NCBI RefSeq assembly: GCF_000219725.1
Contig: NC_015732.1
Location: forward strand, 2,356,001 to 2,420,000
Direction: 5' to 3'
DNA length: 64,000 bases
Origin: Gracilinema caldarium DSM 7334
GTDB taxonomy: Bacteria > Spirochaetota > Spirochaetia > Treponematales > Breznakiellaceae
The notes below the pieces were generated by a model, which saw nothing but the letters and a program-made list of their open reading frames with translations, searched no databases and was not told the DNA's origin. Below, one piece after another: positions 1 through 64,000 of this stretch; positions within the stretch are counted from its first letter, which is position 1, and every line of letters begins with the position of its first letter. The position numbers were made by a program, and so were the translations under genes.

Positions 1-561
1 GGTGATGGTTCCGCCGGTGCCGACCCCAGCCACAAAAACAGCCAGTTCCCCCTCTGTATCCCGTAGTATTTCCTGGGCTGTAGTTTTTCTGTGAATTTCA
101 GGATTTGCTGAATTGGCAAACTGCTGGAGTATCAGGCTGTTCGGAATTTGTGCGTGCAGTTCCTCTGCCTTAGCAATAGCTCCTTTCATACCCTCAGGGC
201 CCGGAGTCAACACAAGTTCGGCCCCCAGCATTTTAAGCAGAGCCCGGCGTTCGAGACTCATGGTCTCGGGCATGGTCAGAATAAGCCGGTAACCCCGGGA
301 AGCGGCAACAAAGGAAAGGGCTATCCCCGTATTGCCGCTGGTGGGTTCAATCAGCACCGTATCGGGCTTAATTAAGCCCTTTTCTTCTGCATCGGCAATC
401 ATCGCATAGCCGATACGATCTTTAACACAGCCCAGGGGGTTAAAGGATTCCAATTTTGCTATAAGATGGGCTTGCAATTTTTCCTGATGTCCATAATTCT
501 CCAGTTCTAAAAGTGGAGTATTTCCGATTAAATCGGTGAGTTTCTTTGCAATGTGGGCCAT
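1..561 (-). CDS. cysK: cysteine synthase (O-acetylserine sulfhydrylase), C-terminus cut by window edge
   Basis: A PLP enzyme that makes cysteine from O-acetylserine and sulfide in the cytoplasm. The 187 visible codons include the conserved start [13 protein letters not shown] (residues 8-20), the PLP lysine in NPLGCVKDR (Lys47), the TSGNTG substrate loop (74-79) and, at the window edge, the phosphate-binding GTGGT. The family is usually about 305 residues, so roughly the last 120 lie outside the window. The ATG at 559-561 has a GGAGG-type ribosome binding site at 564-571. A strong -35 box lies upstream. CysK and CysM are hard to separate without the C-terminus; the sequence reads as CysK. Confidence 0.93.
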
Positions 562-590
562 AAGCTCCTCCATTTACTAGTATGGTTATA

Positions 591-619
591 GTATTACTAA
601 ATATTACTTATTTTGTCAA
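591..619 (-). promoter_or_regulatory. probable cysK promoter
   Basis: On the minus strand a perfect TTGACA (619-614) is followed after 17 bases by TAATAC (596-591), a weak -10. The -10 region lies in a partly symmetric stretch rich in TAGTA/TACTA half-sites (about 574-598), the kind of layout seen at cysteine genes controlled by Rrf2-type repressors. The operator reading is a guess. Confidence 0.45.
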
Positions 620-701
620 GATAAAAATGATCCATAAAATATTGTTTTTATATACTCAAATGAGGACATCTTTTTTCTATATAAAATCTTCAGAAAAATG
701 C

Positions 702-730
702 TTGTATTATCACTAATTTCCCATTTTAAT
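702..730 (+). promoter_or_regulatory. probable promoter for the PAP2 gene
   Basis: TTGTAT (702-707), 17-base spacer, TTTAAT (725-730), 46 bases before the ATG at 776. The rest of the 562-775 gap is AT-rich and shows nothing else I can name. Confidence 0.4.
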
Positions 731-775
731 ACTTAGTAAGAAGTTTCGAGACTCAAAAGGCAGGACAAATTAATT

Positions 776-1708
776 ATGGAAAGTATCTATCAAAACATGT
801 ACCAATGGGGACTGGATATAATCCGGTTTATTCAGCACTATGAATCCCCTACTCTATCGTTGATGATGAAAATCATCACTAGTCTGGGATCTGAATTGGC
901 CTATCTCGCTGTATTACCCCTTATTTTTTGGTGTATTGATGAAAGACGGGGGCTTCGCCTGGGAACTGCGGTCCTCCTTTCTGCATGGCTTAATGGAACC
1001 GTTAAAAATGTGCTGAAACAGCCCCGGCCCTATCAGCTTGATCCATCAGTAGGACGGGCTGTAGAAGACTCGTACGGTATTCCATCAGGTCATGCTCAGA
1101 GGTCTCTCACCTTTTGGGGAATTATTGGTGGATGGATTCGCCAGCCCTTGGGGCTGATTCTTGCTGTTGCCCTTCCGCTGCTCATCAGTTTTAGTAGACT
1201 CTACCTTGGTGTTCACTTCCCAACCGACCTGTTTGCTGGCTGGATTCTTGCCCTCAGTATTCTAGGTACCTATTACTTGGGGTCAGAGAGTATTGAAAAA
1301 ATTTTTAATACCCTGAATATCCGATTTAAAATCCTGACGGTAGCTCTTATTGCTTTTATCATGAATGGACTGAATCCTCAAGATACCAGTATGGGGGGCG
1401 CCTTTTTCGGTATAACAACTGGTTATTTCGTTATGATAGAATACTTTGCCTTTTCAGCCCGCCATAACGCCCGGGGAAAGTCACCTCGGTTTCGGGAATT
1501 GTTTTTGCGCTACTTGATAGGCATGACCGGTGCAGGTATCATATATGTTAGTCTTAAACAGGTATTTCCCGGAGAAAGTTCCCCCTGGTATGCGATGGGA
1601 CGTTTTATTCGCTATGGGCTATTGGGATTCTGGACTTCCGCCGGTGCCCCCTGGGTATTTTTAGGGCTCAAACTTGCAGGTTCAGAAAGTACTGTTGTAA
1701 ATCAATAA
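776..1708 (+). CDS. PAP2-superfamily membrane phosphatase
   Basis: An integral membrane phosphatase of the type-2 phosphatidic acid phosphatase superfamily, likely acting on a lipid phosphate or pyrophosphate at the outer face of the inner membrane. All three signature motifs are present: Lys77...Arg84-Pro85 (KNVLKQPRP), PSGH at 103-106, and Ser140-Arg141...His147...Asp151. Hydrophobic segments lie before, between and after the motifs, and about three more extend past residue 180, so at 310 residues it is longer than the minimal domain. Substrate (undecaprenyl pyrophosphate, phosphatidate or other) cannot be told from sequence. The HD-GYP gene follows 15 bases later and may be co-transcribed. 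Confidence 0.85.
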   Translation: MESIYQNMYQWGLDIIRFIQHYESPTLSLMMKIITSLGSELAYLAVLPLIFWCIDERRGLRLGTAVLLSAWLNGTVKNVLKQPRPYQLDPSVGRAVEDSYGIPSGHAQRSLTFWGIIGGWIRQPLGLILAVALPLLISFSRLYLGVHFPTDLFAGWILALSILGTYYLGSESIEKIFNTLNIRFKILTVALIAFIMNGLNPQDTSMGGAFFGITTGYFVMIEYFAFSARHNARGKSPRFRELFLRYLIGMTGAGIIYVSLKQVFPGESSPWYAMGRFIRYGLLGFWTSAGAPWVFLGLKLAGSESTVVNQ

Positions 1709-1723
1709 CAAATGTGAAACAAT

Positions 1724-3016
1724 ATGATGAATAATAACTACCGGAATCGATATTATCGATTATTAGCAAAATATAAATACGTTGTACAGTATACAAAAAA
1801 AGCTAAAACACTTATTATTCGCCTGCATAATAGTTATGTTAGGCTAAAACAGCATTATTTTAAAACACTACAAAAAGCTGCATATAATACTAAAACTTTA
1901 CTTGAACAGTCTATTAAAGAAAAATATCCCCTCATACTCGATCACCGGCGGCGCGTTGTTTATATTTCAGGAAAACTGCTTGATGCGATGGAAATGACAA
2001 AAGAAGAATTCTCTTCATCATTTTATATTGATTTGCTTTTTGAAAAATATCTACCCAGTAATTTTACTACTACTGATGAACAAACAATTCCAGAATTCCA
2101 TTTTCCCATTATGTTACAGGACATGTCATCCCTCGGAATGATCACCGAGCAAACAACCTCTGTTTCAGACCTTCAGCTCCATCCATTTCTCCATCTTGGT
2201 ATCAGTGGTAAACGGGTTTATAACAAGCAAAAAAAACTTTTTTACTATTTTTTATCAACCCGTGATATGAGCGCAGAAATAGAATTATTGTATTATCAAA
2301 AAAGTGATTTTTTCATCGAAACGCTCTCAGCTACCAATATGCAACTGCTCCATGCACAAAAAACGATAGAAGCCCATAAAATGATGCTTATTTCTCTAGT
2401 CTGTTCACTTGTAGAAGAACACAATAAGGAAACATCCCAACACTTACAAAACATTAGGATTATTACTACGTATATGATCGAAGAAATATACCGTTTAAAA
2501 TTGATAACGAAAGCACCTTATGAAACATTTCAATATTTAAAGGATATTGCCTATACATCGGTACTACATGACATAGGTAAAGTACATATTAAAAAGGAAT
2601 TAATTGAGAAAAGAGGTGACCTTACTGAAATAGAATTTAAAGAAATGCAGAATCATACAAAAGCAGGAGCAGCATATATTAAAAAAATCATCCTTCTGTT
2701 TCAGAATGATCCATCCTTTTCTAGTTATATTAATTTTTTAAAAATTCCCTATGATGTTTGCTTATATCACCACGAGCGGTGGGATGGGAAAGGTTATCCC
2801 ATGAAACTTGCAGGAACAGCTATTCCCCTCCCTGCTCGTATTATCGCCATCGCTGATGCCTATGACGCTATGAGAGCATCCCGCTCCTACAACATTCCCC
2901 GGAGTCATGATGAAGCGGTTACAGAAATCCGCAATTGTAGCGGAACACGATTTGATCCTACCCTGGTACAGGTTTTTTTAAATATTGAACGAAAACTCGA
3001 AGCAATTTCTTATTAG
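1724..3016 (+). CDS. HD-GYP domain protein, predicted c-di-GMP phosphodiesterase
   Basis: Predicted cytoplasmic enzyme that hydrolyses cyclic di-GMP. The first 70 residues are very basic and probably helical. Residues 70-200 look like a divergent PAS-type sensor (family not certain). The HD-GYP domain covers about 220-425, with the HD pair in LHDIGK (about 282), an outer His in the NHTKAG stretch, and the hallmark HHERWDGKGYP (about 348-358), so metal ligands and GYP are intact. There is no receiver domain. The start is the first of two adjacent ATGs; the ribosome binding site is weak. The AT-rich stretch after the stop (3017-3309) holds no convincing gene. Confidence 0.85.
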   Translation: MMNNNYRNRYYRLLAKYKYVVQYTKKAKTLIIRLHNSYVRLKQHYFKTLQKAAYNTKTLLEQSIKEKYPLILDHRRRVVYISGKLLDAMEMTKEEFSSSFYIDLLFEKYLPSNFTTTDEQTIPEFHFPIMLQDMSSLGMITEQTTSVSDLQLHPFLHLGISGKRVYNKQKKLFYYFLSTRDMSAEIELLYYQKSDFFIETLSATNMQLLHAQKTIEAHKMMLISLVCSLVEEHNKETSQHLQNIRIITTYMIEEIYRLKLITKAPYETFQYLKDIAYTSVLHDIGKVHIKKELIEKRGDLTEIEFKEMQNHTKAGAAYIKKIILLFQNDPSFSSYINFLKIPYDVCLYHHERWDGKGYPMKLAGTAIPLPARIIAIADAYDAMRASRSYNIPRSHDEAVTEIRNCSGTRFDPTLVQVFLNIERKLEAISY

Positions 3017-3242
3017 GATACATCTATCAAATTGCGAACTTGATTCTATACTATCCAAACGAAGAAGCTTATTACGGTTACAACAAGATAGGATTTCTTA
3101 TCTTGTAGAGAATAGAACTGTTATTAAGGATATAAATTACCGTACAGATAGGTACATTGCCTCAGACATTTAAAATTTATAATACAACAATGCTTCGATA
3201 TCAAATAAAACGAGAAGCTGTTTTAAGAATCTGTCGCCTGAG

Positions 3243-3283
3243 ACAATGACTCGGCCTATTTATCTCTCTGATATTGTCATTGT
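3243..3283. other. 8-bp inverted repeat between convergent genes
   Basis: ACAATGAC (3243-3250) and GTCATTGT (3276-3283) are perfect complements across 25 bases, lying between the convergent HD-GYP and galU genes. Neither side has a T-run, so this is at best a weak transcription end. Confidence 0.25.
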
Positions 3284-3309
3284 ATTAAACATAACAATAT
3301 TTAAAGATT

Positions 3310-4167
3310 CTAACTTTTAACAATACTCCCTTTCCGTTCAGTCATATAAGAATCGAGGACCTTCCGAAGAGAAGGTACCGTATCGGCATAGCGGAGGATA
3401 GCATCCAGATAGCCTTCAGGCTCACCCGTATCAAGCCGCTGACCGGAAAGTCGGCGGTACACCACCTTCCCTTCATTCATCAATTTATTGAGCGCATAGA
3501 TATGATAGTACTCGCCACCCTCATGCCGTTCCCAGCCTTCTGCCAGATAATGAAAGAACTCTGGGGTGTATAAGTAACGGCCTATAGACACTTCATGACT
3601 TGGTTCTGTGCCCCGGCTGGGTTTTTCCACAATAGCCCGTACATGCTTACCGTCAGCGGCTATATCTAAAACGCCATAACGACTCACATCTCCCGGCTCA
3701 TAAACGCTCGCCATTACAGAACAGCCAGTTTCACGCCAGCTAGCCATAAGCTGAGCCGCCAGGGGAGGCTCACCGATATGAAGGTCATCAGGATAGGCAA
3801 CGACACAGGCATCGTTTCCAACGAGCTCCTTGACTTGCAGCAGAGCGTGTCCGGTGCCCAGCATCCGCTGCTGCCGGACAAAGGCAAAACGGACATTTAC
3901 CGGTGGTTTAATCCGTTCCAGCCGGTCAAGTTTACCTTCTTTTTCGAACACCGATTCCAGTTCAATTTCCCGATCAAAATAGTCTTCCAGAACCTTTTTT
4001 CTCCGTGAACTGATAATGATAATATCTTCGATACCAGACTTTACAAATTCATCAACAATAAAGGCTATAGACGGTACATTAACTACCGGCAACATTTCCT
4101 TTGGTATAGTTTTGGTGACCGGTAAAAAGCGTGTCCCATAACCTGCAGCAACAATAATTCCTTTCAT
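3310..4167 (-). CDS. galU: UTP-glucose-1-phosphate uridylyltransferase
   Basis: Makes UDP-glucose from UTP and glucose-1-phosphate, feeding envelope glycans and sugar interconversion. The N-terminus carries the nucleotidyltransferase motif GYGTRFLPVTK and KEMLPV, followed by the SGIEDIIIISS segment, KPP, a VAYPDD metal/nucleotide loop, the VEKP motif and GRYLYTPEFF, all typical of bacterial GalU. Length 285 residues fits the family. I start at the ATG at 4165-4167 because it places the nucleotide loop at the very N-terminus as in relatives and has an AGG six bases upstream; a TTG 12 codons earlier is possible but adds no conserved sequence. It stands alone between the exported protein gene and the HD-GYP gene. 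Confidence 0.92.
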   Translation of the reverse strand: MKGIIVAAGYGTRFLPVTKTIPKEMLPVVNVPSIAFIVDEFVKSGIEDIIIISSRRKKVLEDYFDREIELESVFEKEGKLDRLERIKPPVNVRFAFVRQQRMLGTGHALLQVKELVGNDACVVAYPDDLHIGEPPLAAQLMASWRETGCSVMASVYEPGDVSRYGVLDIAADGKHVRAIVEKPSRGTEPSHEVSIGRYLYTPEFFHYLAEGWERHEGGEYYHIYALNKLMNEGKVVYRRLSGQRLDTGEPEGYLDAILRYADTVPSLRKVLDSYMTERKGSIVKS

Positions 4168-4215
4168 GTTGCCTATACTATCAAGACAGGAAAGCCTATG
4201 CAAGATTTCATGGCT

Positions 4216-4250
4216 ATAAAAAGCTGCCCAGTTTTAAAAACTGGGCAGCT
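4216..4250 (-). terminator. intrinsic terminator of the downstream-reading exported protein gene
   Basis: A perfect inverted repeat with 14-base arms (4222-4235 and 4237-4250, core GCTGCCCAG/CTGGGCAGC) lies 20 bases after the stop codon at 4271 and is followed on the minus strand by TTTTT, a classic Rho-independent terminator. Confidence 0.85.
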
Positions 4251-4270
4251 ATCATCAATATATACGTAAA

Positions 4271-5635
4271 TTACATTTTAAAGGCCACACCCGCGGCGAT
4301 TCCATAACCACCATAGCTCTGGAAAGGACCGCCAAGGTTATCACCCATTCCCCAAAGATAATCCATTCCATAATTGGTAAAGATTCTCATATCTCGGTTA
4401 ATAAGATAACTAATACCAATATTTAGCTTAACCCCAAAGTGTGTAAGCCATGGATCATCACTTTCAGAATAATTTTTTTCTATAAGCCGAATTATCGCAT
4501 TACTCGCTCCTGCAACAGCTGCGGTTCCGGTTAGGGCAAACCGTCTTACAAACAGATTATATTCTGCTCCCAGATAACCTATAACTGGCAACCAAAGGGC
4601 GGTATCAAAATTAATCTGCACACCACCAATTGGTCGTACATTATACCAACCACGACTGAGTGCAAATTTAGCCCCCGCAGCAAGAGTTCCTTCAGTGGAC
4701 TTTATTTCATCCCTATTATCTAAATCCCATCCTTGGACAGATTCGAAATATGTTATGTAATAAAGATAAGGTTCTACATCTACACCAAGCCGTGGTACTT
4801 CACGTAACTGAGCTCCAGCCTTAAGGGAAGATCCAGCATATCGTACCGCAGCAGTACTAATTTGAGGCCCCACATCCTTAATCACGAGGAGGCCTTCTTC
4901 CCGTTCATCAACGAGACCGCCAATAGAATCGCGTTTAACTACCACATACTCATCTCCCACCTTCACTCCCATATCAGTACCAAACTGCATCTTTGCCTCA
5001 AAGATATTAGCCTGCAACACTTGGGTTCGAAGGGTAAAAGCTGGGATCTTTCGAACCTCATAGGTTAGTTGGAAGGGTATGGAATTTATAGCCAGTGCGA
5101 TAGCCTTTGTTTGGGATTCCTTTGAACTACCTGTGGTTTCGATGTTAGCCATACCAATGGTAGTCCCCTCTGCTACATTTAGAAAGGCCACTGATGTCTT
5201 GATTCGGGCTTCATATTCATTTTTAGGTTTTTCAACTTGAAAATCTACGATGGTTGGGATCACCACTACAAAAGCTCCATAAAGTTTTTTAAGGAGCCCT
5301 TCGGTTAACTGAACATCTCCAAATTTAACCTCATCGGGAAGAGGGGTATTGTTCTGCTTTGCGGTTTGTATCAAATTGATGAAATCCTGTACATCCTTGG
5401 AAGAAAATCGTTCAGTCTGTCCCAATACATTAAAACGACCAAGATTAATAAAAACCCCCTGAATCTCTGCATCCACATTAGCGAGGACCTCAAGGGGAAT
5501 GTTATACCCATAATACCCAAGAGCAAAAACCGCCACATCCTGTTTTTTACTGATTTCTGCCTGCTGAGCTGATAAAAACGAGGCTCCAAACAATAAACCT
5601 ATGAACAAGGTAATAAAATATTGCTTGCTTCTCAT
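4271..5635 (-). CDS. exported protein of unknown function, probable outer-membrane barrel C-terminus
   Basis: I do not recognise a named family. A clear signal peptide (residues 1-24, ending FLSAQQA) directs export. Residues 25-210 look periplasmic, alternating beta/alpha with aromatic-rich strands (VFALGYYGYNIPLEV; VVVIPTIVDFQVE). From about 285 onward short amphipathic strands alternate with glycine-rich turns and the last residue pairs are aromatic/hydrophobic, as in a small outer-membrane barrel. Its own promoter and terminator frame it as a single-gene transcript, and AGGAGG stands before the ATG. This looks like a spirochaete lineage protein; function is unknown. Confidence 0.7.
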   Translation of the reverse strand: MRSKQYFITLFIGLLFGASFLSAQQAEISKKQDVAVFALGYYGYNIPLEVLANVDAEIQGVFINLGRFNVLGQTERFSSKDVQDFINLIQTAKQNNTPLPDEVKFGDVQLTEGLLKKLYGAFVVVIPTIVDFQVEKPKNEYEARIKTSVAFLNVAEGTTIGMANIETTGSSKESQTKAIALAINSIPFQLTYEVRKIPAFTLRTQVLQANIFEAKMQFGTDMGVKVGDEYVVVKRDSIGGLVDEREEGLLVIKDVGPQISTAAVRYAGSSLKAGAQLREVPRLGVDVEPYLYYITYFESVQGWDLDNRDEIKSTEGTLAAGAKFALSRGWYNVRPIGGVQINFDTALWLPVIGYLGAEYNLFVRRFALTGTAAVAGASNAIIRLIEKNYSESDDPWLTHFGVKLNIGISYLINRDMRIFTNYGMDYLWGMGDNLGGPFQSYGGYGIAAGVAFKM

Positions 5636-5677
5636 GTATTCCTCCTTAACGATGTGTCACATATATACTTTGATTGA

Positions 5678-5705
5678 AGTATAGCGCAGTAATTTGGTTC
5701 GTCAA
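5678..5705 (-). promoter_or_regulatory. promoter of the exported protein gene
   Basis: TTGACG (5705-5700), 16-base spacer, TATACT (5683-5678) on the minus strand, 43 bases before the ATG at 5635. Confidence 0.65.
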
Positions 5706-5712
5706 GCTTAGC

Positions 5713-5741
5713 TTGTATTTTCATAGAATTTTCGCTATGCT
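5713..5741 (+). promoter_or_regulatory. promoter of mnmE
   Basis: TTGTAT (5713-5718), 17-base spacer, TATGCT (5736-5741). Its -35 lies only 7 bases from the -35 of the divergent gene. The expected transcript start (about 5748) is about 6 bases before the mnmE ATG, so the mRNA would be almost leaderless; indeed no ribosome binding site is visible. Confidence 0.55.
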
Positions 5742-5753
5742 CCGTTAATACTT

Positions 5754-7364
5754 ATGAACCGTCCATCCTATGGCAGCAATGACCCAATCGCTGCCCATGC
5801 AACTCCTCTCGCAGAAAGCGCTTTAGCAGTTATCCGTACTGCTGGACCAGGCTGTATTGACCTCTTGGCAAATCTATTTTCCCGGCCAAAAGCCCTTTTA
5901 AGTGCTCCAGGAAATACAATAGTCCATGGCTGGATACAAAATAGCCAGGGTGAAAAGATTGATGAGGTACTTCTTTCGGTTTTCCGCAGTCCACGAAGCT
6001 ATACTGGCGAAGATGCGGTAGATATCTCATGCCATGGTGGTATCGCCATTGCCCGTTCAATTCTCCAAAGTCTCTTTGATGGTGGTTTTCGCCAGGCCTT
6101 GCCCGGTGAATTTACCTTCCGTGCCTTTATGAATGGGAAATTGGATCTGACCCGTTCCGAATCGGTGGTTGAATTAATAGAAGCGAAAACCGATGAAAGC
6201 CGCCGCCACGCTCTGGGCCGTCTTTCTGGAGTTTTAGAAACTGAAATTCGTGCAATTAAAGAAGCGCTGGTCCATGCTTTGGCTGCAACAGAGCTTTTTC
6301 TGGATTACTCTGAAGATGATGGTGTTTCAGGTATTGCTGAGGATGGGCTTGTTCTTAATGATCAATCAGGAACAAAGCTTCCAGCAGCTATAGCAGAGGC
6401 TGCAGGGATCATGCCGGACCGGCTCCGAGTAGAACAAGCATTGAAAGACCTGGAAGCTCTTGCAGCAACCTACCGTATTGAAAAATTGTATCGGGATGGA
6501 GCCCTGGTAGCAATAGCAGGCCGCCCCAATGCGGGTAAATCAAGCCTTTTCAACCGCCTTATAAAGGAAGAACGCTCCATAGTGACTGACATCCCCGGCA
6601 CCACTCGGGACTATATAGAAGCATGGATTTCTTTGGAGGGCATTCCTGTAAGACTCGTTGATACGGCAGGTCTTCGCCAGGCAGAAGATCCTATTGAACA
6701 AATTGGGGTGGAACGAAGTAAAAGCATAGTACAGGCAGCGGACCTCATCCTTTTCATAATAGATGGGAAAACAGGCTTTCAAGATTCAGACTGGCACCTA
6801 CTCAAAGAATATCAGGGAAGAGAACTGTGGAAAGACCGTCAGATTCCCCCTATCCTTGTGATCTGGAATAAATCTGATATAGCTCCCTATCATACAATAG
6901 AAACCGCTGGTTTCCAACAGCTTTCGATTGCCGGAGTATTTACAGAATTCCATTCTTTTCCAGCAAATCCACCGATCCTTGCGGTGAGCGCTAAAACAGG
7001 TTTTGGTATACCTGAACTCGCTCTTGCAATGAGGACTATCCTTGAAGGAGGACCGGGATCTATCATTAGCGAAGGGGTAAATATGTCCGATGCAAAAAGT
7101 GTGTCGGGACATTCCTCTGCAACACCGTGGGCTTACCCTGGGAAAGTATCCGTCGGTATTGCCTCTGAACGGCAAAAAGCTCTGGTTGATCAGGCTATAG
7201 CATCCCTTAAGGAAGCCCTCTATCTTGCAGACCATCATGCTCCCTTGGATTTGATAGCCCCGGAACTTAGAGAAGCGGTGGAATCCTTGGGTGAAATTAC
7301 CGGTGAAGTTACCACCGCTGAAATTCTCGAAACCATGTTCAGCCGATTCTGTGTCGGTAAATAG
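5754..7364 (+). CDS. mnmE: tRNA uridine-5-carboxymethylaminomethyl modification GTPase MnmE
   Basis: With MnmG it modifies U34 in the anticodon of several tRNAs. An N-terminal tetrahydrofolate-binding domain (residues 1-125, with SYTGEDAVDISCHGG) is followed by helices and an inserted G domain: P-loop GRPNAGKS (256-263), switch PGTTRD (281-286), DTAGLR (303-308) and NKSD (about 371-374). The C-terminal FCVGK matches the conserved C(I/V)GK end with its catalytic Cys. At 536 residues it is some 80 longer than the usual 450-460; the extra sequence sits around 188-222 and in the loops after NKSD. mnmG starts 12 bases after the stop, so the two partners form an operon. Confidence 0.96.
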   Translation: MNRPSYGSNDPIAAHATPLAESALAVIRTAGPGCIDLLANLFSRPKALLSAPGNTIVHGWIQNSQGEKIDEVLLSVFRSPRSYTGEDAVDISCHGGIAIARSILQSLFDGGFRQALPGEFTFRAFMNGKLDLTRSESVVELIEAKTDESRRHALGRLSGVLETEIRAIKEALVHALAATELFLDYSEDDGVSGIAEDGLVLNDQSGTKLPAAIAEAAGIMPDRLRVEQALKDLEALAATYRIEKLYRDGALVAIAGRPNAGKSSLFNRLIKEERSIVTDIPGTTRDYIEAWISLEGIPVRLVDTAGLRQAEDPIEQIGVERSKSIVQAADLILFIIDGKTGFQDSDWHLLKEYQGRELWKDRQIPPILVIWNKSDIAPYHTIETAGFQQLSIAGVFTEFHSFPANPPILAVSAKTGFGIPELALAMRTILEGGPGSIISEGVNMSDAKSVSGHSSATPWAYPGKVSVGIASERQKALVDQAIASLKEALYLADHHAPLDLIAPELREAVESLGEITGEVTTAEILETMFSRFCVGK

Positions 7365-7376
7365 GATAATCAATCT

Positions 7377-9227
7377 ATGGATTATGATGTAATTGTCGTA
7401 GGTGGTGGGCATGCAGGAATCGAAGCATCCCTCGCCAGTGCTCGTTTGGGATTAAAAACCCTACTTATCACGCAAAATCCCGATAAAATTGGGGCCTTAT
7501 CCTGTAATCCAGCCATCGGCGGTCTTTCAAAGGGCAACCTTGTTCGCGAGGTAGATGCTCTTGGAGGCCAGATGGCAAAACTCATCGATGCAACCCTCAT
7601 TCAGTACCGAGTATTGAACCGGTCCCGGGGACCTGCGGTCCAAGCCCCTCGGGCTCAAGCTGATAAATGGCGCTACCAGGCTGTAGCCCGTTCTGCAGTA
7701 GAACAACAAAAAAACCTTCATATATTCATGGATACCGTAGTTGACCTCATCGTATCAGAGGATGAACAGCATCTTGAAGGTGTTATCACCGAGCGGGGCC
7801 ACCGGATCGGATGTAGGGCAGCCATTCTGGCCACCGGAACTTTTATGGAAGGTAAAATTTTTATCGGCGAATATGACGCTCCTATGGGTCGCCTTGGTGA
7901 GGGTGCCGCTATTGGACTTGGTACCAGTCTACGACGCCGGGGCTTTCCGGTGGGACGCCTAAAAACCGGAACCCCAGCCCGAATTGCCGGTGAAACCATT
8001 GACTATTCCAGATTGGAACGACAAGACGGAGAGGAAGCTATCCCCTTTACCTTTGATATAGAAGCAGATAGCCGCTTAGATCGTCCCTCAGTTCCCTGCT
8101 GGATTACCTACACAACCGAAAAAACTCACGAAATTATCCGAAACAACATACACCGTTCACCCCTTTATGGGGGAAAAATCATCGGTGTAGGCCCCCGATA
8201 TTGTCCATCCTTAGAAGATAAGGTAGTTCGATTCCCCGACCGAGAACGGCACCATATTTTCATAGAACCGGAAAGCCTCGAAACCAACGAGATGTATCTT
8301 AACGGCGCTTCTAGTTCCTTACCAGAGGATGTACAGGTGGCATTTATCCATAGCCTCCCCGGCCTCGAAGAAGCCCGTATTGTCCGACCTGCCTATGCGG
8401 TGGAATATGATTACCTGGACCCTCAGGATCTATACCCATCTCTTGAATCGAAACGGCTTTCAGGCCTTTTCGTAGCAGGCCAGACTAACGGAAGTTCTGG
8501 ATATGAAGAAGCGGCGGCCCAGGGCATCGTGGCGGGTATCAATGCAGCCATGAAATTACTCGGCAAAGAGCCGCTCATCTTAGAACGGTCCGAAGCGTAT
8601 ATCGGCGTACTTATCGATGATTTGACGACCCTGGGAACCAAGGAGCCGTACCGGATGTTCACGAGCCGGGCGGAGCATCGGCTCATGCTCCGCCACGATA
8701 CAGCCGATGCTCGGCTGACGCCCAAAGGGCGTGCCCTGGGCCTTGTGGATGACCAGCGTTGGGAACGGTTCCAGAAAAAGGTTCAGACCCTTGATGAAAT
8801 TACCGAATTGCTTCGTTCCCGGAAGATAAGTACCGATCTAGAGCATGTACTTACTCCCCATATTGGAGAATCCCTAGAACGGGCTCTAACCAATTCCCAG
8901 GTCCAACTTGAACATATAAAACCCTTTGCTCCTGAATTAGACCATTACCCACGAGAGTGGGTAGAGCGGGTCAGCTTGGACATTAAATATGCAGGCTATA
9001 TAGAAAAGGAGCGCCGAGCTGCCGCCCGTACTGCCAAGATGGAAGCCATGAAACTCCCAACAAACCTGGACTACCGATCTATCCTCGGACTCTCTGCAGA
9101 GGCAAAGGAAAAATTAATAAAAATTAAACCATTAACCATAGGCCAAGCAAGCCGCATCAACGGAGTTCGTCAGGGAGATATTGCGGTCCTCATCATGACA
9201 GCAAAACGGTACTCTGAAGAAAACTAA
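7377..9227 (+). CDS. mnmG: tRNA uridine-5-carboxymethylaminomethyl modification enzyme MnmG (GidA)
   Basis: FAD-dependent partner of MnmE. The FAD-binding GGGHAG (residues 9-14) opens the protein, followed by the family motifs [28 protein letters not shown] and the strongly conserved [21 protein letters not shown] stretch (only its first part quoted by name here), then TSRAEHRL. The C-terminal helical domain ends with the expected [11 protein letters not shown] segment. Length 616 is normal. It directly follows mnmE. Confidence 0.97.
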
Positions 9228-9241
9228 TGCCACATGACCTC

Positions 9242-9270
9242 TTGACTTATTTTTATATATATTATAAATT
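9242..9270 (+). promoter_or_regulatory. probable promoter of the glutaredoxin gene
   Basis: TTGACT (9242-9247) followed by a TATA-rich block containing TATAAA (9263-9268) and TAAATT (9265-9270) at spacings of 15 and 17. Confidence 0.45.
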
Positions 9271-9314
9271 ATATGTATAAGAATATCGATACAAGAACAT
9301 ATTAGGAGGTAATT

Positions 9315-9545
9315 ATGGCTGTTAATGTATATTCAACTCAGAGTTGTCCCTATTGTACTATGGTAAAAAATTACCTACGCCAGAAAGGTGTTCCCTTTAC
9401 TGACTATGATGTAGGCCGGGATCAGCGACGAGCCGAGGAAATGGTCCGTAAATCAGGTCAAATGGGAGTACCCGTGGTAGATATTAATGGGAAAATAATT
9501 ATAGGTTTTAATAAAGCGGAGATAGATCGAGCTCTCAATCGCTAA
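9315..9545 (+). CDS. glutaredoxin-family protein
   Basis: A 76-residue thiol-disulfide oxidoreductase with the CPYC active site at 11-14, the GVPVVDING strand with the cis-proline (about 51-54), and the GFNKAEID helix end, all standard for small glutaredoxin/NrdH/YruB-type proteins. The ATG is preceded by AGGAGG. It has its own promoter and is not part of a recognisable redox operon, so the partner (glutathione, thioredoxin reductase or other) is not shown by context. Confidence 0.92.
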   Translation: MAVNVYSTQSCPYCTMVKNYLRQKGVPFTDYDVGRDQRRAEEMVRKSGQMGVPVVDINGKIIIGFNKAEIDRALNR

Positions 9546-9552
9546 ATCTAGG

Positions 9553-9577
9553 CTGATAAACTTAAACTGATAAACTT
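9553..9577 (+). repeat. short tandem direct repeat
   Basis: CTGATAAACTT occurs twice (9553-9563, 9567-9577) with a 14-base period just after the glutaredoxin stop. Function unknown. Confidence 0.5.
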
Positions 9578-9616
9578 GGGCAATAAAATTAGAACTACCA
9601 ATCCAGGATACATACT

Positions 9617-10309
9617 TTAGAAAGAAATCCGAATACCTAGACTATAGCGCCAGCCTTCAGCGGCTGGTGCTTTATCTCCAGACCAGAGCCGGTAAAGAGG
9701 ATACCAGATTCTACCATCTAAGCCGAGCCAAAATCGTCCAACCTTAATAAAATCAATACCGAAACCAGTCATAGGAAAAAACCAACGGCCATTTGACCAA
9801 AAATACCCAGCAACTTCAGCGGTCTGTTGGGAAGCATCCTCTAAATCATCTCCCTCTAAGCCATCTGCAATAAGACAAAGCCTGGCATCTATAGCAAGAC
9901 CTGCGGAAAAACGTAGACGAATTCCAATAGGTGTGAACTTAGAAATCAACATACGATAAGAACCAAAGAAGGTCAGTACATTTCCTATAACAAGGGATGA
10001 ACGATTTTCTATAGCCACTGGGATTGCCCGATCTAAGGCTGTGCTATAACCATAACAGGTTGAATAGAGATCATAGCTTGCTCCAAAAGCAAAGGGAGGA
10101 GCTAAGGGATATTCAAGAACAAGACCAGCGCTAGGAAGAATTGGCATGGGATCCCCTTCGAGGCCATTATCTTCTAGTATAAAAAACATAGAACCATTAA
10201 CAGCCCAGTCCCAAGCGGTAGTTGAACAAGGGATGAAAAACATGAAAAGAGAAGCAATTAAAACGACGAAAGCCTCATTATTAGGCCGTCCAGTTTGTTC
10301 TTGCACCAT
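9617..10309 (-). CDS. exported protein of unknown function, barrel-like
   Basis: No family recognised. A hydrophobic segment (AFVVLIASLFMFF) near the N-terminus fits an uncleaved or unusual signal peptide. The rest is made of alternating strands rich in aromatics and glycines (FAFGASYDLYS; GIRLRFSAGLAID; GRFWLGLDGRIWYPL), and the protein ends YSLGIRISF with a terminal Phe, the usual ending of outer-membrane barrels. I prefer the ATG at 10307-10309 over a TTG six codons upstream, but neither has a good ribosome binding site. It is the last gene of a minus-strand trio with two lipoproteins (gaps of about 25-30 bases), suggesting one envelope complex. Confidence 0.6.
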   Translation of the reverse strand: MVQEQTGRPNNEAFVVLIASLFMFFIPCSTTAWDWAVNGSMFFILEDNGLEGDPMPILPSAGLVLEYPLAPPFAFGASYDLYSTCYGYSTALDRAIPVAIENRSSLVIGNVLTFFGSYRMLISKFTPIGIRLRFSAGLAIDARLCLIADGLEGDDLEDASQQTAEVAGYFWSNGRWFFPMTGFGIDFIKVGRFWLGLDGRIWYPLYRLWSGDKAPAAEGWRYSLGIRISF

Positions 10310-10339
10310 ACTCTCAATATAGCCCAAACCTGCATAGAT

Positions 10340-11614
10340 TTACAGTGGGACGATGAGAAAACCCGCAGCACCTACGGCAAAACTTTCCTGTTCTTCCCAG
10401 CTTGCAATAATCCAGTGTGGAAGCATTACAATACCGGTATATACAAACCCCTCTGCTAGAGGTGGTAATGCAAAGGGTTCCACCTTTGATCGTCGAATAA
10501 CGCCCCTGCCATCGGGAAGTATTACAACAGCTCTTGTTTCATCTGAGAAACCATAAAAGGTAATTATTTCATTTTCACCACTAACAAGAAATGCCTGATT
10601 TTTAATTGTTGGATCAGCAATAAATTGTTCATGAGTTGCCTGTTCCGGTTGGAGTAACTGTAGAATTGGGAAGTGGATCCTCCGCTTTGAATCCGTAAAA
10701 GATTGCATGAGACCTTGTACTATGGTTGGCATATCGGTGAACGGCTGTGGATTAAGAGCTGTTTGGTATGTTCCCCTATCGATATGGTTACTTTCATGTG
10801 TAAAATTGGAAAAAGAACGATATTGTTTCAGTGACGTACTATTCACTTCCTGAATTGCCTGTCCAGATGTACCAAATCGGGTTGTTTTAATATACCAAAG
10901 ACCATCGGCACCCCTATTCAGAGCTTCGATATTGGTACCAATAGGACCAAAAGCCAGGGGGCGTGCCCCTTTAAGGGAACAATCGTTCAGGTCCAACGCA
11001 ACAAATGGCTCAGCTGGGACAAGGGAAGAAGCTTCAGCAATAGAACCAGTGGTAATATCAATAAAATAAGGATCTCTGGCGATCAGCATTGTTGGCATAG
11101 AAGGGCCTTGATCAAGTCCCAATTCAGATCGGGGGATCAGTACAATTGCTAGGGCAGAACAAGATGTAAATCTAGTTTCATCGGCAATTCGATAGACAAT
11201 TAAGGTTCTCTCAGATTTGTCTTGTTCTATAGTTTTGTCATTAATATTTGTCCCATTAGAGACTGTTCCCAAGGAAGACTCATCAAAAAGCAAGAACCCA
11301 TCCCGATTAACACCAGCTATAACTGATGAACCAGATGCAACAAAACCAATAAGTCTGGGCGCAGTAGTCCATGGAGCAAAGGGCACTACCTGTGAATTGG
11401 AGGGATCCGAGATCGATCTGTAACCCTCATGAGTCACCTCATACCAATGAGGTAAAGGAGTATCATCTTGCACTTCGGCATATGATAAGGAAATAATCGG
11501 TTCAGGACGTAATGCTGCTGGGATGACTAATTTTACGTTCCCTTTAGAACAACAGGTTAGTAAAGCTACAAAAACGACTAACCAATTAATAACCCAACAA
11601 CGATGTACAACCAT
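10340..11614 (-). CDS. lipoprotein of unknown function
   Basis: No family recognised. The N-terminus is a lipoprotein signal (WLVVFVALLTCCSKGN) with Cys at about 21-22 as the lipid anchor. The 424-residue body has no catalytic motif I can name; it looks beta-rich with repeated short strands separated by Gly/Asp turns (for example GFVASGSSVIAGVNRDGFLLF), which would be compatible with a propeller-like fold, but this is only an impression. The ATG has AGGAGT upstream. It lies between a second lipoprotein gene and a barrel-like gene in the same direction. Confidence 0.6.
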   Translation of the reverse strand: MVVHRCWVINWLVVFVALLTCCSKGNVKLVIPAALRPEPIISLSYAEVQDDTPLPHWYEVTHEGYRSISDPSNSQVVPFAPWTTAPRLIGFVASGSSVIAGVNRDGFLLFDESSLGTVSNGTNINDKTIEQDKSERTLIVYRIADETRFTSCSALAIVLIPRSELGLDQGPSMPTMLIARDPYFIDITTGSIAEASSLVPAEPFVALDLNDCSLKGARPLAFGPIGTNIEALNRGADGLWYIKTTRFGTSGQAIQEVNSTSLKQYRSFSNFTHESNHIDRGTYQTALNPQPFTDMPTIVQGLMQSFTDSKRRIHFPILQLLQPEQATHEQFIADPTIKNQAFLVSGENEIITFYGFSDETRAVVILPDGRGVIRRSKVEPFALPPLAEGFVYTGIVMLPHWIIASWEEQESFAVGAAGFLIVPL

Positions 11615-11639
11615 GGAGTACTCCTACTATTAGAAAGTA

Positions 11640-12443
11640 TCAGGGATCATGAAACCCAGAAATATAGGCTATCCCATCCCATGAATAGGCTATTATACCA
11701 TGGGCCGATAAAATAGTATTCACAGAGGCAGTAGTTTCAAGGGTAATTTTCAATTCTTCAGACGCTCGACCCTCGAGAAGATATGGTATAAACGGAGAGT
11801 CAGCAACCCACGGACCTACATCCGGTAAGGTAACAAATAAAGGTTTTGTTGGTTGTGACACAAGACGCCGGCTATCAAAACCAGAAAGCCTCGTCTTTGT
11901 AGCTACCAAAGCCCAATCTACACACCAGGGATCAGCAAGAACTGCTAAAGGAAGTTTTTTTTCAGAAAAAAGCTTACGGAACCGCGGCCAATTAAATGTA
12001 TCTGGATCATATTTTGCATTACCAGGGCTGGTTTTCAACAAATAAAACAAGGTTGCTTCTATCCCACCCATCCAGGTAAGTCTGCAACGATTTTGTTGTA
12101 CATCCAGAGGTAAAAGGGCACCTGCAGGGCGAGTACGGTGAGGCGTAATGCCCAATTGAGGCCAATAGGGCCAGGCCAAAATTGGTCCAGGTTGATGAAT
12201 ACTAAGTGAGACCTCAGTCGTTATAACCCCAAGTGGCACATCCATACTGCTGATATGCCCCTGTTCACTAAGCCACTCCAACCGCCATGCAGGGCTACCT
12301 AGTACATCATTCCATTCATGAGGGATCTCAGGCAATTCAAATATATACACTTTAGTATCAACCCAAAAGAGATCTGCAGTAAATTGACAAGCAGATAAAG
12401 GCATTAAAACTATATAGATTAGATATGCACGAAACTTTTTCAT
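11640..12443 (-). CDS. lipoprotein of unknown function
   Basis: No family recognised. The signal LIYIVLMPLSAC places the anchor Cys at about residue 19. The body contains a PWCVDWALVATK segment and a run with repeated aromatic/proline motifs (PGPILAWPYWPQLG). The overall context is one transcript with the next lipoprotein and the barrel-like protein. It is first in the trio, and the divergent gene at 12510 starts only 66 bases away. Confidence 0.6.
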   Translation of the reverse strand: MKKFRAYLIYIVLMPLSACQFTADLFWVDTKVYIFELPEIPHEWNDVLGSPAWRLEWLSEQGHISSMDVPLGVITTEVSLSIHQPGPILAWPYWPQLGITPHRTRPAGALLPLDVQQNRCRLTWMGGIEATLFYLLKTSPGNAKYDPDTFNWPRFRKLFSEKKLPLAVLADPWCVDWALVATKTRLSGFDSRRLVSQPTKPLFVTLPDVGPWVADSPFIPYLLEGRASEELKITLETTASVNTILSAHGIIAYSWDGIAYISGFHDP

Positions 12444-12509
12444 ATTCTTATTACAATAGGGTAGCTTTGGATTGCTTTAATCGCCAAAATGGGGCATATT
12501 TAATACGTA

Positions 12510-13928
12510 ATGAAAGATGCACTACAGTTTCAAAACGACTTAGCCGAAGCTCTGGAGCAGCGGAAACTTTGGCTAGATCGTAATTTGTTACCAAAACTTA
12601 AAGATGAATTTTCCATATTTAAAGCATCCTTTGGAAGTCTCTACCAACTGTTATTACGAAAGGGACTCGTCCAAGAAGACCCTTATAAAAACGATATAAA
12701 AATCGGTGAGCTACAAGTTCCTAGCGAATCCCCCTTTACAGAAAGTGAACGGATTGAACAGATGAGCATACGGCTTTCTAATTTTGATAGCCAGATCGAT
12801 TTTCTTGTAACATTTTATCAATTTAGTGTTGAATTTCTCAACATGGAACGCTTAAAACGTGTAGCTGGTATTGTCAAATATATTAACTGGTTACAATTTT
12901 CAGTTAATTCTCAGTATATAAATACCCGGTCTTTAGCGGAAATTGTTAACCTTGCTAAAGGAGGTAATGACCAACTGGGGACTGGCCTCATCGTGGATTC
13001 TCTTCAGCGACTAGAAAGCTCTTCAAAAAACATTTTAAAAATACTTAAAGATATTACCGATTTTCACCGTCAGAATTATAAACTCGAGGCAAGACTTAGA
13101 TTCTTTGATACCCTGCCCCTGGACCGCAATAGTGTTTTTATCAAGAAAGAAGAAACCATGCAACTTATTAAACGTAAGTTTGCAGAAACTATGTCAGATA
13201 GACCTTTTTATCCAGAACTTTTCGAGGAACTCCTTAAAGAAAATTATAGTGCTGAAGGAGTCTCCCTTAAAAATGACATTTTAAAACAGCTTGCCATCCC
13301 AGAAGACAACAAAGAAAAGAAAAAAACAGATATATCATCCCGACCCATGCTCATCGAAGCGCTCAGAGGTTTAAATGGTCTTTCATTTATTTTAACCGAT
13401 ACGCTTAGCAAGCTTGATGAAAATAAACTGATTCTAGACAGTGAGCAAAATGGATTCTGGCAAAAGGTTCGGCAAATCATCCTTAAAATGCTCAATAAAG
13501 ATTCGGAAGAGGTGTTCTACGAAATCGAATACCTGGATCCGGTGCTGGGAACAACACAATCTGAAAAGTTAAACTTTAGACAATTTAAAATGGATTTGAT
13601 CAGAAAAGCCCGTTCTTTAGCATCGCTTAGTTCACGCAACAGTGCTTTTATGACTAAGTTGGAAAACGCCTCGGAAGATCAGCTTTTTTCTATTCTTTCA
13701 AAGAATATTGAAGAATTACAAAAAATTCATAGAACCTTAACAGCTCTGGATGAATTCTTTAAATCTGAAGTCTCTAAAGAGAACCGTGAGAAGATACGGG
13801 GTATAAAACCAGAACTTTCTTCAATAAAAAATACTATCGTTAAAGCAAATCAGAAACGACATGAATATATAGCCCAGAAAGAAGAACAGGAACAACTGAA
13901 AAAACTCGGTATTCAGGATAGCCAATAA
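12510..13928 (+). CDS. cytoplasmic, helix-rich protein of unknown function
   Basis: 472 residues, no signal peptide or membrane segment, highly charged and predicted largely helical with coiled-coil-like stretches (KNIEELQKIHRTLTALDEFF; the C-terminal KEEQEQLKKLG tail). I do not recognise a domain; it resembles conserved treponemal hypothetical proteins. The ATG at 12510 lacks a clear ribosome binding site, and the gene may be translated from a very short leader. The OppA-like lipoprotein follows 23 bases after the stop. Confidence 0.65.
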   Translation: MKDALQFQNDLAEALEQRKLWLDRNLLPKLKDEFSIFKASFGSLYQLLLRKGLVQEDPYKNDIKIGELQVPSESPFTESERIEQMSIRLSNFDSQIDFLVTFYQFSVEFLNMERLKRVAGIVKYINWLQFSVNSQYINTRSLAEIVNLAKGGNDQLGTGLIVDSLQRLESSSKNILKILKDITDFHRQNYKLEARLRFFDTLPLDRNSVFIKKEETMQLIKRKFAETMSDRPFYPELFEELLKENYSAEGVSLKNDILKQLAIPEDNKEKKKTDISSRPMLIEALRGLNGLSFILTDTLSKLDENKLILDSEQNGFWQKVRQIILKMLNKDSEEVFYEIEYLDPVLGTTQSEKLNFRQFKMDLIRKARSLASLSSRNSAFMTKLENASEDQLFSILSKNIEELQKIHRTLTALDEFFKSEVSKENREKIRGIKPELSSIKNTIVKANQKRHEYIAQKEEQEQLKKLGIQDSQ

Positions 13929-13951
13929 GAACCGAAGAAGGAGCAAAATTA

Positions 13952-15694
13952 ATGAAAGCATCACATGTACTTTATATTTCGTTTATAACAATTATTATGG
14001 TAACTTCCTGTATTTCAAATAAGAACGGAATAATAGTACCAGCTCCTCCACAGACAAGTAGCACCTCAGATCGTTCAGAAACTCCTGAAACAAAGAACGA
14101 AATGCAAGGTACTATAGAAAATAGTCCCGACCAGCATCTAACTCCCTTGGCAGAGGGGAGGCCTGACCCTCAGAATAAGGAAGAGCTTACCGTTGTTTTC
14201 TCATCTGGGTCTGTCGAATTTGACCCTCGGAAATCATTCCTCGCTTCGGAAGCTCAACTATTTACCGCCCTGTATGAGGGACTCTTTTCCTACAATCCGT
14301 TAACCCTTGAACCGATTCCCGCGGTGGCTGAATCCTGGAAACTTTCAGATGATAAGAAGACCTGGACTTTTACCCTGCGCAGTACTGCCCGGTATTGGAA
14401 TGGGGACAAACTTACATCACAACATTTCCGAGATGCCTGGATTTCGCTGCTCGATCCAGCGGGAAACAACCCCTATTCTTCCTTGTTTGATATAATCGTC
14501 GGTGCCAAGGAATATCGAACTGGACAAAACAAGGATTCTAAAGAGGTTGGCATAGAATGCCCTGATGAAAAAACGCTTATCGTACATCTGAATGCACCGG
14601 CAGCCTTTTTCCCCAGCATGCTCTGTCATCATTCCTTTAGCCCTATTCATCCAAACATGATAGGAATTACCGATTGGTCAAAACAGGTTCCTATCTCAAA
14701 CGGACCTTACTATCTTGTTGAACAACATAAAGACCGTCTTGTCCTTGCAAAAAATGAGCTCTATTGGGATTCAAAACGGGTTGCTCTAAAAAAACTAATT
14801 ATCCGCTTTACCCAGGATGGAGAGGAAGCAGCCAGTCTCTGGAATTCTGGGGAAGCCAGATGGATTGCTGGTGACGTGAACCTGGAAGCCCTTCAGGACC
14901 GCAGTGGTATTGTGGTAAACGCAATGTTTGCCACCTATTATTTCTATATCCGTTCTTCTAGATCCCCATGGAATGACAGCCGTGTCCGTCAGGCCTTAAG
15001 CCTTACATTACCCTGGGATGCTATTAGACAGGGCTACTACCTTCCCGCAGAAACCCTTATTTATCCTATTCCAGGGTACCCTAAACCAAAGGGATTAACA
15101 GAAACAAACCTTGAAAAGGCACAACAACTACTTAAAGAAGCAGGATTTCCCAAAGGGGTTGGTATGCCTACCCTCGTTATTAAGATCAGCCAGTCAAAAG
15201 AAGCATATCGTATTGCAAGCATCATGGCTTCGGCATGGAAAGATGGTCTAGGTGTACCGGTCGATATTAAAGTTACTTCCTATGACTCCTATCTTGATGA
15301 GTTAAAAAAAGATGATTATGTGGTTGGTTCTTCTACCTGGATTGGTGATTTTGCAGACCCCTATACCTTTCTCCAGATGTGGCGCTGGGATTCCAATTTA
15401 AATGATGCCAGATTCCATGATCCGGTTTATGAAAACCTTATAGACCAGTCTATGAAAGAAGAAGGAGAGGTCCGCTGGCAGACCCTGTCTAGGGCGGAAG
15501 AACAACTTCTGCAAGGTGGTACCGTGCTTCCTATTGCTTATACCCCAGCCCTGAACATCATCGACATGAACGAAATAGATGGCTGGTACCCCAATCCGCT
15601 GGACATTCATCCCTTTAAATACCTGGTCTATGCAACATTTAGAGCGCTTCCCGGAGTAGCATGGGGACCTATTCACCAAAATAATAATTTATGA
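13952..15694 (+). CDS. OppA-like peptide/solute-binding lipoprotein
   Basis: An extracytoplasmic substrate-binding protein of the SBP_bac_5 family. The lipobox is VTSC (Cys about 20), followed by a Ser/Thr/Pro/Glu-rich linker to residue 75. The fold signature is seen in LFTALYEGLFSYNPL, VAESWKLSDDKKTWTFTLR, and YWNGDKLTSQHFRDAW, then the QVPISNGPYYL and late ADPYTFLQMW segments. No permease or ATPase gene is adjacent, so it is an orphan binding protein that either serves a transporter elsewhere or has another role. GAAGGAG precedes the ATG. carD follows 13 bases later. Confidence 0.88.
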   Translation: MKASHVLYISFITIIMVTSCISNKNGIIVPAPPQTSSTSDRSETPETKNEMQGTIENSPDQHLTPLAEGRPDPQNKEELTVVFSSGSVEFDPRKSFLASEAQLFTALYEGLFSYNPLTLEPIPAVAESWKLSDDKKTWTFTLRSTARYWNGDKLTSQHFRDAWISLLDPAGNNPYSSLFDIIVGAKEYRTGQNKDSKEVGIECPDEKTLIVHLNAPAAFFPSMLCHHSFSPIHPNMIGITDWSKQVPISNGPYYLVEQHKDRLVLAKNELYWDSKRVALKKLIIRFTQDGEEAASLWNSGEARWIAGDVNLEALQDRSGIVVNAMFATYYFYIRSSRSPWNDSRVRQALSLTLPWDAIRQGYYLPAETLIYPIPGYPKPKGLTETNLEKAQQLLKEAGFPKGVGMPTLVIKISQSKEAYRIASIMASAWKDGLGVPVDIKVTSYDSYLDELKKDDYVVGSSTWIGDFADPYTFLQMWRWDSNLNDARFHDPVYENLIDQSMKEEGEVRWQTLSRAEEQLLQGGTVLPIAYTPALNIIDMNEIDGWYPNPLDIHPFKYLVYATFRALPGVAWGPIHQNNNL

Positions 15695-15707
15695 TATATA
15701 TAACATA

Positions 15708-16208
15708 ATGAGTGAGCAGGTTACTACCTTTCAAATCGACCAGAAAGTGGTCTATCCCAGTCAGGGTGTTGGCAAAATCGTTTCCATCCAGGATAAGAAA
15801 TTTAAGGACCAGACAATTCCCTACTATGTTATCTATCTCGAAGTAACGGATATGACGGTCATGGTTCCCACAGTAAAGGCTGAAGAACTGGGAATCAGGG
15901 CTATTGTCCCCCAGGAAGAAGCCCAGCGTGCCCTGGAGCTTATCGGCGAAAGCTTTGAGCCGATACCTTCAGATTGGAAGTTGCGGTACCAGATGAATCT
16001 CGATCTTCTAAAAAAGGGCAGTGTAATCGATATAGCTACGATTGTCCGTTCCCTCTATCATAGAAGCAAAATTAAAGAACTTCCCATTCTGGAACGAAAA
16101 CTCTATGACTCAGCCTTAAAACTGTTAGAAGACGAGATCAGTTTTTCTCTGGGCAAATCTAAAGAAGAAGTAGAAGCCCTTATTTTTGCACGGCTGGAAG
16201 CCAACTAG
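15708..16208 (+). CDS. carD: CarD/CdnL-type RNA polymerase-binding regulator
   Basis: Binds the RNA polymerase beta subunit and stabilises open promoter complexes. The N-terminal Tudor-like interaction domain is clear (QKVVYPSQGVGKIVSI, then YYVIYLEVTDMTVMVP), followed by the helical DNA-binding part (VRSLYHRSK, LYDSALKLLEDEISFSL). Length 166 fits the family. It lies three bases before ispD; a carD next to ispD-ispF is a treponemal arrangement known to me. No ribosome binding site is visible. Confidence 0.93.
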   Translation: MSEQVTTFQIDQKVVYPSQGVGKIVSIQDKKFKDQTIPYYVIYLEVTDMTVMVPTVKAEELGIRAIVPQEEAQRALELIGESFEPIPSDWKLRYQMNLDLLKKGSVIDIATIVRSLYHRSKIKELPILERKLYDSALKLLEDEISFSLGKSKEEVEALIFARLEAN

Positions 16209-16211
16209 CCT

Positions 16212-16937
16212 ATGGAAGGTAGAACCATTGCGGCAGTAATTACTGCGGCAGGGGCTTCTAGTCGGATGGGGGGTATCAAAAAAGAGTACCACCTTTTAGG
16301 TGATGGCAGATTAGATGGAGCTGGAAAACCCCTTACAGTTCTTGGTTCCGCTGTATTGGCCTTCGCAGCCTGCTCTGATATTTCATATATCGTCATTACC
16401 GTTCCTTCCAATCCAGAAACCGGTGAAATGAAAGCCCGGCAAGCCTTGCCGGTTTTTCCGGGAACGCTTTCCCCTAAGCAAAAAATCATTTTTGTTCCTG
16501 GATCAAACACTCGCCGATCAAGTGTGCATCATGCGCTAGAGTTACTCAAAGCCTATCATGTGGACTATGTACTCATTCATGATGGGGCCCGCCCCTGGGT
16601 ACAAACGCCCCTTATTCAACGTACTATCCAGGAGGTCATCCTCCATAAAGCGGTAATTCCAGTTATGCCCTTAGTAGAAACCCCGAAGGAGATAAATGCG
16701 GAAGGTATTATTACCCGACACCTCCGCCGGGCAAACATTGTTTCAGCCCAAACGCCGCAGGCTTTTTATTTTCCAGAAATACTATCCGCCCACGAGCTTG
16801 CAGAACACGAAGAGCTTGAAAAGGGAAAAGAATTCACCGATGATGCAGAAGTATGGGGACAATTCATTGGGCCGGTGTATACTATACTAGGAGATCCAGG
16901 CAATAAAAAAATTACCTTTCCGGAGGATCTGCCATGA
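16212..16937 (+). CDS. ispD: 2-C-methyl-D-erythritol 4-phosphate cytidylyltransferase
   Basis: Third step of the MEP isoprenoid pathway: attaches CMP to methylerythritol phosphate. The motif TAAGASSRMGG with a following KKEY begins the protein, HDGARPW (about 117-123) contributes catalytic/metal residues, and the end KKITFPEDL is the standard IspD finish. 241 residues is normal. It overlaps ispF by four bases (ATGA), so the two are coupled although here they are separate proteins rather than the IspDF fusion found in some bacteria. Confidence 0.93.
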   Translation: MEGRTIAAVITAAGASSRMGGIKKEYHLLGDGRLDGAGKPLTVLGSAVLAFAACSDISYIVITVPSNPETGEMKARQALPVFPGTLSPKQKIIFVPGSNTRRSSVHHALELLKAYHVDYVLIHDGARPWVQTPLIQRTIQEVILHKAVIPVMPLVETPKEINAEGIITRHLRRANIVSAQTPQAFYFPEILSAHELAEHEELEKGKEFTDDAEVWGQFIGPVYTILGDPGNKKITFPEDLP

Positions 16938-17416
16938 TACGAATCGGTTTGGGAAAAGATCTTCATCGGCTGGTTGAAGGTCGCCCCTTTATTGTAGGAG
17001 GAATAACAATTCCCTCTGACAAGGGAGAATTGGGCCATTCCGATGGGGATGTGCTCTGCCACGCAATTATCGATGCGCTCTTAGGCGCTTCTGGTCTTGG
17101 CGATATTGGGGAGTTCTTTCCACCGAGTGATCTCCAATGGAAAAATGCCGATTCTATGGAATTACTGAAAAAATCTGTTGAGCTTGTGTACCAGAAGGGC
17201 TGGAAAGTCATCAATATTGATTGTGTTCTTACCTGTGAAAGTCCAAAATTACTTCCCTATCGGCAGAGCATCAGGGAATCTCTTGCTAAAGCCTTACAAA
17301 TCACGGTGGATCGGATTTTTGTAAAGGGGAAAACCAACGAAAGGGTTGATGCGATTGGTGCAGGTATGGCTGTAGAAGCTCTGGCAGTATGTCTCCTGGA
17401 ACATGCCCAATTCTAG
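16934..17416 (+). CDS. ispF: 2-C-methyl-D-erythritol 2,4-cyclodiphosphate synthase
   Basis: Closes the cyclodiphosphate ring in the MEP pathway; acts as a trimer. The metal ligands sit in GLGKDLHRL (Asp9, His11) and in the [12 protein letters not shown] block, with [10 protein letters not shown] and the C-terminal [22 protein letters not shown] stretch (first part named) also conserved. 160 residues is the normal size. GGAGG precedes the ATG. Confidence 0.95.
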
Positions 17417-18092
17417 TGTTCCCTGGGATACCATATTTGCAATCCTCGAGACATGGCAGCAAGATCTCGAAAAACAAGGTATAGACCTCCCTTCGGTGAG
17501 CAATCTCGCGTTTGAAGCCGAAACCGATACCTACCGACCCTGGGTTGTTTTAGTATCTACCGTTATCAGCCTACGAACAAAAGATGCGGTTACCCTTTCC
17601 AGTTCCCGGCGCCTCCTTGCAAAAGCACCTACACCGGAAGCACTGGTAAAGCTTACGAAGGACGAAATCGCTCAATCTATCTATCCTGCGGGCTTTTATC
17701 GGACCAAAGCTGAACACCTGCATACCATTGCAGATCTCCTCATCCACCAGTATGATGGAAAGGTACCTGATACTCTGGAAGTGCTTCTCAGCCTTCCTGG
17801 GGTCGGTAGAAAAACTGCAAACCTGGTCCTATCGGAAGGCTTCGGCCAGGATGCCATCTGTGTGGATACCCATGTGCATCGGATCTGCAACCGGACTGGC
17901 TGGGTTGTTACGAAGGTACCGGAGGAAACTGAACAGGCGCTTCGCCATATCCTGCCCCGCCCCTATTGGCGACGAATAAACTGGCTCCTTGTACAGTTTG
18001 GTCAGCAGATCTGCCGCCCCCAGAGCCCTCTTTGTTCCCAGTGCCCCCTGACTTCCTTTTGCAAACGTCAGGGGGTTTCGAAATCTAGATGA
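17403..18092 (+). CDS. nth: endonuclease III
   Basis: Base-excision-repair glycosylase/AP lyase for oxidised pyrimidines. The helix-hairpin-helix [10 protein letters not shown] holds the catalytic Lys (about 137), the catalytic Asp is in VDTHVHRI (about 155), and the iron-sulfur cluster Cys pattern C-x6-C-x2-C-x5-C closes the protein (about 203-219). The start overlaps ispF by 14 bases in another frame. Length 229 is normal; residues upstream of the HhH follow the family. Confidence 0.94.
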
Positions 18093-18120
18093 TGAATGGT
18101 ACCCTGAAGAAACTGCCTGC

Positions 18121-21100
18121 CTACCCTTTCGGTGCAATTTCTAGAATCAGTTCTACTTCACCCCGGGAAAGTTTTACCGTACGGGCAATTTCATCTACGG
18201 TCCAGCCCTGATGGGCCAGTTTTACCACCGTTTCTCTCACTCCGATAGGAGGAGCTCCCTTATCTTTTGACAAGCCCTTTTTTCCTTCTTCTTTAAGAAG
18301 GGTACCCATAATTTTAACCTGCTCCTGAGCCTGTTTTGAAAGTTCCTCGAGGCGGGTTTCAGTACGGGCAAGCCATTCCCTGGCCTTCTGCATTTGTTCG
18401 ATCCTTCTTTCCAGCTCAGCCATAAAGCTGTCCACATCAGCAACCTTTTCGGCAGCTTCCAGAGCCCGGTCACGATCCTGCGAAAGGCTCTCAATAACCG
18501 GCTTTATCGCTTCTATGCCAGATTGAAGTCTCTTTAATTCATCAGCATATTGTTTCAGCGCAGTTTCCATATCCCGGAGGGACTGGAAATTGCGGTCGAT
18601 ACCATCGTTGGTTGCATCGATGATCTGGTTTTTCCTCTCAAGCCGCAGGTACTTTTCTTCCGCGTCCTTGACCGCATCTTCCAGACGGCGCAGCTGAGCC
18701 TGTAAAGCCTGCAGAGTATCATCGGAAGCAGTAACTTGCATCAGTTTTTCATCTACAGCCTGTGCAGTCTGGATAAGCCGGTTAAAATCGGCTTCCATTA
18801 CTTCGATCCGATGTCGTTCTGAGAGGAACCGGGTCATCTTGGCGTTTACTTCATCCTCAAGCCGCTTTATCTTGATAAACTGAGCTTCCAATTCTGCAGC
18901 TTCACTGCGCCGCTGATCAAGTTTATCCAGATCGGTATGCAGGTCTTCAATCTTCCGTTCCAACGACAGTTTAAGTTCATCGGCCTTTTCGAAGAGTTTG
19001 GTCTGGGCCACAAATTCTTTAATACGCCGGTCCGCATCTTTGATTGCTGCATCGAGGGTTTTGGCCTGTTCTTCGGTTCGGCTGAAGAGCTCATTTCTGA
19101 AAGCTTCTGCATCCTGATGGGCTTCCTGGATGGCATTTCTTGTTGCCGCAAGCCGTTCATCGCTTTCTGCGGCAAGTTCCCGGGCCCGCTTACGGGCTTC
19201 TTCCATAGCAGATTCGGCATCCCGCAATTGCTGTGTAAAGCGGGTTTGCCAGCTTTCCAGATTTTTCCGCTGGGCTTCCACCATATCAGCCAGTTCCTGC
19301 CCTCTGCTTTCCACCTGATCCACCAGGGTTTTCAGAGATGTTTCAATCTCACGCTGGTCCTTTTTAAGCAATTCTGCCATGGCCAAAGCATGCCGGCCGA
19401 TTTCTGCCTTGGTAGCTGCTGCAGCTGCATTCCGGGCTTCTTCCAGATCTTTTGCCAATTGTTCCTTAAAGGCTTGCAGTGATTGATCTGCCTGTTCCAT
19501 CTGCTCCCGAATTCCTTCTTCAAAGGCACCAGTCTGAATTTTAAGCCGTTCAAGGTCTGAACTGAACCGTTCGCTTTGATCAGCCAATCGGGTTCTGAAG
19601 AGTTCTGTATAGGTTTGTTCGAGCTGGGCCCGTTCGTTACGACCCGATTCCTCAAGCTGTTCAAGCTGGCTGTCCATTGCAGCTTTCCATTCCGAGAGCC
19701 TTCGATCGATCTCTTCACTGCGTTTAGCAAGATCAGCAAAGAAATCATCCTCGAAGAGTTTGAGCTTCTCCGAAACATTTTCGTATGCCCGTGTTTTGAG
19801 TGCATTCAGTTCATTTTCGAGGTTTGTCATCTCGGTCTTAAGCTGATTGACAGCACTCTCAAAGGAAGTAAGCACGGCTGTCCTGCGATTCTCACTTTCC
19901 TTTTCAAAGAGGGCAAAGTCCTGCAGTACCCGTTGTTCGGTTTCGTTCATAAATGAACGTAGCTCTGTTTCGAGATGGCTTACCTCATCGGCAGCAGCTT
20001 CCAGCCGCTGGAACTGTATCGCCTGGGCTGCAGCATATTCCTTAAGCCGCCCATCAACCGATGCAATGGTTTTCGATTCTGCTTCCAAAGTCTTTTGTTC
20101 CAGTTCCTTAAGTTTTTGCTGGAAAGACTGGATGATCTGTTGTATGCTGCTTTCCGTTTTGGAAGAAAGGTCAGTAATTTTTTGTTCTATGGCCGTTTCT
20201 AGTTGTTTGGTTTCGGCGGTAATTTGTTCCTGAATTGCCTTTGCTTGAGCGCCGGCTTCGGTAAGATCTTTTTTCCATTCCTCTTTTTGTACCTTAGCAA
20301 GGCCATTAAGCTCGGATACATCCTGTTTCCATTCATCCTTAAAGGTTTTAACCGATCCCTGAATTTCGAGAATCTTGTTTTTGGTTGTCTCCTGTAATTC
20401 AAGGACCTTATTCTTAGTAGCATCCTGAAACTGCAGGAGCCGCTCTTCCACGGTGGTCTGGAATTTGCGTGCCCGTTCCAGGGCCTGTTCTTTTAGTTTT
20501 ACAAAGGCCGCATCTTCGAGTTTTTCTGCCTCATGACGAGCCTGTTCCAGGGCATCCTTAAGAACCGTCTCAACCTGGACTAAATCCCGATTCAGGCTTT
20601 CTTTCCGCTGTTTTTCTATTGCAACCACCGCATCCCGATGTTCCTCCACCCGTCGTTCAATGGTTTCGGCGGTACTTTGTAGGTCCGATACGGTGGATCG
20701 GATGGCCGCAAGAACTTCTTCTTCTGCCTTTTCCAGAGCCTGGGCATTTTGTCGTTCAAAGTTTAGTTCGATATCACCCAGGTTCTTTTCGAGAGCTTGG
20801 AGCTGTGTTTTAGCTTCCAAAACCCGCTTCAGAACCGTTTCCGTAAAGGGAGATTCTTCCTTTATACGGTTTAAATTTTCCTGAACCCGGGCAGTCATGT
20901 TCATAAGCTCTGCCAGGGAAGCATCATAGGCCGATATCCGTTCATCAATCTTAGCAACAGCCTGAGCCTTGGCTGCAAGGTCTTCTTCGGTAATAACAAG
21001 CCGTTTCAGGAGCTCCTTGGCAGCTTTTTGCTGAACGTCCAATTCAATAGCATAGTCTTTAACCGCGGCTTCCCGCTCTGCCACAAAGGCAGCGAGGTCC

Positions 21101-21228
21101 TCTTTGAGCCGTTCCCCGTATTTTCGGACCTTGTCCAGAGAACGATTGTTTTTATCAAGTTGTCGGAACAATACCAGGGTAATCAGCACGATTCCCAGGG
21201 TTATTAGATTACCTGTAGTGAATATCAT
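18121..21228 (-). CDS. giant coiled-coil membrane-anchored protein of the SpiroCoCo type
   Basis: A 1035-residue protein with one N-terminal transmembrane helix (NLITLGIVLITLVLF, residues 6-20) followed by almost unbroken heptad-repeat coiled coil (Glu/Lys/Gln/Ala-rich, about 30-985). The C-terminal 40 residues form a small helix-turn-helix-like unit (VKLAHQGWTVDEIARTVKLS then RGEVELILE), as in the spirochaete-specific SpiroCoCo proteins I know. It is likely an inner-membrane-tethered filament or scaffold. Role unknown in detail. Its stop is convergent to nth across 28 bases. Confidence 0.85.
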   Translation of the reverse strand: MIFTTGNLITLGIVLITLVLFRQLDKNNRSLDKVRKYGERLKEDLAAFVAEREAAVKDYAIELDVQQKAAKELLKRLVITEEDLAAKAQAVAKIDERISAYDASLAELMNMTARVQENLNRIKEESPFTETVLKRVLEAKTQLQALEKNLGDIELNFERQNAQALEKAEEEVLAAIRSTVSDLQSTAETIERRVEEHRDAVVAIEKQRKESLNRDLVQVETVLKDALEQARHEAEKLEDAAFVKLKEQALERARKFQTTVEERLLQFQDATKNKVLELQETTKNKILEIQGSVKTFKDEWKQDVSELNGLAKVQKEEWKKDLTEAGAQAKAIQEQITAETKQLETAIEQKITDLSSKTESSIQQIIQSFQQKLKELEQKTLEAESKTIASVDGRLKEYAAAQAIQFQRLEAAADEVSHLETELRSFMNETEQRVLQDFALFEKESENRRTAVLTSFESAVNQLKTEMTNLENELNALKTRAYENVSEKLKLFEDDFFADLAKRSEEIDRRLSEWKAAMDSQLEQLEESGRNERAQLEQTYTELFRTRLADQSERFSSDLERLKIQTGAFEEGIREQMEQADQSLQAFKEQLAKDLEEARNAAAAATKAEIGRHALAMAELLKKDQREIETSLKTLVDQVESRGQELADMVEAQRKNLESWQTRFTQQLRDAESAMEEARKRARELAAESDERLAATRNAIQEAHQDAEAFRNELFSRTEEQAKTLDAAIKDADRRIKEFVAQTKLFEKADELKLSLERKIEDLHTDLDKLDQRRSEAAELEAQFIKIKRLEDEVNAKMTRFLSERHRIEVMEADFNRLIQTAQAVDEKLMQVTASDDTLQALQAQLRRLEDAVKDAEEKYLRLERKNQIIDATNDGIDRNFQSLRDMETALKQYADELKRLQSGIEAIKPVIESLSQDRDRALEAAEKVADVDSFMAELERRIEQMQKAREWLARTETRLEELSKQAQEQVKIMGTLLKEEGKKGLSKDKGAPPIGVRETVVKLAHQGWTVDEIARTVKLSRGEVELILEIAPKG

Positions 21229-21235
21229 TTGCTAT

Positions 21236-21904
21236 CTAACTTAACACATAACGGCGTAATTGGCGATAGTCTTTGAAAATAAAATCAGCTTCTGGAACAG
21301 TTCGAGGAGCTAGGGCTAACGGATTTCGTACTAAGGCGGTCTTAAAACCAGCGTGTTTTGCTCCTTTTATATCATATTCTATGCTATTCCCTACATAAAG
21401 AATACGTTCCGGAGCAACCTGTAATGCATCTGAAAGTGCTTGAAAGGGTACTGGATCCGGTTTTAAACGACCCGTTTCTTCAGAGCAAAGTACCACATCC
21501 CAATAGGAGGCAATTCCCAGATATTCAAGTTTTTTATGGGGTGGAAAATCTGATAAGAGACCGAGCTTAAGTCCGTCGGCTTTTAAGGTCTGAAGCGTTT
21601 CATGCACATAGGGGAAAAGCCGTACTTTTTTAAAAATAGGTTCCCATCCTCGGTAAATAAGCTGTTGCGTTTTGGTATAAATCTTTTCTGGATTGTCCTT
21701 GAGAATATCCGCCATAATCCTGGCCTGGATATCGTAAAAACGGCCCTCATGGGAGGCGGCTCTCAGGGTGTCCCGGGCGCTCCCCATGGCTCTGAGCAGT
21801 TTATGTTCCCGGATAATAAAGGGCAGGAGGCGGAGATAAAAACGGTAATTTGGGTACAAGGTGCCATCGAGGTCGAAGGCAACTGCATCTAATTCCTGTC
21901 TCAC
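21236..21904 (-). CDS. HAD-family phosphatase
   Basis: A haloacid-dehalogenase-type phosphatase of 222 residues. Motif I is FDLDGTLYP (nucleophile Asp11, Asp13), motif II the LLSDFP region, motif III the GRLKPDP lysine, and motif IV YVGNSIEYDIKGAKHAG. The helical cap between I and II is typical of subfamily I. Substrate unknown. It starts with GTG overlapping the upstream stop codon (GTGA), so it is translationally coupled to the TonB-like gene, and the coiled-coil gene follows 7 bases later. Confidence 0.87.
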   Translation of the reverse strand: MRQELDAVAFDLDGTLYPNYRFYLRLLPFIIREHKLLRAMGSARDTLRAASHEGRFYDIQARIMADILKDNPEKIYTKTQQLIYRGWEPIFKKVRLFPYVHETLQTLKADGLKLGLLSDFPPHKKLEYLGIASYWDVVLCSEETGRLKPDPVPFQALSDALQVAPERILYVGNSIEYDIKGAKHAGFKTALVRNPLALAPRTVPEADFIFKDYRQLRRYVLS

Positions 21905-22884
21905 TGCACCTTTATACTATATTTGAATCTGACCTGTCCATCCGAATTTGATGAAGAAAAGACCCACCGGGAAAACACATAGGTCTTCAGATACTCCGCA
22001 ATATCCAGGGGCAGGGGCGGATCGAATTGTATCGAGAGGGCGATAACGGTTCCGCCCTTATCGATACGGAATCGGACCATTGTTTCTAAGAGGGTTGGCT
22101 GGCCTTCGAGGAGTTTGGCAGGAATAACAGCCTGGGGTGCAGAGATCAGTCTTCTACCGGGACCATCACCAAAATCGAAAGATCCCTGTAGATTTCCCTC
22201 TGCGCCACCGCTCACTAAGGCTGTGCCTGTGCTGGTGCCACGGAAAATGACACTGCCCGATTCAGTGCCACCTGGTTGTGAACCAATAGTTCTGCTTCTA
22301 TCTTCATTCTGTTCTGATAAAGCTTGAGTCGTACTTTGCACCCGCCTAGCGAGAGCATCAGGATGCGGAGTCTGGGCAGAGCCTACGGGATTGCCATTGG
22401 CAGTAGCGAGCCCAGCGTCTTGAGCTAGGCCACTAGGCAGTGCCGGTGCTTCCGGGCTGTCTATAGCCAGGTCCGCCTCAGAAAGAGGTGCAAAGGGGTC
22501 TTCCCCACCTCGCCCCTGATAGGGATTGCTCGCACGAGGAGCAGGACTTATCCGGCTTGTAGAACTGCCACCGGCAACAGACTCTGAGAAAGGAACTGTT
22601 ATCGCATGATCTGAAGCAACACTGGCAGGAGCTCGAGCAGTTACAGATTTACGAGAACCGGCTGTACGAGAGGGCTCTGCTTCTGAAAGTTGTTCCTGAA
22701 CCGTAGTTGTCGGTGAAACCAAATTAATATACACCGGATTCAGAGAAGTATCGGATAGCTGATAGGGCCTTATGGGAAGAAAAGCCAGAATACTCATAAG
22801 GAGAACCCAAATAAGGATTGAGATAAGAAGACTTTGTTCAAATCGTTTTTTATCTGTTTGGTACTCTAATAATCCCGGTACCAT
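21901..22884 (-). CDS. TonB-like energy-transducer protein
   Basis: 327 residues with one N-terminal membrane helix (LLISILIWVLLMSILAFLPI, about 19-38), a long low-complexity periplasmic linker rich in Ser/Ala/Pro/Gly (about 55-235), and a C-terminal globular domain (VRFRIDKGGTVIALSIQFDP, then YVFSRWVFSSS) of the TonB C-terminal type. The immediate upstream genes are ExbD and ExbB, which supports a TonB-like job. It lacks an obvious Pro-Lys/Pro-Glu repeat. RBS AGGGAT is upstream of the ATG. Confidence 0.75.
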   Translation of the reverse strand: MVPGLLEYQTDKKRFEQSLLISILIWVLLMSILAFLPIRPYQLSDTSLNPVYINLVSPTTTVQEQLSEAEPSRTAGSRKSVTARAPASVASDHAITVPFSESVAGGSSTSRISPAPRASNPYQGRGGEDPFAPLSEADLAIDSPEAPALPSGLAQDAGLATANGNPVGSAQTPHPDALARRVQSTTQALSEQNEDRSRTIGSQPGGTESGSVIFRGTSTGTALVSGGAEGNLQGSFDFGDGPGRRLISAPQAVIPAKLLEGQPTLLETMVRFRIDKGGTVIALSIQFDPPLPLDIAEYLKTYVFSRWVFSSSNSDGQVRFKYSIKVQ

Positions 22885-22902
22885 AATTCTATCCCTACCT
22901 GG

Positions 22903-23307
22903 TTATTCTTCAAGGGTATGCAGGTTAATACCCCGAAAACCACTTTTCCGCAGTACATCAAGGACGGAAATAGTAAGACCATAGGAAATAGTGCGATCTG
23001 CTTCCAGGGTTACACTTTTTATTTCTGCCCGTTCTGATTCGGAAAGCTTCGAAAGCCGCTGTTCCAGTTCTGCAAGACTGACTCGATCCTTATTAAGATA
23101 AATCTCATCCCGGTTGAGTACTGAAACTATAAGCCGGGTCATCGCTGTAGGTTCTGCAGTACTCGATGTGGGCAACTGCAAGGTTATCCCTGGCAGAATT
23201 GCAAAGGTAGTAGACACCAGAAAAAAAAGAATCAGTTGAAATACCACATCTATCATAGGTACCAGATCTACCACAGTACGAGACTTGAGTCGCCGCTTAA
23301 ATTGCAT
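22903..23307 (-). CDS. ExbD/TolR-family biopolymer transport protein
   Basis: 134 residues, cytoplasmic basic start, one membrane helix with the conserved Asp (VPMIDVVFQLILFFLVSTT, Asp20) needed for proton flow, then a periplasmic domain (VLDVLRKSGFRGINLHT). Starts one base after the ExbB stop. It forms the motor with the adjacent ExbB/TolQ protein. Confidence 0.9.
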   Translation of the reverse strand: MQFKRRLKSRTVVDLVPMIDVVFQLILFFLVSTTFAILPGITLQLPTSSTAEPTAMTRLIVSVLNRDEIYLNKDRVSLAELEQRLSKLSESERAEIKSVTLEADRTISYGLTISVLDVLRKSGFRGINLHTLEE

Positions 23308-23309
23308 GG

Positions 23310-23927
23310 CTATTTTTCCTCTTTTTGATCGAGGACTAGGAGCACCAGGTCTCCCACGGTACTTTCTAGGTCGATGATAATGATGTTGGCCTTGCTTACA
23401 AAATAGTTATAAAAAACAGTGGCAGGGATTGATACAATAAGTCCCGCGGCAGTTGTGATTAAAGCCTCTGCAATAGCTCCAGCTAGAAGGGATGGATTAC
23501 CCATAGCCCCCGATGCGGCAAGAACGCCAAAGGCCCTGATATTCCCCGATACAGTACCAAGTAATCCTAGCAGAGTCGATATATTGGCGATAGTACCCAA
23601 AGCACTAATATATCGTTCTATCCTTGGTACCTGACGGTTCGCAGCATTCATCACTGCTTCTTTAATTGCATCTTCACTCAGTCTGCGGTGTTCAAGACCT
23701 GCCCCGGCAAGCTTGGCCAAAGGGACTTCGGAAACGCTGCACAGTTCTTCAGCCTGGCTGAATTGCCCTGCTTTCAGCAATTGCTGAAGCTGAGGTAGTA
23801 ATTCCCTCTGTTTTTTGATTATCATACTGAAAAAAAGAAACCGTTCTACAATGATGACCGTAGCCCCCAGTGCACAGAGGGCAATTACGTACATTATCGG
23901 TCCACCTTTAATAAATAAACCCAGCAT
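23310..23927 (-). CDS. MotA/TolQ/ExbB-family proton channel protein
   Basis: 205 residues, three membrane segments: one near the start (IMYVIALCALGATVIIVERF), then a cytoplasmic domain, then the family hallmark helices (ISTLLGLLGTVSGNIRAF and GAIAEALITTAAGLIVSIPA). It pairs with ExbD to energise the TonB-like protein. Strong RBS AAGGAG. Confidence 0.92.
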   Translation of the reverse strand: MLGLFIKGGPIMYVIALCALGATVIIVERFLFFSMIIKKQRELLPQLQQLLKAGQFSQAEELCSVSEVPLAKLAGAGLEHRRLSEDAIKEAVMNAANRQVPRIERYISALGTIANISTLLGLLGTVSGNIRAFGVLAASGAMGNPSLLAGAIAEALITTAAGLIVSIPATVFYNYFVSKANIIIIDLESTVGDLVLLVLDQKEEK

Positions 23928-23941
23928 AGTATTTTAACTCC

Positions 23942-25564
23942 TTAAAGAGAAAATTGTATTCGTAATCTGGCCTGGAATCCTTGTTCAAGATAGGGTTCCC
24001 ATATCGATCTACCATATTTACCTTTAAAGGCTATGAACAGATCCTCTAGATCACCGATTAATCGAATACCTTTACCAATCATAATATAGGATTGTACATC
24101 AAGTCTTGGAATATCAACTCCATCATAATCAAAGGGGATGGCAGCGGTTCCTGTAACCCCAAAACGATTTTCACGATCCCGATAAGTAACGGATCCATAC
24201 AATTCAAAGGCCCGTGTTTTGTCTACATCCAACCACTGGGATGCCCAACCTAACAGAGCATCTGTAAATTGCCAATACTTGCGAATTTCGACGTGGGTAT
24301 TAAACTGCTGCAAAGAACGTACTTCATAACTATATAAACCTCTGCTATCAATATTTGCATTGTTCATCAATATGCTTCGCCCCGTATCCCCATAGCTATG
24401 CAGCCAGTTAGTTTTTATATTGAGGGATACTCCGTTCCATGGAACTATTTTGATGGTTCCATTAGCAAACCAATGTGTATCGATAGGAAGTGCAGGACCA
24501 ATATCTGTATAGGGATTCAGTTCCCAAATTTCGCGTAAGGATTGATGTTGAGACTCAAGCCCACCTTTTATCACAAAAGAAACATAATCAGATGGTACCG
24601 CATCGATCCAGAGTGTAAAAGGGATATACCAAGCTAAAGAACTATTTGTACCAATACCAACAGTGGTACCGGTAAGCAAGGATGATGAAAGAGTAAAACG
24701 AGAAATCAGAGCAAGTTCTCCTTGCTGTGTCATTCGGTCACTATTTGCCACCATAGTAGGATCATTAATAAGTCCATAAAAACTATAGTCTCCTTCCAGA
24801 CTCAGATACCAGGTATCTTTTATCCATTCCAAACGAAACGTCGGTATCAGCCCCAGTTCCTGAGAACGCACATCACCAGATACAGGGTGCTGATTCCCTT
24901 CTAGCGAAAGAGTTGCGCTGGAAACCAATAGGGAAGAATAAGCCGTAAAGCTACCGCTGGCAAAACGGAACGTCGGATTACACGTAAGATACCTATGGGA
25001 TATAGTAAAAAAGTCCTGACTTTGTCCTTGTAAGCCGTTAGTCTGGTCTGTAAAAGCAGTTAACAGAGACCAGCTAAGCGACTCTTCTTTTCCACCCTGA
25101 AAATGCCCCTCTACACTTGTTTTTTGGTAGGAAAAACCAGTTCCCGCTTCGTGAAACGCCATTCCATCCTGTGCTTCATGGGAAAACCTCATAGTAAATG
25201 ATGGAGTTCCGATAGGACGGAACAAAAACAAATGAGCGGTAATTCCATCCCAAAGAGAAGCACCTACCCCGATTTCTCCGAAGGTTTCCTGTTGTGTTTG
25301 ATAAGACAAAGTATCAATCGAATCTGATGCATTCAAAACAGATTCGGGAATACTAATTGGTTTTTCCTGTGGCAATGCTGGTGCAACTGAAGGAATTGGC
25401 AGCGTCAATAGATCTGGGCTTGGGACATGTACCTGGGTATTGTCAACAGCCCGTACATCATCGGCCACATCGGGTAATGTAACAGTTGTATCTGATTCTT
25501 GTTGAGCTAAAACCATGTTCATACTGATGCATATACATAAGGCTGTAACCAGGAGTCGTTTCAT
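23942..25564 (-). CDS. predicted outer-membrane beta-barrel protein, no TonB plug seen
   Basis: 540 residues with a signal peptide (residues 1-20, ...NMVLAQQ). After a 70-residue acidic/proline-rich linker, the sequence consists of many amphipathic strands separated by short turns (FGEIGVGASLWDGITAHLFL, TFRFASGSFTAYSSLLVSS), ending with RLRIQFSL. No plug domain with a TonB box is visible, so it is not a classic TonB-dependent receptor; family not recognised. It overlaps the TPR gene by four bases and precedes exbB in the transcript, pointing to one envelope complex. Confidence 0.6.
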   Translation of the reverse strand: MKRLLVTALCICISMNMVLAQQESDTTVTLPDVADDVRAVDNTQVHVPSPDLLTLPIPSVAPALPQEKPISIPESVLNASDSIDTLSYQTQQETFGEIGVGASLWDGITAHLFLFRPIGTPSFTMRFSHEAQDGMAFHEAGTGFSYQKTSVEGHFQGGKEESLSWSLLTAFTDQTNGLQGQSQDFFTISHRYLTCNPTFRFASGSFTAYSSLLVSSATLSLEGNQHPVSGDVRSQELGLIPTFRLEWIKDTWYLSLEGDYSFYGLINDPTMVANSDRMTQQGELALISRFTLSSSLLTGTTVGIGTNSSLAWYIPFTLWIDAVPSDYVSFVIKGGLESQHQSLREIWELNPYTDIGPALPIDTHWFANGTIKIVPWNGVSLNIKTNWLHSYGDTGRSILMNNANIDSRGLYSYEVRSLQQFNTHVEIRKYWQFTDALLGWASQWLDVDKTRAFELYGSVTYRDRENRFGVTGTAAIPFDYDGVDIPRLDVQSYIMIGKGIRLIGDLEDLFIAFKGKYGRSIWEPYLEQGFQARLRIQFSL

Positions 25565-28512
25565 CGAGAGGCCTCCATCAGCAGGTCTGCCTGTTTCGCC
25601 CAGGGAGAAGTTCCATATTGTTTCTTCAGAGTTTCTACAAGCCTCTTGGCACTTTCTGTTTTTCCAAGCCGCTGAGAATTACGGACTGCCTTAAAAAGAG
25701 CTTCGGGGATTAAGTCCTGCCGGGTCTCACCAGCTTTTAATCGAATTGCAAGGTTGATGGCATCAAGATAGGCATCGGTCGATTTTTCCCAGGCTTCTAA
25801 GAGGGCATAATATTCTCCCTTCAAAAAGTGAGCTTCAGCGGCAGAACCGGGATCCTCCCCAACATAGGCGAGCACCTGGTCAACGAGGGCTAAGCCAGCT
25901 TCCCGCTGAGAACTTTCTACAATATAGTAGCGGGCTAATTCCAGAGCTGTTTTTCGTCCAGCCATACTGGTTACACCCTGTTGTTTTATCAACTTCACCT
26001 GAAGCCGGGCTGCTTTTTCGTTCATTCCGACTAAAAGGTACCGGAGGGTTGCCACATCATCTTCAAGTCCTGCAGATTTTGCAGCATCACCAAATTCAAC
26101 GATAGCGTTTGTGCCAACCCTGAGGGCATTTTCCCAATCCTGCTTCATCCAATAGGCTTTTTCTAGGGCTATCATAGCAGGGAGACGGTAGGTACTTCGC
26201 TGATATTCCCGTATTAGCCGTTCCCAGAGCAATATCGCACTATCGATCTGAGAAAGCTCTCGCTGAATAGAAGCACTGAAATAGAGGGCTCCATCTACTT
26301 TATTGCCCCGGATATAGGTTTGCCGGTATTGGGTGAATCGTTCCAGAGCTTCTCGCCATTGTTTTGCTTCATAATAGAGTTCGCCCCTTCGATATGCGGC
26401 TTCTTCTGCCTGAGGTTCCTGACTATAATTCCGCTGAACTGTTGCAAATACGGTATCAGCTTCTTGGATTTTGCCCATCCGGTAATACACATTGCCCTTT
26501 TCAAAAAGAGCCCGTACAGCGAGGGGAGAAGCGAAAGAAGCAGCCAGGTCCAGAGCTTTCAGAGCGCCTGTCCAATCTGATGTAAAACTCCGTACAACCC
26601 CTTCCAGATAACGGGCGCGAGCTTTAGCCAGAGGATCCGAAGCCCCCGCAAATGCAGCAGCCCTCTGGGCAAGTATTGCACTTTTTTCATAAAGCCCCTG
26701 CCGTGCATAGCTCCAGGCTCCAAGATAGGCTGCTGGATAGGTTTGTGGATGATCCGGGTACTGGCGGGCAAATTGCTCAAAGGTTTCTGCAGCTTCAATA
26801 AAACGGCTAGCACGATAGAGGGACCAGCCCTTATAATACAATGCCCAGGGGAACGCAATATCTCCTGGGGGACCGTTTTCCAGCGCTTTTATTAGAACTT
26901 CAGCTGCTGCACTATAAACAGCGGCAGTACTACTCGTTATTGCAAGGGAGACACCTTTCATGTAGAGAAACCCAAAACGATAGGGGGATGTAATTTTAGC
27001 TACATCAAATTTTCCTTCTATTTCCTTACTTGAAGCTATCACCTGGTCGTATTGGGACTTTTCAAAAAGAAGACTCATACGTTCAATCTGAATTTCAGGG
27101 TTAAAGGGATTTTGCTGTATCAAGGCATTATAGCTATCAAGAGCAGATACAACCTGTCCTGTTTTTTGAAAAAGCCGGCTTTGCAACCGCAGCGATAGTT
27201 CTTTTGGACCTGGCGGTATCGGATCAGTTCCTAGTATAAGGAGCGCCTGGGTATATTCATGTTCACGGTACAAGGCATAGGAACTATAAGCGCGAACCAA
27301 TGCAGATATATCTTCTCGGCCTTCTTTTTCAGCATGAATAAGCGCCTGTTCACCAAAGCGAATGGCATCATGCCAATCTTCCTGTTGTAATGCATACCAT
27401 TGAAGCCGGCTTAATAATAAGGCCTTTTTATCGTTCAAACGTGGGATCGCATCGGATAGAATTTGCATCGCCTGCTTTTTATCACCCTGACGCCAACTAA
27501 TTTCTGCAAGATAGATTGGCACATCTTGGGTTACATTTTCATTTTCTGCTATAGCCAGAACCCTGAGAAAATAGGACTTTGCTAAATCCAGCTTTCCTTC
27601 ATAAAAAGTGGAAGAACCAACCTGAAACCAAAACATAGCAAGCGCTTTAGGATCACTTCGAAGTAAATTCTCCGATCTAACAATTATAGAGGCAACCTTA
27701 TCATCATGCCCTTGTCGCTGCTCAAAACGTAAGAGGTATTGTAGTGCTTTGATAGCAATTTCTCGGTTACTAGAAACGCTTAACATATCTAAGAGAACGG
27801 TTCCCTTATCAATTTTGCCCTGAACCAGATAGGCTTCTGCTGTACGAAGAGCCAGGGATTCACGAATTTCTGGGTTCAGTCCTTCTGCTGGCAAAGATTC
27901 CCAAAGCTTGATCTGTTCATCATATTTACCAAGACGACCATACATTTCTGAAAGATAAACTAAAAGAGTTCCTTCTGTTTCAACTCTTAATGATTTTCGA
28001 AACCGTTCTGCATTGAGACATTCAAAAGCTTTCAAAGCCAGATCTGTATTATCAAGTGCAAGAGCAGCCTTGCCTTTGTACAGGAGCGCTTGTTGCTGGG
28101 TTTCATCATCAAGCTTGTTTAAATCAAGGTTTGATAGTAACTGTAAAGCCCGCACATAATTCTTAGCATCATAATCAATCAGAGCTTTCCAAAATGGGAT
28201 ATAGTGTATATATCTGCTAAAATGATATCGCTTTTCTATAACTTCAAAAGCCTGATAAGCTTCTTGATTGTTACCCATCCGATAAAGGATAACCGCTCTG
28301 TAATATCTTGCATCACCATTATAAGGAGAATCAGGCCATTTTTCTAATAGTTCATCAAATTGCTTCAATGCAAGTGATATATTACCTACTTTGAATCGGG
28401 CTTCGGCATTAAAAAACAGATCCCGATCCCAATTTTGAGCATAAAGGGATGTATTAGCTAAAAAGAGAATAACAAATAAAGATCTACTAAAAAAAGGAAT
28501 TTTAAGTTTCAT
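25561..28512 (-). CDS. large TPR-repeat periplasmic protein
   Basis: A signal peptide (residues 1-25, ...LANTSLYAQN) exports about 960 residues made of tetratricopeptide-like repeats. Units such as RYYRAVILYRMGNNQEAYQAF, AALALDNTDLALKAFECL and GDIAFPWALYYKGWSLYRAS recur through the length. Such proteins scaffold envelope complexes. I start at the ATG at 28510-28512 rather than the TTG four codons upstream because it gives the cleaner signal peptide. Genes downstream are the barrel, ExbB, ExbD and TonB-like proteins. Confidence 0.8.
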   Translation of the reverse strand: MKLKIPFFSRSLFVILFLANTSLYAQNWDRDLFFNAEARFKVGNISLALKQFDELLEKWPDSPYNGDARYYRAVILYRMGNNQEAYQAFEVIEKRYHFSRYIHYIPFWKALIDYDAKNYVRALQLLSNLDLNKLDDETQQQALLYKGKAALALDNTDLALKAFECLNAERFRKSLRVETEGTLLVYLSEMYGRLGKYDEQIKLWESLPAEGLNPEIRESLALRTAEAYLVQGKIDKGTVLLDMLSVSSNREIAIKALQYLLRFEQRQGHDDKVASIIVRSENLLRSDPKALAMFWFQVGSSTFYEGKLDLAKSYFLRVLAIAENENVTQDVPIYLAEISWRQGDKKQAMQILSDAIPRLNDKKALLLSRLQWYALQQEDWHDAIRFGEQALIHAEKEGREDISALVRAYSSYALYREHEYTQALLILGTDPIPPGPKELSLRLQSRLFQKTGQVVSALDSYNALIQQNPFNPEIQIERMSLLFEKSQYDQVIASSKEIEGKFDVAKITSPYRFGFLYMKGVSLAITSSTAAVYSAAAEVLIKALENGPPGDIAFPWALYYKGWSLYRASRFIEAAETFEQFARQYPDHPQTYPAAYLGAWSYARQGLYEKSAILAQRAAAFAGASDPLAKARARYLEGVVRSFTSDWTGALKALDLAASFASPLAVRALFEKGNVYYRMGKIQEADTVFATVQRNYSQEPQAEEAAYRRGELYYEAKQWREALERFTQYRQTYIRGNKVDGALYFSASIQRELSQIDSAILLWERLIREYQRSTYRLPAMIALEKAYWMKQDWENALRVGTNAIVEFGDAAKSAGLEDDVATLRYLLVGMNEKAARLQVKLIKQQGVTSMAGRKTALELARYYIVESSQREAGLALVDQVLAYVGEDPGSAAEAHFLKGEYYALLEAWEKSTDAYLDAINLAIRLKAGETRQDLIPEALFKAVRNSQRLGKTESAKRLVETLKKQYGTSPWAKQADLLMEASR

Positions 28513-28625
28513 ACAATTAAACAATATCCCATTTACCTAAAAGTTACAGAATCGATGGTGTAATTTAAAGACAGGGTGGTATCAAAGCAAAGCTTTCTAT
28601 ACCGAACACTAGTAACCAGATACTT

Positions 28626-30044
28626 TTATCGAGTAATCATAAAGGGATCGAATTGTTCGCTAAAAGGAATCCGAACGAGATGTACCTGATACCCCGGATA
28701 ACGCCGTATAAAAGTATCAAAAGAGGTTTCGGCAGCACTCTCAAAAATTGAAACCTTAAAAATGCCATCTTCCGTAAAGTAAGGTACTAATGCCGCCACA
28801 TGAAAATGCCGTCTGATGCCTTTTCCAGCTTCATAAGGTAGTTTAGTACCCGAAGGATACTGTCGCAGCACCGTAGGTCTATCAGTATTCACCGAAACAA
28901 GATACCACCATTGCGGATATCGTACTGCAAGACTGTACATGAGAGACGGGAGTCCCTCAATATTAAATCCTGCATTAGGTAAATAGGGGGGGAAAGAAAC
29001 CTGTTCAGTTTTGTTATATTTTTTAAGTAAAAGCTGGGAAATATAAGAATCGGTAACATCAATTTCCTGTAAGGTAGCGTATTGAGGTGAACGGAGGATA
29101 CGATTCGCCTGGAGCGCAAGGTTTCTCGTCCAATCGAGACCAAAAAAGGGATCCAGTAATTTTTCCACCGGCTCAGTAAAATTCGACCCCCGGTTCCCCA
29201 CAGGCTGTTTCAGTTCATAAATTGTCAGTCCTTTACCTGTTACCGGTCGAAGCAGTCCATCAATAAGCCATTTGGTAAAACCTGAACAATTCACCCCCCA
29301 ATCCTGTCCCTGTGGTACCAGGGTGGCAATGAATACGGGCTGTCCCTGTTCATCCAAAGCCCCATCGTCCCTATAGGTTAGTAGAGGCAAGTAGGTTCGC
29401 ACCTGAGCCAAAAAGGACCTGAGGTCCCGGTATAAAGCGGGATCCACATTAAAATATATGGCTGGAAAATCTGTACCAAGGTTAGAAAGGATCTGTTGAA
29501 ACGACAGGGCAGTAAAATCTTTCATGCTTAATGATGTGGGGCGGGCATATACCACATATCCATTATAGGCAACCACATCATAGACAATTTTATGGGAGCT
29601 TTGGGGCCGGAATTCTACATATACATAAGGATCGGAGCGTAGATAGAGCCGTATTTTTTTTAAGCTTCCGTCGCTGAGATTACGATACCATATCCAGGAC
29701 CCCTGTACCCATCCGGGAGAGAGTCCTTGCCGTTCCCGGGCAAGCACCACAAGAACATCCGATCCCCCCCGTTCAACGCGAACCTCTACCAGCTCACCGG
29801 TTTCTAATGTAAATAGTTTGGATTGCTGTTTCAATACTTGAGCAATGGGGAGAGTAAACCATGAGTCAACGAGTTGACGTCTCAGGAATGCATCATCACT
29901 GATTTGAAAAAACGTAATATCTTTGGCACTATACGGAGCGGCTTGCAGATAGTGTAGCGGCACAATGCTGCTCAGCGCCCAGATCATAATAAGGGGTATA
30001 TATTGATATTGATGTGTCATTCCTGACTTATAACTATGGAACAT
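28626..30044 (-). CDS. exported protein with NlpC/P60-like catalytic-type motif, function uncertain
   Basis: 472 residues with a signal-like hydrophobic start (IPLIMIWALSSIVPLHYL). Around residue 252 lies VNCSGFTKWL, very like the catalytic NCSGF/DCSGF motif of NlpC/P60 peptidoglycan endopeptidases; a candidate catalytic His follows in RHFHVAALVP (about 413-415), in a position plausible for the fold. The flanking sequence is not typical of NlpC/P60, so the assignment is tentative. It starts 30 bases after the LacI regulator gene in the same direction and might be the last gene of the sugar cassette. Confidence 0.55.
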   Translation of the reverse strand: MFHSYKSGMTHQYQYIPLIMIWALSSIVPLHYLQAAPYSAKDITFFQISDDAFLRRQLVDSWFTLPIAQVLKQQSKLFTLETGELVEVRVERGGSDVLVVLARERQGLSPGWVQGSWIWYRNLSDGSLKKIRLYLRSDPYVYVEFRPQSSHKIVYDVVAYNGYVVYARPTSLSMKDFTALSFQQILSNLGTDFPAIYFNVDPALYRDLRSFLAQVRTYLPLLTYRDDGALDEQGQPVFIATLVPQGQDWGVNCSGFTKWLIDGLLRPVTGKGLTIYELKQPVGNRGSNFTEPVEKLLDPFFGLDWTRNLALQANRILRSPQYATLQEIDVTDSYISQLLLKKYNKTEQVSFPPYLPNAGFNIEGLPSLMYSLAVRYPQWWYLVSVNTDRPTVLRQYPSGTKLPYEAGKGIRRHFHVAALVPYFTEDGIFKVSIFESAAETSFDTFIRRYPGYQVHLVRIPFSEQFDPFMITR

Positions 30045-30074
30045 TTCTTTATAGCTATCGGCAAAAAAGTGAAC

Positions 30075-31133
30075 TTAATCAAGAGAGACCGGTGCTACCG
30101 ATGAACCGACTTGCAGTTCTACCGGCAGAATCAAATCTGAACAGGGGAGTCCACGCATAAGGTTAACCACAAGGGATGCCGCGGTCTGTCCCTTTTCATA
30201 ACCCGGCTGACTTAAGGTTGTAAGGGGTGGGTTTAGAAGTTTCCCAAAAAAGATACCATCGAATCCTGCAACAGATATATCATGAGGAATATTAAGTTGT
30301 TGTTCATGACAGATTTGATAGACACCCAAAGCGGCTACATCACTGAGACAGACTACCGCAGAGGGTCGATGCTGTTCAGTAAGTACTGGCGTAAGAACAG
30401 CCACCGTAGATTCCACACTGGCATCCACCGGGTAAACCTGAATCTCATGTGATTCTCTACGAATGCCCCGTTCTTCCATGGCACGATATACCCCCTGGAG
30501 CCTGAGCTCGATGATTCGACTCCGAATCCCATCAGGGGAGTCCACTAACACCTGGTGAAGGTTTTTAAGACTTACCACAGCAATATACCGATGTCCCATA
30601 TCCAACACATGGGACATAAGCTGATAGGCCGCATCTTTATCATCAATACCCACATTGACGGAACCAACAAGCCCAGCACCATCTACAGTAACAAAGGGTA
30701 TTTGCCTTTTTCGTATCAGTGAGAGGATCTCATTATCTGGTTCAATTCCAATGGTGATAATACCATCGACCAGGGCAGTACGAACTGTATGGGAAAGAAG
30801 CCCCTTAACAGGGGGTAATATGGTCAGGGATAGATCTTCACCGTGACATACCGTACCAATACCTTGGAGGACTTCGAACATATAGGGATTTTTAAAGGCT
30901 TCCTGAATTGGATCAGGTAGTAACAGGCCGATGGCACCAACTTGTTTTGTTGTCAGAGTCCTCGCAAGGGGATCCGGTATATAATTCAGTTCTTCAGCAA
31001 CCTGTAACACCCGGTCACGGGTTTCTTCAGAAATTTTCCAAGGCGCATTAAATGCAAAAGATACGGTAGCTTTGGAGACCTGAGCTTTTTCGGCAATATC
31101 TTTGATAGTGATGCGTCTGGTTGATCTACTCAT
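30075..31133 (-). CDS. LacI-family transcriptional regulator
   Basis: 352 residues with the classical N-terminal helix-turn-helix and hinge (ITIKDIAEKAQVSKATVSFAFN, then SEETRDRVLQVAEELNYIPD; residues 8-55) and a periplasmic-binding-protein-like effector domain. The gene overlaps amylosucrase by 8 bases at the end of the sugar cassette, and the cassette promoter holds two tandem AACCGGTT operators, the likely binding sites. The effector is presumably sucrose or a related sugar. Confidence 0.93.
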   Translation of the reverse strand: MSRSTRRITIKDIAEKAQVSKATVSFAFNAPWKISEETRDRVLQVAEELNYIPDPLARTLTTKQVGAIGLLLPDPIQEAFKNPYMFEVLQGIGTVCHGEDLSLTILPPVKGLLSHTVRTALVDGIITIGIEPDNEILSLIRKRQIPFVTVDGAGLVGSVNVGIDDKDAAYQLMSHVLDMGHRYIAVVSLKNLHQVLVDSPDGIRSRIIELRLQGVYRAMEERGIRRESHEIQVYPVDASVESTVAVLTPVLTEQHRPSAVVCLSDVAALGVYQICHEQQLNIPHDISVAGFDGIFFGKLLNPPLTTLSQPGYEKGQTAASLVVNLMRGLPCSDLILPVELQVGSSVAPVSLD

Positions 31134-33054
31134 GATTCAGTACCCATAACAGGTCACAGGGCAGCAGTTCAAGGGCTTCTCCTAATAAAATAAGCCTGCC
31201 TGATAAGAGATCCTCACCATTTCTACCTGCAAGCAGATGATTCAGGCGATCCTGGGGAATCGTAACGGGATATTCAGAGAAATTACCAATAACCGAAAGG
31301 AGTTGTCCCGATCTTTGCTTATGGAAAACCAGCACCGAAGGATGTCCAGAATCGGCTACGGTGAGCCCCTGGGTGCCAAAAACCTTATAAGCCTTCCGCT
31401 GGGAAACAAGGCGCTGCATAGCAGTAAATACCCGGCCCTCTACAGTGGACGTATCATGCCGCTTTTTATAAGCCTCCTCCGACCAGAGGGGACGATGGAC
31501 CCAGCGGCTGTCCTTAGCCTGTGCCGGATCTTCCGCATACTCGTAACGATTCAGGGCAGCCACCTCATCCCCCAGATAAATCAAGGGGATTCCACCGGCA
31601 GCAAAGGCGATACCATATAGCAGTATAAGCCGTCGAATGGCCCGGTCCAGATCTTTCCCGGTCCCCTCATCCAGAGCCTGTTCGATACCTGCCAGGGATG
31701 CGGCGGTCCCGCAGATGCGGCGATCCCCGGTGACTGGATTGTACTGAAAACTCACGCCCCGGCTAAAGGACCCTGGAAATTCACCCATGTAAAAAGCATT
31801 GAGAAAGTCCCGGTGATCCTTGCCCTTAATCCCCAATTCCGCCGCATCCTCATCGGCAAAGGTCCAGCCAATATCATCATGACAACGGACATAGTTAATC
31901 CAGGCACAGCCTTCAGGAAGATGATGCCGCTTACGCAGAGACAATGCCAGCAAACGGACTTCTTTAGTAGCAGAAGCTTCCCAAAGTTCCGCCATCAGCA
32001 GAGGATTGTAAGAAATCTGGCATTCCCGCAAATCAATATATTTTTCGATATCATCGGGATGTACAATTGCCTCAGATTTAAAAAGGAGTGACGGAGCCAC
32101 CAACCGACTCGCACATTGGAAGGCCTGAATAAGGGTATGGGCTTCTTCCAGGTTTTCACAATTGGTGCCCGCTTTTTTCCAGATAAAGGCCACTGCATCA
32201 AGCCTGAGGATGGAAATGCCTGCATTGGCCAGGAAGAGCATTTCCTGAACCATGGCATCGAAGACTTCCGGATTCCGGTAGTTAAGATCCCACTGATAGG
32301 AATGGAAGGTGGTCCAAACCCATTTCTGCAGTTCTTCGTTAAAAGTAAAGGAACCCTTGCGTACCTCAGGGAAAATGTCCCTGAGGTGCGCCTGGTATTT
32401 CTGTGTCTCCCCATAATCTGAAAAGAGCCAGTAGAAATCCTGATATTTTTTATCCCCAGATTTTGCCTTCAGGGCCCATTCGTGTTCATCCGAGGTGTGG
32501 TTAAATATAAAATCGGCTACCAGGGCAATGCCATGCTCAGAGAATTCTCGGGCCAGTTGAGAAAGATCATCCATTGTCCCCAGTTTTGGATCAGTCTCCC
32601 GATAGCTTGAAACCGCATAGCCACCATCGTTTTCCGGTTGGGGACAACGGAAAAAAGGCATGAGATGCAGATAGGTAACCCCCAGCTCCTTGAGATAGGG
32701 TAAGCGATCCCGAAGGCCATGAAAGGTACCGGCGAAACGGTCCACATAAGCAACCGCTCCGACCTGCTTTTCAGAAAGGAACCAGCCCGACTCGGGGGGA
32801 TACTGGCGGTCCAGTTCTTTTAAATAGGCTGGTCTATCAGTAAAGGCATTAAACAGGTTAGCTATGATGGTCTCGACCTGATAGGCAAAATCGGGCCGTG
32901 TACCATATAGGCGCCATAAGAGCTCAGCAAAACGTTGAAATTCCTTCTCCAGCCGATCATGAAATTCGGCCCAGCCAGCCTGTTTGGTTAAACCTCGGCT
33001 GGCCCACCGCTCGAGGCACTGGAGAAAGAGGGCTTTCCATAAACCTTCCATCAT
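31126..33054 (-). CDS. amylosucrase-type alpha-glucan synthase (GH13_4)
   Basis: Glycoside hydrolase family 13 enzyme that converts sucrose to alpha-1,4-glucan and fructose. The sequence aligns closely to amylosucrase through the barrel (DFIFNHTSDEHEW, WVWTTFHSYQWDLNYRNP, then ILRLDAVAFIWK). The catalytic residues fall at the same numbers as in Neisseria amylosucrase: nucleophile Asp286, acid/base Glu328 (KSEAIVHP), transition-state Asp393 (CHDDIGWTFADEDAA). Length 642 fits (636 in Neisseria). It has no signal peptide, so it acts in the cytoplasm on imported sugar. RBS AGGA precedes the tandem ATGs. Sucrose phosphorylase or sucrose hydrolase of the same subfamily are less likely alternatives. 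Confidence 0.93.
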   Translation of the reverse strand: MMEGLWKALFLQCLERWASRGLTKQAGWAEFHDRLEKEFQRFAELLWRLYGTRPDFAYQVETIIANLFNAFTDRPAYLKELDRQYPPESGWFLSEKQVGAVAYVDRFAGTFHGLRDRLPYLKELGVTYLHLMPFFRCPQPENDGGYAVSSYRETDPKLGTMDDLSQLAREFSEHGIALVADFIFNHTSDEHEWALKAKSGDKKYQDFYWLFSDYGETQKYQAHLRDIFPEVRKGSFTFNEELQKWVWTTFHSYQWDLNYRNPEVFDAMVQEMLFLANAGISILRLDAVAFIWKKAGTNCENLEEAHTLIQAFQCASRLVAPSLLFKSEAIVHPDDIEKYIDLRECQISYNPLLMAELWEASATKEVRLLALSLRKRHHLPEGCAWINYVRCHDDIGWTFADEDAAELGIKGKDHRDFLNAFYMGEFPGSFSRGVSFQYNPVTGDRRICGTAASLAGIEQALDEGTGKDLDRAIRRLILLYGIAFAAGGIPLIYLGDEVAALNRYEYAEDPAQAKDSRWVHRPLWSEEAYKKRHDTSTVEGRVFTAMQRLVSQRKAYKVFGTQGLTVADSGHPSVLVFHKQRSGQLLSVIGNFSEYPVTIPQDRLNHLLAGRNGEDLLSGRLILLGEALELLPCDLLWVLNHE

Positions 33055-33079
33055 TACATTCCTATTTAAAAAATGACCA

Positions 33080-33937
33080 TTATTTTATTGACCCGGCAAT
33101 CATTCCTTTAACAATATATTTCTGTGCGAAAAGGAAGAAGATAATAACCGGTATCATAGCAAGCAGTATGGCAGTTAAAATAAGGTCCCATTGCTTTACA
33201 AAGGCTCCGGCAAAATTGGAAACCGCCAGCGGCAGCGTCATAATGGCATTTCCCTTACCCAAGACCAGCAACGGTAAAAGGTAATCATTCCATATCCAGA
33301 TGCCATTTAAAACCATAACTGTCGCCTGTATTGGCGTAAGGATGGGGAAAATGATTTCATAAAAGATCTGATACCGATGACAGCCGTCGATGGTGGCAGC
33401 TTCTTCCAGTTCCAGAGGGATACCCTTAATAAATCCGTGGAACATAAAAATAGAAAGGGAAGCGCCAAAGCCTATATAGGCTAAAATAATACCCTGGTAG
33501 GTTCTGAGTAAGGGAATACCCGTTGCCTGGGTTGTCATTCTAAACCAGCTTAAAAGAGGAAACATAACAATCTGAAAGGGAATAACCATAGCTGCAACAA
33601 AAATGAAAAAGATAACATTGCTCACCACATTCTTAGTGCGCACTAAAGCCCAGCCAGCCTGAGCAGAAAGCAGATTGATAAGCATGAGGGACAGGGCAGT
33701 GATAATTGCTGAGGAAACTAAGGAGCTAGGATAACGGACTGCTATACTTGTCCAAATCTTTACCACATTCGAAATCAGGTTACTCCATTGAGTCGGCCAA
33801 ACAAGCGGGTATTGGGTTACTTCAAAGGCAGTCTTTGCCGAATTGATGACAACTAGATAGAAGGGAAACATGAACAGAATAAAAAAAGTGGCCGTAAAAA
33901 GTTCAGCAATAAAAATACCAATTCGTCTGTTCGTCAT
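33080..33937 (-). CDS. carbohydrate ABC transporter permease (MalG-like)
   Basis: 285 residues, six membrane segments, and the EAA loop typical of this family (EEAATIDGCHRYQIFYEIIFP, here one residue short of the full name), which binds the ATPase. It overlaps the first permease gene by four bases, so the two are co-translated. Belongs to the CUT1 importers. Confidence 0.92.
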   Translation of the reverse strand: MTNRRIGIFIAELFTATFFILFMFPFYLVVINSAKTAFEVTQYPLVWPTQWSNLISNVVKIWTSIAVRYPSSLVSSAIITALSLMLINLLSAQAGWALVRTKNVVSNVIFFIFVAAMVIPFQIVMFPLLSWFRMTTQATGIPLLRTYQGIILAYIGFGASLSIFMFHGFIKGIPLELEEAATIDGCHRYQIFYEIIFPILTPIQATVMVLNGIWIWNDYLLPLLVLGKGNAIMTLPLAVSNFAGAFVKQWDLILTAILLAMIPVIIFFLFAQKYIVKGMIAGSIK

Positions 33938-34857
33938 AATTCAATTTCCTTCTTTTTATTAACATAGACCTGGATAATCGAAATGATTGCCAGCACCAGG
34001 AAGAAAACCACCGCCCGGGCCTGGCCCTGGGCCAGATTATTGGAAATAAAGGCTGTATTGTAGATATTGAGGGCAATCAGTTCCGTCCCAAGAATAGGCT
34101 TCCCCAAAAGCATAGTAGAAGGACCGCCGGATGTTAGGGAAACATTGACATCAAACTGTTTAAAGGAGTTTACCAGGGTCAGGAACATGGTCACCGTAAA
34201 AGCCTGGGCTGCCATCGGGATGGTAATTGCCTTAAGCCTGATCCAGGGAGTGGCTCCATCAATTTTTGCAGCTTCATGTAATTCCTGAGGTACATTTTCG
34301 ATAGCGGCGATATAGATCATCATAATATATCCCGCATACTGCCAGGTTCCTACAATTACCATGGCAACTAAGGCGGAGGTGTTTTTACTCAGCATGAGAT
34401 TATTAGGATCAGAAAGAAATTGTAATGCTGGTATGAGATTCCCCAGAGAGGGAATCGCATTGTTAAATATAAATTGCCAGATATAACCAAGAATAAGCCC
34501 GCCAATGAGGTTCGGAACAAAAAATCCCACCCGGTAGATATGCTTGAACCGCAAATCGCTCGTTACAAGCAGAGCCAGTGAAAAGGCTACCAGGTTGATG
34601 AAAAACATGTTAAGGACCGTATACACAAAGGTGATCCCAAAGGAATATAGAAAAGATGGATCCTGAAAACTTTTAATAAAATTTTCAAAACCAATAAATC
34701 GGAATCCTCCATCAAGCTTCGCAGAGCTTGACCAGTTGGTAAAGGCATAAAAAGAACCCATAAAGAAGGGAATTACCATTACCATAAGAAATGCAAACAA
34801 AACCGGCGCTAAGAACAGCCAGAACACCAGATTAGCTTCGCTTTTTTTCGTCATCAT
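33934..34857 (-). CDS. carbohydrate ABC transporter permease (MalF-like)
   Basis: A CUT1-type permease with about six membrane helices and the EAA loop HEAAKIDGATPWIRLKAITI. Start chosen at the ATG at 34855-34857 (MMTKKSEAN), with a GGGGGG run directly before; a TTG six codons upstream is possible. It is the partner of the downstream MalG-like permease. No ATPase gene is in the cluster, so a shared MsmK-type ATPase elsewhere is probable. Confidence 0.9.
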   Translation of the reverse strand: MMTKKSEANLVFWLFLAPVLFAFLMVMVIPFFMGSFYAFTNWSSSAKLDGGFRFIGFENFIKSFQDPSFLYSFGITFVYTVLNMFFINLVAFSLALLVTSDLRFKHIYRVGFFVPNLIGGLILGYIWQFIFNNAIPSLGNLIPALQFLSDPNNLMLSKNTSALVAMVIVGTWQYAGYIMMIYIAAIENVPQELHEAAKIDGATPWIRLKAITIPMAAQAFTVTMFLTLVNSFKQFDVNVSLTSGGPSTMLLGKPILGTELIALNIYNTAFISNNLAQGQARAVVFFLVLAIISIIQVYVNKKKEIEL

Positions 34858-34885
34858 GCCCCCCAGACTTGGCAATGAAACAAGA

Positions 34886-34912
34886 ATGGCTACAGGTTCA
34901 TCCTGTAGCCAT
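34886..34912 (-). other. 11-bp perfect hairpin between binding-protein and permease genes
   Basis: ATGGCTACAGG (34886-34896) and CCTGTAGCCAT (34902-34912) flank a 5-base loop. No T-run follows, so it more likely stabilises or partly ends the binding-protein mRNA, giving more binding protein than permease as in mal operons. Confidence 0.6.
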
Positions 34913-34956
34913 GATTTAAACCCTTAGGAGTTGCCTGTATACGGCATTACAATGAG

Positions 34957-34974
34957 CAGCCCTTCATAGGGCTG
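34957..34974 (-). other. second intercistronic hairpin
   Basis: CAGCCCT (34957-34963) pairs with AGGGCTG (34968-34974) around a TCAT loop, 16 bases after the binding-protein stop. Acts with the neighbouring hairpin. Confidence 0.5.
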
Positions 34975-34989
34975 TCCTTCTCTAAGGGC

Positions 34990-36258
34990 TTATTTCTGTG
35001 CATTATCCTTGAAAGCCTTAGCCATCAAATCGATAAACTGCTGTTTGGTGATCTGACTGGCAGCGAACTGGTTGTAGATCGGAGTCAGCACCTTGTCGCG
35101 GAAATCACCGGAGAAGTAGTACTGGTTCCAAGAATAGACCTTGCCGGCAGCGGCCCACTGTTGTACAGACTTGGAAAGCTGTCCATCGGGGTTAAGATCA
35201 ATACCGGAAAAGGCAGGGATCATGCCTGCTTCTTTGACCATATAATTATGTCCTTCAGGGGTGCTTACCAGATCATTCAGGAACTTTTTGGCCATAGCAA
35301 GGTTCTTGGAGTCCTTATTGATGGCATAGAAAGAAGGAGCCGCAACAAAGATACCGTCGGTAGCTTGTTCCATGGAACCATGGGGAGCGAAGGCCATCTT
35401 AAAGGTTGCATTGGCAGCCTTCATGTTGGGATCGGTCCAGTTTCCCTGATGCAGGAATGCGGCTTTACCGGTGGCAAAGGCACCAACCTGAGCATCATAG
35501 TTACCGGTAAGAAGAACCGTCTTATCAGCATACTTAAAGAGCAGCTCTACCCAGTCGGCATATTCCTTAAGCCGCTGCATATCCACATCACCTTTGAGAA
35601 GTGCATTGACTACAGAGAGATCCCCATAGGGAAGCCCGTTGGAAAGGAGGCTGTTGAAGTTATGATGAGCAGTAACCCAACCCATTTCTACAGCAGCAGC
35701 CATGGATACAACAGAATTAATTCCCAATTCCTTTTTCATAGAATCAAGTTTTGCAAAGGCCTTCCGATATCCATCGAGATTTACAAGGGTTGCAGGATCA
35801 ATACCAGCTTTAGCAAGCATATCCGCATTATAAGCCATACCCCAGCCTTCTACAGCCACAGGGAAACCATATACCTTGCCATTGTATTTGAATGCAACGG
35901 AGGTCTTGGAAACCCAGGGTTCACTAGAAAGATCGAGAATGGAGCCTTCCCACTCTTTGTATGCCTCAAGACCATCAAAGGCGAAAATGTCGGGCATATC
36001 TCCAGCGGCATAATCGGCTTTGAGCTGGGGACCCATACCACCGGAAGTACCACCAATTGATTTAATGGTTACGGTTACCCCATTTTTATCTCCCCAAAGT
36101 TTTGCATAAGCCTTGAGTTGGGCATCAATTTCAGGCTTATTTTGCATCAGGGTTAAAGTTTTTGGCGCGGGCTTCTGGCAAGAAACAAACAACATGCCAA
36201 CAACAGCGGCGACAACCACTAAAGCAGTGACTGCCTTCAACATCTTTTTCATTTTCAT
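34990..36258 (-). CDS. sugar ABC transporter substrate-binding lipoprotein
   Basis: 422-residue extracytoplasmic solute-binding protein of the SBP_bac_1 type. The signal runs to VGMLFVSCQKPAPK, with the lipid-anchor Cys at about 27. The mature domain shows the family pattern (LKAYAKLWGDKNGVTVTIKS, GKVYGFPVAVEGWGMAYNAD, then FATGKAAFLHQGNW). First gene of the amylosucrase cassette; GGAGG precedes the ATG. Sucrose or related gluco-oligosaccharide is the likely substrate from context. Confidence 0.92.
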   Translation of the reverse strand: MKMKKMLKAVTALVVVAAVVGMLFVSCQKPAPKTLTLMQNKPEIDAQLKAYAKLWGDKNGVTVTIKSIGGTSGGMGPQLKADYAAGDMPDIFAFDGLEAYKEWEGSILDLSSEPWVSKTSVAFKYNGKVYGFPVAVEGWGMAYNADMLAKAGIDPATLVNLDGYRKAFAKLDSMKKELGINSVVSMAAAVEMGWVTAHHNFNSLLSNGLPYGDLSVVNALLKGDVDMQRLKEYADWVELLFKYADKTVLLTGNYDAQVGAFATGKAAFLHQGNWTDPNMKAANATFKMAFAPHGSMEQATDGIFVAAPSFYAINKDSKNLAMAKKFLNDLVSTPEGHNYMVKEAGMIPAFSGIDLNPDGQLSKSVQQWAAAGKVYSWNQYYFSGDFRDKVLTPIYNQFAASQITKQQFIDLMAKAFKDNAQK

Positions 36259-36281
36259 ACGTATTCCTCCTGGAAAATGCT

Positions 36282-36308
36282 TTTAACCGGTTTATTTAAC
36301 CGGTTAAA
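36282..36308. promoter_or_regulatory. tandem LacI-type operators
   Basis: Two AACCGGTT cores at 36285-36292 and 36298-36305, centres 13 bases apart. The second is a perfect 14-base palindrome, TTTAACCGGTTAAA (36295-36308); the first is imperfect in its flanks. They lie just downstream of the -10, where a LacI protein would block transcription. Confidence 0.8.
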
Positions 36309-36311
36309 CAT

Positions 36312-36339
36312 AGCATAACACAGATTCTTTTCTTGTCAA
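36312..36339 (-). promoter_or_regulatory. promoter of the amylosucrase cassette
   Basis: Perfect TTGACA (36339-36334), 16-base spacer, TATGCT (36317-36312) preceded by TG (extended -10: TGTTATGCT). Directly upstream of the tandem operators and 54 bases before the binding-protein ATG. Confidence 0.75.
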
Positions 36340-36458
36340 GTGGAAAAATAATTTTTATTGGTATGTAAACAGAGAAGGTACCCCCCTGGACTACAAAATA
36401 AGTCAAGATAGTATACGCCAATGAGAATGCGTTATTTGTCAACATAGATATCGCCTTT

Positions 36459-36812
36459 TTAATGATGCTGTGCGTTCAGCGCCACTCGGTCACAATGGAC
36501 CCAATCTTTAAGGTATGACCGTATTTCTAGTCGAAAGAGTCGTGCATACTTAAGAGTCTTATTACGTTTTCTAAAGAGTTCTTTTTCAATACCCTAGTGG
36601 CGCTGATCAGGTGTCACATAGCCAATTCCAGAATTTCGGTGCTGAGTATTGTACCAGTGAACAAAATCGGCAAACCCCTCTTGTGCATGCTCTTGCGAGG
36701 TAAAATAGCGAGAATATAAAGGCACATATTTTGCGGTTTTAAATAAAGCCTCACTATAGGCATTATCATTTGATACACGGGGACGCGAATAGGAAGGAAT
36801 GACTCTACATGC
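36459..36812 (-). pseudogene. remnant of an IS3-family transposase (orfB C-terminus)
   Basis: Reading the minus strand from about 36812, the frame gives VIPSYSRPRVSNDNAYSEAL, then FKTAKYVPLYSRYF and FVHWYNTQHRNSGIGYVTP, the integrase-core end of IS3-type transposases including the DDE-region SRPRVSNDN and the HWYN...H motif. A TAG at 36594-36596 interrupts it after DQRH, and the frame continues GIEKELFRKRN to a TAA at 36459-36461. The N-terminal part is missing where the IS256 remnant begins. Not functional. Confidence 0.8.
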
Positions 36813-37497
36813 GAGCCTGTAACAATTTTTGTGTAAACGGCTATACTACAAGAAGGAGTACGTATGGCCATTACCAAAGAAGTTCTGGATGAATTAATGA
36901 AAGAGTATCGAGGTCCTGATGATCTCATAGGTCCCGACGGCCTGCTGAAGCAGTTAACCAAAGCCCTGATAGAGCGGTCCATGGGAGCAGAGCTCACTGA
37001 ACATGTGGGCTACGAAAAGCATGACCAGGGTGAAAAACCAACGACTAACCGACGGAACGGGAAAACGAAAAAGACCCTTAGAACCGATCAGGGGCCAATA
37101 GAAATCGAGGTCCCACGAGATCGGGATGGCACCTTTGAACCAGCTATCGTCCCCAAACATCAACGGGAGTTTAAAGGCTTTGATGACAAAATCCTGTCCA
37201 TGTACGCTCGAGGGATGACGACCCGAGAAATTGCAGGACACCGGAAAGCAGTAGCTGCGGACCTTAAAAGATTTACACCGCCGCAAGTGAAACTGCCGCA
37301 GAAGAGGAACTCACCCAATTTGCCTAGCGGTGGGATGCCAAATACCCCACGATTGCTCGATCATGGAAAATGCGATGGGTAGAAATAGTGCCATTTTTTA
37401 AATACCCGGAACCAATACACAAAGTGATCTACACCACGAATGCAATTGAATCATTACATTACTCAATCCGAAGAATCACTAAAAACAGGTTGAGCTG
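36813..37497 (+). mobile_element. internally deleted IS256-family element
   Basis: The left end (from about 36813, GAGCCTGTAACA...GTGTAAAC) has the look of an IS256-family terminal repeat, followed by a transposase gene with GAAGGAG ribosome binding site. The right part of the element, including its terminal repeat, is missing: homology stops near 37497, where it abuts the kinase stub. The insertion lies in the IS3 remnant, so the IS256 copy arrived later. Confidence 0.7.
36864..37497 (+). pseudogene. broken IS256 (Mutator-type) transposase
   Basis: The first 120 codons are a normal IS256 N-terminus (MAITKEVLDELMKEYRG, HVGYEKHDQGEKP, TDQGPIEIEVPRDRDG, LSMYARGMTTREI). Then about 180 residues with the catalytic core are deleted: the text jumps from REIAGH to RKAVAADLK. 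One base is lost near 37270 (shifted frame), a TAG stands at 37325-37327, and the frame resumes WDAKYPTIARSWKMRW, EIVPFFKYPE, HKVIYTTNAIESLHYSIR to TKNR before homology ends. Dead gene. Confidence 0.85.
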
Positions 37498-37570
37498 TAG
37501 GGCTAAAAAACTCATTAAGATAAACAATAGTGTCATAACTTGCTCCACCTAAAACCAATACCTTTTTCAT
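37490..37570 (-). pseudogene. N-terminal stub of a PfkB-family sugar kinase gene
   Basis: From ATG at 37568-37570, with GGAGGAAT before it, the minus strand reads MKKVLVLGGASYDTIVYLNE then FFSPTAQ, the usual first strand of ribokinase/PfkB-type kinases (GGxxxD). It runs straight into the IS256 remnant at about 37494. It lies 36 bases after the stop of the EAL gene, so it was probably the next gene of that transcript before the deletion. Confidence 0.65.
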
Positions 37571-37606
37571 ATTCTATTCCTCCTATTTACATTTCTGCTC
37601 AATATC

Positions 37607-38893
37607 TCATAAGCATTTCAAGTCTACTTTCTTAGAAAAATCAGGGGGATACTCTATAGAGGATCTCCGGAAAACCGGTGTAGGGGTTGCAAAATCAATA
37701 CACAAAATATGTCCTGCCAGTGGCCCCTGTGTTAACACGATAGAGATCGTACTACAGTACGATCCTGTAGCCTGGGAAATATAAGGAGAAGAAAAATAAT
37801 GAGCAGATCCGGCTTTTATATACAGAAAATAGTCTTTTTCACTGTGATCGTCTCCACATTTTGCAGGCTTAAAAAGGGCGTTTTTAATTTTTAGCCCAGG
37901 ACGAAAATGGGTCTCAGAAATCTGTACACCAGTTTCTGAAAGTATATACAGACATTCAATTTGTTCATCGATAGCCAACAGATTATGCAGCAATACATCA
38001 GTATCTAATTCAACACATTCCATTTCTACAATCATAGCCATATGTTTTGCTTCGTTGATGAGATAATTGCTTTTTGCTTTTGCAAGTTGAATACATTGGC
38101 TCCTATACTTTCCAGAAATTTCTGATACCATCCTAAGAGTCTCCTTGGTTTTTAATAATTGGCCATCTGATAATTCCGCCATTGGATGTGATATTAAAAA
38201 GCCCTGGATAACATCAATACCACAATCAAGGGCATTGTAGAGTTGCGGTACAGTTTCAACTCCTTCAAGAAGTGGCAAGGATCCAAGACTGGCAATAAGG
38301 TTCACCAGACCTTCAAGTACCGATTTGCCGTAGGTTTCGGAATACATGGGGGCATGGAATAAGGTTCGGGATATTTTGATAACTTCAGGCTGAATCATAA
38401 ACAGCCGCTCTATATTAGAAGCAGCTTCCCCAAAGTCATCTATAGCGAATAAAAATCCCTTCTTGCGATATGTTTCCACAAAAGAAAGCAGTTCCTCATA
38501 CTGTTGGACCTGTCGCTCTACCAATTCGATTACTATGTTTTCAGGTGGTATTCCTGCACTTTTTACCATTTCTAAAAAAAATCCCGAACCATTAACACCA
38601 TTATTTAATAATGTCACGTCAAAATTGAGAAACAATAGGCTTTCAGGATGTTTTTTATAATAAGATTTCCATGAATGAAGTGCATTGTACCGACAGGCCC
38701 GGTCAAGCTGGACAATAGTATTTTCGAAACTTGCTATTTCATGAAGTTTCTCATACCCAAGAGTGTGACCACTGGATGGTTCCCTGCCCCGACTTAAAGC
38801 CTCGAATCCCAATATGCTTTTTCGCTTTAAGGATACAATTGGCTGAAACAGAGTATGCAGGTTTTTAGATGCAATATAGGTTTCAATTTCCAT
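37607..38893 (-). CDS. EAL-domain protein with C-terminal PDC-like sensor, predicted c-di-GMP phosphodiesterase
   Basis: Residues 1-255 are an EAL domain: FEALSR (Glu31) near the start, NIVIELVER, IDDFGEAASN, then EGVET and IQGFLISHPM. The usual KIDR is KISR here, so one metal/acid position differs and activity should be measured rather than assumed. A linker with short helices leads to a C-terminal domain (about 310-420; LYILSETGVQIS, HSEKDYFLYI) that matches the C-terminus of the neighbouring chemotaxis-type protein. No signal peptide. The gene follows that protein by three bases, in one transcript. Confidence 0.85.
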   Translation of the reverse strand: MEIETYIASKNLHTLFQPIVSLKRKSILGFEALSRGREPSSGHTLGYEKLHEIASFENTIVQLDRACRYNALHSWKSYYKKHPESLLFLNFDVTLLNNGVNGSGFFLEMVKSAGIPPENIVIELVERQVQQYEELLSFVETYRKKGFLFAIDDFGEAASNIERLFMIQPEVIKISRTLFHAPMYSETYGKSVLEGLVNLIASLGSLPLLEGVETVPQLYNALDCGIDVIQGFLISHPMAELSDGQLLKTKETLRMVSEISGKYRSQCIQLAKAKSNYLINEAKHMAMIVEMECVELDTDVLLHNLLAIDEQIECLYILSETGVQISETHFRPGLKIKNALFKPAKCGDDHSEKDYFLYIKAGSAHYFSSPYISQATGSYCSTISIVLTQGPLAGHILCIDFATPTPVFRRSSIEYPPDFSKKVDLKCL

Positions 38894-38896
38894 TGA

Positions 38897-40180
38897 TTAA
38901 TCGCCCAGATACGAAAAGTTTGAAAGGTATTGTAGATCCACATCTGCACAAACAACACCATTAAATCTATCTTCATACAAGAGGGGGATTGAAACCGTTA
39001 TACAAAGGGCTTTGGTTGCTACCGAAAGATAGACCGAAGAAACATAGGGGGACATGTTTTTTTTAGGCAATGAGAAATAATCTTTATAAGAGCGGTCTAC
39101 CCCGTATCCTTCATCAATATGGTGTAAGGCTCGATAACGGGGGGCATATATATTACCAGAAACTTGTATACCAAAGCTATCAAGAATATATAAGAGTTCA
39201 AAAAGTTCGTGGGTAGAGCTCCAGTGAGTCAGGATTTTATCCAGAATCTGTCGATTATACAGGTCCTGGGTCTGAATATTCATAGCAAGTTCCCGGGCCT
39301 CCTGTATGGCCCTGGCATGAAATCGGGTGTTGGTCTTACTTGCCAATTCGGTCTCTTCCCTAATCATGGAAAACAGGGTATCCGCCATAGACTGAATTTG
39401 CTTTGAACGGGTTAGCACCGTATCGGCTATTTCCTCTAAAGCCTTTATTTGCTGTACTGACTGCTGCCACTCTCGAATATGTGTTTCCGACAAAGTCTTA
39501 TATTGTTCTATTAATTCATACACTACCTGCGTATTATCCCGTACAAGCATACTATCCGATAAGAATACTTCCACGGTATGCTCTAGATTTGTGTAAGAGT
39601 TGATCGATTGGGATAAGTTCTTTACTAATTGCCGGACCCGTGTATCAACCATGGTCCCCTGTTCTTTTATAGAATCGATAAAAGAACGAGATTGGTCTGC
39701 TAACTTTCTCATCTCTTTAGCAATAATCGCAAAAGCTCGGCCTCGATCACCGAATTTGGAAGCTTCAATAGCAGTATTAATGGAAAGAATATGTAATAAA
39801 TCAAAAATGTTATTGATCGAACGTATCGATTCTATCATTTTTAATATTGATGGAGAGATATCCCGGATTTCATCCCAAACTGATTGTACCTCTTTGGTAC
39901 TTTTTTTAAAGAGGCGGGATACATCCTGTTCTTTATCCAGCCACTGCACTATAGTTTCACTGTTTTCTATAAGCTTTTCCGAACTGGCTTGTTGGGTGCC
40001 GAGGATTTTGTTTAACGAAGCTAAGTAGGATTCAAGACCAGCATGAATGCTTCCAGCGGTTGTTGCCTGGTGTTCTGCCAGTTGTTCCAGGGAAAGCACA
40101 TTATCATCCAGTTGATGGGCCGTATTACATAATCGTATTAATTTAACAAGAGATTCGGTAGCATCACAGGCTGTGTTCAT
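38897..40180 (-). CDS. soluble methyl-accepting chemotaxis-type protein with C-terminal PDC-like sensor
   Basis: No membrane segment, so a cytoplasmic receptor. The highly conserved receptor hairpin tip is recognisable around residues 125-165 (HILSINTAIEASKFGDRGRA, then IIAKEMRKLADQSR), but the rest of the signalling helix is short. The C-terminal part (about 310-425; LYILDSFGIQVS, DRSYKDYFSLPKK, VCADVDLQYL) looks like a PDC/Cache ligand-binding unit. AGAGGTGAT lies before the ATG. It is co-transcribed with the EAL protein, which has a matching C-terminal domain, suggesting both sense the same signal. Confidence 0.8.
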   Translation of the reverse strand: MNTACDATESLVKLIRLCNTAHQLDDNVLSLEQLAEHQATTAGSIHAGLESYLASLNKILGTQQASSEKLIENSETIVQWLDKEQDVSRLFKKSTKEVQSVWDEIRDISPSILKMIESIRSINNIFDLLHILSINTAIEASKFGDRGRAFAIIAKEMRKLADQSRSFIDSIKEQGTMVDTRVRQLVKNLSQSINSYTNLEHTVEVFLSDSMLVRDNTQVVYELIEQYKTLSETHIREWQQSVQQIKALEEIADTVLTRSKQIQSMADTLFSMIREETELASKTNTRFHARAIQEARELAMNIQTQDLYNRQILDKILTHWSSTHELFELLYILDSFGIQVSGNIYAPRYRALHHIDEGYGVDRSYKDYFSLPKKNMSPYVSSVYLSVATKALCITVSIPLLYEDRFNGVVCADVDLQYLSNFSYLGD

Positions 40181-40221
40181 GTATCACCTCTGAGTAGACT
40201 AGCTCTATCTATTTATTATAT

Positions 40222-40237
40222 AGCAGATATCATGCCA
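40222..40237 (-). promoter_or_regulatory. possible sigma-54 promoter of the chemotaxis/EAL pair
   Basis: On the minus strand TGGCAT-N5-CTGCT (40237-40222) agrees with the -24/-12 pattern TGGCAC-N5-TTGCA, with GG and GC 12 bases apart, about 45 bases before the ATG. A TATAAT (overlapping, downstream) without a good -35 is the alternative. Confidence 0.35.
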
Positions 40238-40478
40238 AGATTATTAGTTTTATACGTTAAAAAAAAGATAATTGAACTTGAAATTTTTCTGGTTATTATT
40301 TTTTTAAAAACATATCATATTACGCTATATAGAGTTATAAATTTACAGTAAAACTGCACATTCTAAAGAGACCTTTCATGTTTGCGAACTCCTTTATCTC
40401 ATTTCTTATTTCCTACATATTTGTACTTAAACATTATTATTCCTACATATTAGTAGGAATTAGTTTAGCATCGGCTGA

Positions 40479-40510
40479 GGCTCTTGCAAAAGGAACCTAT
40501 TGCAAGAGCC
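40479..40510 (-). other. 11-bp stem downstream of rsgA
   Basis: GGCTCTTGCAA (40479-40489) and TTGCAAGAGCC (40500-40510) pair perfectly over a 10-base loop, 10 bases after the rsgA stop. No T-run follows on the minus strand, so it is at best a weak terminator. The remaining gap (40181-40478) holds a second 7-bp stem (TTCCTAC/GTAGGAA near 40440-40458) and AT-rich sequence without a gene. Confidence 0.45.
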
Positions 40511-40519
40511 AGAATCTAT

Positions 40520-41713
40520 TCACCTCCTGTTTTTCTGCAGGGTCTTTTGAAATTTTGCGATTTGTTTCCAGCGGGCCTTTTCTGCCCGCTGGGCCTGGTC
40601 GTCCAGGCGACGGTCGAGCCAGGCTTGCTCCCGCTGTAATTGCAGATAGGACCGGTAACGGCCTTCATCCAGGGTGCCCTCTGCGAGGGCCCCCTGGACC
40701 GCACAGCCTGGCTCACTGGAATGGGTGCAGTCAGAGAAGTGGCATTGAAGAGCCAACTCCGCAATATCTCTAAAACTTGTATTCAGATCATCCTGGTCTC
40801 CCCAAAGCTTGAGTTCCCGAATGCCGGGGCTGTCAATCATGAGGAGGCCCGAATCGAGCCGATACAAGCGGCTCGATGTGGTTGTGTGCCGCCCCTTTCG
40901 GTCCTGCTCCCGGACTTCCCCTTCCTGTGGCTCTACAGCGAACTTTAATTGTTCATCCGGAACCATGTTCTCTGTTTGCCATACAGGAGAAGCACCCAAA
41001 GCCCGTATAAGGGCGGACTTTCCAACCCCGCTTTTTCCGAGCACCCCCAGGGTTTCACCGGGACTAAAAAACTGCTTCAGGGTTTCGATTCCTTCGCAGG
41101 TCTTTGCGCTGACCAGAACCACCGGGCTAGCCGGGGCTGTGGAAACGGCGATACTCAGGGCATTTTCACGGGCCGCTTCATCAGCCAGATCGGCCTTGTT
41201 CAGCACGATACAAACCCCGCAGTCAGCGCTTCTGGCCACCACCAGGGCCCGTTCCAAAAAGGTACGGAGGAAATTTCTACCCCCATCCAGGGCGAAAACG
41301 AGCAGTAGGGTGTCGATATTGGCGACCAGCACCTGCTCTTCGGTTTTTTCTCCCGCCGCACCCCGGCTCAGGCAGGTCTGCCGATCGAGGATGCGATGAA
41401 TTCGCAGAGCGTCTTCTTCTGGGTCCAGGAGCACCCAGTCCCCCGTCACGGGGTAGCCTGCGGAATCGAGGGTGCGGTAGATAAAGCTGCCGCTGACCCG
41501 CACATGTTCGTGAATTCCAGCCAGGGAACTCGCCGCGGAGCTTGTATGTTCATCAATATAATGAGGGATTACCACATCATATTGATGAAACTCTGTGCCG
41601 ATGATGCGCCCAGGAATGTAGTTTCTGGCGTCCTCCCGACAGGCGGATTGCCAGAGCGGATAAAATACACCCTTCCACCCCCAGGCTTCAGGGCTATAAT
41701 TGTTTAACAACAA
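40520..41713 (-). CDS. rsgA: ribosome small-subunit-dependent GTPase A
   Basis: Circularly permuted GTPase that helps mature the 30S ribosomal subunit. The N-terminal OB-like domain is followed by the permuted G domain: NKADL (G4), SAKT (G5), P-loop GKSGVGKSA, and DSPGIRELKLWG (G3). A C-terminal zinc-binding motif CHFSDCTHSSEPGC is complete. The only start compatible with the conserved N-terminus is TTG (41711-41713, or the next TTG), with AAGGAAA upstream. A CGAGC/GCTCG hairpin lies in the leader at 41732-41745. The 41714-41999 gap has no convincing gene. Confidence 0.93.
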   Translation of the reverse strand: MLLNNYSPEAWGWKGVFYPLWQSACREDARNYIPGRIIGTEFHQYDVVIPHYIDEHTSSAASSLAGIHEHVRVSGSFIYRTLDSAGYPVTGDWVLLDPEEDALRIHRILDRQTCLSRGAAGEKTEEQVLVANIDTLLLVFALDGGRNFLRTFLERALVVARSADCGVCIVLNKADLADEAARENALSIAVSTAPASPVVLVSAKTCEGIETLKQFFSPGETLGVLGKSGVGKSALIRALGASPVWQTENMVPDEQLKFAVEPQEGEVREQDRKGRHTTTSSRLYRLDSGLLMIDSPGIRELKLWGDQDDLNTSFRDIAELALQCHFSDCTHSSEPGCAVQGALAEGTLDEGRYRSYLQLQREQAWLDRRLDDQAQRAEKARWKQIAKFQKTLQKNRR

Positions 41714-41999
41714 GGTTTCCTTATGAAGGTACGAGCGAAAGCTCGCGCTTAGGTCACAATCGGCTTTATGAAAAAAGTACCGATAGTTCCGTTTAAAATT
41801 GATGTAGTTGGTAAAGTGAGATTTGAAAAAGAAATAGAAGGGCAGAAAATTCGTTATTTACATATAATCAGGAAGCGGTTCGTGCTGTCTTCTATTCCTT
41901 TTTCAGGACCTCTGCATTGTTGGATACAATCACCATTTCACAACCTCCTTGCATCTGGTATGTTTGAATAATTCAGCTTAACCGTAGTTACCAATTGTG

Positions 42000-42638
42000 T
42001 CAATGGACCAGGCCCTTCTTTATGGCTACAGATACTGCTTCGGTTCGACTAAAAGCGCCTAGTTTCCAAAGTATATTGCTTACATGAAATTTCACCGTGG
42101 AAATACTGATAAAAAGGGATTCGGCAATTTGAGCATTGTTTAGCCCCCGAGCCATAAGTACCAAAACTTCCTGTTCCCGCTCACTTAAGGCAGACTCGTC
42201 TGAATTTGGTTCCTTCGTGGTTGCCTGAATCAGAACCTGGGTTACTTCCGGTGCAAGGACCGGCTTACCCGAAGCGGCGGTTTCGATTGCCTTTGCTAAT
42301 TCTTCTACGGGGATATCCTTTAATAAATAGCCTTTTGCCCCAGCCTTAAGGGCACTCTGAATCTGATCATCCTTTTTAAAGCTTGTAAGAATGATAATAC
42401 AGCTTTCTGGATGTCGTTCCTGTAAACGAGCCGTAGCGCTGAGGCCATCCATATCGGGCATGTCCAGGTCCATGAGAACCACATCGGGAAGACTTTGATC
42501 ATATAGTTCCAGCGCTTCTGTCCCAGTGGCGGCCTCAGCTACCACCCGGATAAAATCATAGGTTTCCAAAAAGGTTACCAGACCCTTTCTGACTACCGGA
42601 TGGTCATCCACAATCATGACCCGAATCGGACGCTCCAT
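42000..42638 (-). CDS. NarL/FixJ-type response regulator
   Basis: A receiver domain starts at the N-terminus (IRVMIVDDHPVVRKG; phospho-acceptor Asp in VVLMDLDMPDMDG) followed by a LuxR-type HTH near the C-terminus (LSEREQEVLVLMARGLNNAQ; STVKFHVSNILWKL). I start at ATG 42636-42638 (GGAGGAAG upstream); a longer reading frame upstream runs inside the kinase gene and is unsupported. It overlaps the kinase gene by 35 bases, a tight pair. Confidence 0.9.
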   Translation of the reverse strand: MERPIRVMIVDDHPVVRKGLVTFLETYDFIRVVAEAATGTEALELYDQSLPDVVLMDLDMPDMDGLSATARLQERHPESCIIILTSFKKDDQIQSALKAGAKGYLLKDIPVEELAKAIETAASGKPVLAPEVTQVLIQATTKEPNSDESALSEREQEVLVLMARGLNNAQIAESLFISISTVKFHVSNILWKLGAFSRTEAVSVAIKKGLVH

Positions 42639-44433
42639 GGTCTTCCTCCGTCCATGTAAAGGTAATGCGACTCCCTTTTCCTGGTTCACTGGAAATAACG
42701 AGATACCCTCCCACAAGTTTAGCCCGTTCATCCATAATGGAAAGACCCAGACCGGGCTTTTTTAGATGCTGTAATGCAAACCCAACTCCATCGTCCTGGA
42801 TATGCAGAGATAAACAATGGGCATTTCCCCTTAGGTTGAGCCATACTTTCCGGGCCTTCGCATGTTTCGCTATGTTGTTAAGGGCTTCTTGTATAATGCG
42901 ATATACCACCAGTTTTACCTGCAGAGGTATGGGGCCGGTAATTTCTACAGAAGATTCAACCGGAATCAGAGTTTTTCCGGAAAAGGCGCTTATGACATGC
43001 CCTGTTAAATCCTGCAAGTCTGCGGTCTCTAAAGCCTGGGGACGCAGTTCAAAAAGCAGGGCCCTCATTTCTGATTGGGCTCCCCGGGTAAGCTTTTGCA
43101 GGTTAGCCAGTTCGTCCAGAGCTTTTTCCGGCATAGTCTTCCATAATTTTTGAAGGGATTGGGCTATAAGATTTGCAGAAAAAAGACTCTGGGACACCGA
43201 ATCATGCAGGTCTCGGGCCAGCCTGTCCCGTTCAGCATGGGCCGCGACCTGAGCTGCTTGCTTTCTGAGCATGGCATTTTCTATAGCCAGTACAGCCTGG
43301 CTGGCAAACACTTCAGTCAAATCCAGTTCATACTGGTCAAAACGATGGGGCTCTGTGTAATAAAAGGCTAGGGCTCCATAGGAATGATCCTGGCTGATGA
43401 GGGGCAATGCCATGACTGCTTTAAACCGTGAGGTGATACATGCATCAAGCTGCTGATGAATGGGATCCAAATAAATGGGATGGGTTTCATCAATCTCTGA
43501 TGCGGATGGGGCAAGTTTAATATCTGATACATCAGTTATGATAAACTGTCTTTTTTCTGCAATTGCTCTGCCAATAACCCCTTCTCCGTAATGAGTTACC
43601 ACGGTAGAGACATCTACAGGAAAAGTCCCCCGCAGGGCCTGCAACTGGATATCCCTGCCTTCGCAGGTGTACAGGGCTGCACACTGACATTCCAGAATAT
43701 CTTCTGTCTTTTCGACGATAAAGTTCAGCACTTCCTGTAAGGATTCGGTGCTGTTTATCTTTCTCACAATATCCCGAAAACCTTCGGCCACCCTTTGCCG
43801 TTGTTCCATCTCTTTCACAAGATAGGCATTCTGCAGGGCAACTGAAATCTGTTCCCCAAAGGCAAGCCCCAACTGTATTTGATCTTCCCGGAATTGTTGG
43901 GGTTCCCGGTAATAAAAGACCATACCACCATACAGGACATTTTGCAGATATATAGGGACCGCAAAGGAAGCGGCATATCGGGTACGCAGGGCAATGCGTT
44001 CAGCCTTTATAGCATCGGGTATATGGGGGTCATTTTTAATTTCTACTACCCGTTCGGGATAGGGGGGATAATTCTGATATATCGGAATATGCCGTTCCAG
44101 GGCTTCAAGGTACCCGCCTCCGCCTGAGATGGTCAATTGTGAAAAGGGTCTGGTCAGCTTGTCCTGAAAAATGCCCTCCATACCAAAGCTGGCAACCTGA
44201 ACAACCACCTCATTTTTCATATCAAATTGATGAAGCACGCAGGCCCCTGCACCCTGTCGGTGTGCGGCAAGCTGCACCGCCCGATGCAGTAATTTATCAA
44301 GGGGGACTTGGGCATTTATCATCCTGATTATTTCCTGCAGGCTTTCTGCAGAGGCAATTCGAGCTTCCAACTGTTTAAATTGGGCTTGAAAGGTTCGTTT
44401 GAGTTCCCTTTGCCCATCTCGAGGTGGTCTCAT
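42604..44433 (-). CDS. GAF-domain sensor histidine kinase of the NarX/DegS type
   Basis: Soluble kinase of 609 residues. Two GAF-like domains (about 30-190 and 210-385, for example ASFAVPIYLQNVLYGGMVFYY, of which the core is GAF-typical) are followed by a HisKA_3 dimerisation helix with the phospho-His in RDRLARDLHDSVSQSLFS and an HATPase_c domain (QEALNNIAKHAKARKV; DDGVGF; GLGLSIMDERAKLVGG). No membrane helix, so it senses a cytoplasmic signal. Partner is the overlapping LuxR-type regulator. AACCGGTT and a GC-rich palindrome lie in its promoter region. Confidence 0.9.
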   Translation of the reverse strand: MRPPRDGQRELKRTFQAQFKQLEARIASAESLQEIIRMINAQVPLDKLLHRAVQLAAHRQGAGACVLHQFDMKNEVVVQVASFGMEGIFQDKLTRPFSQLTISGGGGYLEALERHIPIYQNYPPYPERVVEIKNDPHIPDAIKAERIALRTRYAASFAVPIYLQNVLYGGMVFYYREPQQFREDQIQLGLAFGEQISVALQNAYLVKEMEQRQRVAEGFRDIVRKINSTESLQEVLNFIVEKTEDILECQCAALYTCEGRDIQLQALRGTFPVDVSTVVTHYGEGVIGRAIAEKRQFIITDVSDIKLAPSASEIDETHPIYLDPIHQQLDACITSRFKAVMALPLISQDHSYGALAFYYTEPHRFDQYELDLTEVFASQAVLAIENAMLRKQAAQVAAHAERDRLARDLHDSVSQSLFSANLIAQSLQKLWKTMPEKALDELANLQKLTRGAQSEMRALLFELRPQALETADLQDLTGHVISAFSGKTLIPVESSVEITGPIPLQVKLVVYRIIQEALNNIAKHAKARKVWLNLRGNAHCLSLHIQDDGVGFALQHLKKPGLGLSIMDERAKLVGGYLVISSEPGKGSRITFTWTEEDHGASDSGHDCG

Positions 44434-44445
44434 ACTTTGGTACTA

Positions 44446-44493
44446 TACATCAAAAAAACCGGTTTGTCTGTTTTCACCTGGCCACTTGGCCAG
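44446..44493. promoter_or_regulatory. palindromes in the kinase promoter region
   Basis: A perfect AAACCGGTTT (44456-44465) matches the core of the amylosucrase operators. CTGGCCA/TGGCCAG arms (44478-44484, 44487-44493, two-base spacer) form a second palindrome upstream. On the minus strand CAGACA, 17 bases, TATAGT (ending 44446-44441 region) is a possible promoter with the first palindrome in its spacer. Confidence 0.4.
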
Positions 44494-44594
44494 TATTCCA
44501 GCCCCGCCTTTTGTACAGTATAAATCCCGACCTTTGGCTGATGGTTTAGAACCTTATTTTCTGTACCTTACTCATAACACATAAGGAGTGTGAT

Positions 44595-44747
44595 ATGATT
44601 GAGATGCATAAAGCAAACGACCTGTATTTAAAACAGGGTCAGGATTGGGTTCGGGAATCCAAACAAGAGAACCAGACCCAAACATCGGCCGATCAGGATC
44701 ATTCATGGTTCATCCTGCGGATGGTACTGTATTTATTTAACCGTTAA
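44595..44747 (+). CDS. 50-residue ORF of unknown function
   Basis: A short frame (MIEMHKANDLYLKQG..., 50 residues) with a good AAGGAG ribosome binding site 8 bases before the ATG. It ends 17 bases before the ABC ATPase start, so it would be first in that transcript. No known domain; charged, with a slightly hydrophobic end (WFILRMVLYLFNR). The gap 44434-44764 is otherwise only regulatory sequence. Could be a small regulator or a leader peptide. Confidence 0.5.
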   Translation: MIEMHKANDLYLKQGQDWVRESKQENQTQTSADQDHSWFILRMVLYLFNR

Positions 44748-44764
44748 GGGTATGCTTATATTCT

Positions 44765-45757
44765 ATGATCGAAGTACATCACCTGGTAAAGCATTTTACA
44801 AAAATTGTTAAAGAAAAGGGTGTTGGGGGCAGTCTGAAAAGTCTTTTTGCCCCCCAAAAAGAACTGGTCCGCGCAGTGGATGATGTCAGTTTTCAAGTTG
44901 CTGAGGGGGAAATCCTTGGCTTCATCGGCCCCAATGGGGCAGGAAAATCGACGGTCATCAAAATGCTCACCGGTATTTTAAGTCCCACCGACGGCTGGTG
45001 CCGAATCAACGGATACATTCCCCAAAAGGAACGGAAACGCTATGTACGGGAAATTGGTGTTGTTTTCGGCCAGCGAACCCAGCTCTGGTGGGACCTGCCC
45101 CTAACCGAAACCTATACAGTACTTAAGGAAATATATGATATTCCTTCCGCAGAATATAAACAGCGGTTGGAGTTTCTAGACCATGTGCTTGAACTGGGCC
45201 CCATCTTGTCGAGCCCCGTCAGGACCCTTTCCTTAGGCCAGCGGATGCGGGCCGATATTGCCGCATCCATGCTACACAAACCCCGGGTTCTTTTTCTTGA
45301 TGAACCGACCATTGGCCTCGATATTGTGGTGAAGGACAGTATTCGCAGGGCTATTCGGGAAATCAATAGGACTGAAAAAACCACCATTATTCTTACCACC
45401 CATGACCTTAATGATATAGAACAGCTCTGTCAGCGGATTGTCCTTATCGATAAGGGGAAGCTCGTCTATGACGGCGACCTGGATAGAATCCGGACCAACT
45501 TTGGCAAAATTCGGGAAATTACCTTTATGCTCGAAGAAGCGGACCAGGTACAGCGTATTCCCTTTCCTCCCCACGAAGACTTGGATATTAAGCAGGAGGG
45601 GGCCAAGATCCGGCTTCGTTTTAATACGGAAGTTTGTTCATTGCCCCAGATGCTGGCCATCATATTGCAGGCGGTACAGGTTAAGGACATTTCAGTCCAG
45701 GATGTTGATATTGAAGAAATTCTCCGACGGGTATACCAACGGCAGGTAGCGTTATGA
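44765..45757 (+). CDS. ABC-2-type transporter ATP-binding protein
   Basis: 330 residues. Walker A GPNGAGKST, Q-loop region GVVFGQRTQLWWDLP, signature LSLGQRMRADIAAS, Walker B VLFLDEPTIGLD and the H-loop TTHDLNDIEQ are all present, with a C-terminal regulatory extension (about 240-330). The two following genes encode membrane subunits, overlapping by four and then seven bases. The trio resembles the uncharacterised three-part ABC exporters of the DrrA/COG4586 type. Confidence 0.92.
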   Translation: MIEVHHLVKHFTKIVKEKGVGGSLKSLFAPQKELVRAVDDVSFQVAEGEILGFIGPNGAGKSTVIKMLTGILSPTDGWCRINGYIPQKERKRYVREIGVVFGQRTQLWWDLPLTETYTVLKEIYDIPSAEYKQRLEFLDHVLELGPILSSPVRTLSLGQRMRADIAASMLHKPRVLFLDEPTIGLDIVVKDSIRRAIREINRTEKTTIILTTHDLNDIEQLCQRIVLIDKGKLVYDGDLDRIRTNFGKIREITFMLEEADQVQRIPFPPHEDLDIKQEGAKIRLRFNTEVCSLPQMLAIILQAVQVKDISVQDVDIEEILRRVYQRQVAL

Positions 45758-46566
45758 GACTGAAGGCCTATACACCCTTTACCAGTGCGGGGATCCAATC
45801 GGCTATTGCCTACAAATGGAATTTCCTTGGGTTCTTTTTCGGGCAAATATTTTTTACCTTTGTTATGTTTTTTCTCTGGCGCTCCGTATTCCGACACACC
45901 CCAGGGGGTATCATTGGTGGTTTTACCTTTCTGGACATGACTATTTACATTTTTGTTGCAAATATCACTGGATTTTTAGCGGACACCGATGCGTCCTATG
46001 TGGTCGGGGAAGAGATCGTCCAGGGCAGTATATCCATGAGGCTCATTAAGCCGGTAAGCTTTAATCTGAGCATTCTTTTTACCGAACTGGGGCAGAAACT
46101 GATTATCATAATCCTGGTCGCCATACCCGTTTTTTTTGGTCTGGAATGGTTCCGATTTTCCCAATCGGGTCAGATTGAGTTTTCCCTTGCAACCTTTGCA
46201 CTCTATTTGGTGAGTGTCACCTTGAGTTATCTGGTGATGTTCTTTTTCGATGTCTGTTTTGGCTATTTAGCCTTTATTTTTAAAAATCTCTGGGGAATAA
46301 ACATGCTTAAATTCGGCGTTTTAAATTTTCTTTCCGGCGGCATGGTACCCCTGGGACTGCTTCCTATGGCCATACAGCGGGCCTTAACGGTGCTCCCCTT
46401 TGCGTCCATGCGTTACACCCCGGTCATGATTTACACCGGAAAATATCAAGGATTGATGATCCTTTCGGCCCTGGGGACCCAGATTCTTTGGGTGCTCCTC
46501 CTCTATGGATTATCCAGCTTGATCTGGAAATTGACTGAACGGCACCTTACCATACAGGGTGGTTAA
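45754..46566 (+). CDS. ABC-2-type transporter permease (COG4587-like)
   Basis: 270 residues, six hydrophobic segments (for example VMFFLWRSVFRHTP, then AIPVFFGLEWF). It starts with an ATG overlapping the ATPase stop (ATGA). The family is the first membrane subunit of the uncharacterised exporter. Substrate unknown. Confidence 0.85.
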   Translation: MRLKAYTPFTSAGIQSAIAYKWNFLGFFFGQIFFTFVMFFLWRSVFRHTPGGIIGGFTFLDMTIYIFVANITGFLADTDASYVVGEEIVQGSISMRLIKPVSFNLSILFTELGQKLIIIILVAIPVFFGLEWFRFSQSGQIEFSLATFALYLVSVTLSYLVMFFFDVCFGYLAFIFKNLWGINMLKFGVLNFLSGGMVPLGLLPMAIQRALTVLPFASMRYTPVMIYTGKYQGLMILSALGTQILWVLLLYGLSSLIWKLTERHLTIQGG

Positions 46567-46567
46567 A

Positions 46568-47371
46568 ATGAAACAAAAAATTCGGCGTTTTTTTCGTCTC
46601 TACTGGATATTTACTACGCAGTTTTTTAAGCGGATCCTGGAATATCGGGCAGATTTTCTAACAGGAGCTTTGGCATTTTTTCTCGGCCAGCTTTTTAACC
46701 TGATATTCATCTATATTATCTTTAACAACATTCCCCAATTAGAAGGATGGACCGTGGACCAGATAGTTTTTATCTACGGTTTCTCACTGATACCCCGGGG
46801 TATTGACCATTTTTACGCGGACAACCTCTGGAAAGTCGCCTATTTTCTGATTCGGCGGGGTGAATTTGATAAATACCTGACCAGACCCATAGACAGCTTG
46901 CACCATGTTCTGATGGAAGGCTTCGAAGTAGACGCTCTGGGAGAACTCATTACCGGCATTATACTGGTTATTATTGCATCAAACCGACTGGCCCTGGTGT
47001 TCACCCCCCTTAAAGTCGCAGGCTTTATGGTGGCGGTGGTCTTTGGAACCCTCATATATACAGGCTTAAAGATTATTTTTGCTGCTGTTGCGCTGTGGAC
47101 TAAACAATCGGGAAGCCTCTTGCATATGGTCTACATGACAAGCGACTTTGCAAAATATCCGGTGACCATCTATAACATGCTGGTAAAGACTATCATCACC
47201 TATATGATACCCTTTGCGTTTACCGCTTTTTATCCTGCGGCCTGGCTGCTCACCGGAGAGGCACCCCTCTTTTCCCTTGGGGGTACGGTCCTGGCAGGAA
47301 CAGCCCTGATTATACTGGGGCGCCTGCTCTGGAACCGGGGACTCAGAGCCTATGAAAGTGCAGGCAGTTAA
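46568..47371 (+). CDS. ABC-2-type transporter permease (COG3694-like)
   Basis: 267 residues from the ATG at 46568, six hydrophobic segments; TQFFKRILEYRADF and the RRGEFDKYLTRPI segment before helix 3 are family hallmarks. A GTG three codons upstream is possible, but the ATG has GGGTGG at good distance. Third gene of the exporter transcript. Confidence 0.83.
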   Translation: MKQKIRRFFRLYWIFTTQFFKRILEYRADFLTGALAFFLGQLFNLIFIYIIFNNIPQLEGWTVDQIVFIYGFSLIPRGIDHFYADNLWKVAYFLIRRGEFDKYLTRPIDSLHHVLMEGFEVDALGELITGIILVIIASNRLALVFTPLKVAGFMVAVVFGTLIYTGLKIIFAAVALWTKQSGSLLHMVYMTSDFAKYPVTIYNMLVKTIITYMIPFAFTAFYPAAWLLTGEAPLFSLGGTVLAGTALIILGRLLWNRGLRAYESAGS

Positions 47372-47388
47372 ACCGTAAACCTTCCCTA

Positions 47389-47417
47389 TTGTCATAGAAA
47401 ATTAAAAACCTTATCTT
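47389..47417 (+). promoter_or_regulatory. promoter of the MFS gene
   Basis: TTGTCA (47389-47394), 17 bases, TATCTT (47412-47417). Expected start near 47424. Confidence 0.55.
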
Positions 47418-47432
47418 TTAATGAAAATCCGA

Positions 47433-47460
47433 TATCGAAAAACGATACCAGATTTCGATA
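47433..47460. promoter_or_regulatory. operator-like CGATA repeats
   Basis: TATCG-AAAAA-CGATA (47433-47447) is a dyad and a third CGATA half-site follows at 47456-47460, 13 bases after the second. The cluster lies between the predicted transcript start and the MFS ATG, as a repressor site would. Confidence 0.4.
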
Positions 47461-47478
47461 CAACACAAGGAGTACTGT

Positions 47479-48726
47479 ATGGGAAGATTTACCTCTGAAC
47501 AGACGGGTAAGAAGCTCGCTATCGAAATCATCATTATTTTCGGGATTGTAAGTCTCTTTGGAGACATCATGTACGAAGGAGCCCGGGCAGTAAACGGACC
47601 GTATCTTAAAACCTTGGGAGCCAGCGCAGCCCTGGTGGGGCTTATCGCAGGGATAGGAGAATTTTTAGGGTATATTGTCCGCCTGGCCTCTGGCTATTTT
47701 GCGGATAAGACCAAGGCCTACTGGTTTTTTGCTATTCTTGGTTATTCACTTCTCGCCTCTGTACCCCTGCTCGCACTAACCGGTGTTTGGCAGGTAGCGG
47801 CCCTCTTCATGGTACTGGAACGATTCGGTAAAGCCCTGCGGGCACCAGCAAAGGATACGATCCTTTCTACCGCCACCAAACACGTAGGTACGGGCTTTGG
47901 ATTTGGGCTTCATGAGGCTATGGATCAACTTGGTGCTCTGTTAGGGCCCCTTGTCTTCACCGCAGTCTTTGCATTTAGCAGAAAGGGAACTGATCTGGCT
48001 TCGTACCAAGCTGGATATGCATGGTTGTGGATTCCCTTCATCATCCTTATGCTGAGCCTACTCTATGCGTTTATCAGGGTTCCCAATCCAGAAGCCCTTG
48101 AAGCTATTGTTCCTAAAAAAGCAGAAGGTGACGTTTTAAGCAAAACCTTCTGGTTGTATACGGCCTTCAGTTTTATCACCACCCTGGGCTTTGTTGGGTG
48201 GCCCATTCTTTCCTATCACTATGCGGCCAAGGGAATACTTTCAGGAGCTGAAATTGCCCTCTTTTATGCCATCGCCATGGGTGTAGACGGACTTATTGCT
48301 GTTGCTATTGGCCTTCTGTATGATCATTTTAAGAAACAGAAAGACTCAGAGCATGGTGGGCTCATGACCCTCGCCATAATTCCTGTGGTTTCCCTCCTCA
48401 TACCCTTGGTAGGTTTTGCCCTACCCTCCAAGGGAGCCGCTGTACTTGCGGCAATCCTGTGGGGTGTAGTCATGGGAACCCACGAAACCATCATGAAAAG
48501 CGCCATCGCCGACATTACACCGATTAAAAAACGGGGCACCGGCTACGGAATCTTTAATACGGCCTATGGATTGGCGCTTTTTGTATCGAGCAGTCTGATG
48601 GGTCTCCTCTATGACCTAGGAATTATCTATGTTATCGTACTGGCCCTGGTAGCGGAGCTCCTGGCGATCCCGAGTTTCCTCATATTGCGCAAAGAGGCTC
48701 TAAGTAAAGCTCCTCATTTAAAATAG
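47479..48726 (+). CDS. major facilitator superfamily transporter
   Basis: 415 residues, about 12 membrane segments. The first-loop MFS signature is recognisable (GYFADKTKAYWFF), and motif ERFGKALRAPAKDTILS after helix 4 is typical of the drug/metal efflux-type clade. AAGGAG precedes the ATG. Substrate unknown. The gene has its own promoter and operator-like repeats. Confidence 0.87.
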   Translation: MGRFTSEQTGKKLAIEIIIIFGIVSLFGDIMYEGARAVNGPYLKTLGASAALVGLIAGIGEFLGYIVRLASGYFADKTKAYWFFAILGYSLLASVPLLALTGVWQVAALFMVLERFGKALRAPAKDTILSTATKHVGTGFGFGLHEAMDQLGALLGPLVFTAVFAFSRKGTDLASYQAGYAWLWIPFIILMLSLLYAFIRVPNPEALEAIVPKKAEGDVLSKTFWLYTAFSFITTLGFVGWPILSYHYAAKGILSGAEIALFYAIAMGVDGLIAVAIGLLYDHFKKQKDSEHGGLMTLAIIPVVSLLIPLVGFALPSKGAAVLAAILWGVVMGTHETIMKSAIADITPIKKRGTGYGIFNTAYGLALFVSSSLMGLLYDLGIIYVIVLALVAELLAIPSFLILRKEALSKAPHLK

Positions 48727-48747
48727 CAATCCTGTTTGCTTATAGGC

Positions 48748-48780
48748 ACCTCTAAAAACTCGGTCAGCCTTTTTAGAGGT
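48748..48780. terminator. stem-loop between convergent genes
   Basis: ACCTCTAAAAA (48748-48758) pairs with TTTTTAGAGGT (48770-48780), between the MFS gene and the convergent CDP-glycerol-type gene. The A/T inner stem gives T-runs on both strands, so it may end both transcripts. Confidence 0.55.
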
Positions 48781-48786
48781 ACCCTA

Positions 48787-50061
48787 TTATAATTCGCTGT
48801 GTATTTTTAATAGCTGATCAGTAGCATATACACCTGCAAAACCAGGATTGGCATAGGCTTCTTCTCGAGCTTTTGCAAGAGCCAAATTTCGATCTTTATT
48901 TTCTTCTAAAGAATTTAAATAAGACCCTATTTTGAAAAATTCTTCTTCCTTTAAAGGGTGAGCTATGGCCCGAAGGGTGCGGAAGGTCCATGGCTCCAAA
49001 TCTACATCGGCAGCGTCATAGGGACGTAAATCGAAATTAAAATCCGCATAAACAACTGGTCTACCAAAAAGAAAAAGATAGTCAAAAATAACACCAGAAA
49101 AATCTGAAATAAGAATATCAGCACGGGAAAGAACGTATATATTTTCCCTGTCTTCATTCCATTCAACTGATGAATAATGGGCCAACTCCTTTTTCAGCTT
49201 ATTAATAGTCGGTAGTTCAGATATAAAGCTTTGCGGATGGGGTCGTATAATTACGTGGTATCCAGATTCAGCTAAAGGACGTAATAACTTCATACCAAAA
49301 CGTCTTAGCATACCATTTTCACCCCAAGAGGGTGCTACTAGAACTGTTTTAGTAGTCGTCTCTAGAGGCGGACTTGCAACAATAGATTTCGCAATTAATG
49401 CCAATTCATCTAAATAGGTACAGCCCACAACTTCAAGACGTTTAGGCTTTGTACCCCTTAAGCGTTCAAGGGTTCTTAAGTCTTTAATTTGATATGGACC
49501 TGTAAGAAACACTGAATCATAATAATCTAAACCAAAAAGGCGATAAAGGGTAGCATCTGTCACGGCATGAAGGATATGTATATAGTGCTTAACACCAGGG
49601 GAACGTTTAAATTGTAATACATCCAAGCCAGGAGTTGTGGTTATGCATATATCGGCCTCAAGAAAATTAAGGGTATGATAGGCTTTATTCCCTTCACCAA
49701 TAAATCGTACTTGTATATAGTTAGATTGGAATTGTAATCCAGGATCAGCCAGATCGGAAGTAAAGTAGGAACATGTAATACCACGGCGATGGAACTCTTC
49801 TACAATTGGTTTAAATACATTCCAATAACGCCCACCTTCAGAATAAAAAACAAAGGTTGGTTTTTCTCCAATAATTGCTTTATTTGTACGAATAGAAAGA
49901 TTTTTTAATCGTAATAAGCAATTTTTTAAAAAGAAATACAGTGTAACCGCTAAACCAGTTAGAAAAGAAAAAAGCATACTCCCAGTACCTGGATCTATAT
50001 ATCCAAAGACCGGTGAAATGACCAATAAAAACAACACACATAGATAAGTCAGACGTATCAT
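48787..50061 (-). CDS. CDP-glycerol glycerophosphotransferase-family protein
   Basis: About 424 residues from the ATG at 50059-50061. A hydrophobic N-terminal segment (YLCVLFLLVISPVF) and a second one (LFSFLTGLAVTLYFF) anchor it to the inner membrane. The enzyme domain has the family marks: VLVAPSWGENGMLRRFG, the HVIIRPHPQ motif, and the DILISDFSGVIFDYLFLFG motif that binds the nucleotide part of CDP-glycerol in TagB/TagF-like enzymes. Teichoic-acid polymerases use this domain; in spirochaetes the substrate may be another polyol or glycan. Overlaps the upstream YidC-sulfatase gene, so it is co-transcribed. Confidence 0.85.
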   Translation of the reverse strand: MIRLTYLCVLFLLVISPVFGYIDPGTGSMLFSFLTGLAVTLYFFLKNCLLRLKNLSIRTNKAIIGEKPTFVFYSEGGRYWNVFKPIVEEFHRRGITCSYFTSDLADPGLQFQSNYIQVRFIGEGNKAYHTLNFLEADICITTTPGLDVLQFKRSPGVKHYIHILHAVTDATLYRLFGLDYYDSVFLTGPYQIKDLRTLERLRGTKPKRLEVVGCTYLDELALIAKSIVASPPLETTTKTVLVAPSWGENGMLRRFGMKLLRPLAESGYHVIIRPHPQSFISELPTINKLKKELAHYSSVEWNEDRENIYVLSRADILISDFSGVIFDYLFLFGRPVVYADFNFDLRPYDAADVDLEPWTFRTLRAIAHPLKEEEFFKIGSYLNSLEENKDRNLALAKAREEAYANPGFAGVYATDQLLKIHSEL

Positions 50062-52691
50062 TTCTCTATATTCCCCCAAGAACGAGCACTATAGATATCA
50101 CCGCCAAGGTAAGCACGGGATGATGTTAAGGTAAAACCAATTGGTCCATGGCGGTTCTGACTACCTGGGGCTTCATATATTCGTAAAGGTTCATGAGTAT
50201 AACGGTGTAGATTATTACCTGTGAAAGGATTTTTCGAATCAATTGGGTCTATTTTTGATAATATAAAAGGAACTTCTGCAATAGTCATAAACTCATCACT
50301 CATTCGTAATGTTCCCCGAGCACCTCGCTCCTTCACTAAAAATAGGGGGTTGTATCGCTCTAGAGAAGGAATTTCAAATAACGTATTATGAAATCGACCT
50401 CCGTGATCTGCCACAATAATTATCAAAGAGTTATCATAGACGCCCTCTGCTTTAAGGTACCGAATCCAGTTTCCTAGAGCTCGTATTGAAGCAAGAAATG
50501 CATAGGCGTATGCAGCATCTCCCTGAGAACCAAAACGCTCGAGATCAGCTTTTCCATAAAGAACAGGATCCCGTGAAGGCATATAATCTGTGGTAAATGC
50601 GCCATATTCATGTGTAGATTCATTCATGAAAATATTTAAAGAAGGAGGACCATTATCTATGGCACATAGATCTTTTAGATAATATAAATTGGGAAAAACT
50701 GCCAAAGATCTTTCAAAGCTATTAGATCTTCCATCTCTCCACCAGCCACCATTATAGTAGATCATGTAACGTAAAGCCGGCGGAACAACACGGAACAATG
50801 AAAAACGGAATAATATATCATAATCAAAAGTCTCAGTGATCGGTTCAGGTGGATATGCATGTTCCTCTAAAAACCGTTTTGCATAAAGCCCCTTTATATT
50901 ACGAGCAGTAACATTAGGGATCCCATTAAAAATCGATATATCTGGTACCCATTTAAGACCAGCGAGGCTCGGATCGGTTATAGCAACACGCCACCCCAAA
51001 TCACTGTACAACCGCGGTAATAAAGTTAATGATTCATTAATCTTGTCTACCAGAGGTTTCTCTGTTCGTTTATTTATATTCCAAGGGGTATAATCGTATC
51101 CACCAAAAATCGAAGGCACACCAAGGATCGTACAATCTCCAAAGGAAATAGTCTTAGGATACCAAACAAAGCCCTCAAATTCAGAGATGGTATCTGGTAA
51201 TAATGCAAGTGCATGATTAAAAGCAACTCCTATCGCCCGATCGAGGAAAATGATAAAGGTATTATTTTTATCACGAGCAATATGGAATATAGTCTCCTGA
51301 TTCGTTTTTATCGATGATGTTGTTTGGGAAACCTCATGTAAATCTTGATTCATCGCAAATAATTCAACTGAAGTACTGAGCAAAACTGCTATTGAGGCTG
51401 CACCCAAAAAAATCTTAAAGAAACGGAGTTTTTTATAATTTAACAGAAAAATGCATAAGACGATTGTGATAACAACAGCAAGAATGGTAACCCAAAGTGG
51501 AAAGTTTGTTTTAAGCAAATGAGGATTATCAAATACAAAACCCCTTGTCATAGTTCCATAATTACCACTCAATATAAAGAACGAAATTAAAGCTAAAATG
51601 GCAGAAAAAGCGGAAAGGACCGAAAGAACTCGTTTATGTCTTGAATCTGAAAAAGACCATATAAAACCAGGTAAAAGGATACATGCAGAAAAGCCTTGTA
51701 AAGCAGTCCTCAGTATAAACGACCAGGGGTTCTCAAACTCAGTAGGTGAGGAAGCTATTGTTTGAGCAGGAATAAAAAGACCTATTAAAACAAAAAGGAT
51801 AAGCCAAGATCCATAGTAAAGGCCCCGATCTAGTGGTACATTTTGAATTGATCGATCGATGAAATCCATAATTCGAGACCATAAAAGAGGTATAAACGGT
51901 ACTGCAAGAAAAAATGCTACAAGAGTATAACGATAGTAAGGCTTGAGTGAAGCTAATCCTACAAGTAAGCCTATAGCCACAATAAGTGAGAATAACGTGA
52001 TCGTCCAGTATAAAGCCAAAATAGGTTTTTTAAGATACCTATTTGCTAAATTCTTACCCAGCGAGAAAAGGTTATTTAACGTCCAATACAATACCAGTCC
52101 TGATGGGGAATTATAGAGCAGAACTAGAAATATTCCTGCCATAACAATAAGTTGCATTCGTTCCCGAAGTGGCGCCCCTCGAGTATAGACCAGTGATGAC
52201 AATATATTAATTATTGTCATAATAATTGGCAACAAATTAAAACCCAATAGACCATCAGGTTCACCTAAATTAGCTAAAAATAAAAACGAATATCCTTGCA
52301 AAGACTTTGTATGACTAAGAAATTCATAGGCACCGATAAAGAAAGGTATCTGTAATAAAAGTCCTGTACTAGCCTTAAGTGCATTAAAAGGTGAATAACC
52401 CATCTGACGATAATAAGTGTTCACCATCATCTGACGTTCATCACCTTTGAACACGGCTTTGATATCCGCAAGTTTCTTTTTCATCCGATCACGTATCTGA
52501 CGATCTTCCTGTTGCCACCGATCTGCCACTTTATATATGGGAAGTAATATCGTATTGATTATCAAACTAATAAATACTATTGAGATACCTGGTTTATAAT
52601 CAAAAACAACCTGAAAAACAACAAAAAGAATTTCCACAATAGCTCGTATAGGCCAAATCACCAGTGTATGTAACATCATCCAAATACTCAT
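50058..52691 (-). CDS. fusion of a YidC-type insertase domain with a polytopic linker and a sulfatase/LtaS-like catalytic domain
   Basis: 877 residues. Residues 1-225 are recognisably YidC/Oxa1: helix after KPGISIVFISLIINTILL, the cytoplasmic hairpin with QIRDRMKKKL, MGYSPFNALKASTGLL, and LLYNSPSGLVLYWTLNNLFS. Residues 225-450 add more membrane segments. The C-terminal part (about 470-860) has an alkaline-phosphatase-superfamily shape: FIIFLDRAIG (metal Asp), the possible nucleophile Thr in GDCTILGVPS, and IIIVADHGGRFHN (metal Asp-His). This resembles phosphoglycerol/phosphoethanolamine transferases. AAGGAC precedes the ATG. The following gene is CDP-glycerol-transferase-like. I do not know a described protein of this build. 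Confidence 0.8.
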   Translation of the reverse strand: MSIWMMLHTLVIWPIRAIVEILFVVFQVVFDYKPGISIVFISLIINTILLPIYKVADRWQQEDRQIRDRMKKKLADIKAVFKGDERQMMVNTYYRQMGYSPFNALKASTGLLLQIPFFIGAYEFLSHTKSLQGYSFLFLANLGEPDGLLGFNLLPIIMTIINILSSLVYTRGAPLRERMQLIVMAGIFLVLLYNSPSGLVLYWTLNNLFSLGKNLANRYLKKPILALYWTITLFSLIVAIGLLVGLASLKPYYRYTLVAFFLAVPFIPLLWSRIMDFIDRSIQNVPLDRGLYYGSWLILFVLIGLFIPAQTIASSPTEFENPWSFILRTALQGFSACILLPGFIWSFSDSRHKRVLSVLSAFSAILALISFFILSGNYGTMTRGFVFDNPHLLKTNFPLWVTILAVVITIVLCIFLLNYKKLRFFKIFLGAASIAVLLSTSVELFAMNQDLHEVSQTTSSIKTNQETIFHIARDKNNTFIIFLDRAIGVAFNHALALLPDTISEFEGFVWYPKTISFGDCTILGVPSIFGGYDYTPWNINKRTEKPLVDKINESLTLLPRLYSDLGWRVAITDPSLAGLKWVPDISIFNGIPNVTARNIKGLYAKRFLEEHAYPPEPITETFDYDILFRFSLFRVVPPALRYMIYYNGGWWRDGRSNSFERSLAVFPNLYYLKDLCAIDNGPPSLNIFMNESTHEYGAFTTDYMPSRDPVLYGKADLERFGSQGDAAYAYAFLASIRALGNWIRYLKAEGVYDNSLIIIVADHGGRFHNTLFEIPSLERYNPLFLVKERGARGTLRMSDEFMTIAEVPFILSKIDPIDSKNPFTGNNLHRYTHEPLRIYEAPGSQNRHGPIGFTLTSSRAYLGGDIYSARSWGNIEK

Positions 52692-52950
52692 CGACAGTCC
52701 TTTTTCACATTAAGATAACTAAATATCTATATATAATAGATATTTTACTACATGTTTTCGTAAATTAAATTCTTTCTTTTTACATACCCTTTAAATACAA
52801 ATCGAATTGATCATAATCATAAAATGTTAACAGAAACAACAGGTCTATAGGGATTTAAATATCCCTTTTCATTAGTAAACATACACAGATTTAAAATATA
52901 TCTAATACAAATTTGCCAATATGATAAGATTAACCAAGAAACTACTTTAA

Positions 52951-55194
52951 TTATGATAATATACTGGCTTGCATATCTAGATCCAATTCTAAGTGCTCAA
53001 AACTAAAGCCTTCCTTGAACAATTGCAGACAGGCATTGACCACATCGGGGTCATATAAAGTACCTGCATACTCCTTTATTTCAAACAGGGCCTGCTCAAT
53101 TCCTCGGGACGGCCGGTATGGACGATGGGAAGAGATGGCATCCACCACATCGGCCACGCAGATGATGCGTCCTTCTAAACTGATTGCATCGGCTTTAAGA
53201 CCCGCGGGATATCCAGAGCCATCAAATTTTTCATGATGCTCAAGCACATATTGGGCAATTGGATAGGAAAATTGAATATTCCTGAGAATGTTGTAAGATT
53301 CTACCGGATGCTGACGGATGAGACTCATTTCAATTTCTGAAAGTTTTCCCGGTTTTGCGAGCAGTTCGGTAGGAACTGCAATTTTCCCCACATCATGGAG
53401 CAGAGCAGCGATTTTAACAGCTGTTATTCGGTCTTCCCGAAGACCTAATTTCCTTCCAATCTCACTGGCTAACAAGGATACCCGCTGCTGATGACCTGCC
53501 GTATAGGGATCCCGTATTTCTACCGATCTGACCAATGACAGAATAATACCATCGGTTAAGAGTTGCAGCTGGTTATTTTTTTGGCGCAGTTCGTCCTCAT
53601 TAAGCTTCCGCTCTATGGCCATAGCTATTTGAGAAGAAACAAAGTTCAGAATTTTCCGGTCCTCTTCTCCATACTCCTTATCATGCTGATAATGATGGGT
53701 AACCAGGGCTCCAATCGTAAGACCTTCACCATTCATAAGGGGCACCCCAAGCCATTGCAGCGGCAAACAGTCAGGACGGGGTAAATCTTTACTATCCAAT
53801 ATTTTCTGCAATTCAGTATGGTTCAGAAGGATAGCTTTTCCTTTTTGTAAAAGATAATCCACTAGACCAGTATGAAAAGCCCGTTCTATGGCTTCATCAG
53901 CTGTGGTTGTTGTATCTGAAACCTGATAATAGGGACACTCAAGGTATCCTGTAGAAGTATCCCGCAACATAATGATTAAATTGTCGATAGAAACGAGTTT
54001 GCTTAAGATTCTGTGCACAATGGAAAATAAACTGGCAACATCTTTAGCAAAATATGCGGCTTCAGAAATACTGTACAGGGCCCGCTGTAACTGTTCTCCC
54101 CGTTTCCGCTCTGTTATATCGTATGAGAAGATTGCAATCTCTTCAACCTGCCCTGCATCATTAAAGATAGGGTACCCCGAGTTATAATACACCCGTCCAT
54201 TCTGTTCAAATTCAATGCGACGAGGTTTACCCTGCACACATATTTCATCAATAAAAAAGTGTTGTTCTTCCCGAATTATTGGGTCTGAAAAATCGGTGTA
54301 ATGATGACCAATCAGATGTTCTAGTTTATCTTGGTATCTTTCAGAGAGGGCACGGTTGCCCGATTTAATGGTGCCCTGCCGATCTAAAAGCAATACCGCA
54401 TCGTCAGCGGCATTTAAAAGGGCATCCAGTTTTCGCTGTTTTTCTCTCAATTGTTCACTGGCGGCAACTAGCGAAGAAACATCTCGGATTGCCACAACAA
54501 AACCATTAATAGCTTGTTGAGAATCCTTAAGTCGGGAAATATTCACCAATACGGGAAGTATTTTGCCTTCTTGGGCAATCAACCTGGCTTCCAGATTCCG
54601 TATCCGGCCTTCCTGTTTACAACGAACTAGTAAGTGGGCAGTGTTATGTTCATCAATATCTTGAAAGAGACATGATACCTGCTTACCTATAATTTCTTTT
54701 GCTGGCCCTACCACATCAATATAGCCCTTGTTTACCCGTTCCACCATTCCCTGTTCATTTAATATGATTACCGGATCGAGCATTCCTTCGATGGTCTGAA
54801 TAGCCATTTCTGCGGCTGCTGCGGTTACCAGAGTCTCAGAACGCCGTTGCTCCTGCTTTATTTCTTCGGTAAAATCGACAACGACCGCTACGATGCAGGG
54901 TTCTCCGGTTTCTTCCAGTTTTTGCAAGTGGTGTTGTAATTTAACCCAGATAAAGGTGCCATCAGCAGAAACGAGCCTAATATTGGCTTGCTGGTTTGTA
55001 CCTTTCTTAAGCAGTTCACTATCAAGATGCAGCAATGTATCAGCTATAGAACGAGGAAAGAGGTCATAATCGTTTTTACCAATGATATCATCTTTGGTGC
55101 GTTTGAGAAGGTTAAGAAACACCTGGTTACAGCCGATATATGTACCTTCACGGCTTTTTACATATGCGGGCGCTGGAATGAAGTCTACCATCAT
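52951..55194 (-). CDS. PAS-PAS-PAS-GAF-HD-GYP protein, predicted c-di-GMP phosphodiesterase
   Basis: 747 residues. PAS domains at about 1-115, 125-245 and 250-365 (FIPAPAYVKSREGTYIG, MLDPVIILNEQGMVERVN, LLLDRQGTIKSGNRALSERY). A GAF domain is at about 385-535 and a HD-GYP domain at about 550-735 with HDVGK and HHEKFDGSGYPAG intact. No membrane segment. The ATG has no clear ribosome binding site and an in-frame TAG lies four codons earlier, so the N-terminus is fixed. The 52692-52950 gap contains no recognisable gene. Confidence 0.9.
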   Translation of the reverse strand: MMVDFIPAPAYVKSREGTYIGCNQVFLNLLKRTKDDIIGKNDYDLFPRSIADTLLHLDSELLKKGTNQQANIRLVSADGTFIWVKLQHHLQKLEETGEPCIVAVVVDFTEEIKQEQRRSETLVTAAAAEMAIQTIEGMLDPVIILNEQGMVERVNKGYIDVVGPAKEIIGKQVSCLFQDIDEHNTAHLLVRCKQEGRIRNLEARLIAQEGKILPVLVNISRLKDSQQAINGFVVAIRDVSSLVAASEQLREKQRKLDALLNAADDAVLLLDRQGTIKSGNRALSERYQDKLEHLIGHHYTDFSDPIIREEQHFFIDEICVQGKPRRIEFEQNGRVYYNSGYPIFNDAGQVEEIAIFSYDITERKRGEQLQRALYSISEAAYFAKDVASLFSIVHRILSKLVSIDNLIIMLRDTSTGYLECPYYQVSDTTTTADEAIERAFHTGLVDYLLQKGKAILLNHTELQKILDSKDLPRPDCLPLQWLGVPLMNGEGLTIGALVTHHYQHDKEYGEEDRKILNFVSSQIAMAIERKLNEDELRQKNNQLQLLTDGIILSLVRSVEIRDPYTAGHQQRVSLLASEIGRKLGLREDRITAVKIAALLHDVGKIAVPTELLAKPGKLSEIEMSLIRQHPVESYNILRNIQFSYPIAQYVLEHHEKFDGSGYPAGLKADAISLEGRIICVADVVDAISSHRPYRPSRGIEQALFEIKEYAGTLYDPDVVNACLQLFKEGFSFEHLELDLDMQASILS

Positions 55195-55276
55195 GATGCA
55201 TTGTTGCTAGTGTATCAGACAAGAGATGAAAAGTCGAGCTTTTTTTTATTATCTCCATAATATCAAATAAAAAACA

Positions 55277-55291
55277 AGCGAAATATTCGCT
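55277..55291. promoter_or_regulatory. dyad upstream of the pot promoter
   Basis: AGCGAA-ATA-TTCGCT is a perfect 15-base dyad ending 9 bases before the -35 of the potABCD promoter. A regulator-binding site is possible. Confidence 0.4.
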
Positions 55292-55299
55292 GGAAAGGA

Positions 55300-55328
55300 T
55301 TGACAATATCTAGCAAAAACCGCATTGT
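55300..55328 (+). promoter_or_regulatory. predicted promoter of potABCD
   Basis: Perfect TTGACA (55300-55305), 17-base spacer, weak CATTGT (55323-55328). Leader to the start codon is about 95 bases. Confidence 0.45.
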
Positions 55329-55427
55329 TTGCATGTATTTTCATTCGACCGAAGCGAATCCGGGGTTCCGCGGGCAAATCGGTTTTGTAGACTCAAGTAA
55401 GGGTCAGAGGAGGTTGAAGGACCATAA

Positions 55428-56567
55428 TTGAAAGGGAGCGATGTCAATATTGAAGGGGTTTCCAAGTCCTTTGGTGACTTTAAAGCCCTCAAAGACGTAA
55501 GTCTTACTATAAAAAAAGGAGAGTTCTTTTCTCTCCTGGGTCCATCGGGTTGCGGAAAGACAACCCTGTTGCGGATTATCGCGGGGTTCGAAACCCCCGA
55601 TACAGGTTTGGTAACCTTTGACGGAGTCGATGTACTCCCGCTTCCACCGAATATGCGGCACGCGAACACGGTTTTCCAGAATTATGCCCTGTTCCCTCAT
55701 CTTTCCATATTCGAAAATGTAGCCTTCCCATTGCGGATAAAGAAGGTCCCAAACAGGGAAATTAAATATAAAGTCATGGATTACTTGAAGCTTGTAGAGC
55801 TGGAAAACCATGCCCATAAAAAACCTAGCCAGCTTTCAGGTGGTCAAAAACAGCGGGTTGCTATAGCAAGAGCACTGATCAATGAGCCTTCGGTACTGCT
55901 GCTTGATGAGCCTCTTTCAGCCCTGGATGCAAAGCTTCGGCAGCATATGCTTATCGAGCTGGATAAAATTCACGATAAAATCGGTATAACCTTTATCTAT
56001 GTTACCCACGATCAGCAGGAAGCCTTGTCTGTATCGGATCGTCTAGCGGTTATGTGTCAGGGTGATGTTCTGCAGGTTGGAACACCCCACGAAATTTATG
56101 AAAGCCCTGCCACAGACTTCGTGGCCCGATTCATCGGCGAAACAAACCTCTTCGATGGCACCGTAGTTTCTGTAGAACCGGTAGAACATCCAAAGGCCGC
56201 CCCAAACGAAACCATGGTTACCCTGGATATTCCCGAACTGGGACGCATTAAGGTTACCACCGTCGATACGGTAGCCCCGGGGATGAAGGTGAGTTTTACC
56301 ATCCGGCCAGAAAAAATTGCCATTTCGACAGAAAAGCCAAGTCTGAAGCGGAATGATATCAATCTTTTTGAAGGCATTGTGGACGAACCTATTTATTCAG
56401 GCTTCCAGACCAAATTTTATGTCCGCATTTCCGAACATGCCGTTCTTAAGGTAATGAAGCAGCATTCTAATTATTCCGATGAAGGGCCTGATATCATCTG
56501 GAAAGATTCGGTGTATATTTCCTGGAGTGCCGATGATGGCTACATAGTCGAGGTAAAACAATCGTGA
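55428..56567 (+). CDS. potA: spermidine/putrescine ABC transporter ATP-binding protein
   Basis: 379 residues. Walker A GPSGCGKTT, signature LSGGQKQRVA, Walker B VLLLDEPLSALD, then the D/H loops and a C-terminal TOBE domain (from about 245). The start is TTG at 55428-55430, with GAAGGA six bases upstream; an ATG at 55441 with its own good ribosome binding site is out of frame. Next gene overlaps by four bases (GTGA). Order potA-potB-potC-potD is the usual polyamine importer. Confidence 0.94.
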   Translation: MKGSDVNIEGVSKSFGDFKALKDVSLTIKKGEFFSLLGPSGCGKTTLLRIIAGFETPDTGLVTFDGVDVLPLPPNMRHANTVFQNYALFPHLSIFENVAFPLRIKKVPNREIKYKVMDYLKLVELENHAHKKPSQLSGGQKQRVAIARALINEPSVLLLDEPLSALDAKLRQHMLIELDKIHDKIGITFIYVTHDQQEALSVSDRLAVMCQGDVLQVGTPHEIYESPATDFVARFIGETNLFDGTVVSVEPVEHPKAAPNETMVTLDIPELGRIKVTTVDTVAPGMKVSFTIRPEKIAISTEKPSLKRNDINLFEGIVDEPIYSGFQTKFYVRISEHAVLKVMKQHSNYSDEGPDIIWKDSVYISWSADDGYIVEVKQS

Positions 56568-57514
56568 AACCGGCCCTTTCCAAACGGAATTATGGCCCCC
56601 TGTATGCAGGGCCAATAGCGCTCTGGTTTACCCTCTTTTTTGCAGCTCCGCTTATCATCATTGTTGCTTACAGCTTTATGAAAAAGGGGCTGTATGGTGG
56701 TGTAGAATATGAGTTTTCCCTCGCTGCCTATCATGCTCTGGCAAATCCGAATTTTGTTACCATTACCATTCGGACCTTGTTAACCTCCATTGTGGCAACC
56801 ATACTCACCATCCTGATCGCTTTGCCGTGCGGCTATTTCATGGCAAAAAGCAAAAACCAGACAATTTTGCTTCTTTTGGTTATTATTCCCTTTTGGACCA
56901 ATTTTCTTATCCGAGTCTACGCATGGATTGCCATTTTGGGGAATAATGGGTTTCTGAATGAATTACTGCAGCGTATAGGCTTGGTAAAAGACTATATACA
57001 ATTCCTCTATAACCAGGAAGCGGTAATTCTGGTTCTTGTATATATGTATCTGCCCTATGCCATACTGCCCCTCTTTTCTACAATTGATAAATTCGATTTT
57101 TCTCTGCTCGAGGCAGCCCGGGACCTGGGAGCAACCAAGTTCCAGTCCATGACTAAGGTGTTGCTTCCGAACATCCGCAGTGGTCTCTTTACAGCTGTTC
57201 TATTTACCTTTATCCCCATTTTCGGGGCCTATGCGGTACCTCTCCTTATAGGTGGTAAAGATTCCTATATGCTGGGGAATGTAATTGCAGACCAATTAAC
57301 CAAAACCAGGAACTGGCCTCTAGCTTCATCAATTTCAATGGTCATAACCGTCGTTACCACCGCGGGAGTCATGATCATGATGGCCTTACAAAAACGAGAA
57401 GCCCAGCGGCAAAAAGAGAACGAACTATCAGGCAGTATTACTACCATGGAGGAAATAGATTCAGCTGCAGGGATTCCTGCAGGAACTGGAACTGCTACAG
57501 GAGGTGCAAAATGA
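56564..57514 (+). CDS. potB: spermidine/putrescine ABC transporter permease
   Basis: 316 residues, six membrane segments and the EAA loop EAARDLGATKFQSMTKVLLP, typical of PotB. Start is GTG overlapping the potA stop (GTGA). The C-terminal 40 residues are a hydrophilic Ala/Thr/Gly-rich tail, longer than usual. Confidence 0.93.
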   Translation: MKPALSKRNYGPLYAGPIALWFTLFFAAPLIIIVAYSFMKKGLYGGVEYEFSLAAYHALANPNFVTITIRTLLTSIVATILTILIALPCGYFMAKSKNQTILLLLVIIPFWTNFLIRVYAWIAILGNNGFLNELLQRIGLVKDYIQFLYNQEAVILVLVYMYLPYAILPLFSTIDKFDFSLLEAARDLGATKFQSMTKVLLPNIRSGLFTAVLFTFIPIFGAYAVPLLIGGKDSYMLGNVIADQLTKTRNWPLASSISMVITVVTTAGVMIMMALQKREAQRQKENELSGSITTMEEIDSAAGIPAGTGTATGGAK

Positions 57515-58359
57515 GCGGTATTATTGCTTTCCGAAAAGGAACGCCTACTGGAGAAGCATCTCGACATGCACGCCGGGCTTACCGTAAACAGTTTTCGTTT
57601 TCCCAAACCATGTTTATAGCCACCATTGGGTTCCTCTTTCTTCCGCTCTTTGTACTTATCCTGTACTCCTTTAATGCCTCCAAGGGTATGGGATGGACCG
57701 GTTTTTCCCTGGTCTGGTACGAAAAGCTCTTCTTTAATTCCCAGGATCTCTGGAGGGCCTTTGGTAACAGTGCCATCATAGCCTTTGCATCTGCAGCGAC
57801 AGCAACGGTTATCGGGACCCTCGGTGCTATTGGGGTAAACTGGTATGAATTTAAATTAAAAAAATACATCCAGGGTATCACCTTCCTTCCGATGATCCTG
57901 CCGGAAATTATTATCGGCGTGTCCCTTCTGGTATTCTTTGCCGGTGTGGGACTTAAACTGGGGCTTTTTACCATCTATATCGCCCATACCACCTTTAACC
58001 TGCCCTTTGTATACCTGATGGTCATGGCCCGACTCGATGAATTTGACTACTCAATAATCGAAGCAGCCCATGACCTGGGGGCAAATGAACGGCAGACCCT
58101 GCTTAAGGTCATTGTCCCCATGAGTATGCCTGGTATCGTATCGGGCTTCCTCACCGCTATCACCCTTTCGCTGGAAGACTTTGTTATCACCTTCTTTGTG
58201 TCTGGCCCCGGATCGACGACCCTGCCCCTCTATGTCTATTCAGCAATTCGTTTTGGTGTATCCCCGGTTATTAATGCCCTTTCGGTAATCATGATTCTAG
58301 GAACAATGGTATTGGCCTTCTCACTGCGAAATTTCTTAAAATATATAGCTGCAAAATAG
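57511..58359 (+). CDS. potC: spermidine/putrescine ABC transporter permease
   Basis: 282 residues, six membrane segments, EAA loop EAAHDLGANERQTLLKVIVP. ATG overlaps the potB stop. A basic N-terminal stretch precedes the first helix. Partner of PotB. It is followed by a 242-base structured gap before potD. Confidence 0.94.
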   Translation: MSGIIAFRKGTPTGEASRHARRAYRKQFSFSQTMFIATIGFLFLPLFVLILYSFNASKGMGWTGFSLVWYEKLFFNSQDLWRAFGNSAIIAFASAATATVIGTLGAIGVNWYEFKLKKYIQGITFLPMILPEIIIGVSLLVFFAGVGLKLGLFTIYIAHTTFNLPFVYLMVMARLDEFDYSIIEAAHDLGANERQTLLKVIVPMSMPGIVSGFLTAITLSLEDFVITFFVSGPGSTTLPLYVYSAIRFGVSPVINALSVIMILGTMVLAFSLRNFLKYIAAK

Positions 58360-58362
58360 AGG

Positions 58363-58570
58363 GCACCTTACATAACGCTGTTAGTTATGAGAGGTGCTCA
58401 GTTGGTTACCATGCTCTGCCATTACAGGTAGAGCAGGGACTTCTGACAGGGGCGCCCTTCCTGGTACCCTGATACCGGGAGTATGGGTGACCGTGTATCC
58501 GGTGAGCACCTAAGGCCGGAATCCAGATATCCCGAAGCTGGAGCGGATGGCTGGATTCGGAGTTTCCAGC
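58363..58570 (+). ncRNA. structured leader RNA between potC and potD, possible riboswitch or attenuator
   Basis: The gap contains many strong helices. First: GCACCT (58363-58368) with AGGTGC (58392-58397), enclosing CATAAC/GTTATG. Alternative: AGGTGCTCA (58392-58400) pairs with TGAGCACCT (58503-58511), closing a multi-branch unit with GGTTACCAT/ATGGGTGACC (58404-58412 and 58483-58492), GCTCTGCC/GGTAGAGC (58413-58420, 58427-58434) and CCTGGTA/TACCGGG (58460-58466, 58473-58479). These two pairings are exclusive. Further down CCGGAATCCAG (58516-58526) with CTGGATTCGG (58551-58560) competes with GCTGGA/TCCAGC (58550-58555, 58565-58570), just ahead of the potD ribosome binding site. No known class was recognised; no ligand is shown. 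Confidence 0.6.
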
Positions 58571-58601
58571 GAAAATTCTATTTTTACAGGAGAGCAGTAA
58601 C

Positions 58602-59666
58602 ATGAAGAAATTTCACTGGTCTGTACTGGCGGCAGCCCTGATCTCTGGGCTTGTGGTATCAGGGTGCTCAAAATCCGAGAGCACCAAAGCAAGCGATGGG
58701 GGAAGCAAGAAACTCTACATTTATAATTGGACCTACTATACCCCCGATTCGGTCATTGAAAAATTCGAAAAAGAATTCAATGTAAAAGTGGTGTATGACT
58801 CTTTCGCATCAAACGAGGAAATGTTCGCCAAGCTTAAGGCCGGCGGCACCGGATATGACATCGTATTCCCATCAGGGGACTATGTTTCCATCATGAAGAA
58901 GGAGGGGATGCTCGCCAAGGTTGATAAAAGCAAACTTCAGAACCTGAGCAATATCGACCCGCTTGTCTTAAAAAAGGCGACCTATGACCCCGAGATGGAC
59001 TACAGCGTTCCCTACTATTTCGGTGCCGCCGGCATTGCCGTAAATACCGCTAAGGTGCCTAACTTTGAAAAGAGCTGGTCTATTTTCAGCCGCAAGGATC
59101 TGAAGGGTAAAATGACCATGCTCGACGATATGCGGGAAGTTATGGGTGATGCCCTGGCGTATATGGGCTATTCGGTAAACACAAAAGATCCAGAACAGAT
59201 TAAGAAGGCCCGGGATCTAATCAACAATGAGTGGAAACCCAATCTGGTCAAGTTTGATGCCGAAGCCTTTGGTAAGGGCTTTGCTGCCGGTGAATTCTGG
59301 GTTGTCCAAGGCTATGCTGAAGTGGTGTATGCGGAAATTCAGGAAGACCAGAAAAAGGATGTTGCCTTCTTCATTCCGAAAGAAGGTGGTCCAGCCTATA
59401 TCGACAGTATGTGTATCCTCAAGGATTCCAAAAACTACGACCTGGCCCTTAAGTTTATAGACTTTATCCATCGGCCTGAAATCTATGCTGAATTTTGCGA
59501 TACCTTCGGTTTCCCTGCTACCGCAAACATTCCCGCCCGTTCCCTGCAGAAGGTTACTCCCTATTACAAGGCTGAGGATCTAACCAATGTAGAACTGAAA
59601 GATGACTTGGGTGATACACTGGAGCTCTATAATCAGGCATGGCAAGATATTCGTGTAGGTGAATAG
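58602..59666 (+). CDS. potD: spermidine/putrescine-binding lipoprotein
   Basis: 354 residues. Signal LAAALISGLVVSGCSKSES with lipid Cys at about 23, then the PotD body: LYIYNWTYYTPDSVIEKFEK, YDIVFPSGDYV, YFGAAGIAVNTAKV, YAEVVYAEIQED. AGGAGAGCAG lies before the ATG. Binds polyamine outside the inner membrane and delivers it to PotB/PotC. Confidence 0.94.
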   Translation: MKKFHWSVLAAALISGLVVSGCSKSESTKASDGGSKKLYIYNWTYYTPDSVIEKFEKEFNVKVVYDSFASNEEMFAKLKAGGTGYDIVFPSGDYVSIMKKEGMLAKVDKSKLQNLSNIDPLVLKKATYDPEMDYSVPYYFGAAGIAVNTAKVPNFEKSWSIFSRKDLKGKMTMLDDMREVMGDALAYMGYSVNTKDPEQIKKARDLINNEWKPNLVKFDAEAFGKGFAAGEFWVVQGYAEVVYAEIQEDQKKDVAFFIPKEGGPAYIDSMCILKDSKNYDLALKFIDFIHRPEIYAEFCDTFGFPATANIPARSLQKVTPYYKAEDLTNVELKDDLGDTLELYNQAWQDIRVGE

Positions 59667-59687
59667 TTATGATATACTGTCATCATT

Positions 59688-60392
59688 ATGATTTCCTACA
59701 TTGCACCGAAAAATATTGATGACCGTATAGTACATCGTACAATTCAGCTGCTGTCGGATGGAGGCCTTATCGCCATTCCAACCGATACCAGCTGGACCAT
59801 AGCCTGTGCCCTTTCATCAAAAAAAGGAATTAAAACATTACGCCGCCTTTCAGGTGAACGGGATGAGCGGCATTTTACGTTGCTATGCAACAGTATTTCT
59901 CAGATTGGCGACTATTGTTCTCTTAGTAACAGCCAATTTCGTCTTATTAAACGGCTGACCCCTGGCCCTTATGTGTTTGTTCTTAAAACACTCCTCGGAA
60001 CAGAAAAGGCCCTAGATATCCGGAGAAAAGAAATTGGCATAAGAATTCCCGCCCATCCTGTTCCTGCACGGGTGATTCAAGAACTTGGAGAGCCCATGTA
60101 CTCTATTACCGCGAAGCGGTCTATGCAGGGAATAGCATCAGAGGGCATCTGGCAACGGGGAGACAAACAACTTCCAGTGGCAGTAACTGAACAGGAAACA
60201 GGGTCTCCTGCCCTGCCACCTATCCCTGAGGAAGATCTTTTTGAAGGCGGCTGGGAGCTTGAAGATATCCCCGGCCTCGATTTGATTCTGGATACAGGGG
60301 AGGAACTTCCACGACTGTATTCTACGGTGCTCGACTTTACCAGTGACGATATTGTTCTCCTGCGATCAGGAGCTGGTCTCTGGCCGATTTAA
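59688..60392 (+). CDS. Sua5/YciO/YrdC-family protein, YciO-like
   Basis: 234 residues with the RNA-binding YrdC fold: LSDGGLIAIPTDTSWTIACA and LKRLTPGPYVFVLKT region. The family Lys/Arg and Ser/Thr-x-Asn signatures of true Sua5/YrdC are altered (SITAKR in place of the STSAN-type loop), so I favour the YciO branch rather than the threonylcarbamoyl-AMP synthase proper. The 50 residues after 160 are an extra acidic segment. It follows potD by 21 bases and may share its transcript. Confidence 0.82.
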   Translation: MISYIAPKNIDDRIVHRTIQLLSDGGLIAIPTDTSWTIACALSSKKGIKTLRRLSGERDERHFTLLCNSISQIGDYCSLSNSQFRLIKRLTPGPYVFVLKTLLGTEKALDIRRKEIGIRIPAHPVPARVIQELGEPMYSITAKRSMQGIASEGIWQRGDKQLPVAVTEQETGSPALPPIPEEDLFEGGWELEDIPGLDLILDTGEELPRLYSTVLDFTSDDIVLLRSGAGLWPI

Positions 60393-60474
60393 TAGAATAG
60401 GGTAGCAAAGATCTTAGCCCCTCCGAAATAGCCGATTCGAGATTCGATTACTATATTGTATTTTGTTGTCATGC

Positions 60475-60503
60475 TTGACTAAAAAAGATAAAATGGATAT
60501 CCT
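60475..60503 (+). promoter_or_regulatory. promoter of the riboswitch transcript
   Basis: TTGACT (60475-60480), 17 bases, TATCCT (60498-60503). The transcript should start near 60510, right at the aptamer. Confidence 0.6.
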
Positions 60504-60512
60504 ATACTTGTT

Positions 60513-60630
60513 GAAAGGGGAGTAGTTACTCTCGCGGCAACCAACAACCGGCAGCGTGTGGGGTTCGAGAGGGATCCTTCGACCTGTCTGGTTCCGCGGC
60601 TCCGGTTTTTCTGGAGAAACAAGACCTTTC
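60513..60630 (+). promoter_or_regulatory. yybP-ykoY-type (manganese) riboswitch aptamer
   Basis: The aptamer begins with the hallmark AAAGGGGAGTAG (60514-60525) and ends with CAAGACCTTTC (60620-60630), which together match the conserved ends of the yybP-ykoY class (for example the lactococcal RNA). P1 is GAAAGG (60513-60518) with CCTTTC (60625-60630). Inner helices also fit: GCGG-C-AACCA (60534-60543) with TGGTTCCGC (60589-60597), and CTCCGG/CTGGAG (60600-60605, 60611-60616). It precedes a terminator and a membrane transporter. I did not run a covariance search. Confidence 0.82.
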
Positions 60631-60686
60631 GCGTTGTATCCTTATTCTTAAAGGGAACAAGGGTCTACGCGAAAGGTCTTTTTTTT
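60621..60686 (+). terminator. riboswitch expression-platform terminator
   Basis: Arms AAGACCTTTCGCG (60621-60633) and CGCGAAAGGTCTT (60668-60680) form a perfect 13-bp stem followed by an eight-T run (60679-60686). The left arm shares bases with the 3' side of the aptamer P1 helix, so ligand-bound aptamer would prevent the terminator: an ON switch. Confidence 0.9.
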
Positions 60687-60806
60687 GGCCACACCTATTG
60701 CTACACAAGGGGTCTTAGACTACCTGTATGGTTATATAATAACCGCACAAATGGGATAAACAAAAAACCGAATAGGGCTTTGCAATTATAAAAGGAGAAT
60801 ACATCG

Positions 60807-62081
60807 ATGCAATGGATTGTTCTGGCACTTACTGTACTCATGTATGCACTCATCATCCTGTTTCCGAATATTAAAGCCTATATAACATTGGGAACAGCGA
60901 TTATCATGATGCTTCTGAGAGTGGTCGGATTTCAGGAAGCTATTATAACAATGGTGAACTGGAATATTCTCATGATTTTCGTAGGAAGCCTTGTCATTGC
61001 AGAGCTCTTTATCTATTCCCGAATGCCCGCCCGCATCGCCGATGAAATTATTGATCGATCTCCCAATGTAGGTATTGCCATAGTAGCCATTCTCATGATG
61101 ACCGGTATTATTTCTGCCTTTGTGGAAAACGTAGCAACAGTCCTGGTTATGGCACCAATAGCCTTAGCATTGAGCAAAAAGTTAAAAATGGATCCCACCT
61201 ATTTTATGGTTGGTTTAGCTGTGATGGCTAACCTGCAGGGGACCGCGACCCTTGTAGGGGACCCGCCTTCGATGATCTTCGCTGACTTTGCCAAATACGG
61301 ATTCAACGACTTCTTTGTATACCAGGGGAAACCCTCTATTTTCTTTGCTGTCCAGATTGGTATGCTGGCAGGGGCTCTTTTCTTTTACGGGTACTTTAAA
61401 AAAGCAGGCACAGGCAAGGTAGACATTGAACGGGAAGAGATTAAGTCCTATTTTCCCACCATACTGCTTATTCTCATGATCACCGGCCTTGCCCTCGCTT
61501 CATGGTTGCATTCCGGGGTATCCCTGACCGCAGGTCTTATCGTTGTTGCTTTAGCCCTTATAGGCATTATCTGGTATCGCTTAGTCCGTCATGAAAGCAG
61601 GGAAGTAACCTTACAAATGGTAAAGGAACTCGATTGGGACACGGTTCTCTTCCTCATCGGTATATTTATTGTAGTTGGTGCTGTTACTAAAGCAGGACTC
61701 CTGGAAGCTTTCGCAGGTTTTTTACAGGGATACATTGGTTCAAACATTCTTCTTGGGTTCATCGTAATTATTGCAGTTTCAATATTGATTTCTGGCTTTG
61801 TTGATAATGTTCCCTATATTGTGGTCATGCTTCCCGTTTCAAAAGCCCTGGCTTCCGGCCTCTCATTAAAACCTGAACTCTATATGTTTGCTCTTTTAAT
61901 TGGTTCTTGTATGGGAGGGAATCTGACACCCTTTGGGGCTTCTGCCAACGTGGTTTCTGTCGGCATTCTTAAGAAACAGGGTTATCCTATGTACTTCAAA
62001 GACTGGCTTAAAATCGGGCTTCCCTATACTCTTCTCACTACAGGTGTGGCCAGTCTATTTATTTGGTTTGTCTGGAAATAA
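60807..62081 (+). CDS. ArsB/NhaD-superfamily ion transporter, candidate manganese exporter
   Basis: 424 residues with about eleven membrane segments. The internally duplicated ion-transporter motifs are clear: SAFVENVATVLVMAP and the matching SGFVDNVPYIVVMLP, GTATLVGDPPSMI and GGNLTPFGASANVV. Such proteins (ArsB, NhaD, P-protein types) move ions or anions out of cells. The gene lies behind a manganese-type riboswitch with ON logic, so Mn2+ export is the inferred role; this class of transporter is not one I know as a member of that regulon. AGGAG precedes the ATG; the 60393-60806 gap contains only the promoter, riboswitch, terminator and leader. Confidence 0.88.
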   Translation: MQWIVLALTVLMYALIILFPNIKAYITLGTAIIMMLLRVVGFQEAIITMVNWNILMIFVGSLVIAELFIYSRMPARIADEIIDRSPNVGIAIVAILMMTGIISAFVENVATVLVMAPIALALSKKLKMDPTYFMVGLAVMANLQGTATLVGDPPSMIFADFAKYGFNDFFVYQGKPSIFFAVQIGMLAGALFFYGYFKKAGTGKVDIEREEIKSYFPTILLILMITGLALASWLHSGVSLTAGLIVVALALIGIIWYRLVRHESREVTLQMVKELDWDTVLFLIGIFIVVGAVTKAGLLEAFAGFLQGYIGSNILLGFIVIIAVSILISGFVDNVPYIVVMLPVSKALASGLSLKPELYMFALLIGSCMGGNLTPFGASANVVSVGILKKQGYPMYFKDWLKIGLPYTLLTTGVASLFIWFVWK

Positions 62082-62104
62082 AAAGTGTCGTACAATAGGA
62101 GGCA

Positions 62105-63733
62105 ATGAACGATTATCTTTATACTTTTGTAATTGTTGATGATGAATCAGAAATCAGAGAGGGTATCAGAGATACCATTCCCTGGGAAAAACTTGGCTTT
62201 GCTTTCAAGGGAGCATTCTCAAATGGCAAAGAAGCCCTTGAGTATATTGAACTCAACCCGCCAGATGTCCTCATAACAGATATCAATATGCCCTTTATGG
62301 ATGGGCTTGTTTTAAGTGAGCTTGTTCTTCAACGCTCACCTGGAACTAAGGTTCTTATTATTTCTGGGTATGATGATTTTGAATATGCCCGAAAAGCATT
62401 ACAACTTCAGGTTCATGATTATATTGTAAAACCAATTACACCTAGTGAATTTAAAGACATCCTCCGCAGACTCAAAGAAATGCTCGATATGGAACGGGCA
62501 GAAGAACAGGATATTAAACGATTAAAACTACAACTTGCTGAAAATTTGCCTTTAATTAAAGAACGATTTTTAAACCAATTAATAACAGGAATAATTTCTG
62601 ATGACGAATTATTTGAACGATGTAAGTATCTTGGACTCTCAATCGAATCGCATACTGAAGCATTTCATTCGATTGTTCTAGATTTTATACGACATCATGG
62701 CGGAGAAGCGTTTGATATTGATGTACTTCGAGTAAAAAATGTAATCAGACATCATCTAGAAAACTGTATAAACCAAAGTATCATTACTGGTTGGGAAATT
62801 TTCAGTGATGATAAAAACAGGCTTGTGCTTCTTATTTGGGGAATAGGAAAATTACTTTTATATCAAGAAGATCTAAAGCTGGCGGAACAGATATATAGTC
62901 AACTATTGACACTTCAATTACCTCCTTTCGGCATCGCTGTTGGTGAAGTCGTAACAGATCTTCATGTTCTTCCGAAAGCTTTTCAGGATACTGTACAGGC
63001 ATTACAAATTGGACAGCTTCATGGGAAACAGGGGATTATCACTTATAAAGAATTAGGAAGAACTGAAAATGTTTATAAAAACATTAATCCAGATTGGCCT
63101 CATCAAATCGGAAATGCAATAAAAACAGCTAACATGGCTAAGGTATATGAAGCCATAGATGGTATGATTGTATATTTAAAAAATAATAATTTTTCTTTGG
63201 AGCAATATCAAGTTTTAATTGAACGGCTTGCAGCTGTAATGGTTATTACCTTTAATGAATTGGATATAAACGAACAAGAACTGTTTATTAAGGGATCTAA
63301 TCCTTTTCTTGAACTAAGTCGAATAAAGACCTTAGATGAATTACGGTCATGTTGCAGTGCAGTAGCAGAAAGTTGTATTGCTATTATCCGTTCACGACAA
63401 AAAAACTTTGCTGAGCTAAAAGTCATGGAAGCTTTAGCATATATACAACAAAATTATTCAAATGCCGAACTATCCATTCAAAATTTATGTAAAGATCTCT
63501 ATATCAGCACAAGCTATTTTAGCGCAATTATTAAAAATTATACAGGAAAAACCTTCCTTGAATTGCTCACAGAAACTAGAATCAATAAAGCTAAAGAGCT
63601 GTTAAGAACTACATACTTGAAAACATCCGAGATTGCTGAAATGGTTGGCTATCAGGATGCTCATTATTTTAGTATATCCTTTAAGAAAATTACCGGAAAA
63701 AGTCCAAGTGAATTTCGGAGTGAATATGAATAA
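62105..63733 (+). CDS. YesN-type response regulator with AraC DNA-binding domain
   Basis: 542 residues. Receiver domain at 1-125 (FVIVDDESEIREGI; phospho-acceptor Asp in DVLITDINMPFMDG; the KPI lysine), a long middle helical domain, and two AraC-type HTH motifs at the end (IQNLCKDLYISTSYFSAIIK; TSEIAEMVGYQDAHYFSISF; SPSEFR). The next gene overlaps by eight bases and encodes the kinase. Such pairs commonly regulate sugar-uptake or carbohydrate genes; the target here is unknown. Confidence 0.92.
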   Translation: MNDYLYTFVIVDDESEIREGIRDTIPWEKLGFAFKGAFSNGKEALEYIELNPPDVLITDINMPFMDGLVLSELVLQRSPGTKVLIISGYDDFEYARKALQLQVHDYIVKPITPSEFKDILRRLKEMLDMERAEEQDIKRLKLQLAENLPLIKERFLNQLITGIISDDELFERCKYLGLSIESHTEAFHSIVLDFIRHHGGEAFDIDVLRVKNVIRHHLENCINQSIITGWEIFSDDKNRLVLLIWGIGKLLLYQEDLKLAEQIYSQLLTLQLPPFGIAVGEVVTDLHVLPKAFQDTVQALQIGQLHGKQGIITYKELGRTENVYKNINPDWPHQIGNAIKTANMAKVYEAIDGMIVYLKNNNFSLEQYQVLIERLAAVMVITFNELDINEQELFIKGSNPFLELSRIKTLDELRSCCSAVAESCIAIIRSRQKNFAELKVMEALAYIQQNYSNAELSIQNLCKDLYISTSYFSAIIKNYTGKTFLELLTETRINKAKELLRTTYLKTSEIAEMVGYQDAHYFSISFKKITGKSPSEFRSEYE

Positions 63734-64000
63734 ACGTTTTCATAGTATACAGGTAACAATGGCAATTGCTTTTTCCCTCGTTTCTGTTTCTATTATCGTT
63801 GCTGCAATACTAATTTCTTTTTCTGTTACAGAAGAAACAGCCCGCCTTTCTTCCCAACAATATACGAAGCAACTAATCCGACAAATTTCAAATAATATTT
63901 CTGCATACATTGATTATATGATTGGAATTTCTACCTTTGTACAATCAGATAAAGATATCCAAGAATATTTATTAGCTTCACATTTAGAAAATAAAATCAA
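63726..64000 (+). CDS. YesM-type sensor histidine kinase, N-terminus only
   Basis: ATG at 63726-63728 with GGAG five bases upstream, overlapping the response-regulator stop. The 91 visible codons give a first membrane helix (MAIAFSLVSVSIIVAAILIS) and the start of an extracytoplasmic sensor helix (ISAYIDYMIGISTF), typical of YesM-family kinases. The catalytic part lies outside the window. Confidence 0.8.
   Translation, partial: MNKRFHSIQVTMAIAFSLVSVSIIVAAILISFSVTEETARLSSQQYTKQLIRQISNNISAYIDYMIGISTFVQSDKDIQEYLLASHLENKI

Follow-up and report, generated by a model that had tools for sequence, protein, structure and literature searches.

The locus studied here raises the question of why a YidC-like domain should be encoded in one polypeptide with an alkaline-phosphatase-superfamily enzyme. 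It lies in the window, the whole 64,000-nucleotide stretch that was analysed (G000:C1:2356001-2420000), of the Gracilinema caldarium DSM 7334 genome, a single contig of 3.24 Mb (3,239,340 bases). A sequence-only reading had described one protein joining YidC, a polytopic membrane stretch and an alkaline-phosphatase-superfamily domain, followed by a TagB/TagF-type transferase gene. We found that the fusion reading frame was intact, forming one unbroken ORF (Table 1). The partner gene lies downstream of the fusion. Its ORF, 48787-50079, encodes 430 aa when counted from the TTG at 50079; judged from the sequence, its most likely start is the ATG at 50061, giving 424 aa. This ATG overlaps the TGA stop codon of the fusion as ATGA, with GGGGGA just upstream. 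A promoter and terminator scan gave a result no better than that for shuffled sequences.

Table 1. Features of the fusion locus; positions are those of the window.
Feature	Position	Strand	Basis or remark
Fusion protein, 877 aa	50058-52691	minus	YidC-like domain, 7-helix membrane block and alkaline-phosphatase-superfamily catalytic domain
YidC/Oxa1-like domain, residues 1-222	52026..52691	minus	Pfam 60KD_IMP; groove position 46 is Asn, not Arg/Lys
Seven-helix membrane block, residues 223-459	51315..52025	minus	Model; hydrophobicity and charge bias, 77 sequences
Alkaline-phosphatase-superfamily catalytic domain, residues 469-877	50061..51287	minus	VIA Z 20-22; invariant residues 77/77
Partner, TagB/TagF-like CDP-alcohol phosphotransferase	48787..50061 (ATG) or ..50079 (TTG)	minus	PF04464; TagF 3l7i

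Architecture and distribution of the fusion

The structure of all 877 residues was predicted using AlphaFold2 with 77 aligned homologues (pLDDT 90.6, pTM 0.84). The model consisted of YidC-like helices up to residue 219, seven helices at 223-459 and a mixed domain at 469-877. When residues 474-877 were compared using VIA-align, Z scores of about 20-22 were obtained against LtaP, LtaS, PbgA, EptC, phosphonate monoester hydrolases and sulfatases, and the PbgA alignment spanned fusion residues 286-877, membrane helices included. Foldseek placed full-length MCR-1, PbgA/YejM and LtaS among the best matches (E 1e-6 to 1e-8). The Pfam sulfatase score of the C-terminal part was 16.3 bits, under the cut-off of 25, and a PF00884 profile search of the genome gave no match. 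According to the model, residues 474-877 have an alkaline-phosphatase-superfamily fold, in agreement with the three-part protein first described.

We found that D484, T521, H694, D762, H763 and K787 were invariant in all 77 relatives. By the motif order of LtaS, we take D484, D762, H763 and H694 to be the metal site and T521 the nucleophile. The combination of a Thr nucleophile with acidic and His metal ligands (T521, D484, D762, H763 and H694) is the one predicted for a head-group transferase. The nucleophile is Thr in LtaS/MCR-type transferases and Cys or Ser in sulfatases. Loop charges across the 77 sequences obeyed the positive-inside rule, with net-positive predicted cytoplasmic loops and the catalytic domain outside; the seven helices of the block, being odd in number, likewise place the catalytic domain outside the membrane. 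In MCR-1/EptA, PbgA and LtaS, as in the fusion, membrane helices precede an alkaline-phosphatase-superfamily domain that lies outside the cytoplasm, and the Thr and metal-site residues are kept. Their membrane block has five helices, whereas that of the fusion has seven and is preceded by a whole YidC-like domain.

The likeness to sulfatases and phosphonate monoester hydrolases (Z 20-22) would also fit a protein in which the YidC part is a mere membrane anchor and the catalytic part a hydrolase, either a phosphodiesterase or a sulfatase, remodelling surface polymers. However, the aligned nucleophile was Thr in 77/77 rather than the Cys or Ser of sulfatases, the fusion sits in biosynthetic operons, and an anchor is not expected to be the most conserved part of a protein. 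Mean pairwise identity over the 77 sequences was 55.6% for the YidC part, 37.4% for the catalytic domain and 25.9% for the membrane block; the YidC part was thus the most conserved segment, which argues against a passive anchor. We regard an anchored hydrolase as very improbable.

About 20 of 59 relatives encoded a full-length homologue of the fusion, about 890-915 aa long and uninterrupted by stops, and an alignment-based scan of GTDB contigs revealed 561 related stretches, with matches in named Treponema, Brucepastera and Lachnospiraceae/Oscillospiraceae bins; a pattern scan of GTDB contigs built on a single protein found nothing. The YidC-like domain occurred in 50 of 247 phylum genomes (even sample, up to six copies, the five weakest matches being left out as canonical-like); of 120 genomes taken from a Lachnospiraceae family, six or seven had it. 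By sequence comparison, the fusion build is conserved across spirochaetes and some Clostridia. The full-length relatives in both groups indicate that the fusion is not an assembly error, and a frameshift artefact was rejected on the same ground, the homologues being many and independent. The build, at first taken to be unusual, is widespread and less unusual than supposed. A search of the open-access literature found no description of such a fusion.

The YidC-like domain and its groove

Pfam 60KD_IMP matched fusion residues 35-215 (E 1.9e-23, over the cut-off), and with the YidC subfamily model TIGR03592 the YidC-like domain scored 85.2 versus 84.3 bits. In the structural model the full YidC core was retained, its C1 hairpin and core helices being common to YidC/Oxa1 insertases. 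A separate canonical yidC, which the sequence-only reading had proposed to look for, is present in the same genome at G000:C1:6264-6860. An ordinary insertase with a spurious tail was rejected, given this gene and the invariant catalytic residues.

Position 46 of the fusion aligns with the groove Arg of E. coli YidC. We found that this position was Ser, Asn, Thr or Gln in 77/77 sequences, with zero Lys or Arg across 36-52 in any of them, whereas canonical spirochaete YidCs had Lys or Arg at the groove position in 8/8. The positively charged groove residue expected of a YidC/Oxa1 insertase was absent from all 77 fused forms and both stand-alone forms (described below). Furthermore, fused and stand-alone YidC-like forms made up one clade in the tree, with support of 100/100 and a branch of 1.95 changes per site. 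The loss of the groove charge in 77/77 and the separate long-branched clade lean, on sequence grounds, to a YidC part that was recruited rather than one still inserting proteins, a choice that had been left open at the outset. Members of the clade also differ from YidC/Oxa1 insertases in sharing a polypeptide or a transcript with surface-glycan transferases.

An insertase role was weighed against recruitment. The YidC part could still be an insertase that specifically inserts or folds its own enzyme or the partner, in which case the fusion would ensure that they assemble together, and the complete core with its C1 hairpin, the passed Pfam cut-off and the subfamily score given above are consistent with this. 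Moreover, E. coli YidC in purified form scrambles lipids in liposomes, along a path that simulations place in the same groove that serves insertion (PMC10491306), so that a lipid role and an insertase role need not exclude each other. However, the missing groove charge, the presence of a canonical yidC and the long-branched clade all argue against a retained insertase. In addition, two related loci, L173 and L174, encode the YidC-like part apart from the catalytic part and together with a different alkaline-phosphatase-superfamily enzyme, suggesting that the domain tracks a pathway rather than one polypeptide. We consider a dedicated insertase unlikely and continue to favour recruitment. A conserved YidC subfamily without the groove charge, encoded next to surface-glycan transferases or in one chain with them, is a good natural case in which to ask whether moving lipids can be the main job of the Oxa1 fold. 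There is also an annotation risk: if the fusion is labelled simply YidC, its enzyme is hidden and insertase counts are inflated.

The partner gene and the glycerophosphate question

The TagB/TagF assignment of the next gene was borne out by a PF04464 (Glyphos_transf) match (E 1.9e-10) and by a fold whose best PDB match was TagF 3l7i. The partner was the only such protein found in a PF04464 search of the genome. It has the domain and GT-B fold of TagB/TagF/TarL, but is a short form that opens with a membrane helix starting with a conserved YIDPGTGS motif, and it is encoded in a genome without TagD over the cut-off. A TagB/F-like partner was present at 57 of 81 related loci. For 38 of 105 fusions it was the next gene downstream, in most cases with an overlap or a gap of a few bases. 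Other neighbours included glycosyltransferases, a sugar-lipid initiating transferase and GDP-heptose genes, as well as the CMP-aminoethylphosphonate (CMP-AEP) set and a gene combining a nucleotidyltransferase with a CobD-like enzyme.

The sequence-only reading had suggested that the two genes make a polyol- or glycerophosphate-decorated envelope polymer. The surface-glycan context of the pair supports an envelope role, while the glycerophosphate part was weakened: TagD (TIGR01518) over its curated cut-off was found neither in this genome nor in 58 relatives, the sole TagD-like stretch in the genome being the N-terminal part of PEP mutase, and a CMP-AEP pathway is encoded here and linked to the pair in relatives. 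Because no TagD over the cut-off is present, CDP-glycerol is doubtful as the donor of the partner. In two of 18 other fusion-bearing genomes TagD did exceed the cut-off, so that glycerophosphate may be the transferred group in those two.

In the synthesis of a glycerophosphate or teichoic-acid-like polymer, the partner would use CDP-glycerol, and the fusion would be a genuine polymerase of the LtaS type with phosphatidylglycerol as its source. An LtaS-type enzyme requires phosphatidylglycerol, not CDP-glycerol. The PF04464 membership and TagF-like fold of the partner, the resemblance of the catalytic domain to LtaS and LtaP (Z 20-21) and the two TagD-bearing genomes are in keeping with such synthesis. 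Against it stand the TagD count of 0/59, an LtaS match no better than those to sulfatases or MCR-type enzymes, and a strong linkage instead with phosphonate and nucleotidyltransferase/decarboxylase genes. We judge glycerophosphate polymer synthesis to be improbable, and an aminoethylphosphonate-type or mixed head group appears preferable. The open-access literature yielded nothing useful on Treponema glycerophosphate polymers.

Phosphonate genes and a proposed head-group transfer

The genome carries a full CMP-AEP operon (L138:9065-13306, which is C1:1505064-1509305) composed of PEP mutase (ppm), phosphonopyruvate decarboxylase (ppd) and a nucleotidyltransferase-AEP transaminase, with three equivalog models over the cut-off. 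In this genome the operon is 0.9 Mb away from the fusion rather than beside the pair, and AEP genes adjoin the pair in about nine of 81 related loci as well as at L173 and L174. In the phylum sample, the YidC-like domain was found in 17 of 22 genomes with a short-type PEP mutase compared to 33 of 225 without (Fisher p 1.6e-9, ignoring shared ancestry; the short/long split was made after the data were seen), and the two lay within 12 kb in 8/17. When all 31 PEP mutase genomes were taken, the counts were 17/31 versus 33/216 (p 4e-6, again ignoring shared ancestry). AEP as a universal substrate was rejected, since many near-complete fusion-bearing genomes lack PEP mutase; it was missing from 14 of 23 fusion-bearing genomes among the relatives and from 33 of 50 bearers of the YidC-like domain in the phylum sample, and other head groups must therefore serve elsewhere. 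In AEP-making species the donor of the partner is probably not CDP-glycerol.

How bacteria carry out phosphonate tailoring in its later steps has been called enigmatic (PMC6697681). The PEP mutase, phosphonopyruvate decarboxylase and nucleotidyltransferase-AEP transaminase of Pnt phosphonyl tailoring described there also occur in this genome and in many relatives; that paper names LicD-like transferases but makes no reference to YidC or to glycerophosphotransferases. The TagB/F-like enzyme and the YidC fusion are candidates for these later steps in spirochaetes.

Collectively, we lean slightly towards a two-gene unit that attaches phosphate- or phosphonate-linked groups to a glycan or glycolipid of the cell surface and whose YidC-like part is no longer a general insertase. 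At the cytoplasmic face, the TagB/F-like partner would load a lipid-linked acceptor from a CDP- or CMP-activated donor, probably CMP-2-aminoethylphosphonate where it is made and elsewhere another CDP-activated amino-alcohol or alditol. The YidC-like part, as a derived, non-canonical Oxa1-fold module, might position the lipid-linked substrate or flip it across the membrane; the scrambling of lipids by E. coli YidC is a precedent for such movement. At the outer face, the catalytic domain would take the phosphoryl or phosphonyl head group onto Thr521 and pass it to the glycan, in the manner of MCR/EptA and LtaS. More tentatively, and with considerably less confidence, we speculate that this YidC/Oxa1 subfamily left protein insertion altogether and took on the sole task of flipping lipid-linked intermediates, of the surface glycan or of the head group, which the extracytoplasmic transferase in the same chain then uses, and that with the partner it might supply the missing last steps of AEP (and similar) tailoring in spirochaetes and clostridia.

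For the two loci with separate genes, a profile comparison detected no homology between the separate enzyme and the fused catalytic part; at L173 this enzyme carries Pfam Sulfatase. The gene order at L173 is ppm, ppd, the nucleotidyltransferase-AEP transaminase, a stand-alone YidC-like gene, the partner and the separate alkaline-phosphatase-superfamily membrane enzyme, and the stand-alone YidC-like protein has Asn at position 46. L174 has these parts too, its AEP genes being in divergent orientation. The presence of the parts as separate genes in one cluster suggests that function follows the gene set, not the fusion.

Phosphonate and nucleotidyltransferase genes

The G. caldarium genome itself carries a complete CMP-aminoethylphosphonate operon, encoding a PEP mutase with a nucleotidyltransferase domain, a phosphonopyruvate decarboxylase and a nucleotidyltransferase-AEP transaminase. 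It is directly preceded by dTDP-rhamnose-type genes. At about nine loci, we found that a gene for a nucleotidyltransferase joined to a CobD/HisC-like PLP enzyme (611-617 aa) was placed between, or adjoining, the fusion and partner genes, and its product may supply another CDP-activated amino-alcohol.

Copy number and integrity of the fusion

A group of genomes within family f22, another family of the phylum (stretches L176, L177 and L178; 2.5-3.4 Mb), contained 1-6 fusions each, many of them 900-1010 aa long, with Asn at the groove position in those checked. In Treponema putidum, several YidC-like and membrane/catalytic ORFs lay in separate neighbouring frames, which may be either natural splits or a tandem array in decay. 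In Brucepastera, tblastn revealed a near-complete homologue (52-53% identity) spanning a frame change near L070:9254-9266, which may be a real frameshift or a sequencing error.

Neighbours of the fusion pair

An ABC-2-type transporter operon (ATPase and two permeases) was found upstream of an MFS gene, on the strand opposite to the fusion pair.

Coordinates of the features (L, genome stretches)
Feature	Position	Genome position
CMP-aminoethylphosphonate operon	L138:9065-13306	G000:C1:1505064-1509305
Nucleotidyltransferase-CobD/HisC-like	L097:11922-13757; L184:8745-10598	
T. putidum ORFs	L175:7709-17423	
Brucepastera fusion, two frames, 423 aa each	L070:8001-10663	
ABC-2-type operon	window 44765-47371	
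MFS gene	window 47479-48726

Follow-up and report, generated by a model that had tools for sequence, protein, structure and literature searches.

What is encoded by the 242 nt that separate potC from potD in Gracilinema caldarium, and why do they stand ahead of the gene for the binding protein? The window analysed here comprised 64,000 nucleotides (G000:C1:2356001-2420000) of a genome of 3,239,340 bases. In it, potA (55428-56567), potB (56564-57514) and potC are followed by the gap and then by potD (Table 1), the gap lying where a sequence-only reading of this DNA had placed it. Among solved structures, the nearest relative of PotD was 2v84, a spermidine/putrescine ABC transporter periplasmic binding protein (E 2e-115). 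An unambiguous PotC was also found at 25 of the 30 potD loci read.

We consider it likely that the gap encodes a conserved, structured, cis-acting leader RNA of potD, which sets the level of PotD separately from that of PotABC. Such a leader would act on potD alone rather than on potABC and would set the dose of the binding protein through the 5' end of potD mRNA; its placement is one where the binding protein could be set against the permease. Neither promoter-like nor terminator-like sites were found within 58300-58660, nor was a Rho-independent attenuator (a GC-rich hairpin followed by a run of U). This fits a read-through message on which the leader would affect translation or stability.

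Table 1. Coordinates of the features of the potC-potD region in the window
Feature	Position	Strand	Basis
potC, permease gene, upstream neighbour of the leader	57511..58359	+	ORF
Probable potD leader RNA, entire potC-potD gap	58360..58601	+	fold z -4.76; single copy
5' hairpin specific to the window genome, source of the AGGTGCTCA partner	58361..58399	+	fold; absent from G011, G012 and G013; own genome without a strong second copy
P0, variable upstream hairpin; homologues have a differently sequenced hairpin nearby	58412..58435	+	folds
Conserved core, model R1, 94.2 bits	58444..58524	+	covariance model match
Core helices ACA/UGU, GG-CGCCC/GGGUG-CC, then apical hairpin	58446..58496	+	alignment, covariation
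Apical hairpin of the core, variable sequence, covarying	58458-58481	+	covariation
Second core hairpin UCCGGU/GCCGGA, invariant CAC in loop	58498..58520	+	alignment, covariation
3' hairpin S1; within the genus, two of its pairs show double compensatory changes	58519..58558	+	covariation
S1-loop segment GCUGGA (5' side of loop pairing S2)	58537..58542	+	complement test, covariation
UCCAGC, 3' side of S2, ending 31 nt before the potD AUG	58565..58570	+	complement in all six
Shine-Dalgarno AGGAG of potD	58588..58592	+	read in sequence
potD, polyamine-binding protein, presumed regulated gene	58602..59666	+	ORF; best solved relative 2v84

Conservation and distribution of the leader

BLAST found the leader in every one of the three congeners (E 7.8e-51, 1.9e-23 and 8.9e-21), each time between potC and potD. 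Two further carriers, G014 and G139, emerged from the 30 potD loci read, and the RNA was absent from the other 24. The sequence is thus kept in 3/3 congeners and in two further genera, the conservation on which the initial proposal of a leader RNA depended. In all, six genomes of three genera (four of one genus, G014 and G139) carried it, always in the potC-potD gap and with leader lengths of 218-338 nt, start codon counted. A profile HMM of the four same-genus sequences recovered G014 (E 1.6e-5) and G139 (E 9.2e-4); the 82 other gaps gave it no match.

With the variable hairpin excluded, the core was identical to that of the window at 62/67 positions in G012, 52/67 in G011, 52/67 in G013, 46/68 in G014, and 48/67 in G139. 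The corresponding identities at fourfold-degenerate sites of potC and potD were 0.467, 0.451, 0.471, 0.420, and 0.318. Binomial tails for the core against these sites ranged from 1.4e-15 to 1.7e-5 (G012, G011, G014 and G139; G013 left out), those of G014 and G139 being too generous because their alignments were picked for likeness, and that of G012 being barely affected. Judged by these identities, the leader is under strong purifying selection.

In a tree of PotC and PotD from 25 genomes, all six carriers grouped in a single eight-member clade (support 1.000), whose other two members, G010 and G145, had short gaps without the RNA. As read from this tree, the pattern of carriers fits vertical inheritance with one origin and one loss. 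Most of the family is without the RNA.

Searches with covariance model R1 gave six matches in 390 genomes of the order and two in 392 of the phylum, all already known and one copy each, under strict filters that could lose weak relatives. A DNA-pattern scan of an 84,980-species collection yielded 31 stretches. Four scored at least 63.7 bits with R1 and are the leader RNA; the remaining 27, which scored at most 28.2 or not at all, look like chance. Unfiltered R1 found no match better than E 2 in 100 more stretches upstream of potD, one of which (G048) was a genome already counted as L059; of the 130 loci covered, 92 had a potC end that the script could locate. One match on a viral contig lay inside a coding frame and was taken as chance, plasmids gave no match, and phages gave a single weak one of 28 bases. 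By these searches, the RNA is rare, and potD is the one gene with which it has so far been associated.

Comparison with Rfam (4,227 families) produced no match in the 64-kb window and none up to E 5 on 58300-58680. Among four homologue loci, the sole match within a leader was IsrM in L035, at 16.1 bits for a gathering threshold of 376 (E 0.79). With no match at or above the gathering threshold, the RNA fits no class in Rfam, and the sequence-only reading had likewise recognised none. As far as we found, it is nowhere described in print, most subscription journals lying outside the coverage of that search. PMC10319736 gives only one characterised riboswitch for the spirochaete phylum, that for thiamine pyrophosphate.

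Anatomy and covariation of the RNA

The recurring unit consists of the core, 81 nt in length, and the 3' hairpin. Across the six carriers, the core can form ACA/UGU, an internal loop made of invariant G residues, and GG-CRCCC/GGGYG-CC. Its 5' half begins CAGGGGC, and its 3' half reads CCGUGNAUCCGG NNNN CAC NNNNN RCYGG in all six. The apical hairpin differs in both length and sequence, the loop of the second hairpin keeps CAC, and the invariant unpaired bases are GG, G, A, and CAC. A helix that closes the core in the minimum-energy fold of the window (GGGA..UCUG with CAGA..UCCC) was, by eye, not retained in G011 or G013 and was set aside.

The minimum free energy of the gap was -100.5 kcal/mol, as opposed to -76.55 +/- 5.03 for 200 shuffles (z -4.76), and no shuffle was as low; the three same-genus homologues had z values of -3.32, -2.92, and -3.13. 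A family-wide survey covered 92 potC-potD gaps, the start being found in 88 and 77 being scored. Well-folded gaps were common (z < -2 in 44/77, z < -3 in 22), and energy alone is therefore little proof. By z, the gap of the window ranked second of the 77 and that of G139 was unremarkable (-1.37). Minimum-energy folds differed among the six carriers, and the predicted probability of the outer S1 pairs spanned 0.05-0.99.

A structured RNA had been expected to covary among related gaps, and the pairs do covary. Aligning all six sequences gave double changes at 3 of 20 predicted pairs. Within the genus, the figure was 4 of 39, located in the apical hairpin and S1, a count that comes from four same-genus rows, which are few and whose kinship inflates such numbers. 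The within-genus covariation score was 0.179 versus 0.129 in shuffles (4/500 reached it) and 0.013-0.068 when slid, and 96.8% of cells were paired versus 29-52% when slid. MAFFT misaligned the 3' domain of G014, and that alignment was kept out of the counts; for G014 and G139, the strands of S1 and S2 were placed manually. The covariation is modest because there are just three to four independent lineages. Compensatory changes nonetheless support the predicted apical hairpin and 3' hairpin S1.

In the predicted pairing S2, the S1 loop GCUGGA (UCCUGGA in G014) can pair with the nearby downstream segment UCCAGC (UCCAGGA), with one compensatory change in G014 and none within the genus, where S2 is invariant. 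When the downstream segment was shuffled, the length of the Watson-Crick match gave p of 0.026 in the window, 0.030 in G012, 0.003 in G011, 0.005 in G013, and 0.005 in G014, the first four being mutually non-independent; the value in G139, 0.41, was at chance level. Once G-U pairs were allowed, these values weakened to 0.03-0.30. The distance from the end of the S2 segment to the potD AUG was 31, 31, 33, 33, 33, and 34 nt in the six carriers.

The sequence-only reading had proposed two sets of mutually exclusive helices, and they fared differently. In the first, AGGTGCTCA (58392) was to pair either with GCACCT (58363) or with TGAGCACCT (58503). All three segments sit at those positions, and the switch itself was rejected. 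The 9-bp pairing AGGTGCTCA/TGAGCACCT had an ensemble probability of 0.0002, forcing it cost about 8 kcal/mol, and a 9-nt complement at least 50 nt apart occurred in 4.6% of 2,000 shuffles. It exists in the window genome only: upstream sequence in the five homologues offers that loop a complement of 4-6 nt at best, and the 5' hairpin that supplies the partner (58361-58399) is absent from G011, G012, and G013. The second set, GCTGGA with TCCAGC against the helix GAATCCAG/CTGGATTC, does exist and is conserved as S2. It is near the ribosome binding site, as had been said, without overlapping it, ending 17 nt before the Shine-Dalgarno sequence.

Ways in which the leader could work

If the leader sets PotD dose, it would do so at the 5' end of potD mRNA, acting there as a switch or as a tuner. 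S2 would be one alternative, and pairing of its UCC-bearing strand to the Shine-Dalgarno sequence the other: with S2 formed, the ribosome site would be free, and with S2 open, the UCC-bearing strand could cover it. By eye, the S2 strand UUUCC(AGC) can pair with the Shine-Dalgarno GGAGA over 4-5 bp in the genus, and as CCUCC/GGAGG in G139; short pairings such as UUUCC/GGAGA readily arise by chance. A search of the whole leader for a stronger conserved anti-Shine-Dalgarno partner was significant in G139 only (p 0.0025 versus 0.07-0.54 in the other five), and that candidate was dropped. Given this, and how readily short pairings arise, the mechanism is one that we infer. S2 itself stays near the ribosome binding site in all six carriers, and the window has no terminator-like site there (58300-58660). 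The G139 complement, found in G139 only, extends over 10 nt of the Shine-Dalgarno region (CCTACCCTCT with GGAGGGTAGG, p 0.0025) and lies in an upstream hairpin.

A stability element, a riboswitch, and a protein site are overlapping ways in which a selected cis-acting potD leader could work. It is quite possible, if short of probable, that a cut within the gap divides the potABCD message and that the folded leader protects the potD half, giving PotD in excess over the membrane subunits with no sensing involved. The location between the permease and binding-protein genes would suit such processing, as would the generally well-folded gaps of the family (z < -2 in 44/77 scored). There is also a precedent: PMC4423207 reports that stem-loops govern subunit ratios in the cip-cel operon of clostridia. 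These, like the potD leader, form a folded gap between genes whose products belong to one complex and may be required in unequal amounts. The potD leader differs from those in having a conserved multi-helix core and a loop pairing ahead of the downstream start; a plain barrier needs neither invariant unpaired bases (GG, G, A, CAC) nor a loop pairing at a fixed distance.

Those same features would suit a ligand-binding riboswitch, for a polyamine or another ligand, in which the core is the putative aptamer and S1/S2 the expression platform; we regard this as somewhat less probable, and doubtful. As in riboswitches, a conserved structured domain lies upstream of a gene, here one for a polyamine transporter component, and the order of conserved core with invariant unpaired bases, variable hairpins, and then alternative 3' pairings is in accord with one. 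Spermidine riboswitches exist; according to PMC10853860, those known are SAM-I variants upstream of biosynthesis genes. Both they and the potD leader are structured leaders linked to polyamine genes. In the same text, the spermidine riboswitch has the four stems of SAM-I, acts on biosynthesis genes, and terminates transcription, whereas the potD leader has no terminator-like site and no match to the SAM-I family in the window, including at E up to 5 on 58300-58680, a search that a strongly altered variant could escape. Against a riboswitch also stand the position inside an operon ahead of the last gene only, the narrow distribution, the single gene context, and the lack of an Rfam relative. 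The more specific proposal of an undescribed riboswitch class, which senses a polyamine or related metabolite and adjusts the binding protein only, within the operon, through a loop-to-leader pseudoknot whose spacing from the potD start is fixed, appears unlikely. Should a ligand be found, the leader would be a new sensor, with which one could test why binding proteins have their own control.

Two other polyamine-linked RNAs bear comparison. The speF leader (RF00518) is likewise the leader of a polyamine gene; it did not match the window RNA, and its sole sub-threshold match was to a different RNA in locus L135 (16.9 bits, gathering threshold 37). PMC10319736 describes spermidine-linked 5' fragments within the coding sequence of Borrelia burgdorferi potB. 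That system, compared here by description rather than by sequence, shares with the potD leader a spirochaete potABCD operon and, if the leader acts as proposed, control after transcription start, which in Borrelia is reported to respond to spermidine. It differs in lying inside the potA-potB coding region and in yielding truncated transcripts.

That the gap is a binding site for a regulatory protein is still less likely; the conserved internal loop and single gene target would suit this, but there is no candidate protein. A translated upstream or antisense ORF in place of an RNA is very improbable. A 40-codon ORF (58483-58605) overlaps the potD start and one of 65 codons runs on the minus strand (58406-58603), but neither matches Pfam, and at the site of the former both G011 and G013 lack one base and have no ATG; the two ORFs were rejected on the Pfam result and the broken frame. 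The stop codon of the 40-codon ORF overlaps the potD start as ATGA, and, by eye, this ORF is open in G012 too. An extragenic repeat or mobile element, for which only the long hairpins speak, can be dismissed: the leader sequence, which an early concern had been might recur as a repeat, has one full copy and one R1 match in the genome, and it occupies the identical site in three genera in a pattern that fits vertical inheritance.

RNAs at other potD loci

In the sister genus g12 (L040, L042, L050, L052, L056, L061, L099, L112, and L135), the potC-potD gap holds a different conserved RNA, laid out as GCCGUUUCCG, a hairpin, CGAUACGG, a second hairpin, and then, in most loci, a hairpin before the Shine-Dalgarno sequence. 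RNAalifold showed double changes at 4 of 17 pairs, and no Rfam family matched this RNA at threshold. Its model, R2, had strong matches in g12 only (9 of 390 genomes, none with E above 7e-16). That a sister genus has its own conserved RNA at this site suggests that RNA control of potD arose more than once.

The carrier G014 also has a molybdenum-cofactor riboswitch (RF01055, 78.2 bits, L036:3441-3617) about 0.9 kb downstream of potD; RF01055 had no match in the 64-kb window. Elsewhere, a hairpin of the type UGUUGAA...UUCAACA was seen by eye directly before the potD Shine-Dalgarno sequence in L041, L046, L104, L137, L140, L146, L152, L160, and L166, hinting at a wider control or protection of the 5' end of potD.
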